NCBI GenBank assembly: GCA_017881265.1
Contig: JADGRA010000005.1
Span: forward strand, 1 to 64,000
Origin: Myxococcaceae bacterium
Lineage (GTDB): Bacteria > Myxococcota > Myxococcia > Myxococcales > Myxococcaceae
Direction: 5' to 3'
Length of the DNA stretch: 64,000 nt
The position numbers and the translations under genes were made by a program. The notes under the pieces were generated by a model. The model ran no database searches, was not told the origin of the DNA, and was given only the letters and a program-made list of their open reading frames with translations. Positions 1 through 64,000 of the stretch are shown piece after piece (positions within the stretch are counted from its first letter, which is position 1; every line of letters starts with the position of its first letter).

Positions 1-294
1 CGCGGCATGGTGCAGGACGTGAGTGATCAGATCTTCCAGATCTTCTCGGAACGGATGCGCGCCGAGCTGGAGACCCCGCCGGTGGCATCGGAATCGGCCC
101 GGTCCCCGCACGCTGCCCCCTTCACCGGTCCACCCCCCTCCGCCCCCGAGCCAGTGCTCGACGTGGGAGCGCTGGGGGGCACCGCTGCCCGCCGGGCCGC
201 CGGGCGCATGGTGCGGCGACCGCTCTTCTGGGGGGTCGCCCTGGCGATCGTGCTTGCCCTCTGGTTCCTGTTCTTCCGCGCAGCAGCTCCGTGA
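1..294 (+). CDS. coxG: C-terminal part of CoxG-like (SRPBCC) CO dehydrogenase accessory protein with C-terminal TM anchor; 5' end outside window
   Basis: Frame open to window start; GMVQDVSDQIFQIFSERMRAELE followed by linker and TM segment (RRPLFWGVALAIVLALWFLFF); directly upstream of coxM. Confidence 0.6.
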   Translation, partial: RGMVQDVSDQIFQIFSERMRAELETPPVASESARSPHAAPFTGPPPSAPEPVLDVGALGGTAARRAAGRMVRRPLFWGVALAIVLALWFLFFRAAAP

Positions 295-310
295 TCCACG
301 AGGAGGGAGC

Positions 311-1183
311 ATGATCCCTGCAGCCTTCGACTACCACGCCCCCACCAGCCTCTCCGAGGCGGTGGCGTTGCTCTCCAAGCATGGCGATACCGCCAAGGTG
401 CTCTCCGGGGGCCAGAGCCTGCTACCGCTGCTCAAGCTCCGGCTCGGCCAGGCCGGCCACCTGATCGACATCGGACGCATCCCCGGCCTCGAGTACATCA
501 AGGAGGAGGGCGGGATGCTGCGCATCGGCGGCCGGACCCGTGAGTCGGCGCTCGAACGCTCGGAGGTGGTGCGTACCCGCTATCCGATCCTCCTCGACAC
601 CGCGCAGGTGATCGCCGACCCGCTCGTCCGCAACATGGCCACCGTGGGCGGCAACCTGGCCCACGGGGACCCGGGCAACGACCATCCCGCCACCATGCTC
701 GTCCTCGGGGCCCAGGTGGTCGCCACCGGGCCGAAGGCCGAGCGGGTGATCCCCATTGACGGCTTCTTCGTCGGCTTGTTCACCACCGCGCTCCAGCCGG
801 ACGAGATCGTCACCGAGATCCGTATCCCGGCGCCGCCAGCGCGCAGCGGCGGGGCGTACGTGAAGTTCGAGCGCAAGGTGGGCGACTACGCTACCGCAGC
901 GGCCGCGGCCTTCGTCACCCTCGGCGCGTCGGGCCTGGTGGAGCGGGCCGGCATCGCCCTCACCAACGCCGGGCCGAAACCGGTCCGTTCCACCGCGGCG
1001 GAGAAGCTGCTCACCGGAAGGAGACCGGACGCCGCCGCTCTGGGAGAGGCGGCCCGGGCAGCCGGGCAAAGCGCCACTCCGAGCGCCGACCGGCGCGGCG
1101 CGGCCGACTACAAGAAGGAGATGGCAGGCGTGCTGGCACTGCGCGCGCTCACCAAGGCGGTTCAACGCGCGGGAGGTCGCTGA
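311..1183 (+). CDS. coxM: CO dehydrogenase medium (FAD-binding) subunit
   Basis: [45 protein letters not shown] and [19 protein letters not shown] gaggagg upstream of ATG at 311. Confidence 0.9.
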
Positions 1184-1185
1184 CC

Positions 1186-1664
1186 ATGGCCATGCACACC
1201 ATCAAGCTGACGGTGAACGGGGAGCCGCACGAGGCCACGGTCGAATCCCGCCTCCTCCTGGTCCACCTCCTGCGTGAGAACCTGCGCCTCACCGGGACGC
1301 ACATCGGCTGCGACACCACCCACTGCGGGGCGTGCACCATCCTCTTCGACGGCCAGCCGGTGAAGTCGTGCACCGTGCTCGCGGTGCAGGCGGACGGCCG
1401 CCAGCTGATCACGGTGGAGGGCCTGGAGAAGGACAACAAGCTGAGCGCCATCCAGGACGGCTTCTACCAGGAGCACGGGCTGCAGTGCGGGTACTGCACC
1501 CCCGGGATGATGATCACCGGCACCGCACTGCTCGAGCGCAACAATTCCCCGAGCGAGCTGGAGATCCGGGAAGCCATCTCTGGAAACCTCTGCCGCTGCA
1601 CCGGCTACGTGAACATCGTCAAGGCCATCCAGCATGCCGCCCGGGCGACGAAGCAGGAGACGCC

Positions 1665-1668
<4 letters not shown>
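1186..1668 (+). CDS. coxS: CO dehydrogenase small (2Fe-2S) subunit
   Basis: [15 protein letters not shown] and [13 protein letters not shown]...[16 protein letters not shown] double [2Fe-2S] motifs. Confidence 0.93.
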
Positions 1669-4031
<2,363 letters not shown>

Positions 4032-4060
4032 CCGTCCACGCCCCTTGGGGGGCGCCAGGC

Positions 4061-4780
4061 ATGCAGAGGACAGCGCTCAGCCTCCAGCGCGACCAGCGCC
4101 GCGTGCTGGGGCTATTGGCCGTCCTCTGTGCCGCCTCGTGGGGCTGGTCGCTTCGCCTGGCCGCCCACATGCCGGAAGGCCCGCACCACCACGCGGAGAG
4201 CCTCTGGCCGCTCACCCTCATGTGGGGGGCGATGATGGTGGCGATGATGGTGCCGCCGGAGGTGCCCCGGCTGGTGTGGCTTGTGGGCGAGCCGCGGCGC
4301 GCGCCCCTGGCCAAGGCGCTGGCCTTCCTCGTCGGTTACCTCGCGCCGTGGATGGGGGCCAGCCTCGGCGCGGCGCTGCTGCAGGCGCGGCTTGGCGCGG
4401 CGGGCCTATTGACCGCCGAGATGGCCACCGCGAGCCGCACCCTTGGAGGGGCGCTGGTCCTCGCCGCAGGCGCGATGGAGCTCTCGCCCCTCAAGGGTGC
4501 CTGCCTCGAGCGGTGTCGCTCCCGGGCCCAGGCCGCCGGCGTGCTCGGCGAAGGCGCGGCCGGCCCGCTGCTGCGCGGCGCCCGGCAGGGCCTCCTGTCC
4601 ATCGGCTCCTGCGGCGTGCTGATGCTGGTGCTCTTCGTCACCGGCGTGATGAGTCCTCTGGCCATGGTGCTCCTCACTGCGCTCCTTTTCCTGGAGGCGG
4701 TGGCTCCCGGGGGCTGGCCGGTGCGGTGGGTGGCGGGGCTGGCGCTGCTCGGCTGGGGGGCCTGGCTGATTCTGGTATGA
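4061..4780 (+). CDS. DUF2182-family integral membrane protein
   Basis: LMWGAMMVAMMVPPE, GYLAPWMGASL, ELSPLKGACLERCRS, GSCGVLMLVLFVTGVMS motifs. Confidence 0.75.
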   Translation: MQRTALSLQRDQRRVLGLLAVLCAASWGWSLRLAAHMPEGPHHHAESLWPLTLMWGAMMVAMMVPPEVPRLVWLVGEPRRAPLAKALAFLVGYLAPWMGASLGAALLQARLGAAGLLTAEMATASRTLGGALVLAAGAMELSPLKGACLERCRSRAQAAGVLGEGAAGPLLRGARQGLLSIGSCGVLMLVLFVTGVMSPLAMVLLTALLFLEAVAPGGWPVRWVAGLALLGWGAWLILV

Positions 4781-4789
4781 ACGGACCCC

Positions 4790-5956
4790 ATGGGAACGGG
4801 CGCGGAGGAAGCGGCGCGGTACCTCCAGGGGAAGACGCTGGAGATGGAGATGGCGCTGGCGCCTTTGGTGGAAGTCAATTCCTTCACCGACAACGTGGAG
4901 GGCGGACGACACGTCGGACACATGCTTCGCGAGCAGTGGAAGCTGCCGGGCCTGCTCTCTGAAGTCGTCAGCAGCACGCGCTACGCGGACCACCTGGTGT
5001 TTCGCACCCAAGGGGTCCCGGGGCTGAAGCCCGTCGCGCTGGTAGGCCATCTGGACACCGTCTTCCCCCCGGGGAAATTCGAGGGCTACCGCGTGGATGG
5101 CGAGCTGCGCCGGGGCCCGGGCACCCTGGACATGAAGGGGGGGCTGGTCGTCATCGGCGCCGCCCTGCGGGCCCTGGCGGAGACGGTGGGGTTGGCCCAG
5201 CTTCCGCCCTTGCGCGTGGTGGTGGTCTCCGACGAGGAAGTCGGCTCTCCGGAGGGGCAGGACGTCATTCGCAGCGTCTGCGCGGGTAGCGCGGCGGCGC
5301 TGGTGTTCGAATCGGGCCGCGCCGAGGACGCCATCATCACCCGGCGCAAGGGCACCGGCGCCGTCGAGGCGGTGGCGCACGGGAAGGCGGCGCACGCCGG
5401 CAACCACCACGCCGAGGGGGCCAACGCGCTGTGGGCGGTGGCACGCTTCGTGGACGCGGTGCAGCAGCTCACGGACTACCCGCGCGGGATGACCGTCAAC
5501 GTTGGCAAGGTGCTGGGGGGCCAGGGGAAGAATACCGTGCCGGACCACGCCGAGGCCCACGTCGACTTGCGCTTCTGCACGCGAGCGGATGGCGAGCTGC
5601 TGCTGCAGCGCTTCCGCGAGGCCGCGCACCGGGCCGCCGCGTCGGTGCCGGGGACGCGATTGGAATTGTCCGGCGGCATCTCCCGCGAGCCGCTCGAGCG
5701 TTCCGCCGAGAGCGCCGCGCTGCTGGAGGCCTACGCCGCTTGTGCCCGTGCCTCGGGACTCGGCGCGAGCGAGGCCGGTCTCATTGGCGGCGGTTCCGAC
5801 GCCAGCACCACCAGCAGCAGCGGCATCCCGTCCATCGACGGCCTGGGCCCCCGAGGCAAGGGCTTCCACACCGTCGAGGAGCACATCGAAGTCGCCACCC
5901 TCGTCCCCAAGGCCCAGGCGCTGGCGCGCTTCCTCGCGCTTCGCGCCGGCCGCTGA
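4790..5956 (+). CDS. M20 family metallopeptidase (carboxypeptidase G2/ArgE/DapE-like)
   Basis: ALVGHLDTVFPPG, GPGTLDMKGGL, VSDEEVGS, GGGSDASTTSSSGIPSIDGLGPRGKGFHTVEEHI. Confidence 0.88.
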   Translation: MGTGAEEAARYLQGKTLEMEMALAPLVEVNSFTDNVEGGRHVGHMLREQWKLPGLLSEVVSSTRYADHLVFRTQGVPGLKPVALVGHLDTVFPPGKFEGYRVDGELRRGPGTLDMKGGLVVIGAALRALAETVGLAQLPPLRVVVVSDEEVGSPEGQDVIRSVCAGSAAALVFESGRAEDAIITRRKGTGAVEAVAHGKAAHAGNHHAEGANALWAVARFVDAVQQLTDYPRGMTVNVGKVLGGQGKNTVPDHAEAHVDLRFCTRADGELLLQRFREAAHRAAASVPGTRLELSGGISREPLERSAESAALLEAYAACARASGLGASEAGLIGGGSDASTTSSSGIPSIDGLGPRGKGFHTVEEHIEVATLVPKAQALARFLALRAGR

Positions 5957-5971
5957 CGGCACTTTTCCCCC

Positions 5972-6271
5972 GTGCCGACGGAGGACGACGACGCGGGGCC
6001 GGTGGTGCAGCTGCCCCTGGACGGGCGGCTGGACTTGCACCTCTTCCGGCCGGCCGACGTCCCGGCTCTCCTCGACGCCTACCTGACTGAGTGCCGCGCG
6101 GCGGGGGTACTGGAGGTGGAAGTCATCCACGGCAAGGGCACCGGCGCGCTGCGCCGGCGCGTCCAGGCGCTGCTGTCGGCACGGGAGGACACCGCGCACG
6201 TGCGCACTGCCGACGAGGCGCGGGGAGGTTGGGGCGTCACCCTAGTGACGCTGCGGCCGCCTCACCCCTGA
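5972..6271 (+). CDS. Smr domain protein
   Basis: LDLHLFRPADV...VIHGKGTGALRRRVQALL; GTG start. Confidence 0.8.
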   Translation: MPTEDDDAGPVVQLPLDGRLDLHLFRPADVPALLDAYLTECRAAGVLEVEVIHGKGTGALRRRVQALLSAREDTAHVRTADEARGGWGVTLVTLRPPHP

Positions 6272-6852
6272 AGGTGCGAGACGTCGTTCCACGTCCAGAC
6301 GACGCGGTGGGCGTGCTCCAGCCCCAGCACGCTGACCGAGGCGGTGGAGAGGGCGAGATGCGCGCCGGCCTCGGGTGGAAGGCCCACCCACCGCGCGGCG
6401 ACGACGCGCAGCAGATGGCCATGGGCAAACAGCAGGACGTTTCCCTGCACCCGGGTGACTTCGTCGAGGAGGCGGTCCACCCGGGCCCCCACCGCGGCGG
6501 CCGTATCCCCGGCCGGGCAACCGTCCCGCCAGAGGGCCCAGTCCGGGCGCGCAGCGAGGACCTGCTGCGCCGTCAGCCCCTGGTACGCGCCGTAGTCCCA
6601 TTCGAGGAGCTCCGCGCGCTCCTCGGCCCGCTGGCCGTACCCAGCCAGCGCGCACGTCTGTCGTGCCCGGGAGAGCGGGCTTACCAGGACGCGGGAGAAG
6701 TCCACCGGGGCCAGGCGGTCCCGCAGGCGCTCGGCGTCGGCTTGTCCGCGTGCGGTGAGGGGAATGTCGGCGCGCCCGGCGTGCTGCGCGGTGCGCGTCC
6801 ACTCCGTCTCACCGTGGCGCACCAGCACCACCACCCGCTGATGGGACTGCAT
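6262..6852 (-). CDS. Histidine phosphatase family (phosphoglycerate mutase-like) protein
   Basis: VVVLVRHGETEWTRTAQHAGRADIPLTARG; WDYGAYQGLT; LLFAHGHLLRVVAARW. Confidence 0.88.
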   Translation of the reverse strand: MQSHQRVVVLVRHGETEWTRTAQHAGRADIPLTARGQADAERLRDRLAPVDFSRVLVSPLSRARQTCALAGYGQRAEERAELLEWDYGAYQGLTAQQVLAARPDWALWRDGCPAGDTAAAVGARVDRLLDEVTRVQGNVLLFAHGHLLRVVAARWVGLPPEAGAHLALSTASVSVLGLEHAHRVVWTWNDVSHLQG

Positions 6853-6913
6853 GGCGCGAGCCTAGACAACTGTTCGCACGCCTGACGCCACAAGCATGTA
6901 ATATTCGCCGCCC

Positions 6914-7456
6914 ATGGAGACGCTGGTGCTGAGCACGGGGTACGAGCCGGTTGCCCGTGTTCCGTGGCAGCGTGCCATCCAGCTGCTGTTCCTCGGCAAG
7001 GTGGAGATTGTCGAGGAGTACGACGACCGCCTGGTGCGCAGTGTGACGGTGTCGTTGAAGATGCCGTCCGTCATCCGCTTCCTGCGGGCCATCCGCGGGC
7101 GCAAGCGGGCCATCAAGTTCAGCCGGGAAAACGTCTACGCGCGCGACTCCGGACGCTGCCAGTACTGCCGGCAGCGCGTTTCCCGGCAGGACGCCACCTA
7201 TGACCACGTCGTCCCGCGAGCCCATGGCGGGCATACCACCTGGGAAAACGTCGTCATCTGCTGCTTCCCGTGCAACCAGCACAAGGGCGGTCGCACGCCC
7301 GCCCAGGCGGGGATGACGCTGCTGACCGAGCCGAGCAAGCCCAAGAAGCTGCCGGAGACGTTCCGGCTTTCCTTCGGGTATGAGCCTGGGATGCCCCACG
7401 CCTGGCGCAAATTCCTGCGCGACGTCGCCTACTGGCACGGCGAACTCGAGCCTTAG
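6914..7456 (+). CDS. HNH endonuclease family protein
   Basis: RDSGRCQYCRQRVSRQDATYDHVVPRAHGGHTTWENVVICCFPCNQHKGG. Confidence 0.88.
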   Translation: METLVLSTGYEPVARVPWQRAIQLLFLGKVEIVEEYDDRLVRSVTVSLKMPSVIRFLRAIRGRKRAIKFSRENVYARDSGRCQYCRQRVSRQDATYDHVVPRAHGGHTTWENVVICCFPCNQHKGGRTPAQAGMTLLTEPSKPKKLPETFRLSFGYEPGMPHAWRKFLRDVAYWHGELEP

Positions 7457-7548
7457 CCGCCTGAGCGCCCCCCGGCGGGTCCCAGGAGGCGTTGCCCGTT
7501 GCAGCTGGGGTGCTGCGGCGTCAGGCGAAGGGCGTTACAGCCCCCTCT

Positions 7549-7908
7549 ATGGACGACTTGGAGCGAGACAAGCTGGGCCTTCTCGCCTGGCAATGGTCCA
7601 TCTACCCGCAAGGGCACCGCCATCGCCTCAATCTGGCCTTGCACCTCACCACCGCGCCGCTCTTCCTCCTCGGCACCGTGGCCGTCCTGGTCGCGCCGCT
7701 CACCGCGTGGCAGCTGGCGCCGGTGGGGCTGGGCGGGATTCTGGTGGCCTTCGCAGCCCAGGGTCGCGGGCACAAGGAGGAGGCGTCGCCGCCCCGGCCC
7801 TTCCGCGGGCCGCTGGACCTGCTCGCGCGCTTCTTCGTCGAGCAGTGGGTGACGTTCCCGCGCTACGTGCTGAGTGGAGGCTTCGGGCGCGCCTGGCGCG
7901 CGGGCTGA
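7549..7908 (+). CDS. Small integral membrane protein, possibly Mpo1/DUF962-like
   Basis: Two TM segments and GHKEE...PFRGPLDLLARFFVEQWVTFPRYVLSGG. Confidence 0.5.
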   Translation: MDDLERDKLGLLAWQWSIYPQGHRHRLNLALHLTTAPLFLLGTVAVLVAPLTAWQLAPVGLGGILVAFAAQGRGHKEEASPPRPFRGPLDLLARFFVEQWVTFPRYVLSGGFGRAWRAG

Positions 7909-8162
7909 AAACTGCCCCCGGGGGGGCGCCTCCATCCCCCGGCCGCTGCCCTCGCGCGTGGAGGCCATTCCCGGGAGGGTCTCCGAAACCCCGGTTCTTT
8001 CACCACCCGGGGCCGCAGGCGCTGTCGTTTTCCTTCACCAGCGGAGTGCGCCGCAGGGAGCGCCAGTCAACGGCGCCCCGTGTTGCCAGAGCCGAGAGGT
8101 CGGAGAGGGTGGGTGGAGCGGGGGTTGACGGCCCTCGCGCCTGCGGGCAGCGTCAGAGAACT

Positions 8163-8522
8163 GTGGCCACCATCCTGATTGTTGATGATGACGCCTTCGT
8201 CCGCACCCAGTTGAAGGATGTCTTGGAAGGCCGTGGCCACGCGCTCCTCGAAGCGGAGGACGGACGCGAGGCGCTGGACGTGCTGGGCGAGCGGGTGCCG
8301 CAGCTGGTGCTGCTCGACCTCTTCATGCCGCGGCTGAGTGGCATGGAGGCCCTGGCCCTCATGCGGGAGCGCTGGCCGTCGGCCCGTGTCCTTGTCATCA
8401 GCTCGCTCGACAGCGAACGGCTGGTGGCGCAGGCGCTCGAGGCGGGCGCCGCCGGCTACATCACCAAGCCCTTCCATCCCGTGGAAATCACCTCCGCCGT
8501 CGACCGGGCGCTAGCGAACTGA
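8163..8522 (+). CDS. Single-domain response regulator (receiver)
   Basis: ILIVDDDAFVRTQLKDVLEGRGH, VLLDLFMPRLSGMEAL, VISSLDSERL, GAAGYITKPF; GTG start. Confidence 0.88.
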   Translation: MATILIVDDDAFVRTQLKDVLEGRGHALLEAEDGREALDVLGERVPQLVLLDLFMPRLSGMEALALMRERWPSARVLVISSLDSERLVAQALEAGAAGYITKPFHPVEITSAVDRALAN

Positions 8523-8525
8523 CGG

Positions 8526-9494
8526 ATGGCCTCCTCCTACTGGATAGGCGATGCAGAAGGGCGCGTCCTGGGGCCCGTCACCCTGGACGTCGTCCAGGAG
8601 CTGGTGAACACGGGCCGTCTGCAGGACGTCACCCGCGCCAGCATCGACGGGCAACGCTGGGGCCCCCCGGAACAATTCCCCGAGATTCTGGCGCTGCTGC
8701 TGCATGCCCCGCGGCCCGAGGTGCTGCTCGAGCTCGAGCGGAAGGAGGCCGGCCGGGTGTGGGACCAGCTGCGCGGGATGCAGGGGAAAGCCCCGCATGA
8801 ATTGTTCCACATCGAGCAGGGCGCATCGGTGGACGCCTACCGCAACGCCTTCTTCAAGCTGGTGAAGCGCTTCTACCCGGACCGGGTGCGTGCCCAGGCC
8901 CACCCGGACTTGCGGCGTGCCTACTCGGATGCCTTCCAATTCCTCAGCCGGCTGATGGTGCACATCGAGAATGAACTCGCCGCCGGCCGCGCGGCGAGCG
9001 CCATGCCCGCCATGCGCGTCACCCCGCTGTCCACCCCCGCGGCCAAGCCCGCGCAGCCGGTGCGATTCCCCGCGTCGGAACGGCCGAAGCCGGCGATGCG
9101 CCCCCTGCCGAAGAGTCCGGAACCGGCCGCCCGGCCCAGCTACGACGCGGCCGAATTCATCGGCCTGGAGAGGCGCGACGACCGGGTGGAGGTGACGGTG
9201 AAGGTGAACGCGCGCAACAGCGCGATGTTCACCCAGCACCCGCTGGTGAATCTGCAGAGCGGTGGGGTGTTTCTGGCCTGCCACACCAGCCTGCCCTTAG
9301 GGACGCCGGTGGAAGTGGTGTTCCGGTTCGACGAGCCGGAGCGCGAAATCAAAGCCCGCGGCCGCGTCATCCTCGAGAACGCCGGCGCCGACCCGCGGAC
9401 GCCGGTGGGCTTCGGGGTCCGGCTGGTGAGCTTCCGCGACTCCGAGAAGAATTTCGTCCAGGCCTTCCTCCAGCGCGTCGCGGCCCGGCGGTAG
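8526..9494 (+). CDS. PilZ-domain protein with N-terminal GYF_2-like and central J-like region
   Basis: SYWIGDAEGRVLGPVTLDVVQELVNTGRL at N-term; RFYPDRVRAQAHPDLRRAYSDAFQFLSRL; C-term SGGVFLACHTSLPLGTPVEVVFRF. Confidence 0.65.
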   Translation: MASSYWIGDAEGRVLGPVTLDVVQELVNTGRLQDVTRASIDGQRWGPPEQFPEILALLLHAPRPEVLLELERKEAGRVWDQLRGMQGKAPHELFHIEQGASVDAYRNAFFKLVKRFYPDRVRAQAHPDLRRAYSDAFQFLSRLMVHIENELAAGRAASAMPAMRVTPLSTPAAKPAQPVRFPASERPKPAMRPLPKSPEPAARPSYDAAEFIGLERRDDRVEVTVKVNARNSAMFTQHPLVNLQSGGVFLACHTSLPLGTPVEVVFRFDEPEREIKARGRVILENAGADPRTPVGFGVRLVSFRDSEKNFVQAFLQRVAARR

Positions 9495-9583
9495 CCCCCG
9501 CGTCGCGCTCAGCCCCCCCCCAGCGACGTCAAGAGTCGGTAGAGTCCCCCCCCAAGGCGCATGCGACGGCCAGGGAGAGTGCG

Positions 9584-10183
9584 GTGAGGTCTCGGACGGC
9601 GCCGGACGGCGGGGGCCGCTGCCCCCGCTGTGCCCTCAAGTTTCCCGTCTGCGCCTGCTCATTCCTCGCACCCTTGGGCGTCCGGACGCGCTTCGTCGTC
9701 CTGCGCCACGTGCGCGAGGCGGACAAGAGCAGCAACACGGCACGCTGGGCCGCCCTGTTGCTGCCCGGCTGTGAATTGCGGCCCTGGGGCGCCCGGTCCG
9801 ACGTCGCGTCGCTGCGGGACCTCGGCCAGCCCGGCGACTGGCTGCTGTTCCCGGGCGAGCCCCCGTCGGCGAGTCCCCCGCTTCCCCCAGTGCCGCCGGC
9901 GCGGGTGGTGGTGCTGGACGGCACCTGGCGGCAGGTGCGGCGCATGCTGCGCGCGCTGCCGGCGCTGCAGGCGCTTCCGCGCCTCAGCGTGGCGCCGCGC
10001 CCGCGGCGCTTCGGCCTGCGCGCCGCTCCCTCGCCGTCGCACCTCTCCACCCTGGAGGCCATGTCCTCGGCGGTGGCCCTGTTGGAGGGCGAGGCGCTGG
10101 CCGAGGCCCTCGACGCCTGTCACCTTGAACTGGTGGCCCGGGCCCTCAGCGCGCGCGGCCGCCGTCTGCCAGAGGCGGCATGA
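9584..10183 (+). CDS. DTW domain protein (tRNA-uridine aminocarboxypropyltransferase family)
   Basis: CPRCALKFPVCAC and VVVLDGTWRQVRRMLRALPAL; GTG start. Confidence 0.8.
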   Translation: MRSRTAPDGGGRCPRCALKFPVCACSFLAPLGVRTRFVVLRHVREADKSSNTARWAALLLPGCELRPWGARSDVASLRDLGQPGDWLLFPGEPPSASPPLPPVPPARVVVLDGTWRQVRRMLRALPALQALPRLSVAPRPRRFGLRAAPSPSHLSTLEAMSSAVALLEGEALAEALDACHLELVARALSARGRRLPEAA

Positions 10184-10920
10184 GGCCACTGTTGCTGCTG
10201 GACAACGTCTCGCGCGCCTTTCAGGGCGTCCCGGCCGTGCGGCCGCTGACGCTGGCCATTCCGGAGGGTCGGACGACGGTGCTGGTGGGCCCCAGCGGCT
10301 CCGGCAAGTCCACGCTGTTGCGGATGATGGTGGGCCTGGTGCGGCCCGACACTGGCCAGGTCCTCTTCGAGGGACGGCCGTTAACAGCCGAGAGTGCACC
10401 GGCGGAGCGTCGGCGGATGGGCCTGGTGCTGCAGGGCGGCGGCCTTTTCCCCCACCTCAGCGTGGAGGACAACGCGGCGCTGGTGGCGCGGTACCTCGGC
10501 TGGGACGGGCCCCGGGTGGCGGCGCGGCTGCAGGTGCTTCTCGACCGCGTGCAACTGCCCGCAACGGTGCTTCGCCGGTACCCGGCGGAGCTCTCCGGCG
10601 GGCAGCGCCAGCGGGTGAGTCTGTTGCGCGCCCTCATGCTCGAGCCGGCGCTGCTGCTTCTGGACGAGCCACTCGGTGCTCTCGACCCCATCACGCGCTC
10701 GGAGCTGCAGGAGGACCTGCGCGCCACCTTCCAAGCCCTGGGGACCACGGTGGTCCTAGTCACCCATGACCTCGGCGAGGCGGCCTACCTCGGCGACACG
10801 CTGGTGCTGCTGCGGGAGGGGCGGGTGGTGCAGAGCGGGACGGCCGAGGACCTGGTGCGTCGGCCCGCGGAGGACTTCGTGGAGCGCTTCGTCCGCGCGC
10901 AGCGGGCGCTGCCCCGATGA
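10180..10920 (+). CDS. ABC transporter ATPase, osmoprotectant/betaine type
   Basis: Walker A GPSGSGKST, ELSGGQRQRVSLLRALMLEPALLLLDEPLGALDP. Confidence 0.9.
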   Translation: MRPLLLLDNVSRAFQGVPAVRPLTLAIPEGRTTVLVGPSGSGKSTLLRMMVGLVRPDTGQVLFEGRPLTAESAPAERRRMGLVLQGGGLFPHLSVEDNAALVARYLGWDGPRVAARLQVLLDRVQLPATVLRRYPAELSGGQRQRVSLLRALMLEPALLLLDEPLGALDPITRSELQEDLRATFQALGTTVVLVTHDLGEAAYLGDTLVLLREGRVVQSGTAEDLVRRPAEDFVERFVRAQRALPR

Positions 10921-12386
10921 GTCTCGGCGCGTCGGTGGCGCTGGGGTTCTTGCTGGCCCAGCCGCCGGTGCAGGTGGGGAGCAAGGTCTTCACCGAGTCG
11001 GTCGTCCTGGGGGAGGTGGCCACCCGGACGCTGGCCGCCAGCGGCATCCCCGCCGTGCACCGGCGCGAGCTCGGCGGCACGCGCATCCTCTGGGACGCGC
11101 TTCAGCGCGGGGAGCTCGACGCCTACCCCGAGTACACCGGCACGCTGGCCGAGGAGATTTTCGCCGGACGAGTCCCCGCCACCCTGGAGGCGCTGCGTCC
11201 GGCGCTGGCCACGCGCGGGGTCCGCATTGCCGTGGTCCTCGGCTTCGTGGACAGCTACGCGCTGGGAATGAAGGCGGCCACCGCGGAGACGCTGGGCATC
11301 CGGCGCATCTCAGACCTTCAGGCCCACCCGCAGCTGCGCTTTGCCTTCAGCAATGAGTTTCTCGACCGCGCCGACGGCTGGCGGGCGCTGCAGCGGGCCT
11401 ATGGCCTTCCCCAGACGGACGTGCGGGGCATGGACCACGACCTGGCCTACCGGGGCCTTGCCGCAGGCGCCTTCGAGGTGACCGACCTGTATTCCACCGA
11501 CGCCGAGGTGCAGCGTTTGGGCCTGCGCGTCCTCGAGGACGACCGGCGCCATTTCCCGGACTACCAGGCGCTGCTGTTGCTGCGAGAAGCCGCCGCCAGC
11601 CCGGGCGTGCTGGCTGCGCTGTCGCAGCTGGACGGACGGGTGTCCGCCCGCGACATGGTGGCGATGAATGCGCGGGCCAAGGTGGACCACGTGCCGGAGG
11701 CCCGCATCGCCGCCGACTTCCTGAAGGCCACGGGCCTGGACACCGGGAGCCCGGTGTTGCCTGGACGGGCCCGGCGACTCCTCGGGTATTTGCGGGACCA
11801 CCTGGTGCTGGTGGGCGTCTCCCTGGCTGGTTCCATCCTGGTCGGCCTCCCCTTGGGCATTCTGGCGGCACGCCGCCCGCGTCTCGGCCAGGCCGTGCTG
11901 GCCGGGGTGGGTGTGCTGCAGACGTTGCCGTCCCTGGCCCTGCTGGTGCTGATGATTCCGCTGTTGGGGATTGGGGCCCGGCCCGCCATCGCCGCGCTTT
12001 TCCTATACGGGCTGCTCCCGGTGGTGCGAAACACCCACGCCGGGCTGACGGGCATTCCGGGCGAATTGCAGGAGGCGGCCGAGGCGCTCGGGGTGTCGCG
12101 GCTGGAACGGCTGTGGCGGATTGAATTGCCGCTGGCCTCGCCCTCCATCCTCGCCGGCATCCAGACGTCGGCCGTCATCTGCGTCGGCACGGCGACGCTG
12201 GGGGCGCTGGTCGGCGCAGGCGGCTTCGGACAGCCCATCCTGACCGGCATCCGCCTGGACAACGTCGGCCTGCTTTTGGAGGGGGCGGTGCCGGCGGCGC
12301 TGCTGGCCCTGGCGGTGCAAGGCCTCTTCGAGGGGCTTGGCCGCCTCGTCATCCCCCGCGGCCTGCGCCTCGTCCGCATGCCGTGA
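10917..12386 (+). CDS. Fused substrate-binding domain plus ABC permease (OpuF/EgtUV-like, SBD at N-terminus)
   Basis: OpuAC-type GSKVFTESVVLGE...AYPEYTGTL followed by 5-6 TM permease with EALGVSRLERLWRIELPLASPSILAG EAA loop. Confidence 0.85.
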   Translation: MSLGASVALGFLLAQPPVQVGSKVFTESVVLGEVATRTLAASGIPAVHRRELGGTRILWDALQRGELDAYPEYTGTLAEEIFAGRVPATLEALRPALATRGVRIAVVLGFVDSYALGMKAATAETLGIRRISDLQAHPQLRFAFSNEFLDRADGWRALQRAYGLPQTDVRGMDHDLAYRGLAAGAFEVTDLYSTDAEVQRLGLRVLEDDRRHFPDYQALLLLREAAASPGVLAALSQLDGRVSARDMVAMNARAKVDHVPEARIAADFLKATGLDTGSPVLPGRARRLLGYLRDHLVLVGVSLAGSILVGLPLGILAARRPRLGQAVLAGVGVLQTLPSLALLVLMIPLLGIGARPAIAALFLYGLLPVVRNTHAGLTGIPGELQEAAEALGVSRLERLWRIELPLASPSILAGIQTSAVICVGTATLGALVGAGGFGQPILTGIRLDNVGLLLEGAVPAALLALAVQGLFEGLGRLVIPRGLRLVRMP

Positions 12387-13768
12387 GCCCGGTGCCGCTG
12401 CACAGCGCCCAGGGCCGGGGCGTGGTGGCGGCCGCCATCCTCGGTTCGGGGATGGCGTTTCTGGACGGGACGGCGGTCAACGTCGCCCTCCCCACGCTGC
12501 AGCGCGAGCTCGGCGTGGGCCTGGAGGGGTTGCAGTGGACGCTGGATGCGTACCTCCTCACCCTGAGCGCCCTGTTGCTGCTGGGCGGCAGTCTGGGAGA
12601 CGTCTTCGGCCAGCGGCGCGTCTTCGTCCTCGGCGTGGCGTGGTTTGCGCTGGCCTCCGCGGCCTGCGGCTGCGTCTCCAGTGCATTCGGGCTGGTGCTG
12701 GCCCGCGCCGTCCAGGGCGTCGGCGCCGCCATTCTGGTGCCCGGCAGCCTGGCCACGCTGCGCACCGGCATTGCCACCGAGGACCAGGGCGCGGCCATCG
12801 GCACCTGGGCCGGCCTGTCCGGCGTCACCACCGCCGCCGGGCCCCTGCTGGGGGGCTGGCTTGTCCAGGCCCTCTCCTGGCGGAGCATCTTCTTCCTCAA
12901 CCTGCCCCTGGCGGCCGCGGCCCTCTGGGCCGCGCTGCGCTACCTGCCGGACACCCCGGGCCGCCGCGGCGTCCGCCTGGACGTGGCCGGCGCGACCGCG
13001 GCGGCGGTGGGGATTGGGGCAGTCACCTACGCCCTCATCGAAGGACCAGCGCACGGCTGGCCGCTGTCGGCGCTCGCCGCGGCCGCCGTGGGCGTGGCGG
13101 CGCTCGGAATCTTCATCCCCCTGGAGCGGCGGCCGGACGCCATGCTGCCGCTCGGCTTGTTTGCCTCGCGGGCCTTCACCGCCGCCAACCTCACCACGCT
13201 GGCCGTCTATGCCGGCCTAGGCAGCGCCACCTTCTTGCTTGCCCTCACCCTGCAGCAAGCGCTCGGCTACTCGCCGCTGGCCAGCGGGGCCGCGCTGCTG
13301 CCTGTCACGCTGTTGTTGCTGGTCCTCTCGCCCAGCGCGGGGCGCCTGGCCCAGACTTGGGGCGCGCGGCTGCCCTTAAGCCTCGGCCCCGCGGTGGTGG
13401 CGCTGGGGCTGCTGCTGTTCCTAAGGGTGCAGCTGCACGGCGCCTACCTCACCCACGTGCTGCCCGGGGTGCTTGTCTTCGCCGTCGGGCTGGCGGTGAC
13501 GGTGGCCCCGCTGACGGGGGCCGTCCTGTCGGCGGTGGAGACGTCCTACGCGGGCATTGCGTCCGGGGTGAACAACGCCGTGGCGCGCGTGGCGGGGCTG
13601 CTCGGCGTGGCGGCGATTCCCTGGGCGGCCGGCCTCAGCGGCCTCGGTACGCTGTCGCCGGAGCGGTTGCTGTCGGGCTTTCACCGCGCCATGGCCTTGT
13701 GTGCGCTGCTGGCGCTGGCCGGCGGCGCGGTGGCCGCGTGGGGATTGCGTGTCGAACGCAGGCGTTGA
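12383..13768 (+). CDS. MFS transporter, DHA2 (EmrB/QacA) type
   Basis: LGSGMAFLDGTAVNVALPTLQRELGVGLEGLQWTLDAYLLTLSALLLLGGSLGDVFGQRRVF. Confidence 0.9.
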   Translation: MSPVPLHSAQGRGVVAAAILGSGMAFLDGTAVNVALPTLQRELGVGLEGLQWTLDAYLLTLSALLLLGGSLGDVFGQRRVFVLGVAWFALASAACGCVSSAFGLVLARAVQGVGAAILVPGSLATLRTGIATEDQGAAIGTWAGLSGVTTAAGPLLGGWLVQALSWRSIFFLNLPLAAAALWAALRYLPDTPGRRGVRLDVAGATAAAVGIGAVTYALIEGPAHGWPLSALAAAAVGVAALGIFIPLERRPDAMLPLGLFASRAFTAANLTTLAVYAGLGSATFLLALTLQQALGYSPLASGAALLPVTLLLLVLSPSAGRLAQTWGARLPLSLGPAVVALGLLLFLRVQLHGAYLTHVLPGVLVFAVGLAVTVAPLTGAVLSAVETSYAGIASGVNNAVARVAGLLGVAAIPWAAGLSGLGTLSPERLLSGFHRAMALCALLALAGGAVAAWGLRVERRR

Positions 13769-13801
13769 AGACGCCTGCCGCCCCGGGCGAAGCTGCCTTC
13801 T

Positions 13802-15193
13802 ATGCCCAAGTCCAACCACACTGCGGGGGAGATCTCGGACGCCCTGGTGTTTTTCGGCGCCACCGGAGACCTCGCCTTCAAGAAGATATTTCCCGCGCTG
13901 CAGCACATGGTCCGGCGCGGAACGCTGCCCTGCCCGGTGGTGGGCGTGGCCAAGTCCGGTTTCACCGTGGAGCAGCTCATCGCCCGGGCCCGCGACAGCG
14001 TCACTCAGCACGGCGGTGGGGTGGACAAGGTGGCCTTCCCGAAGCTGGTGAGCCAGCTCAAGTACATCGACGGGGACTATGCGGACCCGATGACGTTTGC
14101 CGAGCTGCGCCAGGTGCTGGGGGACGCGCACCACCCGACGCACTACCTGGCCATCCCCCCGAGTCTCTTCGCCACCGTCGTGCAGTCGCTCGGCACGTCG
14201 GGCTGCGCCAACGGCGCCCGCGTCATCCTCGAGAAGCCCTTCGGCCACAACCTGGAGTCCGCCCGGGCGCTCAACCAGACGCTGCACAAAGTGTTTCCCG
14301 AGGCCAATATTTTCCGCATTGACCACTACTTGGGCAAGGAGACGGTGGAGAACCTGCTCGTCTTCCGCTTCGCCAACACCTTCCTCGAGCCCATCTGGAA
14401 CCGCAACTACGTCGAGAGCGTCCAAATCACCATGGCCGAGTCCTTCGGCGTCCAGGGCCGGGGCAAGTTTTACGACGAGACGGGCTGCATCAGGGACGTG
14501 GTGCAGAACCACATGCTGCAGGTGGTGGGGTTTCTCGCCATGGAGGCGCCGTCGGACCTCTACCCGGAATCGGTGCGCAACGAGTTGGCGGACGTGCTGC
14601 GCGCCATTCCCCCCATCGACATCACGCAGCTGGTGCGGGGCCAGTTCCAGGGCTACCGGGAGGAGCCGGGGGTGGCCAAGGACTCTCCGGTGGAAACCTA
14701 CGCGGCGATGCGGATGGAGGTCGCGCTGTGGCGGTGGGACGGGGTGCCCTTCTTCATCCGCGCCGGCAAGCACCTGCCGGTGACGGCCACCGAGGTGCTG
14801 GTGCGCCTCCGCCGCCCGCCACTGCGGAAGGTGACGCAGCGCCACGACGCCAACTACTTCCGCTTCCGCCTCGGCCCGGACATGCAGCTCAGCCTCGGCG
14901 CCCGAGTGAAGAGGCCCGGGCCCACCGTGGTCGGGATGAATGTCGAGCTGGAGGCGGTGAAGGCCCCCAAGGGCGAGGAGGAGGCCTATGAGAGGCTTCT
15001 CACCGACGCCCTGCACGGCGATGCGACGCTCTTCGTCCGCGAGGACGCCGTCGAGGCGGCCTGGGCCGCCGTCGCCCCCCTCCTCGACGACGAGCGGCCC
15101 GTGCACCCCTACGCCCCAGGCAGCTGGGGCCCCCAGGAAGCGGACCGCCTGGCCCGGGACGTCGGCGGCTGGCACGACCCGGTGGTGCGCTGA
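13802..15193 (+). CDS. zwf: Glucose-6-phosphate 1-dehydrogenase
   Basis: [55 protein letters not shown]. Confidence 0.93.
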
Positions 15194-15220
15194 CGGGCCG
15201 CGCCCCCAGCAGGGGCGGCC

Positions 15221-17992
15221 TCAGGTCCCCGGCTTCTTTGCGGCGAAGTCGCCGGCCTTCACCACGCTGACCTGGCCGGGGTCGAGGTACTTGCGCAAGG
15301 CAGCCGTCACCTGGTCCGCGCTGAGGGCCTTGACGCGCTGCTCGAGTGCTGCGTCGAAGGCCAGGGTGCGGTCCAGGTCCAGGTAGTTGGACAGCCTGGC
15401 GGCCAGGCCGGCGTCCTGGGTGCGCGACACCTCCCGGTTTTGCAGCCAGGCCTGCCGCCCCTCGTCGAGTTCCTTGTCGCTGTAGCCGCCGGTGGAGGCC
15501 TGCGTCAGCACCTCGCGAAAGGCCGTCTCCAGCTTGCCCACGTTTGCCGGGTTGTAGATGGCATAGCCCACCCAGCGCCCCACCGGCTCCCGGCTGCTGG
15601 CGTAGAAGACGGAGCCGACGCCGTAACTCAATCCGTCCGTCTTCCGCACCCGGTCGGCCAACCGGCTGCGCAGCGAGCCTCCACCGAGGAGGTAGTTGGC
15701 GAGGGTGAAGGCCGGGTAGTCCGCGTCCGTGTCCTGCAGCGCCACCGGGAGCTCCGCATAGAAGAAGGCGTTGGCCTTGTCCGGCGTCTCGCGCTGCTCC
15801 TCCAGCGGCTTCACCACCTTCATTCGCTCCACGATGCGCGCGTAGGGCTGCGCGCTCTTCCAGTCACCGAACAGGCGCGTCACCAGCGCCTGGACTTCCT
15901 TGGCGTCGAAGTCCCCCACCGCGGCGAAGGTGGCGTTGTCTGCCCCGTAGAAATTCCTGTGGAAGGCCTGCACCTGCTCCAGCCTGGCCGCCTTCAGCTG
16001 GGCGATGGTCGTCTCGGGCGTCTTCACCTCGCGCGGGCTGCCGGCTGGGTAGGGGCTCACGTACTGGCCCATGGCGACCGTGGCCACGGTCTGCGGTTCA
16101 GTCTTGGCCTCCTCCAACTGGGTGACCCGTTCGCCGACGAGAAGCTCCAACTCCTTGGCCGGGAAGGACGGTTGGCGGAGGACTTCTGCCAGCAGCGTGA
16201 GGACCGCGGGGAGGTGTTCCCGCACTGTGGTGACGGCCACCCGGGCACCCTCGGCGCTTCCGCTGACGCTGACTTGCGCCTTCAGCTTGTCCAGCGCGTC
16301 CTTGAGCTGCTCGCGGGTATGCGAGGCGGTCCCGCGCATCAGCATGCTGCCTGCCAGCGACGGGGCCTCGCCGAGGTTGGAGAGGGCGGCTTCCGTCCCG
16401 AAGCGCAGCGTCAAGTCGAAGGAGACCAGGGTCCCCTTCGTCTTCTTTGCAAGCAGCGCCCCCTTCAGCCCGTTGGGGGCGGCGAAGCCCACCGTGCGCG
16501 CGTCGATGTTGGCCGGCGAGGCGTCGAAAGCCTCGCCCTGCGCCATGGGGGCGCGCCCCTGGTAGCCCTGCACCATGGCCTGCACGTCGGCTGCCGGCGG
16601 CACCTCGGCGCGGTCCGGCTTGTCCGTGGGCAAATAGATGCCGACGGTGCGGTTGCTGGCCTTGAAGTAGCGCTCCGCCGCGCGCTGCACGTCGGCCAGG
16701 GTGGCCTTCTCCCGGCGGTCGCGGTTGAGGAAGAAGAGGCGCCAGTCCCCGGCGGCCATGGCCTCGCTCAGCGCCACCGCCAGCCGGGACGTCTCGCTGG
16801 TGATGAGGTCGAACTGCTTGGCCGCTTCCGCCTTCGCCCGGTCCAGCTCGGCCAGGGTGAAGGGTGGGCTATTCACGTGCTCGAGGGTGTTGAGCAGCAC
16901 GTCCAAGGGGCCATCCGCCTTGGCCGCGGCCGGGAGGTCGGCGCCGAAGATGGCGAAGCTTGGCTCGAGGGTACTGACGCGCTGGTCGAAGACGGCCGAG
17001 GCGAGCTTGGTGTCCACCAGCGCCCGGTGCAACCGGCCACTCGGCGTGTTGGCCAGCATCTGCATGGCCAGCCCGAGCGCCGGGGAGTCCGCGTCCGAGG
17101 CGGCGGGGATGTGGTAGCCGGCGGCCACCACCGGCGTGCCGCCCACCCGCCGGACGGTGACGCCGCGCTCGCCGTCCTGGGTGGGCTCGGCGGTGTACGT
17201 CTTCTCCAGCGTGCGCTTTGGCCGCGGGATGGGACCGAAGAGCTGGTTCACCAGCGCCAGCGTCTTCGCCTCGTCGATGCGCCCGGCCACCAGCAGCACG
17301 GCGTTGTCCGGCTGGTAGTACTGCCGGTAGAAGGCCTGCAGCCGAGGAATGTCGACGTGTTCAATGTCGCTCTTGGCCCCGATGGTGTCCTTGCCGTAGT
17401 TGTGCCAGTCGAAGGCCACCGCCTGCAGGCGCTGCAACGTGACGTTTTCCGGGTCGTTCTCGCCGGATTCGAATTCATTGCGGACGACCGTCATCTCCGA
17501 GTCGAGGTCCTTCCGGGCGATGAAGCTGTGCACCATGCGGTCGGCCTCCAGGCCGAGGGCCGTCTGCAGGTTGGCCTCGCTGGCCGGGAAGCTGACGAAG
17601 TAGTTGGTCCGGTCGAACCAGGTGCTGCCGTTGAAGCGGCCACCCAGCGAGTTGAGCGTCTTGGTGGGGTCCGGGTGCGACGGCGTCCCCTTGAAGAGGA
17701 GATGTTCCAAAAGGTGCGCCATGCCCGTCTCGCCGTAGCTCTCCTGCCGCGAGCCGACCAAGTAGGTGATGTTCACGGTCATCGACGGCTTGGACGCATC
17801 CGGAAACAGCAGCACCCGGAGTCCGTTGGCCAGCCGGTACTCCGTAATCCCCTCCACCGAGGTGACGCGTTCCGGCGCCGGCAGTGGCTTCGCACGGGAG
17901 GTAGCGGGCTTTCCTTGGGCCTGGGGCAACGGTTGGGCGAAGGCCGCAGGCGAAGCGAGTAGCGCGACAGCGGCAAGGGCGAGAAGGCGCAT
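15221..17992 (-). CDS. Secreted M16 family zinc peptidase (double-domain)
   Basis: Signal peptide MRLLALAAVALLASPAAFA; HLLEHLLFKGTPSHPDPT; second inactive-type M16 domain. Confidence 0.92.
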   Translation of the reverse strand: MRLLALAAVALLASPAAFAQPLPQAQGKPATSRAKPLPAPERVTSVEGITEYRLANGLRVLLFPDASKPSMTVNITYLVGSRQESYGETGMAHLLEHLLFKGTPSHPDPTKTLNSLGGRFNGSTWFDRTNYFVSFPASEANLQTALGLEADRMVHSFIARKDLDSEMTVVRNEFESGENDPENVTLQRLQAVAFDWHNYGKDTIGAKSDIEHVDIPRLQAFYRQYYQPDNAVLLVAGRIDEAKTLALVNQLFGPIPRPKRTLEKTYTAEPTQDGERGVTVRRVGGTPVVAAGYHIPAASDADSPALGLAMQMLANTPSGRLHRALVDTKLASAVFDQRVSTLEPSFAIFGADLPAAAKADGPLDVLLNTLEHVNSPPFTLAELDRAKAEAAKQFDLITSETSRLAVALSEAMAAGDWRLFFLNRDRREKATLADVQRAAERYFKASNRTVGIYLPTDKPDRAEVPPAADVQAMVQGYQGRAPMAQGEAFDASPANIDARTVGFAAPNGLKGALLAKKTKGTLVSFDLTLRFGTEAALSNLGEAPSLAGSMLMRGTASHTREQLKDALDKLKAQVSVSGSAEGARVAVTTVREHLPAVLTLLAEVLRQPSFPAKELELLVGERVTQLEEAKTEPQTVATVAMGQYVSPYPAGSPREVKTPETTIAQLKAARLEQVQAFHRNFYGADNATFAAVGDFDAKEVQALVTRLFGDWKSAQPYARIVERMKVVKPLEEQRETPDKANAFFYAELPVALQDTDADYPAFTLANYLLGGGSLRSRLADRVRKTDGLSYGVGSVFYASSREPVGRWVGYAIYNPANVGKLETAFREVLTQASTGGYSDKELDEGRQAWLQNREVSRTQDAGLAARLSNYLDLDRTLAFDAALEQRVKALSADQVTAALRKYLDPGQVSVVKAGDFAAKKPGT

Positions 17993-18121
17993 CCGGGGGG
18001 TAACTCCTGAGGCGGGGGGATGGGACGACCTGCGAAAACGGCCGGCGCGGACATAGTGTTCCAGCGCCCCGGATGCCAGCCGCTATGCCGGTGTCGGAGC
18101 CGCCGGTTACCGTCTCACGGT

Positions 18122-19552
18122 ATGGAAAGCTGGTTGATTGGGGCCCTCGCCGTCCTGGCGGCGGGCGCGGTGTCGCTTGTGGCCTGGGTCCTGGGCCGGG
18201 CCCGGCTTGCCCAGACGCTGGCCCGCCTGCAGGCAGAGCTCGCGGGGGCGGCCGAGCGGCTGCAGGCCCGCGAGGAGCGCTGCGCCCGGATGGAGACGGA
18301 ACTCGCCGGGGCACGCGCCGACGCCGGCCGGCTGATGGAAGCGCGGGCACTCGTCGAGTCGAGCCTGGCCGGGCTGGAGGCCCGGCGCGCCGAGGAGCTG
18401 CGCGCCGCTGAGGAGAAGCTGCAGCTGCTGGCAAGCGCGCAGGAGCAGCTCGTCCAGCAATTCAAGGCGCTTTCGCTGGACGCGCTCCAGTCCAACAACC
18501 AGGCCTTCCTGGACCTGGCCAAGACGACCCTCGAAAAGTACCAGGACGGGGCCAAGTCGGAGCTGGAAGCGCGGTCCACCGCCGTCGGGGAGCTGGTGGC
18601 CCCGCTGAAGGAGCAGCTCGAGAAGATGGGGGGCCAGGTCCTTGAGTTGGAGAAGGGCCGGGCCGAGGCCTACGGCGCCCTCCACCAGCAGCTGCGGGGC
18701 GTGGCGGAGGCCAACGTCCTCCTCAAGGCGCAAACCGAACGCCTGGTGGGGGCACTGCGCACTTCCTCGGTGCGCGGCCGCTGGGGGGAAATCCAGCTCA
18801 AGCGTGTGGTGGAGCTCGCCGGCATGCTCGCCCACTGCGACTTCGTGGAACAGCTGCACGTGCAAGGGGAGGGCGGCCGCCTGCGTCCCGACCTGGTGGT
18901 CCAGCTGCCCGGGGGCAAGCAGGTGGTGGTGGACAGCAAGGCGCCGCTCGAAGCCTACCTCGACGCCCATGAGATGCCCGACGAGACGCTACGGGCCGCC
19001 AAGCTTCAGGAGCATGCCGCGCAGATTCGCCGCCACATGCGAGCGCTCGCCGAGAAGGGCTACGCCGAGCAATTCGCCTCGGCCCCGGAATTCGTCGTCA
19101 TGTTCCTGCCGGGAGAGGCCTTCTTCTCCGCGGCGCTCGAGCGGGACCCGGAGCTGATTGAATTCGGCGCGCAGCAGAATGTCATCCCCGCTTCCCCCAC
19201 CACGCTGATTGCGTTGCTGCGGGCGGTGGCCTACGGCTGGCGGCAGGAGCAGGCGGCGGAGGGGGCGCGCACCATCCAGCGCCTCGGGCGCGAGCTGCAC
19301 GACCGCATCCGCACCGTCGCCGGCCACCTGCAGGCCCTCGGCGCCCAGCTGGGCAAGGGCGTGGAGGCCTACAACAAGGCCGTGGGCTCGCTGGAGAGTC
19401 GGGTGTTGCCCAGTGCCCGCAAGCTGCGCGACCTCGGCGCCGGGGGCGCAACCGAGGAAGTGCCCCAACTCGAACCGGTGGAAAGCCTGGTGCGCCAGAT
19501 GGAGATGCCGGCGCTCACCTCGGCCACCAAGCCCTCCAACGAGGCCGCCTGA
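18122..19552 (+). CDS. rmuC: DNA recombination protein RmuC
   Basis: N-term TM, long coiled coil, SSVRGRWGEIQLKRVVELAGM, DLVVQLPGGKQVVVDSKAPLEAY. Confidence 0.92.
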   Translation: MESWLIGALAVLAAGAVSLVAWVLGRARLAQTLARLQAELAGAAERLQAREERCARMETELAGARADAGRLMEARALVESSLAGLEARRAEELRAAEEKLQLLASAQEQLVQQFKALSLDALQSNNQAFLDLAKTTLEKYQDGAKSELEARSTAVGELVAPLKEQLEKMGGQVLELEKGRAEAYGALHQQLRGVAEANVLLKAQTERLVGALRTSSVRGRWGEIQLKRVVELAGMLAHCDFVEQLHVQGEGGRLRPDLVVQLPGGKQVVVDSKAPLEAYLDAHEMPDETLRAAKLQEHAAQIRRHMRALAEKGYAEQFASAPEFVVMFLPGEAFFSAALERDPELIEFGAQQNVIPASPTTLIALLRAVAYGWRQEQAAEGARTIQRLGRELHDRIRTVAGHLQALGAQLGKGVEAYNKAVGSLESRVLPSARKLRDLGAGGATEEVPQLEPVESLVRQMEMPALTSATKPSNEAA

Positions 19553-19617
19553 CCCCACCCAACGCTTGCAGTGAATGCAAAGCGTGCCTACGTCGTCAGT
19601 ATGGGCACGGAGGAAGC

Positions 19618-20181
19618 ATGAAAGGCTTGTTCGCGGCTGCAGCGCTGGTGTGTCTCTTCGGCTGTGAGAGCTTCACCACGCATCCGAATGCCCCCTGGGG
19701 CCCCATCAACGGTGTCAACTTCGTCCCGGCGGACGCCTTCTTCCTGGAAAGCGTACAGGCCAATGGGGACTACAACTTCGTGCTGATTGTCGCCGACCGG
19801 ACGGGCTACTGCCCCATCCTGCAGCAGAACCTAGCCGGCTACCCGGCCAACATCACCTACGCCACCTTCACCTTCTCCAACGCGATTGGCGGCGGCCCGG
19901 TCGACCCGCCGCCGGGGACCTACCCCATCACCGCTGCCTACGGGCCGACGCCTTCCGCGCAGGCCTCCTACGGGACCGTCTCCGCCAACTGCGTGGCCTC
20001 TCAGCCGCTGGCCGGCACCACCGGCAGCGTGGTGATGTCCGGCCTGGCCGCCGACGTGAGCAGCATGAGGGGGTCCGCCAACGTTGGCTTTGGCAGCGCA
20101 GGGACGCTCAGCGGGGACTTCGCCGCCCCGCTGTGCGACACCTCCAAGTCTGTGCAGGGCAACAGCCAGTGCTACCAATGA
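19618..20181 (+). CDS. Hypothetical lipoprotein
   Basis: MKGLFAAAALVCLFGCESF lipobox; SD ggagg upstream. Confidence 0.55.
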   Translation: MKGLFAAAALVCLFGCESFTTHPNAPWGPINGVNFVPADAFFLESVQANGDYNFVLIVADRTGYCPILQQNLAGYPANITYATFTFSNAIGGGPVDPPPGTYPITAAYGPTPSAQASYGTVSANCVASQPLAGTTGSVVMSGLAADVSSMRGSANVGFGSAGTLSGDFAAPLCDTSKSVQGNSQCYQ

Positions 20182-20220
20182 GGGGAGCGCCCCCCCGCCG
20201 CCTCTAGTACATAGCCGTCC

Positions 20221-21789
20221 ATGCACGTCGTCGTGGTGGGAGCCGGGCCGGGAGGCCTGGCCGCGGCCATCAACCTGGCCGGCCTGGGGCTAAAGGTGAC
20301 GGTGGTGGAGAAGGACGCCCTGCCGGGGGGGCGCATGCGCGGCCTCACCTTCGGCGAGGCAGGCGCCTACGCCGTGGACACCGGCCCCTCCATTCTCCAG
20401 CTGCCGGAAGTCCTGGCGCGCATCTTCGAGCGCTCCGGGAAAGCCCTGGCCGACTACGTCACCCTCACCCGGCTCGACCCCAACACCCGCATCCACTTCT
20501 GGGACGGCAGCGTCCTGGACACCAGCTCCGACGGGGCGCGCATGGCCGCCGCGGCGGAGGCCCTGCGGCCCGGGCTGGGCGCGGCCATGACGGCCTGGAC
20601 GGAGATGTCGGCCCGGAAGTACGCCGTCGCCTACGAAAAGTTCATCTGCACGCCTGCCGAAACGCTGGGCTACTACGCCCCGTGGCGCCTCTTCCCCGCC
20701 GTGCGCTTCAAGCCCTGGCAGTCCCTCTACGGCCACCTGGACAGCCACTTTCACGAGGACCGCCTCACCTACGCACTGGCCTACCCCTCCAAGTACCTCG
20801 GCCTGCACCCCACCACCTGCAGCAGCGTCTTCTCCGTCATCCCCTTCCTGGAATTGGCGTTCGGGGTGTGGCACGTGCAGGGCGGCTTCCGGGCCCTTGC
20901 CCGCGGCATGCAGCGCTGTGCCGAGGACTTGGGGGCGCGCTTCCGGTTTGGCACGGCGGTGGAGCGGGTGTGGATTGAGGAGGGCCGGGCCTGCGGCGTG
21001 CAGCTGGCCGGCGGCGAGCAGCTGGCGGCGGACGCGGTGGTGGTGAATGCCGACTTGCCCTACGCGGCGACGCGGCTGATTGACGAGCGCTGGCGGGCCG
21101 GGACGCGGCTGTCCGACGCGGCCCTCGACAAGGCCAAGTACTCCTGCAGCACCTTCATGCTGTACCTGGGGCTGGACAAGGTGTGGGAGGACTTGCCGCA
21201 CCACCTCATCTACCTTTCCGACGGCGCGCGCCGGACGGACACCGACGCGCTCGAGGATAGGAGGGTGGACCTCGACGACCCGCCCTTCTACGTCTGCAAC
21301 CCCTGTGTCACGGACACAAGCGGGGCGCCGCCCGGCCACTCCACGCTCTACGTCCTCGTCCCGACCCCCAACACGGCCCGGCCGGTGGACTGGGCCGCCA
21401 CCGAGAAGCTTCTCGCCGAGCGCATTCCGGACTGGCTGGCCAAGGTGGGCTTACAGGACGTGGCGCGCCATATCCGCGCGCAGCGCAGCTTCACTGCGGA
21501 GACGTGGCGGGATGACTTCAATGTGGCGCGGGGGGCCGTCTTCAACCTCTCGCACACCTGGCGGCAACTCGGGCCGCTGCGCCCGAAGGTGAAGAATGCG
21601 TCCATCGACGGCCTGTACTTCGTCGGTGGGGGGACGCACCCCGGCAGTGGGCTCCTCACCATCATGGAGAGCGCCAACATCGCCGCCGACTACCTGGCAC
21701 GTGCCTCCGGGAAGACGGGGCTGCCAGGCTGGCCGTACGTGCCGCCGGTGGGTGGGCCCCCAACCTTCCTGCAGCCATCCCGGGGCTGA
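20221..21789 (+). CDS. Phytoene desaturase (CrtI/CrtN) family FAD oxidoreductase
   Basis: VVVGAGPGGLAAAINLAGLGLKVTVVEKDALPGGRM; C-term GLYFVGGGTHPGSGLLTIMESANIAADYL. Confidence 0.88.
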   Translation: MHVVVVGAGPGGLAAAINLAGLGLKVTVVEKDALPGGRMRGLTFGEAGAYAVDTGPSILQLPEVLARIFERSGKALADYVTLTRLDPNTRIHFWDGSVLDTSSDGARMAAAAEALRPGLGAAMTAWTEMSARKYAVAYEKFICTPAETLGYYAPWRLFPAVRFKPWQSLYGHLDSHFHEDRLTYALAYPSKYLGLHPTTCSSVFSVIPFLELAFGVWHVQGGFRALARGMQRCAEDLGARFRFGTAVERVWIEEGRACGVQLAGGEQLAADAVVVNADLPYAATRLIDERWRAGTRLSDAALDKAKYSCSTFMLYLGLDKVWEDLPHHLIYLSDGARRTDTDALEDRRVDLDDPPFYVCNPCVTDTSGAPPGHSTLYVLVPTPNTARPVDWAATEKLLAERIPDWLAKVGLQDVARHIRAQRSFTAETWRDDFNVARGAVFNLSHTWRQLGPLRPKVKNASIDGLYFVGGGTHPGSGLLTIMESANIAADYLARASGKTGLPGWPYVPPVGGPPTFLQPSRG

Positions 21790-21867
21790 GGGCCCGGCAG
21801 CGGGGCGCCCCCGGCGCAGCCGCCTGGCGCTTGCTCCTCGGGCCGGCGTCGATTGAAGTACCCACCC

Positions 21868-22344
21868 ATGAAGCGTCTCCTCTTGCCGCCCTTGCTGCTC
21901 GCACTCCTGGTGGGGGACGCCCGCGCCCAGGCGCCGGCGCCCACCACGGACAAGGTCCTTCCCATGCCGCCGGACGTCGTCCCGGCGCCCAACGACGGCC
22001 GAGCGGTGGTGCAACGGCGGATGAATCGCCATGGCGCGGCCCTCATGGAATTGACGCTGGCGGTGACGCTGCTGCAGCGCGACACCATCGCCCGCGCCGC
22101 GGCCGAGATTGGCACGGACACTGGCCTGCCCAGCATGCCGGCCGGCGCCGCAGAGACGCCCGCGCAGCGCAACTTCCGCTACCTGGAAACCGTCCTCCGC
22201 CAGCGCACCGGGACGCTGGCCAAGGCCTCCCAAACCGGGGACAACGCCGCGCTGGCGACCGCCTTCGGCAACATGATGCAGGTATGCATCAGCTGCCACT
22301 CGCTGTACCTGCACCAGCCGGACAAGGCCGCGCCCAAGCAGTAG
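21868..22344 (+). CDS. Periplasmic protein with a single CxxCH haem c motif
   Basis: Signal peptide and MQVCISCHSLYLHQ near C-terminus (cytochrome c'-like placement). Confidence 0.6.
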   Translation: MKRLLLPPLLLALLVGDARAQAPAPTTDKVLPMPPDVVPAPNDGRAVVQRRMNRHGAALMELTLAVTLLQRDTIARAAAEIGTDTGLPSMPAGAAETPAQRNFRYLETVLRQRTGTLAKASQTGDNAALATAFGNMMQVCISCHSLYLHQPDKAAPKQ

Positions 22345-22383
22345 GGCGGCGCGGTCTCCCCCCCAGGGGGGCTTCAGGCGGCG

Positions 22384-23553
22384 TCAGGCGACTTCGAAGA
22401 GGGCGGCCGCGCCCATGCCGCCGCCGATGCACATAGTGACGACGCCGTAGCGGCCCCCGCGGCGCTTCAGCTCGCGCAGCAGCGTCCCCGTCATGCGCGT
22501 CCCGGAGACGCCCAGCGGGTGGCCCAGCGCGATGGCTCCGCCGTTGGGGTTGACGCGGTCGGCCGGCAGCCCCAGCTCACGGATGCAGTACAGGGACTGG
22601 GCAGCGAAGGCCTCGTTCAATTCAAAGACGTCGATGTCCTTCACCGACAGCTTGTTCTTCGCGAGCAGCTTCCGCACCGCCGGCACCGGGCCGATGCCCA
22701 TGATGTCCGGGGGGACGCCCGCCACCTGGAAGTCCACGAAGCTGCCGAGAGGCTTGATGCCCAGGGCCTGGGCCCGCGCCTCACTCATCACCACCACCGC
22801 GCCGGCCCCGTCGGTGAGGGGGGAGGCGTTGCCGGCGGTCACCGTGCCCTTGGGGTTGAAGGCGGGCTTGAGCTTCGCCAGGCCTTCCAGCGTCGTCTCC
22901 GGCCGCAGAATGGTGTCCACGCTGACGGTGGCGGTGTGCGGTACCCCCGCGTCGTCGAAGACTTCCGTGGTGACGCTGACAATCTCATCCCGGAAGACGC
23001 CCTTCTCGCGCGCGGTGGCGGCCCGGCGCTGGCTTTCATAGGCGAAGGCGTCCTGTTGCTCGCGGCTCACCCCGAAGCGTTTGGCGACGTTTTCCGCGGT
23101 GGCGCCCATGGAGGTGTACACCTCGGGGTACTTCTCCATGAGCTCCGGGTTGGCCGACACCTTGTTGCCGCCCATCGGCACCATGGACATGGACTCGGTA
23201 CCGCCGGCTACCACCACCTCGTACATGCCGGCCAGGATGCTCTGCGCGGCCTGGGCGATGGACTGCACCCCGGAGGAGCAGAAGCGGTTGATGGTCATGG
23301 CGGACACGCTGTCGGGCATCCCCGCCAGCAGCGCCGCCAAGCGTGCCACGTTCATCCCCTGCTCGCCCTCCGGCATGGCGCAGCCGAGGATGACGTCGTC
23401 GACGTCCGACGGCTTGAGGCCGGGCACCCGTTTCACCGCCTCGGCGATGGCCACTGCGGCCAGGGTGTCCGGTCGGGTGTCCTTGAATTCGCCCTTCAGG
23501 GCGCGGGTGAAGGGCGTACGCGCTGCGCTGGCGATGACGGCTTTGCCGGCCAT
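22384..23553 (-). CDS. fadA: Acetyl-CoA acyltransferase (thiolase)
   Basis: [67 protein letters not shown]. Confidence 0.92.
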
Positions 23554-23596
23554 GGGACTCTCCTCGGGTTCAGACGTTACGGTTAACGAGCGCGCT

Positions 23597-25990
23597 TCAG
23601 TTGCGCAGGGGCTTGCCGGTCTCCAACAGGTGGGCCATCCGCGCTTGCGTCTTCTCCTCGCCGCACAGGGAAAGGAAGGCCTCGCGCTCGAGCTCCAGGA
23701 GGCGCTCCTCCGACACGGGCATGCTGGTCGAGACGTCGCCGCCGGTGAGCACCGTGGCCAACTTCTGGCCGATGTGCCGGTCGTAGGCGGAGATTTGGTT
23801 ATTCAGCTCCATGTCGTACAGCATCATGTCGATGGTGGCGGCGCCGCTGCGCCCGGAGAGGCGGAAGTGCGTCGGCCGCGGCGGCCGGAAGCCGGCGTTG
23901 GCCATGCCCAGCACCCGCGCCTTGGCGTCGGCGAGCAGGAAGTCCCGGTTGAGCGAGATGCCATCAAGGCCCGACAGGAAGCCTGCCTCGCGCGCCTCCT
24001 CGGCGCTGGTGACCACCTTGGCCGTGCCGATGGAGAGGAAGGCCTTCTTCAAGAAGGGCAGCGAATCGAAGTCCTTGTCGGTGGCGAAGGGGCCGTAGAG
24101 GTTGCGGAGCAGCTGCATGTTGCCGCCGCCACCCGGGATGAGGCCCACGCCCACTTCGACCAGCCCCATGTACAGCTCGGCCGCGGCCTGGATGGCGTTG
24201 GCGCCCATGCTCACCTCGGCGCCGCCCCCCAGGGTGAGTCCGAAGGGCGCGGCCACCACCGGCACCGGGCTGTAGCGCATCCGCTGGTTCACCCGCTGGA
24301 AGGCCTCCACCATCTTAGCCACGCTTCCCATGTCGTCGCTCTTGATGGCCATCAGCAGGGCCATCAGGTTGGCGCCGGCGGAGAAGTTGGCTCCGTCGTT
24401 GCCGATGACCAGACCGCGACCCTCCTTCTCGGTGTGGTCGAGCGCGGTGTTCATCATCCCGATGATGGCGTCGTCGAGCGCATTCATCTTCGAGTGGAAC
24501 TCGAGCAGGAAGACGCCGTCGCCGGCGTCCCACAGCGAGCTTGACTCGTTGGTCTGCACGCGCTTGTTGCCCCGGCGCAGGTACTCCACCCGCAGGGTGC
24601 GTGGGTTCTCCGGCACCGGGGTGGCCTTCTTGGAGGCAATGTCCCAGGCGGTGTCCCGGGTGCCCTCGACGGCGTAGAAGCTCTCCCGCCCGGAGGCCAG
24701 CATCTGCTCCACCCAGGGCGCGGGCTTGATGCCCAGCTCCGTCATCCGCGCCACGCCCTTCCGGACGCCGTACACGTCCCACACCTGGAAGGGTCCGAGG
24801 TCCCAGGCGAAGCCCCAGCGCAGCGCCCGGTCGATGTTGACCAGGTCATCGGAAATCTCCGGAATCCGCCGGCTGGCATAGGCAAGCGTGTCCAGCGTCA
24901 CGCGCTCGGCGAAGCGGGCGGCCTTGTCGGTGCCGGTCAGGACGGTGCGGATGCGCTCGCCGACGTCCTCGATGTTGCGCGCGGCGCCGAGAGACTCGAA
25001 GCGCACCTTGCCCTGCGGCCGGTAGGTGAGGGTGGCCAGGTCCAGGGCGAGAATCTCCTTCTCGCCGTCCGGCTTGCGCACCAGCTTGTAGAAGCCCATG
25101 CCCGACTTGTCGCCGAGCATGCCTTTCTGCACCATCTGCTCGACGAAAGCCGGGACGCGAAACGTCTCCCGCTCCTCGTCCTGGGGCAGGGTGTCGTAGC
25201 AATTCTTGGCCACGTGGACGAAGGTGTCGAGGCCCACGATGTCGGTGGTGCGGAACACCGCGCTCTTCGGGCGTCCCAGCGCCGGACCGAAAATCTTGTC
25301 GACTTCCTCCACGGTGAGCTCGGCCTTCTGCAGCTCTGCCAGGACGCGCAGCATCCCGTAGGTGCCCACCCGGTTAGCGATGAAATTGGTGGAGTCCTTG
25401 GCGTAAACAATGCCCTTGCCGAGGACTTCCTCCCCGAAGCGGGCCAGGTGCTCCAGGACGGCCGGGTCGGTGTCCTTGCCCGGCACCAGTTCCAACAGCT
25501 TCATGTAGCGAACGGGGTTGAAGAAGTGGGTGACGAGGAAGTTCTTCCGGAAGCCGGCGCCGCGGCCCTCCAGCATCCCCACAATCGACAAACCGGAAGT
25601 GTTGGAGCTGATGACGGCGCCGGGCCGCAGGTGAGGCTCCACCCGGGCGAAGAGGGCTTGCTTCACGCCCAGCTCCTCCTTGACGACCTCCACCACCCAG
25701 TCGCACTCGGAGATGCGCGCCAGGTCGTCGTCGAAGTTGCCGACCTCGATGAGGCCCAGCGCGGCCGCGGTGAAGAGGGGTGCTGGCCGCTGCTTGCGCA
25801 AGTTGGCCAGCGCGCCCAGGGGGAAGCGGTTCCGGAAGGCCTTGGACTTCACGTCGTCGGTGGGCCCTGGCTTGGGAGGCACCATGTCCAGCATCAACAC
25901 CGGGAGCCCGGCGTTCGCCACGTGGGCGGCGATGCCGCTGCCCATGACGCCCGCTCCGAGGACGGCCACCTTCTTGATTCTAACGCTCAC
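23597..25990 (-). CDS. 3-hydroxyacyl-CoA dehydrogenase/enoyl-CoA hydratase fusion, HAD domain N-terminal (FadN-like order)
   Basis: [29 protein letters not shown]-term crotonase domain [31 protein letters not shown] start at 25990. Confidence 0.88.
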
Positions 25991-26073
25991 GTGCCACCTC
26001 CCGAAAAAGCTCCAGGGACACCTGTCCCACCGTGCGGTGCTGCCCCCGGAGGGCACGTTCAGCCCCCCGGGGC

Positions 26074-26091
26074 GTGCGCCTGCTGGCGCAC
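26074..26091. other. Perfect stem-loop GTGCGCC-TGCT-GGCGCAC
   Basis: 7 bp arms, 4 nt loop, between DUF427 stop and fadN-like start; UTR hairpin or terminator. Confidence 0.45.
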
Positions 26092-26100
26092 CCTATGCGA

Positions 26101-26116
26101 TTGACTTGGAAGTCAA
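26101..26116. promoter_or_regulatory. Palindromic operator candidate TTGACTT-GG-AAGTCAA upstream of the fadN/fadA pair
   Basis: Perfect 7+2+7 inverted repeat, AT-rich against local GC. Confidence 0.45.
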
Positions 26117-26123
26117 CAAGCCC

Positions 26124-26621
26124 TCACCACCCGCTGGTTCCCGGGCCTCCCTTGAAGGGGCCCACCACGTCCTGCGTCACCCAACCGCCGTAGAAGCCGC
26201 CCGGTTGCGGCGCCGCTCGCTCCTCGTCCACCCAGGCCTCGTCCACGCGCGAGGCGTAGAAGGACGCGTGCCCGGCCAGCGCCGTGTAGGGCAGCAGCGG
26301 CCTGTCGTACACCCAGCCGACGCCCTCGACGGGGCGGCCGGGAAGGTGCGCGTCCAGGTAGCGCGCCTGGCCCTTCCATTCGCAGAAGGAGCTGCCGCGG
26401 CCGGTGCGCAGCACGCGGTAGTCCACGTCCTCTTTTGGGAGATAGTAGCTGGGCGGGTGGGACGTCTCCACCAGGCGCAGCGCGCGCCGGCTGTCGGCCA
26501 GCACCACGCCGTCCAGCACCACGCGGATGCGCTTGGACGTCGGCTCCAGTCTTGGCGGCCGCGGGTAATCCCACGCCGACTCCTGGCCCGGGCCAGGGGA
26601 CATGCGCACAGGCGGCTTCAA
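26124..26621 (-). CDS. DUF427 domain protein
   Basis: RVVLDGVVLADSRRALRLVETSHPPSYYLPKEDV...SFCEWKGQARYLD. Confidence 0.85.
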   Translation of the reverse strand: MKPPVRMSPGPGQESAWDYPRPPRLEPTSKRIRVVLDGVVLADSRRALRLVETSHPPSYYLPKEDVDYRVLRTGRGSSFCEWKGQARYLDAHLPGRPVEGVGWVYDRPLLPYTALAGHASFYASRVDEAWVDEERAAPQPGGFYGGWVTQDVVGPFKGGPGTSGW

Positions 26622-27289
26622 TCCGGACTCCAGTCCGAGGCAGGCAGCACCTTCCAGCCGGTGTCCAGCCCGGCGGTGGTGGTCATCCGGACAATGCGCA
26701 GCGGCCAGCGGCGCGTCTCCTTGCGCGGTCCGTCGGTGGATTCCACGGTGAAGTGGTAGACGTCCAGGGTGTAGCTGCCGTCGGTGCCGGCCTGCTGCAG
26801 CAGCGGGCGCACCGGATTCTTGGGGTGCCAGTAGACTTCCCGCCCCACCCGGGCGACGTAGGCCAGCAAGGGCAACGTCCTCTTGAAGGCCTCGGTGCGC
26901 TCCTTCGTCGGGGCCAAGAGGCGCGTCGCCTCGTCCCGCGTCAACTCCACCACCGTCATGTCATCGCCGGCGGCGCCGCCCGTCTTCTTCAAGAGGTCGG
27001 CCAGCGAGCGGCGTCCCGCCTTGTCCAGGTCCGCCATCAACGCGGCCGCCATCTTCAGCGCGCCCGTCTCCTTCTTCGCATAATCGCGGCTGAGGATTTT
27101 CCAGCTGTCCACCGAGGTGAGGCGGGCATCCAGCGTGACGCCGCCGAGGAGGAGCTCCCGGCCCGCGTCATTGCCGGGCGAGCTGAGAGCGTTGAGGTAG
27201 CCCTCGGCAGCCTTCTGCACCGGGGGCGGCGTCTCCTGGGCGCAGGCAAGCGCAGGCACAAGCAGGCACAGCAGGGCGGCCCTTTGCAT
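26618..27289 (-). CDS. Secreted hypothetical protein
   Basis: Signal peptide MQRAALLCLLVPALACAQ; no confident family. Confidence 0.6.
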   Translation of the reverse strand: MQRAALLCLLVPALACAQETPPPVQKAAEGYLNALSSPGNDAGRELLLGGVTLDARLTSVDSWKILSRDYAKKETGALKMAAALMADLDKAGRRSLADLLKKTGGAAGDDMTVVELTRDEATRLLAPTKERTEAFKRTLPLLAYVARVGREVYWHPKNPVRPLLQQAGTDGSYTLDVYHFTVESTDGPRKETRRWPLRIVRMTTTAGLDTGWKVLPASDWSPD

Positions 27290-27436
27290 GGGGTGCTCTC
27301 TAGACCAATTCCTGGGGTACCCTCCAGCGGCCGGCGCGGCCACGGCCGCCGGGCACGGCAGGCCCGAGCCAGCACCAGACGGGACACCAGCGGCGTGTCC
27401 GCGCCCGAGAGTCCAAACTTGCCTCGACCCAAAAGG

Positions 27437-28210
27437 ATGAAGCACGCCCTTCCGCCTGGCCGCTTCGAGACGATGGGGGACTGGGAGCCACCGGGGTTTC
27501 CCCGCAGGATGGTCACGGCATACCTACCGGCGGACCACGTCCCGGACGGGACGCGCCCGGCCCTCTTCCTTTTCGACGGGCAGAACGTCTTCGACGACAC
27601 CTTCAGCTACGCGGGCGGCTGGTTTGCCCACGAGGCGGTGGACGGGCTTCCGCGCGAAACGTGCAACGTGCCGGTGGTGGTAGGCATCTCCCACGGGGGT
27701 GAGCGGCGGGTCGATGAGCTGGTCCCCTGGAAGATGCCCCGGGGCGGAGGCCACCTCGCCTCGTTTCTGCAATGGGTGGTAACCCGGGTGGTGCCCGAAG
27801 CCCAGGCGCGCTACGGCACCGTGCCCGGGCCGCTCGGCGCTGTGCTGGGGGGCTCCTCCCTGGGCGGGCTGGCTGCGCTGTGGGGCCACTTTCACCACGC
27901 GGACACCTTCGGCGGCGCCCTCTGCATCTCCCCCTCGCTGTGGGCCGCCAACCGGGCCATCCTCAAGGACGCACGCGCGTTTCACCGGCCCACCGTGTCG
28001 CGCATCTACCTGGACTGCGGCGGCAAGGAGGCCGGAGGCCGCATGCTGCCGGTGGTGGAGGAGATGGCCGGGGTGCTGAAGGCCAAGGGCTACCCGGCGC
28101 AGCAGCTGCTGTTTCGGGCAGACACCTCTGGCCAGCACAACGAGAAGGCCTGGCGTCGGCGACTGCCGGCTGCGCTGCGCTTCATGTTTCGCCGCAGCCT
28201 GGGCGCCTGA
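27437..28210 (+). CDS. Alpha/beta-hydrolase esterase (enterochelin esterase/esterase D-like)
   Basis: ALFLFDGQNVFDDTFSYAGGW; VLGGSSLGGLAALW (GxSxG). Confidence 0.85.
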   Translation: MKHALPPGRFETMGDWEPPGFPRRMVTAYLPADHVPDGTRPALFLFDGQNVFDDTFSYAGGWFAHEAVDGLPRETCNVPVVVGISHGGERRVDELVPWKMPRGGGHLASFLQWVVTRVVPEAQARYGTVPGPLGAVLGGSSLGGLAALWGHFHHADTFGGALCISPSLWAANRAILKDARAFHRPTVSRIYLDCGGKEAGGRMLPVVEEMAGVLKAKGYPAQQLLFRADTSGQHNEKAWRRRLPAALRFMFRRSLGA

Positions 28211-28226
28211 CAGACTGAAGCCACCC

Positions 28227-29063
28227 ATGCACCGCTCCCTGCGTCTGGCTGTTGGTTTCCTCGCCCTCGTTGGCGCCTGTGTCCGTCCCACCCCCGTCCC
28301 GGGGCCCACCGGACACGAGACACCGGAGAACGCCGCCAAGGCCGAGGCCGACCTCTCGCACCCGGCCCCCGCGGAACCAGCCGCCCTCCCGCCGGTGGCG
28401 CCGGAGGTGGTGGCACACGGGGCGCGCAGCGTGCGCACGGTGGCCCTCACCTTCGACGCGTGCAGCACCCGGGACGTCAGCAAGTACGACGAGCGCATCA
28501 CCCAGGAACTCATTGCCAACCACACCCCGGCCACCATCTTCCTCGGCGGCAGCTGGGCCAAGGAAGAGGCGGCCCACGTGCGGGAGCTGGCCAAGCACCC
28601 CGAACTCTTTGAACTGGAAAACCACACCTTCACCCATCCGCACATGCCGGCGGTGAAGGACGACGGCCGGGTCCGCCAGGAGCTGCTGCGGACGCAAGCC
28701 GAGGTGCAGGCGCTCACCGGGCGCACGCCGCTTCTCTGGCGTCCACCCTACGGGGAGTACGACGCCCGGGTGGTGAAGCTGGCGGCGGAGTTGGGCCTCA
28801 CCACCATCGAATACGACTTGGCCTCCGGGGACCCGGACCAGCACGCCACCAAGGAGAAGCTGGTGGAGTGGGTGCTGAAGAAGGTGCAGCCGGGGAGCAT
28901 TGTCGTGATGCACATCAACCACCGGAAGTTCCACACCTCCGAGGCGCTGCCGGGAATCATCCAGGGCCTGCGGACCCGCGGCTACCAGCTGGTGACGGTG
29001 GGGGAAATACTGCGGGAGTCGCACGGCCTCCCCGGGCCCACCCTGGACGCGGGAACACCCTGA
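28227..29063 (+). CDS. Polysaccharide deacetylase family lipoprotein
   Basis: VALTFDACSTRDVSKYDERITQELIAN; NHTFTHPHMP; WRPPYGEYDARV; VVMHINH. Confidence 0.85.
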   Translation: MHRSLRLAVGFLALVGACVRPTPVPGPTGHETPENAAKAEADLSHPAPAEPAALPPVAPEVVAHGARSVRTVALTFDACSTRDVSKYDERITQELIANHTPATIFLGGSWAKEEAAHVRELAKHPELFELENHTFTHPHMPAVKDDGRVRQELLRTQAEVQALTGRTPLLWRPPYGEYDARVVKLAAELGLTTIEYDLASGDPDQHATKEKLVEWVLKKVQPGSIVVMHINHRKFHTSEALPGIIQGLRTRGYQLVTVGEILRESHGLPGPTLDAGTP

Positions 29064-29318
29064 AGGCGGGTGGCCGGCAGCGCCCGCCCCTCTAGGGCCG
29101 CCTGGGCTCCGCGCGTGGACGGAAGAAGGGACAGGCCAGGACGGGTTGCGGCGGGTACTTGTTGGGAAGCAGCGGGCAGTGGATGAAGAGGCTGGTCTTC
29201 GTGCGCACGTAGCGCGGTGGCGCCGCGCAAAGGTGGCAGAGACTGTCCGGAAACGGCAAAGGAGCCGGAGGCGACGTGCCCACGGCTCCCCTTGTAACGC
29301 CCGACGCGGAGGCGTCGT

Positions 29319-30560
29319 CTAGATTTTGACTTCGAAGGACAGGGTGCCGACGAGGGCGCCGGCGCTGTAGGAGGCCGGGTTGTAGAGGGGAAGGGAGGTG
29401 CTGGTGATGCCGCTGGTGACGGGGAAGAAGTAGATGTACTGGGCGCCCAAGTCGACGTGGAAGGCGCCGGACCGCCAGCCGAACCCCCCGGCGAAGTTGA
29501 GGCGGCTGGAATCCGGGACGTCCGGCTGAAGCGTGGAGGTCGGGCTCGGCGTCTCGTCGAACATGAGGCCGGCCCGCAGCGCCCAGTGCTCGTCGATGAC
29601 CCACTCGGCGCCAATTTTCCCCTGCCAGGAATGATGCCAGCTCTTCGGTTCCACCGAGTTGAGTGCGGGCGTCTTGGGGAAGGTGAGCGCGATGGATTGA
29701 AACACCTGCCAGCCGAACCAGGCGACGTCCGCGTCCAGGGTGAGGCATGCCAGCGGCCGGAAGGCGACCCCTAGGGCCACCGAATCCGGGGTGGTGATGG
29801 TGGTGCTGCCGGCCTGGTCGTAGAGCACGCCCTGGAAGGCGGACGGGATGTTGCTGAAGTGGACGTTGCCATTGTAGTTGAAGGTGACGCGGCTCCGGTA
29901 CGTGGCGCCGATTTGCAGCACCTTCTCGATGATGTCGACCTGGATTCCGACGTTGCCGCCGAATCCCCAAGTGGAGGCCCCCAGGTCCGATGCGGGGGCG
30001 GGCGGCGTGTAGACGTTCGGGTTGCTGGTGAGCAGGTTGATGTTGTTCTTGAGCTCAACCGAGGAATAGACGATTTGCACGCCGCCGCCGAAGCGAACCG
30101 GGCCGAAGTGGAAGGCCACCGTCGGGTTGATGTCGAACTCCTTGTCGTCGACGCTGTTGACGAGGAAACGCCCGGTCCAGCCTTCCGGGTAGCTCAACGA
30201 CAGGCCGTACGGCGTGAAGACGCCGATGCCCACCGTGACTTCGTCGCTGATGCCGTAGGTGGCGTAGAAGAACGGCGGAGTGATGGGGGTGCTTTGGGCG
30301 TTGGTCTGGACGCCGTTGGCCGCGGTGTTCGAGAAGATGGGGACGATGATGGTGATGCCCAGCTCGACGTCGATGCCCTGGCCTTGGGCAATGCCGGCGG
30401 GGTTGTAATAGATGGCGGACGCGTCATCGATGAAGCCGACGACGGAGCCCGCCATGGCCACCCCGCGCCCGGACTGAAGGTCGAGGGAGATGCCGGATGC
30501 CCCCGCCTCGCCCGCGGCCACCACGGCGAGGACTGCCACTGCTGACATGAGATTCTTCAT
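29319..30560 (-). CDS. OmpP1/FadL family outer-membrane transport protein
   Basis: Signal peptide; GISLDLQSGRGVAMAGSVVGFIDDASAIYYNPAGIAQGQG hatch-domain signature; beta-barrel repeats. Confidence 0.85.
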   Translation of the reverse strand: MKNLMSAVAVLAVVAAGEAGASGISLDLQSGRGVAMAGSVVGFIDDASAIYYNPAGIAQGQGIDVELGITIIVPIFSNTAANGVQTNAQSTPITPPFFYATYGISDEVTVGIGVFTPYGLSLSYPEGWTGRFLVNSVDDKEFDINPTVAFHFGPVRFGGGVQIVYSSVELKNNINLLTSNPNVYTPPAPASDLGASTWGFGGNVGIQVDIIEKVLQIGATYRSRVTFNYNGNVHFSNIPSAFQGVLYDQAGSTTITTPDSVALGVAFRPLACLTLDADVAWFGWQVFQSIALTFPKTPALNSVEPKSWHHSWQGKIGAEWVIDEHWALRAGLMFDETPSPTSTLQPDVPDSSRLNFAGGFGWRSGAFHVDLGAQYIYFFPVTSGITSTSLPLYNPASYSAGALVGTLSFEVKI

Positions 30561-30587
30561 GTGCGTGTGCCTTTCCATGGGGGCGTG

Positions 30588-33500
30588 TCAGTAGGGCGCG
30601 GCGCCGGAGATGAAGCCGACGAGCTGAGTCTGGGCTTCGGTGGTGAGCGTCAGCCCGGCCGCACCGGCGGTGCCGCCGCAGGTCCCGCCTGGAGGAGCGA
30701 GCAGGAAGCCGTGCCGGTTACAGGGCGGGATGTAGGTGGCGGCATTGGTCGGGTCGTTGTCGTTGAAGGAGAACGGCGTCGACAAATGGCTGAACTGGTA
30801 ACTCCACAGCGGACCGGTGTTGGGTAGGAACTTGAGCGGATTGGCGGCCGGATTGTGGAGCGCAGACTGGACGAGCAGGGCCGTCGTTGGATTCGGCACG
30901 ACCTGGTCGTTGATGATGTACTGCACGAACGTGCGCCGGGTGCCCGGGATGCTGGCGGTCCCAAGGACGGAGTGAATGCCGGTCGGGTGGATGGTGTAGT
31001 AGGCCATGTTGTCCGGGTCGCCCGGGTCCAGAATCCACCGATAGATGTTGATGACGGTGTCGTAGCTGGGTGTGTTGGGTCCGATGCCGACCGCCGCCAA
31101 GAAGGACTGGAATCCAGCGAGCAGCGGCACGAAGGAGGGCGAGGTGAGGATGATGTCGATGATGTCGCCGCCCGCGACGTTCAGAGCCGCGTTCTGCACG
31201 TTGAAACCGACCGAGGTGTAGAGCGTGCCCAGAAGCCCGCCGAGGCTCTGACCGCCGTAGGAGATGGCCGCCGGATTCAAGGGGGCAACGGCTCCGAGGC
31301 TTCCCGTGCCTCTTCCGCTGGCGACGCGGGCAAACTGGGTGTCGTCGATGGTCTGCTGGCGGAAGCTGTCACGCACCGCGAAGGGGTTTCCGATGTTCAG
31401 GAAATGCCAGCCCGAATAGGCGGGATTGAAGTCCGCTCCCTCGCACTTGTTGTCCGGGGCGCACTCGTTCTGGCCCAGATTGAAGCACGTCTGGTCCGCC
31501 GTGGGCGTTCCGTAGACACACGCGCCGACCGCGGTCCGGTCGGCCAGCTCGCAGCGTCCCACCGCGTTGCAGACGGTGAGAGCCGGCGCTGCCGTGGTGC
31601 AGATGGCGTTGTCTGGAAAGCCGCCGTCGGGCAGGCAAATGGGGCTGCCGGTGCACTTGCCGGTTTGGTCCGCGTACGCGCCGAAGCCCGTGCAGGTATT
31701 CCGGGCGCCGTGCCAGACCTCGTCGATGGCAATCATCACCTGACCTGCCGTCGCAAGCCCACTGGCGATGGCGTACGCCTGCTCCTTGTGCCCGCTGAGC
31801 CCGTGGCCAAACATGGTGACCGGGTAGCCTGCCGGGCCCAGTGGCCCAGCGTCGGGCACCGTCATGACGAAGGGGATGGGAATTGCCTCGAAGCCGCCGT
31901 CGGGATTGAACGTGTTCCCCGGACCAGTCAGCAGGAACGGGTCGACGATTTCTCCAACGTAGACGGCGCCGATGTTGGCGATGGGGACGCCCGCGAGGTT
32001 CAGCGCGGGGAGGACGGCGGCTGTCACGTTCTCGACCCACAGGGGGTTGCCAGGGAAGCCACCCCCGGCGGGGTTGTAGGGCACCGAGGCGAGTTGCTGC
32101 AGCTGCGAAACCTCGGTCTGGGTCCGGAAGGCCCACGCCTGCACCACGCTGGTGTACGGGATGCCGTTGGAGGCGAGCTGGGCAAACAGCGGAGCCTGAC
32201 CGGCCTGCAATTCATAAAGCAGCTGGGCCTGGGCGTCCGACACCCCCAGCGAGGGGACCTGACTCTTCCCGTTCGCGTAGAGCGGCGCCGTGTCCACCGG
32301 CAACCGGATGAGGGCGAAGACGAGGCTCGGGATGACCGGCTTCTGGTTGGTGTCCTTAATCGCGTTCGTCATGTAGGCGACGTACGTCGTCAGCTCGTCG
32401 AGCGGCGTCTGGGGAACGATGCCGAGAACCTCCGGCTTGGCGCCTCCGTCGGGCAGGGTCGCCGTGACGTAGGGACACCCCGGCGCGACGTCACTCACGC
32501 AGGCGTACCACTGCGGGTCGCCCTGGCTCGCCGCGGCACCGAAGGACGCCGGCCCCTTGACGAGGTTGATGGCGAGCTGAGGAGTCAGGCTTTGCGGGTC
32601 AATACTGCCCTGCATCAGTGCGCTGACGCCGTTGTTCGGAATGTTGAGGTCGACCGCGCTGACGATGGTGGCGGTGGTGGAGAAGCCGTTGAGCGAGTTC
32701 AGCCCGGCGAGGATTTCCGCCACGAGGGGCGGCGCGCCGGCCGGAGGTGGGGGCAGGCTGACGGTCCCACCAGGCCCCGTGCGCAGAATCTCGTTCGGGA
32801 AGGGGATGGCCGTCGGCGGATTGAAGGTCACCTCCGCGTGGCTGGTGATGGTGAAGCTCCACGACAGGGCGACGTTGGCGCGGGGGATGTTGAAGGGCGC
32901 GCCGGCCAGCCCGGCCAGAAAGGGCGCGGCCCCGTTCTGCAAGTCCTGGAGCTGAGGGGCCTGCGCCGGGGGAATCTGCTGGCTCGCGGAGACGCACCCG
33001 GTATTTGAGCCGCCCGGACCGCCGTCGGGGAGAACGCAAACTGGCACCGGCGGCAAGCAAGCTGCCCCCACGGTCGGGCAGTTGGACGTGCTGGCGGCGA
33101 GCGCCCACGTCTGCGACGCGGTGACCTGCTCGCCATTGGCGCCGGTGACTGCCGCAAACGGCCCCGTCTGGTTGCCGCCAATGATGGTCACCGCGTAGGT
33201 GTGCGCGCGCGTCCACATCCCGCCCGGGGGCGGGATGGTGATGACGCCGCCGGCGTCCGCACCGCTCGAGGTGTAGGTCGCCGCCACTGGTACCACCGCC
33301 GGCGCGGCGGGATTGGTGACGTCCAGCACCAGTACGCCGGTAGCGAGCGTTGCAGGGTTGACGGCGGCCGACACCGTCACCGACGCCGGAGTCTCCATCG
33401 GGTAGCCGTCCAGCGTGTCGAAGTAGCTCTGGTAGAACGCCGTCTCCGTTGGCGTGTTGGCGGAGCTCACGGGAATCTTCAGCAGTCCCGTCGTTGGGTC

Positions 33501-33662
33501 CTTCACCAAGTCGGTCGGAGAGGGCACCACCGGGGGCGACGCCGCCGGGTCGAACTCGACGGTGACGTACGGTGTTTGGGGAACCTGTTGAATGTTCGGT
33601 GAACACGCGGCAAACACCGCGGCGAGACTGACGGCGGAGAGAAGCCAGAGTGAACGCTGCAT
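30588..33662 (-). CDS. Large surface lipoprotein with alpha/beta-hydrolase domain (VolA-like lipase/lysophospholipase candidate)
   Basis: Lipobox VFAACSPN; PVTMFGHGLSGHKEQAYAIASGLATAG; ISYGGQSLGGLLGTLYTS nucleophile elbow; precedes FadL-family gene with 27 bp gap. Confidence 0.65.
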   Translation of the reverse strand: MQRSLWLLSAVSLAAVFAACSPNIQQVPQTPYVTVEFDPAASPPVVPSPTDLVKDPTTGLLKIPVSSANTPTETAFYQSYFDTLDGYPMETPASVTVSAAVNPATLATGVLVLDVTNPAAPAVVPVAATYTSSGADAGGVITIPPPGGMWTRAHTYAVTIIGGNQTGPFAAVTGANGEQVTASQTWALAASTSNCPTVGAACLPPVPVCVLPDGGPGGSNTGCVSASQQIPPAQAPQLQDLQNGAAPFLAGLAGAPFNIPRANVALSWSFTITSHAEVTFNPPTAIPFPNEILRTGPGGTVSLPPPPAGAPPLVAEILAGLNSLNGFSTTATIVSAVDLNIPNNGVSALMQGSIDPQSLTPQLAINLVKGPASFGAAASQGDPQWYACVSDVAPGCPYVTATLPDGGAKPEVLGIVPQTPLDELTTYVAYMTNAIKDTNQKPVIPSLVFALIRLPVDTAPLYANGKSQVPSLGVSDAQAQLLYELQAGQAPLFAQLASNGIPYTSVVQAWAFRTQTEVSQLQQLASVPYNPAGGGFPGNPLWVENVTAAVLPALNLAGVPIANIGAVYVGEIVDPFLLTGPGNTFNPDGGFEAIPIPFVMTVPDAGPLGPAGYPVTMFGHGLSGHKEQAYAIASGLATAGQVMIAIDEVWHGARNTCTGFGAYADQTGKCTGSPICLPDGGFPDNAICTTAAPALTVCNAVGRCELADRTAVGACVYGTPTADQTCFNLGQNECAPDNKCEGADFNPAYSGWHFLNIGNPFAVRDSFRQQTIDDTQFARVASGRGTGSLGAVAPLNPAAISYGGQSLGGLLGTLYTSVGFNVQNAALNVAGGDIIDIILTSPSFVPLLAGFQSFLAAVGIGPNTPSYDTVINIYRWILDPGDPDNMAYYTIHPTGIHSVLGTASIPGTRRTFVQYIINDQVVPNPTTALLVQSALHNPAANPLKFLPNTGPLWSYQFSHLSTPFSFNDNDPTNAATYIPPCNRHGFLLAPPGGTCGGTAGAAGLTLTTEAQTQLVGFISGAAPY

Positions 33663-33675
33663 TGCGACCCCCTCA

Positions 33676-33695
33676 GCTCGCCTTCGGGGGCGAGC
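33676..33695 (-). promoter_or_regulatory. 5'-UTR hairpin immediately upstream of the VolA-like gene SD
   Basis: GCTCGCC-TTCGGG-GGCGAGC 7-bp stem ending just before GAGGGGG SD. Confidence 0.4.
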
Positions 33696-33894
33696 GCCAG
33701 GCCACTGATTCAAGAATCGGTGCGCGTCTTCTAGGCCCTTTCATGCCACGCTCCAAGGGAATAGCAGTCATGGAACCCCCTTACGCACTGAGTCATCCAG
33801 AGTTGCCAGGACGCACTGCGGCGAGAAGGCCGAAGTGCACGGTCATCTTGCTGACTAGAGTTCTCATCAGCATTTCCTCCACGGAGGTTTTGAC

Positions 33895-34287
33895 ATGGGC
33901 AGCGCCAGGCAAGTCACCGCGCAGAACTTCCGTGACACCGTGGAGCAGGGCGGCATCGTCCTGCTCGACTTCTGGGCGCCCTGGTGCGGGCCCTGTCGCA
34001 GCTTCGCGCCGGTCTTCGAGAAGGTCGCCGCGGACAACCCCGACCTCACCTTCGGCAAAGTGAATACCGACGAGGAGACGGAACTCGCCGGTGCCTTCGA
34101 AATCCAGAGCATCCCCACGCTGATGGTGTTTCGGGACCGGGTCCTTTTGTACTCCCAGCCCGGTGCGCTGGGGGCCGCGGCGCTCGAGGACATCGTCCGC
34201 CAGGTGCGGGCCGTCGACATGGAAAAGGTGCGGGCGGAGCTCGCCGCCCAGGGAAAGAAGTCTGGCCAAGGCATCGCGCAGGCCTGA
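33895..34287 (+). CDS. Thioredoxin
   Basis: LLDFWAPWCGPCRSFAPVFEKVA; SD ggagg. Confidence 0.93.
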   Translation: MGSARQVTAQNFRDTVEQGGIVLLDFWAPWCGPCRSFAPVFEKVAADNPDLTFGKVNTDEETELAGAFEIQSIPTLMVFRDRVLLYSQPGALGAAALEDIVRQVRAVDMEKVRAELAAQGKKSGQGIAQA

Positions 34288-34367
34288 CCGGGCCAGCCGA
34301 GGGGTGTCCTCCCCCCAACTTCCGCGGATGGGGTCCTTCCGGGCGTCTGGGCGCTGGAGCCGCCGGC

Positions 34368-35174
34368 GTGGCATTCTCCCCGGCCGTGCTCGTCCTCGCC
34401 CTTGCGCTGACAATGGTGCTCCGCGCCGGGCCCGACGCGCCGCCCGCCACGCGCCAGACGCCCGAGGCCGAAGTCGACGCGCTCCTGGCTGCCACCGTAG
34501 CCAAGTCTCCGCTGGCCGAAGTCGTGGTGGTGGTGGTGGGGCCGGACCCGAAGCTGTACCACTTGGAGGAGGCGACGCTGCGCCTCGACGGGACGCCAGT
34601 GCGGGCATCCAGCGCGACGGAGGTCGGGCCCTTGGCCCAGGGCCGGGCGGTGACGGACGGCGAGCACGTGGTGACCGCACGCTTCGTCTACCGCGGGCAG
34701 GCGCTCGGCCCCCTGCCGTGGGAAGAGGGGCCCAAGTGGAAGCTGCCGGCACGTGTCACCGTCCAGGCGAGTCGGGGGCTTCGCTTCATCGTTCGCCTCA
34801 CCGTGGAGACCAATGAACGCGCGCCGGCCGGCATGCGGCTGAGCCTGAGCTCCGACGTGGAGCCGCAGATGCTGAGGGCGGTCGACGACGGGCCGCTACC
34901 GCCGCCGCCCGTCCCCCACCTGGCGCCGGCGCCTGCCGTGTCCCCGTCCGCGCCGGTGGCAGCAGCGCCCAGCCCGCCGGCCGCACCCGCCCCCAAGAAG
35001 AAGGCGACGAAGAAGAAGGTGGCCCGGCCGGCGGCGACCAGCGTTCCCACGACGGCGACGGCTACAGCCCCGGCGGCTGGCAGCGCGGATGCGCTGGCAG
35101 AGGCCACCGCCCGGCTGAAGAGCGCGCTGGCCGCGCCCGCGGACGGCGGCGTCGCAGGCGAAGCGCCGCACTAA
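34368..35174 (+). CDS. Hypothetical protein with Pro/Ala/Lys-rich C-terminal tail
   Basis: N-term hydrophobic segment; APKKKATKKKVARPAATS; GTG start uncertain. Confidence 0.5.
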   Translation: MAFSPAVLVLALALTMVLRAGPDAPPATRQTPEAEVDALLAATVAKSPLAEVVVVVVGPDPKLYHLEEATLRLDGTPVRASSATEVGPLAQGRAVTDGEHVVTARFVYRGQALGPLPWEEGPKWKLPARVTVQASRGLRFIVRLTVETNERAPAGMRLSLSSDVEPQMLRAVDDGPLPPPPVPHLAPAPAVSPSAPVAAAPSPPAAPAPKKKATKKKVARPAATSVPTTATATAPAAGSADALAEATARLKSALAAPADGGVAGEAPH

Positions 35175-35205
35175 CCCCGGGCACCCCGTTGCGGAGGGTG
35201 GCCGG

Positions 35206-37311
35206 CTACTTCCGCTCGGCCAGCAGCTTCTCGCGGTAGGCCTTCATCATCGCCTCCTGCTCGGCCTTGGGCACCGGGGAGTACCGGGCGAATTCCATGG
35301 TGAATTCGCCCTTCCCTTGCGTGGCCGACCGGAGGTCGGTGCTGTAGCCAAACATGGAGTTCAGCGGCACCTCGGCCACCGCCACCACGTAGCCTTCGCG
35401 GTTTTCCGTGCTGAGGATGGTGCCGCGGCGCTGGTTGAGCTGCCCCACCACCGAGCCCTGGAAGTCCTCGGGGGCCTGGACCTCGACCTTCATGATGGGT
35501 TCGAGGATGACGGGCTTGGCGGCGTCATAGCCTTCGCGGAAGGCCATCAGCGCGGCCGTCTTGAAGGCCTGCTCGGAGGAGTCCACCGCGTGCGACGCGC
35601 CGTCGTTGATGACGTAGCGCACACCGGTGACCGGGAAGCCGATGAGGCTGCCCTTCTTGAGGGCCTCGCGGAAGCCCTTCTCCACCGCGGGGATGAATTC
35701 GCGGGGAATGGAACCGCCGGTGATGTCGTCGACGAATTCGTCGTGCTGGACCGCGTCCGGGGGAAGCGGTTCGAGGTACCCGCAGACGCGACCGAACTGG
35801 CCCGAGCCGCCGGTCTGCTTCTTGTGGGTGTAGGCGAATTCCCCGCGCTGGGTGATGGTTTCCCGGTAGGCCACCTGCGGCTTACCGGCCACCACCTCGC
35901 AGCCGTACTCGCGCTTCATGCGCTCGATGTAGATTTCCAGGTGCAGCTCACCCATGCCGCTGATGATGGTCTGGGCAGACTCCTCGTCGCGGTGCACGCG
36001 GAAGGTCGGGTCTTCCTTGGTGAAGCGGTTGAGGGCCTTGCTGAAGTTGGCCTGTCCCGTGCGCTCCTTCGGAGCGACGGCGAGCGAGATGACCGCGTCT
36101 GGGACGAACATCGACGTCATGGTGTAGTTCACCGTGCCGTCGGTGAACGTGTCGCCCGAGGCGCACTCCACGCCGAAGAGGGCGACGATGTCGCCGCCGT
36201 AGGTTTCTTCCACGTCGTTCATCTCGTTCGCATGCATGCGGACGATGCGCGGCACCTTTACCTTGCGCTGGTTGCTCTGGTTGTAGATGAAGTCGCCCTT
36301 GGAGACGTGACCCTGGTAGATGCGCAGGTACGTCAGCTGTCCGTAGCGGCCGTCCTCGAGCTTGAAGGCGAGGCCGACGAAGGGCTTCTCCGGGTCGGAG
36401 GTCAGCACCACCTTGGCCTCGTTGTTCTTCTGGTCGAGGGCCTCGTTGACCACTTCGCTCGGGTTGGGCAGGTAGTCGCTGACCGCGTCCAGGAGCAGCT
36501 GCACGCCCTTGTTCTTGTAGGCAGAGCCGCAGAACACCGGCGTCATCTTGAGAGCGATGGTGGCACGGCGCACCGCGGCCTTCAGCTCCTCGCTCGAGAT
36601 GGGCGCGTCGTGGACGAACTTCTCCGCCAGCAGGTCGTCCACGTTGGCGACGCCCTCGATGATGTCGTGGCGCGCCTTCTTGGTCGCCTCGGCGTACTCG
36701 GCCGGCACCTCCTCCTCCCGGATGTGCTCGCCGTTCTCGCCGTCGAAGTAGTAGGCCTTGCCGATGATGGGGTCGATGATGCCCTCGAAGCGTTCCTCCG
36801 CCCCGATGGGGACCTGCATCATGACCTGATGGTGGCCAAGCTTCTCGCCCAACTGCGCGCCCACCCGGGCGTAGTTTGCCCCGGCACGGTCCATCTTGTT
36901 CACGAAGGCCAGCCGCGGCACCTTGTAGCGGCGCATCTGCCGGTCGACGGTGATGGACTGGCTCTGCACCCCCGACACCGAGCAGAGGACCAGAATGGCA
37001 CCGTCGAGCACCCGCAGGGCGCGCTCCACCTCGATGGTGAAGTCGACGTGCCCCGGGGTGTCGATGATGTTGATGTTGGTGTCTTTCCAGACGCAGTAGG
37101 TGGCCGCGGACTGGATGGTGATGCCCTTCTCACGCTCCAGGTCCATCGAGTCCATCTTGGCCCCGACGCCGTCCTTGCCCCGCACCTCATGAATCTCGTG
37201 GATGCGCCCCGTGTAATAGAGGATGCGCTCGGTGAGGGTGGTCTTGCCCGAGTCGATGTGGGCAGAGATGCCGATGTTGCGGATGCGTTCGATGGGGAAA
37301 GAGGACGCCAT
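35206..37311 (-). CDS. fusA: Elongation factor G
   Basis: [48 protein letters not shown]; full length 701 aa. Confidence 0.97.
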
Positions 37312-37471
37312 GACTGGTGTGCTTCCTTACGGAAATTGAAGGAGTGGTGGGCCGCGGCCCTGTACTCGACAACTGCCTGGATTGCCAGAGGGGCTCCCGC
37401 GGAGCCCTTCGTTCATTAACCACCCTAATGCAGTGCGGCAAGGGCGCAAGTAACGGCCGGGAGACGGCGCC

Positions 37472-38329
37472 TTAGCGCAGGCTGTCGAGCCAGGCGGTGG
37501 TGCGCTGGACCGCCTCCGTGAAGGACGGGGCGACGAAGATGACGTCCTGGTAGACGGTCGGGTCGTAGGGCCGGGCCGCCATGTGTTCAAAGTTGAGCGG
37601 GACCAACTGTGCTTCCCGGCTGAAGCGCTCCAGCTCGCCGAAGGACGACAGGAGCCCGGCCCCGTAGGCCTTCAGCTTTCCGTCCTCGTAGGCGGCGCCG
37701 AATTCCAGGGTGTACCAGTACACGCGCTCAATCTGCTTCAGCACATCCTCGGACACGCGCTCGGCGGCACGGCCGAAGGCCCGGTTGATTTCGGCGAAGC
37801 CCGGGTCGGCCAGCGTGGCTGCGTGGCCCACCATTTCGTGCACCACGTCGGGCTCGGGCGTGTAGAGCGGGACGGTGTGGTGACGGATGTACTGGGTGGA
37901 GAGGAACTGGTCGGACTTCAGGTTACCGAGAAACGCCCGGGACGCCACCAGCCCGGCCACCGGCACCATGGTGAAGCCGGTCTTGGGGACGAGCTTGACG
38001 TTCACCTCGCGCAGCTGGGGGATGTGCGTGCGCGGGAAGGCGAAGTGCGCCGAGCAGTAGCGGTATTCGCGAGAGCCGAAGCGGTCGTGCAGCGGAGCCA
38101 GGTGCTGCCACACCGTCTCCCAGACGCCATGTTCCACGGCGCTGTACTCCACCTCCGGCATCGGGTCTCCCACCCGCCAGCGCAGCGCCCGCTGCGCGAT
38201 GGCGTTCCGCCGCAGCCGGTACACCGGGTCCCGGAAGCCGGGGTGGTTCTGGTCGAGCTCGACCAAATCCTCCTCTCCGGTGTGTGGCCCGGAGGCTTTC
38301 GTGGCAGGGGGAGTGGGGTCGGCAGTCAT
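37472..38329 (-). CDS. phhA: Phenylalanine 4-monooxygenase
   Basis: STQYIRHHTVPLYTPEPDVVHEMVGHAATLADPGFAEINRAFG; VYWYTLEFGAAYEDGKLKAYGAGLLSSFGEL. Confidence 0.92.
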   Translation of the reverse strand: MTADPTPPATKASGPHTGEEDLVELDQNHPGFRDPVYRLRRNAIAQRALRWRVGDPMPEVEYSAVEHGVWETVWQHLAPLHDRFGSREYRYCSAHFAFPRTHIPQLREVNVKLVPKTGFTMVPVAGLVASRAFLGNLKSDQFLSTQYIRHHTVPLYTPEPDVVHEMVGHAATLADPGFAEINRAFGRAAERVSEDVLKQIERVYWYTLEFGAAYEDGKLKAYGAGLLSSFGELERFSREAQLVPLNFEHMAARPYDPTVYQDVIFVAPSFTEAVQRTTAWLDSLR

Positions 38330-38456
38330 CTCAACTTCCCATTGTAAACCCTTCGACCCACGGCTGCCTGACGGGCCCCGCACCGAAGGCTTGGCCGCCC
38401 GCGCGCCCTCGCCCGCCAGCACACCTTGGGCCTGCGCCCCCACGGTGCGGAGAGCC

Positions 38457-39971
38457 ATGCTACTGCTGGCCCTCACGGTGCCCCCGCCACCACCCGAGGA
38501 AGTCTGCGCCTCGCCCATTGGCCGCGCCCTGGTGCGCATCCTTCTGGCCTCTGTTGGTGCGCTGCCCGCTGGCACGCGGGACGCGCTGGCGCGGACGGTG
38601 GGCCGAGTCATTTATGCCCTGGGCATCCGCCGGCAGCTGACGTTGGAGCAGCTGGGCTGGGCCTTCCCCGGCTGGAGCGCGGAGGAACGTCGCCGCGTCG
38701 CCCGCCGGACGTATGCGCACATGGCCACCGCGGCGCTGGACGCGGCGCTCTCCCAGAAGGTGTCCGCCGATGCCTTGGCCGCCGCCGTGCTGCGCGAGGA
38801 AAGCCTGGCCATCGAGCGCGCCCTCGCCAGGGGCAAGGGCGTGCTCCTCGCCTCGGCGCATTTCGGCAACTGGGAGCTTCTCGGCGAGGGCCTGGCGCGC
38901 CAGGGCGTGCCCCTGCACGCGGTGGTCCGGCCGCTCAAGGGGGCCTTCAACGCGGAGGTGGTGGCGGGACGGGTGCGCGCGGGCATGCGCCTCATCTCCC
39001 CGCGCAACGCGCTGCGCGGGGCGCTGGCGGAGCTGCGCCGCAACCAGGCGGTGGCAGTCCTTTTCGACCAGGCCATCGGCGGAAAGCACGCCCTCTTCGT
39101 CCCCTTCTTCGGGCGTCCGGCGGCGACGACGCCGCTGCTCAGCATGGCGGCCATGCTGTCCGGTGCCCCGGTGCTGGTGGTGCTGGCCCGCCGGGTGGGC
39201 GAGGCGCTGCACGTCCAGGTCGAGGGCCCCTTTCCGGTGCCGTCCACCGGGGACCGCCAGCGCGACCTCTGGACGCACACCGCCACCCTCACCGAGGTGC
39301 TGGAGCGCCAAATCCGCGCGGCCCCGGACCAGTGGCTGTGGCTGCACCGGCGCTGGAAGCTGCCCGCGCCGCCGGCCGAGACGCTTCGCCTGGAGTTGCT
39401 GGCGCTCGCCGCGGATGACGAGCATGTGCGGCGGCTGCTGGCCGCGGACGGGCGCCTCTTCGACGGGTACGCCCCCGAGATGGAGGCCGTCCACCGCCGC
39501 AACGGGGCTCGCCTGGCCGAGCTGGTGGAGGCCCACGGCTGGCCGGGGCGGTCGCTGGCCGGAGAGGACGGTGCCGAGGCCGCCTGGCGCATCGTCCAGC
39601 ACGCCATTGGAGAGCCTGCCCTGCAGCGGCGTTGCCTGCCGCTGCTCGAGGCGGCTGCCGCTGCGGGCGAAGTGCCGGCGCTGCAGCCCGCCATGCTAGC
39701 GGACCGCATCCGCTACTTCGAGGGGCGCCCGCAGCGCTACGGCACCACCGTCGGCTGGGACGCCGACGGACGGCTGAGCCCGGGTCCCCTGGAGGCGCCG
39801 GAGGACGTCGACGTGCGCCGGGCGGCCCTCGGCCTGCCTCCGCTGGCCGCTTTCCTGGAGCCGACTTCCGAAGCGGACACAGGCGACCTCCCGGTGCGTC
39901 GCCCGGCCGACCCGGCCAAGCACCATGCCGACTTCGAGGCGTGGGCGCACCGGGTGGGCTGGCGCATGTGA
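38457..39971 (+). CDS. LpxL/HtrB-like lysophospholipid acyltransferase fused to C-terminal DUF6624-like domain
   Basis: ASAHFGNWELLGEGLARQG, FDQAIGGKHALFVPFFGRPA, QWLWLHRRWK, then IVQHAIGEPALQRRCLPLLEAAAAAGEVPALQPAMLADRIRYFEGRPQRYGTTVGWDADG in the same uninterrupted frame. Confidence 0.8.
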   Translation: MLLLALTVPPPPPEEVCASPIGRALVRILLASVGALPAGTRDALARTVGRVIYALGIRRQLTLEQLGWAFPGWSAEERRRVARRTYAHMATAALDAALSQKVSADALAAAVLREESLAIERALARGKGVLLASAHFGNWELLGEGLARQGVPLHAVVRPLKGAFNAEVVAGRVRAGMRLISPRNALRGALAELRRNQAVAVLFDQAIGGKHALFVPFFGRPAATTPLLSMAAMLSGAPVLVVLARRVGEALHVQVEGPFPVPSTGDRQRDLWTHTATLTEVLERQIRAAPDQWLWLHRRWKLPAPPAETLRLELLALAADDEHVRRLLAADGRLFDGYAPEMEAVHRRNGARLAELVEAHGWPGRSLAGEDGAEAAWRIVQHAIGEPALQRRCLPLLEAAAAAGEVPALQPAMLADRIRYFEGRPQRYGTTVGWDADGRLSPGPLEAPEDVDVRRAALGLPPLAAFLEPTSEADTGDLPVRRPADPAKHHADFEAWAHRVGWRM

Positions 39972-40026
39972 CGGCAGGGCGGCCGGGGCGTTAAGACTCG
40001 CGAGGCAGTGCACGGGAGGCAAGCGC

Positions 40027-40977
40027 GTGGGTGACGACCGTCGGGACTCGCTGGACGAGAGCGTGGCGCGGATGCGACAGGCGATGGACCGGGCCTGGCA
40101 CGGGACGCTGCAGCAGGCGACAGACCCGCGCGAGTGGAGGGACGCCTGGCGCGAGCAGCGGCGTGTCTTGCGTGCGCAGCGGCGGCTGCGGCGAAAGGGC
40201 TCCAAAGTGCGGGGAGCCGTCTTCCTGGGGGTGGCGGCCATCCTCACCTACCTGGTCATCGACGGCGGGCCCTTCTGGCTGATGTGGGTCGCCCTCGGTT
40301 TAACCCTGTCTGGCTTCAGCCAGATTTTTCGCGAGGCCTTCACCGGCGAGAAGCCCGGGGACGTCGTCGAGGGAGAGGCCACGCCGGTGGCCCACCCGGC
40401 CCAGGACCCGACCAACCTCGCTCGGGTGGATGCCCTTTGCGACAAGCTGCTGGAGGAGCTCAAGAAGGGGCCGGCGGTGCTGCGCGAGGTGGTGCGCAAC
40501 CCCGAGCAGTCGGTGCGGGGACTGCGCGACACCATCCACGAGTTGGCCAGGCGCGAAGCAGAAGTCCGCGCCCTGGTGACGAATGCCGACGGCGAGCGCC
40601 TGCAGCGCGAGCGGGTGGACGTCGTTGCGCGGCGGGACTCCGCCACGGACGCCGTGACGCGCGAGCGCTGGGAGGGCGCCCTCAAGGCGCTGGATGCGCA
40701 GTTGCAGCACCGAGAGACGATGCGCACCCACGGGGCGCGCCTGGAGGCCGAGCGAGTGCGGCTGGGGTACACCCTGGAAAACCTCTACACCCAGGTGCTG
40801 GCGGTCCGCTCGACGGCCGGCGCGGACGCGGGCCAGCAGCTGAAGGCAGGTGTGGAACGGCTGGGAGACGAGATTTCGGCCGTCGCCGACGCGCTCGAGT
40901 CGATGCAGGCGGTGGACGCAGGCGCGGCCGGGTCCCCGGAGACGGCCCCCTTGCAGACGCCCCGCACGCGGGTGTGA
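40027..40977 (+). CDS. Hypothetical protein with two central TM segments and coiled-coil C-terminus
   Basis: GAVFLGVAAILTYLVIDGGPFWLMWVALGLTLSGF; GTG start. Confidence 0.55.
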   Translation: MGDDRRDSLDESVARMRQAMDRAWHGTLQQATDPREWRDAWREQRRVLRAQRRLRRKGSKVRGAVFLGVAAILTYLVIDGGPFWLMWVALGLTLSGFSQIFREAFTGEKPGDVVEGEATPVAHPAQDPTNLARVDALCDKLLEELKKGPAVLREVVRNPEQSVRGLRDTIHELARREAEVRALVTNADGERLQRERVDVVARRDSATDAVTRERWEGALKALDAQLQHRETMRTHGARLEAERVRLGYTLENLYTQVLAVRSTAGADAGQQLKAGVERLGDEISAVADALESMQAVDAGAAGSPETAPLQTPRTRV

Positions 40978-40993
40978 GGGCGGGCGGTGCCCT

Positions 40994-41938
40994 TCACCGG
41001 CCGGCGACTGTTCCGCTGACGACGGCGCCGTCCCGTTCCGTCCAGTACGCGTGCGCCAGACACGGCGTGCTGTGGGCGAGGCCCACCCGGCCGGAGGCGT
41101 CGAGCAGCACGAGTCCCCCTTGCCCGCCCACGCGCTGGGACAACAGCGCCACCGCGGCTTCGGCGGCCGCTTGCGCGTCCAGTCCGCGCTCCAGCGCCTG
41201 CAGGGCGCGCATGGCGAGGCCCACGCGCAGAATGTGCTCGCCCCAGCCGGTGCACGCCACGCCGCCGAGCCCGTCCTCGGCGCCATAGCCAATGCCCGGC
41301 AGCGGGGCGTCCCCCACGCGGCCGGGCAGGCTGAAGGACACGCCGCCGGTGCTGTTGCCGGCGGCCATTCGCCCCGCCGCGTCCAGCGCCACGGCACCCA
41401 CCGTGTCCGCGGGCCCGAAGCTGTCCGAGGCCTTGCGCGTCCCGGCGAGGAATTCCTCGTACAGGGCTTGTTCCCGCACGACGACCAGCGAACGGTTGTC
41501 CACCGCTTCGAAACCTTGCGCCCGGGCGAAGGCCTCAGCGCCTTCACCCACCAGCAAGTGGTGCTCGCTCGCCTCCAGCACGCGCCGCGCCAGGGAGATG
41601 GGATTCCTGAAGTGCTTCACCACCGCCACCGCTCCCACCTTGAGGGAAGTGCCGTCCATGAGGCCAGCATCCAGTTCCACCGAGCCATCGGCGACCAGGA
41701 CCGAGCCTGTGCCCGCATCGAAGGTGGGGTCGTCCTCCATCACCCGGATGGCCGCCTCGACGGCGTCCAGCGCCGAGCCACCGCGCTGAAGGACATCGCG
41801 GCCCCGCTCCGCGGCCACCCTGCAGCCGCCCCGGTGCGCCTCGCGCCGCGCGGCAGGAATGCTCCAGGCCCCTCCGTGCACCACCAGCGCTGGAGAGACC
41901 CGCGCCCCCGCTGCCTTCGCTGAGCGCGTCGCTGCCAA
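40994..41938 (-). CDS. Isoaspartyl peptidase/L-asparaginase (Ntn hydrolase)
   Basis: LVVHGGAWSIP; LDAVEAAIRVMEDDPTFDAGTGSV; DTVGAVALDAAGRMAAGNSTGG; start uncertain, TTG proposed. Confidence 0.85.
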   Translation of the reverse strand: MAATRSAKAAGARVSPALVVHGGAWSIPAARREAHRGGCRVAAERGRDVLQRGGSALDAVEAAIRVMEDDPTFDAGTGSVLVADGSVELDAGLMDGTSLKVGAVAVVKHFRNPISLARRVLEASEHHLLVGEGAEAFARAQGFEAVDNRSLVVVREQALYEEFLAGTRKASDSFGPADTVGAVALDAAGRMAAGNSTGGVSFSLPGRVGDAPLPGIGYGAEDGLGGVACTGWGEHILRVGLAMRALQALERGLDAQAAAEAAVALLSQRVGGQGGLVLLDASGRVGLAHSTPCLAHAYWTERDGAVVSGTVAGR

Positions 41939-41945
41939 GCCCCTG

Positions 41946-43412
41946 CTACCGGGTGAAGGGTTGGTGGACGCCGCGGGTGGGCAGCCGGGAGGGCTGCCCG
42001 GTGAGCCAGGCGTCGGCGGCGCGGGCCGCCTCGCGCCCGTCGGAGATGGCCCAGACGATGAGGCTGGCCCCGCGGCTGGCGTCGCCGGCCGCGAAGACGC
42101 CCGGGGCCGAGGTGGCGAAGGCGTTGTCCACGCGGATGTTGCCGCGCGCGTCGAGCGCGAGGCCAAGTTGCTGGCTCAACAAGGTGGTCTCCGGGCCGAC
42201 GAAGCCCATCGCCAGCACCACCATGTCCACCGGGTAGGCGACTTCGCTACCAGGTACCTCGACGAAGCGCCAGGCGCCGTTCGGCTCCCGCGCCAGCTCC
42301 ACGTGGACGGCGTGCAGGGCACCCAGCCGGCCGTCTTCTCCGGTGAGTTTCTGCGTCATGAGGCCGAACGCCCGCTCGCCGCCCTCCTCCTGGCTCGACG
42401 ACGTCCGGAACACGAGCGGCCACTGCGGCCAGGGGTTGTTGGTGGCGCGCTCGCGCGGGGGCATGGGTAGCAACTCAATCTGCCGGACGTCGGCGGCCTG
42501 CTGTCGGAGCGCCGTGCCGAGGCAGTCCGAGCCGGTGTCCCCGCCGCCGAGGATGATGACGCGCCTGCCGTGCGCCGTGGGCGCGTCGACCGGCACCAGC
42601 TGGCCGGCCAGACGCCGGTTCTGCGCCTCGAGAAAGTCCATCGCCCGCACCACGCCGTGGAGCTCGCGTCCCGGCACCTCCAGCTCCCGCGGGCGCTGTG
42701 CCCCGACCGCCAGGACCAGCGCGTCGTGGCTCGCCCGCAGCGCCTCGAACGTGGGCTCGCGTCCCACGTCGACGCCGGTCCGGAAGAGCACGCCCTCCTC
42801 CTCCAGCACCGCCAGTCGTCGGTCGATGACCCACTTCTCCAGCTTGAAATCCGGGATGCCGTAGCGCAGCAGCCCGCCGAGGGAGGGGGCCCTCTCATAC
42901 ACGGTGACGGTGTGACCGGCCTGGTTCAGCTGCGCCGCGGCCGCCAGCCCGGCCGGACCGCTGCCCACCACCGCCACGTGCTTTCCGGTGCGCAATGGGG
43001 GAGGACGCGCACGCACCCACCCTTCCTGGAAGGCCCGCTCGACAATCTCCTTCTCCACTGTCTCGATGGCCACCGCGTCCTGGTCGATGGCCAGCACGCA
43101 GGCCGCCTCGCAGGGCGCCGGGCAGAGCCGCCCGGTGAATTCGGGAAAGTTGTTGGTGCTATTGAGCGAGAGAAACGCGGCTTCCCAGTGGTTTCGGAAG
43201 ACCTGCTCATTGAATTCGGGGATGAGGTTTCCGAGGGGGCAGCCCTGGTGGCAGAAGGGCACGCCGCAGTCCATGCACCGTCCCGCTTGCTGCCGAGCGG
43301 TCTCCTCGCTCAGCGCCTCGGTGAATTCGGTCCAGTCGTGCAGGCGCTCGGACTTGGCCCGCTTGGCCGGTGCCGCCCGCCGCCACTCCATGAAGCCGGT
43401 CACCTTGCCCAA
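41946..43412 (-). CDS. gltD: Glutamate synthase small subunit
   Basis: CMDCGVPFCHQGCPLGNLIPEFNEQVF; GSGPAGLAAAAQLNQAGH; second Rossmann GGGDTGSDCLGT. Confidence 0.93.
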   Translation of the reverse strand: MGKVTGFMEWRRAAPAKRAKSERLHDWTEFTEALSEETARQQAGRCMDCGVPFCHQGCPLGNLIPEFNEQVFRNHWEAAFLSLNSTNNFPEFTGRLCPAPCEAACVLAIDQDAVAIETVEKEIVERAFQEGWVRARPPPLRTGKHVAVVGSGPAGLAAAAQLNQAGHTVTVYERAPSLGGLLRYGIPDFKLEKWVIDRRLAVLEEEGVLFRTGVDVGREPTFEALRASHDALVLAVGAQRPRELEVPGRELHGVVRAMDFLEAQNRRLAGQLVPVDAPTAHGRRVIILGGGDTGSDCLGTALRQQAADVRQIELLPMPPRERATNNPWPQWPLVFRTSSSQEEGGERAFGLMTQKLTGEDGRLGALHAVHVELAREPNGAWRFVEVPGSEVAYPVDMVVLAMGFVGPETTLLSQQLGLALDARGNIRVDNAFATSAPGVFAAGDASRGASLIVWAISDGREAARAADAWLTGQPSRLPTRGVHQPFTR

Positions 43413-43420
43413 AGTACGCG

Positions 43421-48040
<4,620 letters not shown>

Positions 48041-48070
48041 CGCCGGCCGGGCGGGCGTCCCAGGGGGCCT

Positions 48071-49651
48071 TCACAGGGCCATTCGCAGACCGACCCCCAG
48101 CTGAAGGATGGGGGAGTGGACGGTCACCGTGGCGGGCTTGGTCGTCGGTGGGTTGGTGGGCGGCGTCGTGTAGAACTGGACGTCGGGGATGGTGAAGCCC
48201 AGGCGGAACTCGCCGCCCAGGTGGCCGTAATCCACTGCCGTATAGGCCTCCACCTGCAGGTAACTCAGCACCGTGACGATGAAATCCAGCCGGGTGATGG
48301 CGCTGACGTCGCTGAGGTTGCCGATGGTGGTCAGCACCCACGTCGTCCTGGCCGTCGTGTCGAGCAACGTCGCGCTGAAGGCCAGGTAATTCCGCCCGAC
48401 ATAGAACGGCTGGTAGGCGCCTTCGAGGATGAGGTTGGGGTACTGCTTGGAGCCGAAGCTGCCGGTGTTGAAGAAGTACTCGACACCGAAGGTGATGCTC
48501 TTGTTGCCCTCGAGGTTGAGCGAGTAGGTGGCGCCCGCCACCGCCTGGTAGACCGGGAGGGAGGGTTGCTGGACTGGGCCGAAGGGGTAGCCGCCGTAGG
48601 TGCCTGGCTGGACGATGCTGCTGGCTGCCGTCGCCCCACAATTCAGGCTGTTGGGCAGGTCCAGACACTGCTTCACCACCGCCTCGGCGTAGAGGTCGAC
48701 GTCGCCCAGTCCCCCTGTCGCGTACGCGCCCACGCGCCAGGCGCGGTTCTTCTGGGCGAGCCCGTTCACCCCCACCGCCCCGCCCTTGAAGTCGTATTCG
48801 ATTTGCCCGGCGCCCCCGACGTCTTCCAGCACGCCGTTGGTGTTGTTCTGGGTGCCGGTGATGACGTTGATGGAGCCACCAGCGGTGCCCAGGGTGTTGG
48901 TGTTCTGCGTGGGCTCGAACACGGCCACCGCGGTGAAGTTGAGCCCCACCTTCTCCCAGGGGATTTGCACGCGGAGCATGCTCACGCCGAGCCGTGCGTC
49001 GAAGATGGCGAGCGGGTCCCTCGGCCGGCTGGCCAGGAAGTCGTCCGGGTTAAAGTACTGGCCGGCTCCCCATTTGACGTGCTGCCGTCCGACGGTGAAG
49101 AAGGCGGCGCGCGCGATGTCGAAGCTGAGCCAGGCCGAATCCAGGTAGACGGCCGGATTGGTGACGGATTGGATTCCGGCAGTGGGAACCCCGGTCACGA
49201 AGACGGTGCTGCCAAGCAGCGGGTCATAGGTAAGGCGACCGAGCACGAAGGCGCGCAGCCGGTCCGTGGGGCGGGCATCCAGGTACACGTCCAAAAGCGT
49301 GGGCAGCGAGAGGCTGGACTGGCCGACGTCCTGGTCCTGCGAGATGACGGTGATGGCGCGGATGTAGAACTGCCCGCCGATTTTGAGCGCATCCTCCTTC
49401 ACCAACCCCGCGGCGAAGGCATCCTGCGCTGGAGCGCCGGTGAGAATCTGCTGCTCGCCGGCGGCGCTGGTGCGGTCCGGTGCCGGTCCGGCGCTCGGAA
49501 TGAGCGGCGGGCCCGACGGGGCTGCCGCAGGGGCCCCGGGCGTCCCCGCGTCGGGGGGCGCCCCGAAGAGGGCCTCCTCGTCGGGGCGCCCCTGCGCCAG
49601 GGCATTGCCGGCGAGCAGTCCCAGAAGGAGCGCCGCCGCGCGGACTGTCAT
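48071..49651 (-). CDS. Outer-membrane beta-barrel protein
   Basis: Signal peptide MTVRAAALLLGLLAGNALAQ; alternating amphipathic strands; last gene of ABC operon. Confidence 0.6.
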   Translation of the reverse strand: MTVRAAALLLGLLAGNALAQGRPDEEALFGAPPDAGTPGAPAAAPSGPPLIPSAGPAPDRTSAAGEQQILTGAPAQDAFAAGLVKEDALKIGGQFYIRAITVISQDQDVGQSSLSLPTLLDVYLDARPTDRLRAFVLGRLTYDPLLGSTVFVTGVPTAGIQSVTNPAVYLDSAWLSFDIARAAFFTVGRQHVKWGAGQYFNPDDFLASRPRDPLAIFDARLGVSMLRVQIPWEKVGLNFTAVAVFEPTQNTNTLGTAGGSINVITGTQNNTNGVLEDVGGAGQIEYDFKGGAVGVNGLAQKNRAWRVGAYATGGLGDVDLYAEAVVKQCLDLPNSLNCGATAASSIVQPGTYGGYPFGPVQQPSLPVYQAVAGATYSLNLEGNKSITFGVEYFFNTGSFGSKQYPNLILEGAYQPFYVGRNYLAFSATLLDTTARTTWVLTTIGNLSDVSAITRLDFIVTVLSYLQVEAYTAVDYGHLGGEFRLGFTIPDVQFYTTPPTNPPTTKPATVTVHSPILQLGVGLRMAL

Positions 49652-50421
49652 CGGCTCTTCGCCTCGAGCCAGGCCTTGGTGAAGATGTTTGCCTCGAGGG
49701 GCCGCAGGTCCACGCTCTTCAGCACGACGATGGTGCTGTTCTCCTTTTCGACCTCGTCGTAGATGCGGATTTCTCCCGGGTACCAGACCTCGGCCTTCTT
49801 CGACTCGCTGTAGAGCTTCTGCCAGCGGGGGTAATAGAGGGTGCGCATGAGGCGGCCGGACAGGGCGAACTCCTGCCGCTTGAGGACGTTGCCACTCGCC
49901 TGGTCCACCCACAGCTTCACCACCGGAAAGGCGACGTCGGTGTTCGGCTTGACCTTCAACTCGAGCTCCCAGACGTCGAATTGCCCGAGCTTGCCCTCGC
50001 CCTTGGAGGTCGCGTCGTATTCCTCGGCCAGCTTCGACTGGTCGAAGTCCGCGCGCCGGCTGTCGGTCCCGGCGATGCGCTCCCGCTCGGTGCGGCGGTC
50101 CCACTTGCCGGTGCCCGGGTCATAGGACCAGAGGTTCTTGTCGAGCCGGATGTAGCCCTTGCCCGCCTCCCCCTTGGGCTTGGTGAAGAGAATCATCAGC
50201 TTCTCGTCCTCGTCGCGCCGGTAGATGAGGGCTTCGCGGGCGATGTCCGTCTTGTCCTTCTCCTTCTGCTCCAGGTAGGCGAGCGACTTGTAGTCGCCGC
50301 TGTTGTGCTGTCGGTAGTCGATGGTCTTGAGGACTTGGAGGACCGCGTCCTGGTTGGCGAGCGGTGCTCCGAGGGCCGGGGTCGCCAACACCAGGCACCA
50401 AAGAAAAAGAGACGTCTTCAA
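49648..50421 (-). CDS. LolA-like outer-membrane lipoprotein-sorting protein
   Basis: Signal peptide; YRRDEDEKLMILFTKPKGEAGKGYIRLDKNLWSYDPGTGKWDRR; ATGA overlap with barrel gene. Confidence 0.75.
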   Translation of the reverse strand: MKTSLFLWCLVLATPALGAPLANQDAVLQVLKTIDYRQHNSGDYKSLAYLEQKEKDKTDIAREALIYRRDEDEKLMILFTKPKGEAGKGYIRLDKNLWSYDPGTGKWDRRTERERIAGTDSRRADFDQSKLAEEYDATSKGEGKLGQFDVWELELKVKPNTDVAFPVVKLWVDQASGNVLKRQEFALSGRLMRTLYYPRWQKLYSESKKAEVWYPGEIRIYDEVEKENSTIVVLKSVDLRPLEANIFTKAWLEAKSR

Positions 50422-50422
50422 G

Positions 50423-51724
50423 TCAGCCCACCTGGTGCATGGCCGTCACCGGCTGGAGCCGGGCGGCGAGGAAGGAGGGGATGAGGGAGATGGCGGTCGT
50501 GCAGCCGGTGATGAGCAGCACCGAGCCGAGCAGGGCGCTCGGAAGGACGGCGAGGTGGACTTCCTCCCGCATCAGGAAGAGCTGCACCGTGATGGGGGCA
50601 TGCAGGTGGGCGGCGTTGATGAGGGCGCACACCAACAGGCCGAGCAGCGCGCCGAAGAGGGCCGAGGCCAGGGACAGGCTGAGCGCCTCCACCAGGAACA
50701 TCGCCAGCACCCGCATCCTTTGCATCCCGATGGCGCGCAGCGTGCCAATCTCCCGGGTGCGCTCGCGGATGGCAATCCACAGCGTGTTCATGATGCCCAC
50801 CGCGATGATGGTGAGCAGGATGCCAATCAGCACGAAGGACAGCCAGGTGATGGCGGTCAGCGTCCACTGTACGAAGGCGATTTCATCCTGCCAGTTGGTG
50901 ACGTCGAGCTTCTGACCGGTCCAGCCCTCGCGGTTCACCACCTCGAACTTCTGGAAAAAGGCGCGCGGGTCCTTGTCCATCAGCTGAAAGCCCGCCGCGG
51001 GCAGCACTTCCCGCAGCCGTGCTTCCACTTTCGGGACGTCGCGGATGTCCTTCAGGTACAGCATCATCGCTCCGGTGGAGTCCTCGTTGAGGGCGTATAG
51101 AGCCCGCAGGGTGACGGCCGGGACGTAGGTGTTGAACATGCTGAGCAGGCCGACGTTCCTGGCGATGGCGGCCACCTTGACGTCGACCGTGTTGGCTGCG
51201 CCCCGCAGCGTGTACGACGACAGCGTGATGACGTCGCCCACCCGCACCCCCAGGCGTGTGGCTTGTTCCTGGAAGAGGAGGATGGTGCCGGGCTCGGTGA
51301 GGGCGTCGAGCGAGCCCTGCTGCACCTGCACCACCCGCCGGAACCCCGGCTCATTGGAGATGTCGATGCCGTTGACGCCCACCTGCAACGACCCCGTGTC
51401 GCTCACCAGCTTGGCCCAGCCTCGACCGCGCTCGGTCACGTAGTCGAGCTCCGGCACCTGGGGCCGAATCACCTCCAGCACCTTCTTGTAGTGCGTCACC
51501 ACCGGGGCGGACTGCCCGGCGGTCACCTTGAAGAAACCGGCGACGTTCACCTGGCCGGTCATCAGCGTCGTGGCCGACTCGAGGATGGTGGACCGAATGC
51601 CGTTGAGGAGCCCGAGCAGGACCACCAGCAGCATGGTGACGCCGGCAATGGCGCCGCCCAGCATCAGCGTGCGACGCCGGTGGGTGACCAGGTTGCGGAA
51701 GGCGATGAGGAAGAGTTGGCGCAT
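50423..51724 (-). CDS. FtsX/MacB-type ABC permease
   Basis: N-term TM, large periplasmic region, LRAIGMQRMRVLAMFLVEALSLSLASALFGALLGLL. Confidence 0.85.
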   Translation of the reverse strand: MRQLFLIAFRNLVTHRRRTLMLGGAIAGVTMLLVVLLGLLNGIRSTILESATTLMTGQVNVAGFFKVTAGQSAPVVTHYKKVLEVIRPQVPELDYVTERGRGWAKLVSDTGSLQVGVNGIDISNEPGFRRVVQVQQGSLDALTEPGTILLFQEQATRLGVRVGDVITLSSYTLRGAANTVDVKVAAIARNVGLLSMFNTYVPAVTLRALYALNEDSTGAMMLYLKDIRDVPKVEARLREVLPAAGFQLMDKDPRAFFQKFEVVNREGWTGQKLDVTNWQDEIAFVQWTLTAITWLSFVLIGILLTIIAVGIMNTLWIAIRERTREIGTLRAIGMQRMRVLAMFLVEALSLSLASALFGALLGLLVCALINAAHLHAPITVQLFLMREEVHLAVLPSALLGSVLLITGCTTAISLIPSFLAARLQPVTAMHQVG

Positions 51725-51732
51725 GGCGGAGG

Positions 51733-53826
51733 CTACTCGTCAGTCTGCATCGCACGCACCGGCGGCACGCGCGCGGCCAGGAAGGCCGGGTAGAGGGTGG
51801 ACACGACGCTCACCACCAGGACAATCCCCATCGCCGCGATGACATTGCTGATCGACAGGTGGGGGTAGAGCCTGGGCCCGGAGAAGAAGAAGTACATGAT
51901 GTCGGCCGTGGCCCGGATGCCCTTGGCGCCCACCCAGCCGACGATGCCTGCGCCGAGCAGCGCCCCGGCTGCGCCGAAGACCACCCCCAGCGTCAGCGTC
52001 TCCGAAAGAACCATGGTCAGCACGAAGGGCCGCTGCGCGCCGATGGCGCGCATCGTCCCGACCTCGGCGGTCCGCCGCAGGGTGGCCATCATCATTGCGT
52101 TGTTGATGATGACCATCGCCACCACGAAGATGATGAACGCGGCGACGTAGAGGACCAGCCGTGCCAGCATTACCAGCTGGCCGAGAATGCCCGAGGCGTC
52201 CTGCCAGGAGACGGCATAGATGCCCAGGTGCTCGCGGTCGGACAGCTCGCGCACCTCCCGCAACGTCTGCTTCAGCTTACTCGGGTCCTTGAGGATGACA
52301 GCGGCGTTGAGGACGACGCCGCGGCTGATTTCGGCATGGTCGAAGACTCGCTGCTGGAGGTCCTTGCGCCGGAGGTTGGCGGCGGTTCCCGGGAAGGCCT
52401 TCTTGTCGTCGATGAGGCCCGGGGTCGCCTCGGCCACTACCTTGCGCCCGCTTCCAAATAATTCCTCCTCGGCGTGGGTGCGGTCCACCGCCTGCGCGCC
52501 GGCTTCCTGCTTGAGCGCCTGAATCTCCGCGCTCGTGTCGGCCCCGAGGTACCCGTACAGCTCTCGGAAGGACATGATGTCCATCAGGCTGATGTTCCCG
52601 GCCAGCGGCGACTTTTCCAGGCCCTTGAAGCGAAAGGTGCCCCACACCGGGATGTTCAAGCTTTTCGTGTAGCCGCTGCGGGTGAAGGCGGTGATGGTGA
52701 GCACGTCGCCCACCCGGAGACGGTAGAGCTGAAGCAGCGGGGCGAGCTCCTTGTAGAAGAAAGCGTAGCGCGCTTGGAAGTTGTCGTCGGTCACGGCGAA
52801 GAAGGCCGAGAGCAGCTCGGGCAGCGTGCCATCCGAGCGGCCGAGAGAGGCGCGCAGCGCCCGCACCGCCTGCTCGGACTTAAGGGGGTCGAGCTGCAGG
52901 AGAATCTCGCGGGTCTGCTGGGCGTTCTGGTGCACGTAGCGCTGCAGCTCCGGGTCCGTCGAGATAAGCGCGCCCGTATCCACCGCCTCCTTGATGAGGT
53001 CCATCCGACGGGCCGTCTTCAGCTTGAGGTACTGCTCGTAGATGAATTTCGAGAGCAACATGCCGCGGCGCCCGGGGGGAACCGCCTGGCCGTCGACAAT
53101 CTCCATCCGGTCGAACGACTTGGCGAACCCGTCCAGGTCCGTGCCCACGTAGCGCAGGGGCACCAGGTCACCGTCGGGAAGCTGTGGCGCGACCTTGTTC
53201 TCGAGGAACTCCAGCGCGCCGTAGGGGTCCTCGTCGAAACCCTGCCAGAAGGCGTCGGAGGAGGCGCGCTCCACCGCCGCCAACGCTTCGGGGTCCCGCG
53301 CCTCGGTGGTCTCCATCTCGGTGGCGCGCCCGAGGTCGGTGTGGAGGACCCTGACAATCTGCCGCACGTGCTCCTTGAGGCTCTGCCGTTCGGCCTCGAG
53401 CTCGGCTGTCTTGCCGTTCTCCTTCTCCTCGCGCACCACGCCGCGGAGCTCCGCCAGGGTGAGGTCCACCGTGTTGCCGGAGGTGATGAGCGAGCCATTG
53501 ATGCCCATCGGCACCACGGCCTTCACGTTCGGCAGCTTGGAGATGGCACCCTCGACGCGCTGGTAGTCCTGCATCGGGCTCAGGTCCGGCTCGTTGCCCA
53601 TGGTGGGCCAGATGGACATCGGGTCGCGGCTGGTGACGCTGTACAGCTGGATGTGCCCGGACACGGTACCGACGATGCTGCGGCTCATCGAGCCGAGCAG
53701 GCTGTCCAGCATCGCGCCGCCCACCACCAGCAGCAGCGTGTAGAAGAAGATGATGGCCCCGATGAGGAGGTTGATGCGGCTGCGGAACAGGTTCCGGAGC
53801 GAGACCTGGAGCAGTAGCCGAAGCAT
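51733..53826 (-). CDS. FtsX/MacB-type ABC permease (large)
   Basis: NLFRSRINLLIGAIIFFYTLLLVVGGAML; MRAIGAQRPFVLTMVLSETLTLGVVFGAAGALLGAGI. Confidence 0.85.
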   Translation of the reverse strand: MLRLLLQVSLRNLFRSRINLLIGAIIFFYTLLLVVGGAMLDSLLGSMSRSIVGTVSGHIQLYSVTSRDPMSIWPTMGNEPDLSPMQDYQRVEGAISKLPNVKAVVPMGINGSLITSGNTVDLTLAELRGVVREEKENGKTAELEAERQSLKEHVRQIVRVLHTDLGRATEMETTEARDPEALAAVERASSDAFWQGFDEDPYGALEFLENKVAPQLPDGDLVPLRYVGTDLDGFAKSFDRMEIVDGQAVPPGRRGMLLSKFIYEQYLKLKTARRMDLIKEAVDTGALISTDPELQRYVHQNAQQTREILLQLDPLKSEQAVRALRASLGRSDGTLPELLSAFFAVTDDNFQARYAFFYKELAPLLQLYRLRVGDVLTITAFTRSGYTKSLNIPVWGTFRFKGLEKSPLAGNISLMDIMSFRELYGYLGADTSAEIQALKQEAGAQAVDRTHAEEELFGSGRKVVAEATPGLIDDKKAFPGTAANLRRKDLQQRVFDHAEISRGVVLNAAVILKDPSKLKQTLREVRELSDREHLGIYAVSWQDASGILGQLVMLARLVLYVAAFIIFVVAMVIINNAMMMATLRRTAEVGTMRAIGAQRPFVLTMVLSETLTLGVVFGAAGALLGAGIVGWVGAKGIRATADIMYFFFSGPRLYPHLSISNVIAAMGIVLVVSVVSTLYPAFLAARVPPVRAMQTDE

Positions 53827-54545
53827 CAGTGCATCCCCGCGGCCTGCGCCCCGCCCAGTGGCTTCTCCCGGCCGACAATCTGGCCGTCTTCCAGGCGAAT
53901 GACGGCGTTGGCGTGGCTCATCACCCGGGCGTCGTGGGTGGAGAAGATGAACGTCGTGCCATCCCGCTCGTTGAGCTCCTTCATCAGGTCGATGATGTGC
54001 TCGCCCGTCACCGAGTCGAGGTTGGCCGTCGGCTCGTCCGCCAGCACCAGCTGCGGGCTGCCCACCAGGGCCCGCGCCACCGCCACCCGCTGGCGCTGGC
54101 CGCCGGACAGCTCGCTCGGGCGGTGGTCGGCGTGGGTCGCAATGCCCACCTGCTCGAGGAGCAGCATCACCCGCTTCCGCCGCTCCGGGGCGCTGAGCTT
54201 GCGCTGCAGCAGCAGCGGGAACTCGACGTTCTGAAAGACGCTGAGCACCGGCACCAGGTTGAAGCTCTGGAAGATGAAGCCAATGGTATTCAGCCGCAGG
54301 GAGGTGAGCTCCCGCTCGCTCAGCTCGGCCGTGTTCCGTCCCGCCACCACCACGGTGCCCCGCGTGGCCACGTCCACGCAGCCGATGAGGTTGAGCAGGG
54401 TCGTCTTCCCGCTCCCGGAAGGTCCGGCGATGGAGATGAATTCACCGGCCACCACGTCGAGCGAGACGCCACGCAGCGCCGGCACCAGGGTCTTGCCGAG
54501 GCTGTATTCCTTGTACACGTCGACGATGCTGACGATGGGGGCCAT
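53826..54545 (-). CDS. LolD/MacB-type ABC ATPase
   Basis: GPSGSGKTTLLNLIGCVD; LSGGQRQRVAVARALVGSPQLVLADEPTANLD. Confidence 0.92.
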   Translation of the reverse strand: MAPIVSIVDVYKEYSLGKTLVPALRGVSLDVVAGEFISIAGPSGSGKTTLLNLIGCVDVATRGTVVVAGRNTAELSERELTSLRLNTIGFIFQSFNLVPVLSVFQNVEFPLLLQRKLSAPERRKRVMLLLEQVGIATHADHRPSELSGGQRQRVAVARALVGSPQLVLADEPTANLDSVTGEHIIDLMKELNERDGTTFIFSTHDARVMSHANAVIRLEDGQIVGREKPLGGAQAAGMH

Positions 54546-54703
54546 GTAAGTCCGTCTCCCTGTGGCAACGGCTAACCGCGCGACCTTGGCCGGGTCAAGC
54601 GGCGTCACTGTAAAGAAGCGTCAGCCGCTCTAGCATCCGCACCCGTCTCGCGTCGCCCGCGAACGTCCATGGGCCCCCCGGGCCCCCGGGGAGGGCGTGT
54701 GGG

Positions 54704-55063
54704 TCACCGGGGCTCGACGTGCGTGCCGTCTCGCAGCGCCTCACCAGGGTAGAGCGCCACTTGCTGCCCCGCCGTCAGGCCGGAGAGGACCTCGGCATCC
54801 GCGTCGTTGCGTCGGCCGAGCTCGACGCGGCGCAGGTGCGCCCGGCCGTCGTCGACGGTGTAGACGGCCCAGCCCGTTCCCTGCCGGAAGGCGGCCCCGG
54901 TGGGGACGAGCAGGACATCCGCTGCGTCCACCGTCACGACGCGCACCTGCACCCGGTACCGGTCCTGTAGCCCGACGCGGGCCTCCGCGGCGTCGGTCAG
55001 GTCGGCGAGGACATTCACCCGCTGTTCCTCCACGCCCAGCGCCGACACCTTGGTGAAGGGTCA
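54704..55063 (-). pseudogene. C-terminal remnant of periplasmic membrane-fusion (HlyD/MacA-like) protein
   Basis: In-frame TGA (55061-55063) then PFTKVSALGVEEQRVNVLADLTDAAEARVGLQDRYRVQVRVVTVDAADVLLVPTGAAFRQGTGWAVYTVDDGRAHLRRVELGRRNDADAEVLSGLTAGQQVALYPGEAL; N-terminal two thirds absent. Confidence 0.75.
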
Positions 55064-55108
55064 GCCTTGCGGCGCTGCGCGCTGCGCGCGCAGCGTTTGC
55101 GGGCTGCC

Positions 55109-56542
55109 TCAGGGTGGGTGGCCGGCCATGGCCCGGCGCACGCCGGCCAGCGGGGCCGTGTCGTCGTAGACGACTTTACCGTCGCGCAGCGAGACGCCCA
55201 GCCGGTGGAACAGGCCCTCCAAGTCCGGTGCGCCGGGTGCCTCGCCCATGCTGTGGAACAGCTCGGTGAGGACGGGCGTGCCGGCGGTGGCGTCGGCGAC
55301 GCGGAGGACGTCGCGCATCTCCCAGTGGCTGGTGGCGTTTCCCCCCACCGCGACCAGGCCGCGCAGCACGTCGTCCACGGAACGGGCGTTGCCGGTGCGC
55401 TCGCGCAGGGTGACGTCGGCTACCAGCCAGAAGAGGGCGCCGCCCCAGTATGTGCGGGCCCAGGTGTGGGTGGTTTCCAGTCCGCCGTCGCCCGCACGGG
55501 GCAGCCCGAGTGCGCCCTGCTCCAGCCACTCGGACCACAGCACCGCCTCGTCCACCATCCCTGCGCGGACGCGGACGAGCGGCTCACCGAAGACGGCCAT
55601 GCCCTCCTCCATCCACTGATGCTTCCGCCACAGCGTGGGGAAGCCCAGGTGCATCAGCTCATGCGTCAGGACCCAGTCCTTTCGCGCACGGGTGGAGGGC
55701 ACGGAGCTGCCCAGCCGCAACAGAATGGAAGCACCACCCTCGCCCAGCGTGAAGCCGCTCAGGCCCCGGCCACCGCTGGGTACGACGAGGAGCAACAGGT
55801 GGTCCACCGGAAAGCGGTGGTAGTAGGCGGCCACCGCGCGGCTCGCCTCCGCCACCCAAGCCTCCATGTCCTCGTCCGCCATGGCGAAGGCGACGGGGGC
55901 GACGGCCAGCGCCACTTGCGCGGCGTCTACCTGGAGGAGGCGGACCCGCCACGGCCCGAAGGCGCACAGGGGGGTGACCCGCAGCCCCGCGGTGGACACA
56001 TAGCCGTCCCGCTCTGGGCTGGGCTGCAGTCCGCACAGCGCGCCGACGCCCTCCGGCGCGTTGAGGGAGAGGCGGTAGCCGGGCCCGCCGCCGCCCGCCG
56101 GGTGAAGCAACCAGAGGGAGGGAGGAGACACCAGCGCGTCGCCAACGGCCGCTGCGCTCTGCGGGTCCTCCAGCGCCTGGGCCGCCTGTCCCAGCAGGAA
56201 GCGGTAGCGGAGCCGGCAGCCCTGGGGGCAGGGTGGCAGCCGGACGCCTTGGTGCGAGACGGGGGCCGGGACCCAGTGGCCGGCCTGCTGCAGCTGGACG
56301 TCGCGCAGGAAGCGCTCGCCGCCGTCCTCCAGAACGAGGGGACCCACCGTTCCGGCGGGGAAGACGGCGTCCACCGAGAGGGTGTCCGCCCTGGCGTTGA
56401 CGTCAACGCCGAAGGAGGGCAGGGCCGCCGGCGCCGGCGCGGCGAGGGTCCCCCCCGCCCAGGCCACCACCAGCGTGAGGTATGCGCGCACCACCCGAGC
56501 GGCGAAGAGACAGCGCCACGCCTCAGTTAATTCCCGGCGCAC
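55109..56542 (-). CDS. Gluzincin-type metallopeptidase (M1-like)
   Basis: VLTHELMHLGFPTLWRKHQWMEEGMAVFGEPL (HExxH plus downstream E); signal/TM N-term. Confidence 0.7.
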   Translation of the reverse strand: MRRELTEAWRCLFAARVVRAYLTLVVAWAGGTLAAPAPAALPSFGVDVNARADTLSVDAVFPAGTVGPLVLEDGGERFLRDVQLQQAGHWVPAPVSHQGVRLPPCPQGCRLRYRFLLGQAAQALEDPQSAAAVGDALVSPPSLWLLHPAGGGGPGYRLSLNAPEGVGALCGLQPSPERDGYVSTAGLRVTPLCAFGPWRVRLLQVDAAQVALAVAPVAFAMADEDMEAWVAEASRAVAAYYHRFPVDHLLLLVVPSGGRGLSGFTLGEGGASILLRLGSSVPSTRARKDWVLTHELMHLGFPTLWRKHQWMEEGMAVFGEPLVRVRAGMVDEAVLWSEWLEQGALGLPRAGDGGLETTHTWARTYWGGALFWLVADVTLRERTGNARSVDDVLRGLVAVGGNATSHWEMRDVLRVADATAGTPVLTELFHSMGEAPGAPDLEGLFHRLGVSLRDGKVVYDDTAPLAGVRRAMAGHPP

Positions 56543-56603
56543 CGCAGCGCCAGTCCACCCGGGCGTCTGGCGGTCGGGCGCGGCCGCCGCCTAGGGTGCG
56601 GGC

Positions 56604-57419
56604 GTGCCGTCCCTGCCACGCCGCGCGGTGCTCGGCCTCCTCGTGTGGTGCGCGCCCTGGCCCTTGTCCGCGGCCAGCCCGCCCTCCGTCTGCGGAACCC
56701 TCACCACCGCCCCCTATGACGCCTCGGCCCGGTTCCGCGCCGTGCACGTGGATACGCTCGACTTAAAGCTCCAGCACGTCTTCGAGGAGGCCCGGGCTGG
56801 CTGGCTGAAGGTGCTGGCGCTGCACCACACCACCGACGGACGGGGCTTCTTTCTCCAGAAGGCGGGAAAAACCTTCCTCACCCTGCGGTCCTTTAACTCC
56901 TTCTGTGAGTACGACGCGCTCCGCTCGTTCCGCGCCGCGGTGGGCGAGCGCCTCGGCCCGGAGGGGGAAAACGCGGGGAAGCAGTATGACCGGGGGGACG
57001 TCGCGCTCCTGTCCCCACACAACAGCGAGGTGTGGTCACGCCTGGACGGCTTGGACTACCCCGGCGAAGGGCCGCGCCTCGACGAATACACGGCCGGCTA
57101 CATGCAGATGGTCACCCAGCAGGTGACGTCGGACGACTATGAGTCCGCGTGGAAGGACATCCGCTCGGCGCTCAGCCAGGCGCACTACCCGCTGGGCCGC
57201 GTCACTTTCTTCAGCAGCCTGGGCAGCGGGAAGCACATCAGCCTGTGGCTGGCCCGAAGCCGCGCGGCCTTCGATGGCGCCGGGACTCCCGAGCAGGCAG
57301 TTGCCCGGGTGCTGGGAGCGGCCAAGGCCGCCGCCCTGTTTGCAAAGCTGAAGGCGGCGTGCAGCGACGTCCAGGTCGCCGAGGTGGTGTCCCGGCCCGA
57401 GCTGGCCAGCCCCGAGTAG
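56604..57419 (+). CDS. Secreted hypothetical protein
   Basis: Signal peptide MPSLPRRAVLGLLVWCAPWPLSAA; consistent high-GC coding frame; no recognised family. Confidence 0.55.
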   Translation: MPSLPRRAVLGLLVWCAPWPLSAASPPSVCGTLTTAPYDASARFRAVHVDTLDLKLQHVFEEARAGWLKVLALHHTTDGRGFFLQKAGKTFLTLRSFNSFCEYDALRSFRAAVGERLGPEGENAGKQYDRGDVALLSPHNSEVWSRLDGLDYPGEGPRLDEYTAGYMQMVTQQVTSDDYESAWKDIRSALSQAHYPLGRVTFFSSLGSGKHISLWLARSRAAFDGAGTPEQAVARVLGAAKAAALFAKLKAACSDVQVAEVVSRPELASPE

Positions 57420-57436
57420 CGTCCTCCGGGAGCGCC

Positions 57437-58951
57437 TTACAGCTCCTCGAGGAACTCGTCGTTGTAGGTGGACCGGGCAAGCCGCTTCACCAGCGCCTCC
57501 ATCGCCTCCACCGGCTTCACCGCGAAGAGCATCTGTCGCAGCTTCTTCACCTTGTCGTACTCCTTCTGGGTGAAGAGCTTCTCCTCCTTGCGCGTGCCGG
57601 ACTGGGGGATGTTGATGGCCGGGAAGATGCGCTTCTCGGCGAGCATCCGGTCGAGCGTAATCTCGCTGTTCCCGGTTCCCTTGAACTCCTCGAAGATGAC
57701 CTCGTCCATCCGGCTGCCGGTGTCGATGAGGGCAGTGCCGACGATGGTGAGCGAGCCTGCCTCCTCGGTGGCGCGGGCCGCGCCGAAGAGTCGCTTGGGC
57801 CGTTCGAGCGCCCGGCTGTCCACGCCGCCGGTGAGCGTCCGGCCCGAGCTGTCGACTTCCTTGTTGTAGGCCCGGGCGAGGCGCGTGATGGAATCGAGGA
57901 GAATCATCACGTCCCGGCCCGCCTCCACCATCCGCCGTGCCCGCTCCATCGCCAGCTCCGCCACCTTGAGGTGGTCCCCGGTGGGACGGTCCGCGTTGGA
58001 GGCAAGCACCTCGCCCTTGATGCTCCGGCGCATGTCGGTGACTTCCTCTGGCCGCTCATCGATGAGGAGCACGATCACGTGGATTTCGGGATGGTTGGCG
58101 ATGACGGCCTGGGCGATGCGCTGCAGCATGATGGTCTTGCCCGTCTTGGGTGGCGCGACGATGAGGGCGCGCTGCCCCTTCCCCAAGGGTGCAATGAGGT
58201 CGAGCACCCGGGTCACCATCTCGTGGTGGCCGTGCTCGAGCTTGATGCGCTGAAGCGGGTCGATGCTGGTGAGGTCGGCAAAGTGGGGGAGGCGTGCCGC
58301 CACGTCCGGTGGCAGCCCGTCCACGCTGTCCACCCGCTGCACCACACCCTTCGAGCCCCGCATCTGCGCCTGCGCGGTGATGTACTGGCCCGGCCTAAGG
58401 CGCAGCTTCTGGACGAGATTCTTCGGAAACTCCGCGTCGTCCGGGCCCGCCAAGAGGCTCCGCTTGATTTGGCGCAGAAAGGCGTTCGGGCCCTTGGCCT
58501 CAGTGTCCAGGACGCCTTCGACGGTGACCAGCCCTTGGGGGACGTGGGCCTGGACCGGCGGGCGCTGTCCCGCGCCGACGGGCCCCGGCCCGCCGCCCTG
58601 GGTGGCGCGGGCCTGGTGCGCCTGCAACTCGGCGGGAGAGAGAGGGACTTGTGTCTGTTGCCCGTCCGCTCCCAGCACCATCCGGTAGGCCTGCCCCTCG
58701 GGCGTGAAGAGGACCGGGACGCCGCGGCCGCGACGCCGGCGTCGACGACGGCGTCGGCCTCCAGCCGGCTGCGCAAGGCTGTCGCCCGGGCCCGTCGAAC
58801 CCGTCGCGCCGCCCGACGGTGGGCCGCCGGGCTCGGGGCCGTCGTCCGGGCCTCCGTCGTCGCCACCGTCCTCCTCGGCCCCCGGGGGGGCAGAGACCGC
58901 TGGGGGCTGCGGGAGTGCCTCGGTTGGATCGCGGTTGTCGGTATCGCTCAT
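57437..58951 (-). CDS. rho: Transcription termination factor Rho with long low-complexity N-terminus
   Basis: ALIVAPPKTGKTIMLQRIAQAV; DERPEEVTDMRRSIKGEVLASNADRPTGDHLKVAELAMERARRMVEAGRDVMILLDSITRLARAYN. Confidence 0.95.
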   Translation of the reverse strand: MSDTDNRDPTEALPQPPAVSAPPGAEEDGGDDGGPDDGPEPGGPPSGGATGSTGPGDSLAQPAGGRRRRRRRRRGRGVPVLFTPEGQAYRMVLGADGQQTQVPLSPAELQAHQARATQGGGPGPVGAGQRPPVQAHVPQGLVTVEGVLDTEAKGPNAFLRQIKRSLLAGPDDAEFPKNLVQKLRLRPGQYITAQAQMRGSKGVVQRVDSVDGLPPDVAARLPHFADLTSIDPLQRIKLEHGHHEMVTRVLDLIAPLGKGQRALIVAPPKTGKTIMLQRIAQAVIANHPEIHVIVLLIDERPEEVTDMRRSIKGEVLASNADRPTGDHLKVAELAMERARRMVEAGRDVMILLDSITRLARAYNKEVDSSGRTLTGGVDSRALERPKRLFGAARATEEAGSLTIVGTALIDTGSRMDEVIFEEFKGTGNSEITLDRMLAEKRIFPAINIPQSGTRKEEKLFTQKEYDKVKKLRQMLFAVKPVEAMEALVKRLARSTYNDEFLEEL

Positions 58952-59222
58952 CTGGACCTTGTGCAGCTGTCTTTGGGAAGCCCTGCGGAACACCACGAGG
59001 GAAAGGCGCGACCCCACGTGCTGCGGGGTGCCGCCGTCCTTTCACCCGTGTCCGCCGGGGATGTCCCGCGGCCGGCCCGTCACTGGAAGGCCCGCCTCGG
59101 GGAACAGGGCATTCTTCATAGCAGAGCCGCCGAGCGGCTGCACTGCCCGAATTGCCCACACGCCCCCTGCCCACGGGCCGCCCGAGCGGGCTAGGACAGC
59201 CCCTGCGGGAGGGCCTGCCAAA

Positions 59223-59585
59223 GTGCCCACACTGATTGCAGCCCCCGCCGTCGTCGAGGCGGCAGGGAACAAGCCGAAGCGCATTGAAGAGTTTGTCGGC
59301 CGGGTGAACTCCGGCCACACCGCCGTAAGTGTCGCGCGGATGACTTCCCCCGACGGCTGGCGCGAACCCGGACAGCGCCCGGACTTCGACGAAGTGACGG
59401 TGGTGCTGAGAGGGATGCTCCAGGTGGAGTACGCCGGCGGCACGCTGGAGGTCCGGGCCGGTCAGGCGGTGGTGACGTCCGCCGGAGAGTGGGTGCGCTA
59501 CAGCACCCCCGAGCCCGGCGGCGCGGAATACCTTGCGGTGTGCATGCCTGCCTTCTCGCCGTCCACCGTCCACCGCGACGGCTGA
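59223..59585 (+). CDS. Cupin domain protein
   Basis: QRPDFDEVTVVLRGMLQVEYAGGTLEVRAGQAVVTSAGEWVRYSTPEPGGAEYLAVCMPAF; GTG start. Confidence 0.75.
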   Translation: MPTLIAAPAVVEAAGNKPKRIEEFVGRVNSGHTAVSVARMTSPDGWREPGQRPDFDEVTVVLRGMLQVEYAGGTLEVRAGQAVVTSAGEWVRYSTPEPGGAEYLAVCMPAFSPSTVHRDG

Positions 59586-59606
59586 AGATGCGTCGCCGCT
59601 GGGGGG

Positions 59607-60596
<990 letters not shown>

Positions 60597-60849
60597 GGCG
60601 AAACCCTCCTGAAGGGTGCGAAAACGCTCCGGTGCCGCTGGATGTCAACGGCTCGGCCGAGATGCAAGGCCGTCTGGCGGGGCCTCCCCTGGGGCCTGGC
60701 CCCGTCCAGCCGAATGCTTTACAGGTCGGGGGCCCCCGCTAGGATGGCGTTGCTTCAGGGTGCTACAGAGCAGCTAAGTATTTGACTTTTTAGGTGTTTT
60801 CGCGACGCCCTCGGGCGCCGGCCGAGGCCCCGCCCCCCAAAACGAGCCC

Positions 60850-63216
<2,367 letters not shown>

Positions 63217-63220
63217 CGCC

Positions 63221-64000
63221 ATGGCCACCGCACGCAAGGCGACCTACACCGCGAGCGACATCCAGGTGCTGGAGGGCCTGGAGCCGGTACGCAAGCGCCC
63301 GGCCATGTACATTGGCGGCACCGACCAGTCCGGTTACCACCACCTGCTGTGGGAAATTGTCGACAACAGCGTCGACGAGGTCATCAACAGCTACGCCACC
63401 CAGGTGGACGTGACGCTGCACAAGGACGGCAAGACCGTGACGGTGGCCGACGACGGGCGCGGCATCCCGGTCGACGTCATGGCCAAGTACAAGAAGCCGG
63501 CGCTGGAGGTCATTCTCACCACACTGCACTCGGGCGGAAAATTCGAGCAGGGCAACTACCTGCATTCGGGCGGGCTGCACGGGGTGGGGAGCAGCGTCGT
63601 CAATGCGCTGAGCAGCAAGCTCCTGGTGGAGGTCCGCCGGGACGGCAAGCGGCACCAGCAAACCTACGCCCGGGGCAATCCCACCTCCGCACTCAAGGTG
63701 GTTGGGCCGGTGCGAGGGAGGGGCACCACCCTCACCTTCACCCCGGACGCGGAGATTTTTGGGGAGAAGCTGCGCTTCGACGCCGAGCTCATCCGCGAGC
63801 GGCTGGAGACGAAGAGCTACCTGCACCGGGGAATGGTGGTGCGCTTCCGGGACGAGACGGTGAGCCCCGCGGCGGAGGCCACCTTCCTGCACGAGGGGGG
63901 AATCGCCGAGTACCTCCCCAAGCTCATCGCCGAGCGGGGCAAGGCGCTGGTGCCGTCGAGCGGCGGGCAGTTCTGCCTGGCGCGCGAGAACGGCGTCCGG
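63221..64000 (+). CDS. parE: DNA topoisomerase IV subunit B, 5' part (runs off window; absent from ORF track)
   Basis: MATARKATYTASDIQVLEGLEPVRKRPAMYIGGTDQSGYHHLLWEIVDNSVDEV...LHSGGKFEQGNYLHSGGLHGVGSSVVNALS. Confidence 0.92.
   Translation, partial: MATARKATYTASDIQVLEGLEPVRKRPAMYIGGTDQSGYHHLLWEIVDNSVDEVINSYATQVDVTLHKDGKTVTVADDGRGIPVDVMAKYKKPALEVILTTLHSGGKFEQGNYLHSGGLHGVGSSVVNALSSKLLVEVRRDGKRHQQTYARGNPTSALKVVGPVRGRGTTLTFTPDAEIFGEKLRFDAELIRERLETKSYLHRGMVVRFRDETVSPAAEATFLHEGGIAEYLPKLIAERGKALVPSSGGQFCLARENGVR

Follow-up and report, generated by a model that had tools for sequence, protein, structure and literature searches.

A Lip_A_acyltrans domain joined in frame to a DUF6624 domain in a Myxococcaceae draft genome

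Lipid A acyltransferases such as LpxL/HtrB and LpxM/MsbB belong to the Lip_A_acyltrans family, for which a solved LpxM structure (5kn7) is available as a reference. DUF6624 is a domain without known function; according to the portion of PMC13097080 available to us, it co-occurs often with the graspetide groups 18, 20, 23 and 42. The DUF6624 proteins considered there share the Pfam family by name with the protein analyzed in this work, but they lie near graspetide synthetases, and in that portion no fusion to an acyltransferase is described. A search of the literature on myxobacterial lipid A acyltransferases and on LpxL fusions gave nothing relevant. Here we describe a gene in which both domains are encoded; it is located in a stretch of 64,000 nucleotides (the window) of a Myxococcaceae draft genome composed of 81 contigs. 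The coordinates of this gene, its parts and the other loci mentioned are given in Table 1.

Table 1. Positions of the fusion gene, its domains and motifs, its neighbours, and related loci of other genomes
Feature	Residues	Position	Strand	Basis
Fusion gene, acyltransferase + DUF6624	504 aa	38457..39971	+	Uninterrupted ORF, two Pfam domains
Lip_A_acyltrans domain, PF03279	25-301	38529..39359	+	Pfam E=1e-47; aligns with 5kn7
HX4E catalytic motif HFGNWE	135-140	38859..38876	+	Orthologue conservation; opposite HFGTWE of 5kn7
FGRPA motif	218-222	39108..39122	+	Opposite FGVPLA stretch of 5kn7
Joint LPAPPAET	302-309	39360..39383	+	Orthologous acyltransferases end here
DUF6624 domain, PF20329	310-467	39384..39857	+	Pfam E=4.6e-16, whole protein
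C-terminal extension ending FEAWAHRVGWRM		39858..39968	+	Alignment with close DUF6624 clade; predicted helix
Biopterin-dependent aromatic amino acid hydroxylase, divergent from fusion gene		37472..38329	-	PF00351 E=2e-77; synteny
Hypothetical protein, 55 bases downstream of fusion gene	316 aa	40027..40977	+	ORF
TPR-DUF6624 predicted lipoprotein		L032:1045-2016
TPR-DUF6624 predicted lipoprotein		L059:1051-2016
TPR-DUF6624 predicted lipoprotein		L033:1471-2430	-
TPR-DUF6624 predicted lipoprotein		L096:1072-2040
DUF6624 followed by pqiA, pqiB-like and pqiC-like genes		L062 (G006:C356) 515-3923

The reading frame of the gene is open throughout, as a sequence-only reading of the window had proposed, and the two domains named by that reading were both recovered far over the curated Pfam cut-offs. 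The match to PF03279 reached 163.2 bits against a cut-off of 22.3 and covers positions 18-294 of the 295 in the profile; PF20329 scored 59 bits with the whole protein and 61.8 bits (E=7.3e-17, profile positions 4-161 of 173) with the C-terminal part alone, against a cut-off of 27. The concern that the C-terminal region might not match DUF6624 is thereby removed, and the beginning of this domain, expected near 39,385, falls one base away. The motifs HFGNWE and FGRPA were found as predicted, and LWLHRRWK closes the acyltransferase. Scans of the C-terminal part against Pfam, NCBIfam and PHROGs detected no further families. Third-position GC ranges from 0.78 to 0.97 along the ORF, is at least 0.83 from residue 31 onwards, and does not drop over the joint. 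The unbroken frame is in itself weak evidence for a fusion, given that in this GC-rich DNA the remaining two forward frames are nearly free of stops (1 and 3 in 1.5 kb). The deciding evidence, which we consider strong, is that two complete family homologies are placed in one frame on either side of a joint of eight residues. The product of the gene has, then, two domains in a single frame and the catalytic motif of the first; that it is a real two-domain protein originated by an end-to-end gene fusion, whose halves work independently, is in our judgement quite probable.

The position of the joint agrees with the limits of both families. The homology to acyltransferases stops at residues 301-309, and in some orthologue loci the match ends at 302-312; the orthologous enzymes of relatives (43-54% identity) show only short tails after the conserved LWLHRRWK and do not carry DUF6624. 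Homology to DUF6624 sets in at residues 307-315; the stand-alone DUF6624 proteins, for their part, begin at the equivalent of residues 303-315, the start codon of the closest ones lying just ahead of the residue that comes after the joint. Since the orthologues end and the stand-alone proteins begin at the joint, the fusion corresponds to two ordinary complete proteins placed end to end. The joint itself contains neither an ATG nor a GTG in frame that could serve as the start of a separate DUF6624; further downstream, the first in-frame candidates are TTG (residue 314) and GTG (residue 324), which both fall inside the first helix.

A second complete acyltransferase-DUF6624 fusion was not found in 96 Myxococcaceae genomes, nor in the genomes of the phylum Myxococcota (195), of Alphaproteobacteria (385), of Gammaproteobacteria (369) and of Acidobacteriota (396), ~1,340 in these four groups; the genomes were samples of each group, and the larger searches scored the best 3-4 candidates per genome. 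This result, together with the available portion of PMC13097080, is in agreement with the sequence-only reading, which knew of no described fusion of this kind. Two members of a sister genus bear on the conservation of the fusion. In one of them (G026), the genes for a thioredoxin, a hypothetical protein, EF-G, an aromatic amino acid hydroxylase and the acyltransferase are ordered as in the window, and the contig ends within the syntenic acyltransferase, at residue 267; a stop codon appears a few codons before the contig end, where the sequence is least reliable. In the other (G006), the contig bearing the syntenic block stops ~0.75 kb ahead of the expected start of the acyltransferase, and a DUF6624 that is 62-64% identical to that of the window, C-terminal extension included, is encoded on a contig that begins at residue 360. 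The contigs of both genomes thus fall short of the joint, which is spanned by the window genome only; from the genes that these contigs do contain, it is plausible that the fusion is conserved in the sister genus.

These data also bear on the possibility that an assembly or sequencing error joined two adjacent genes, whether through a single-base indel at the joint or through a chimeric contig. The draft state of the genome and the lack of a second genome covering the joint speak for it; in addition, two GTG codons of frame 2, at 39332 and 39338, could start a separate DUF6624 if a single base were wrong, and frame 2 runs into a stop soon after the joint. Against it, the indel would have to be confined to the ~25-45 bases that separate the conserved blocks, and a chimera of unrelated pieces is made less likely by the closest DUF6624 of the family, which is encoded in G006, a congener of G026 with its syntenic acyltransferase. 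We therefore regard an error as improbable, and the frameshift restricted to one strain, which the sequence-only reading had named as grounds for rejecting the fusion, as unlikely, with the qualification that a single genome covers the joint.

The acyltransferase half resembles the members of the Lip_A_acyltrans family in its complete domain, in its HX4E motif, whose His and Glu are kept in 29/29 orthologues, and in its alignment with 5kn7, which extends along residues 44-302. It differs from them in that the gene is located away from the lpt genes, in its extra C-terminal domain, and in its scores: with TIGR02207 (LpxL/LpxP) it reaches 114.7 bits, far below the NCBIfam equivalog cut-off of 297.8, and it is also far under the equivalog cut-off for LpxM. 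Despite the missed TIGR02207 cut-off, it is possible that the fused enzyme works in an LpxL-like manner. The window genome has another LpxL-type gene, which adjoins lptC and lptA and is likelier than the fused copy to be the housekeeping LpxL; given this lpt-linked gene, the fused enzyme is an additional acyltransferase.

In the DUF6624 half, the invariant columns of the family alignment (GW, GA-AA, D, R, YGT) are all present. This part (39360-39968) was modelled confidently, with a mean pLDDT of 92.6, as a compact helical domain with a small beta hairpin. Foldseek comparison of the model with the PDB gave no significant match (best E 0.97), a comparison with viral models gave nothing significant, and a profile built from 24 DUF6624s found no match among PDB sequences; judging from the model, the fold looks like one that is unrecorded among the solved structures of the PDB copy searched. 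The model of the full-length fusion had a pLDDT of 63.8, which is too weak for reading domain contacts. Beyond the Pfam match, a C-terminal helix ending in FEAWAxxVGWR is common to most of the close DUF6624 clade, and is possibly a marker of a subfamily.

The nearest homologues of this half are stand-alone proteins from Ferrovibrio, Hyphomonadaceae, Caulobacterales, Paramagnetospirillum and Acidobacteriota; they are 42-53% identical to it along the whole domain (45-53% for the nearest, from Alphaproteobacteria and Acidobacteriota), and most of them share the C-terminal extension. In contrast to the fused copy, they are separate proteins that begin at the domain and carry YGTQ where the fusion protein has YGTT (Q to T). 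The earlier view that DUF6624 is usually a stand-alone protein holds for these homologues but not within Myxococcaceae, where most of the copies examined form the C-terminal end of proteins that are predicted to be lipoproteins and whose N-terminal part is weakly TPR-like; in this bacterial family DUF6624 is thus already a module of multi-domain proteins. Like the fusion protein, these lipoproteins are larger proteins that end in DUF6624, although they differ from it in their apparent lipobox signal peptide, in their TPR-like N-terminus, and in their placement on a separate branch in a tree of 60 DUF6624s. In that tree the sequence of the window pairs with that of G006 as its sister (99/97), and the two are nested in a clade (99/92) whose other members come mostly from Proteobacteria and Acidobacteriota. 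The simplest reading of this topology is that DUF6624 may have been acquired horizontally and fused afterwards; it is also possible that the fused domain is an old paralogue.

According to the end-to-end fusion that we favour, a stand-alone DUF6624 gene would have been acquired or duplicated 3' of the acyltransferase gene, and both genes would have become joined once the stop codon of the first and the start codon of the second were lost. The N-terminal half probably still uses the His135-Glu140 pair to pass on the acyl chain of an acyl carrier, and the acceptor would be a lipid of the lipid A type, or another membrane lipid, at the inner membrane. The C-terminal half probably forms a helical domain that is self-contained and cytosolic, is held at the membrane through the fusion, and may bind or act on a small-molecule or peptide ligand of its own, or else tune the acyltransferase. 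The two halves would be independent; as the orthologous acyltransferases lack DUF6624, this domain is not required for acyl transfer as such.

The gene neighbourhoods were inspected for indications of a function. Beside the stand-alone relatives of DUF6624 no recurring lipid context was found, and the neighbours were varied, as seen by reading their sequences rather than by scanning them for families. Downstream of the DUF6624 gene of G006 come pqiA, a gene with an MlaD domain (pqiB-like) and a gene for an ABC_trans_aux lipoprotein (pqiC-like); PqiA had no match in the window genome. It could be considered that DUF6624 serves the acyltransferase by modifying, delivering or sensing something (a substrate, partner or regulator), so that the link with a lipid or envelope pathway is real. 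The gene fusion as such, the lipid-transport-type pqi genes of G006, and the lipoprotein-like character of several of the DUF6624 proteins found in Myxococcaceae and Actinomycetota are in favour of this functional coupling, which nevertheless seems to us rather unlikely: the fusion is complete in one genome, this genome has no PqiA match, the genes beside the stand-alone relatives are unrelated, and the orthologous acyltransferases do without the domain. Given the varied, non-lipid neighbourhoods and the lack of a PqiA match in the window genome, the link of DUF6624 with lipid or envelope biology that the sequence-only reading had put forward comes down to one fusion, and we do not maintain it. 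A more elaborate version, to which we give little credence, is that the fusion is kept in a small Myxococcaceae lineage (the genera of the window and of G006/G026) and that DUF6624 has an unrecorded fold and serves as an enzyme or as a ligand-binding domain, working on what a second LpxL-type acyltransferase makes or uses, to yield a modified outer-membrane lipid. Finally, DUF6624 could belong to the pathways of graspetides, a kind of peptide natural product, as a partner domain or as a tailoring enzyme, and have been recruited here to a membrane enzyme, an idea that draws on the co-occurrence reported in PMC13097080 and that we find very hard to credit, since the DUF6624 of the window falls in a clade of stand-alone genes with varied neighbourhoods and an unsystematic look at the immediate neighbours of the fusion gene noticed no graspetide synthetase.

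The acyltransferase-DUF6624 protein is a new domain architecture and not a new kind of system. Its value is limited by being complete in one draft genome and by the relatives' orthologous enzymes, which lack DUF6624; within these limits, the fact that DUF6624 is fused to an enzyme whose chemistry is known provides one testable hypothesis for this domain, and a membrane-tethered protein combined with lipid profiling offers a handle on its role.

Regarding the genes that flank the fusion gene, the divergently oriented aromatic amino acid hydroxylase has a relative in G026, where it shares the block with the acyltransferase. The downstream hypothetical protein matched no Pfam or NCBIfam family, and the syntenic loci that were examined contained no match to it; its gene may be co-transcribed with the fusion gene.
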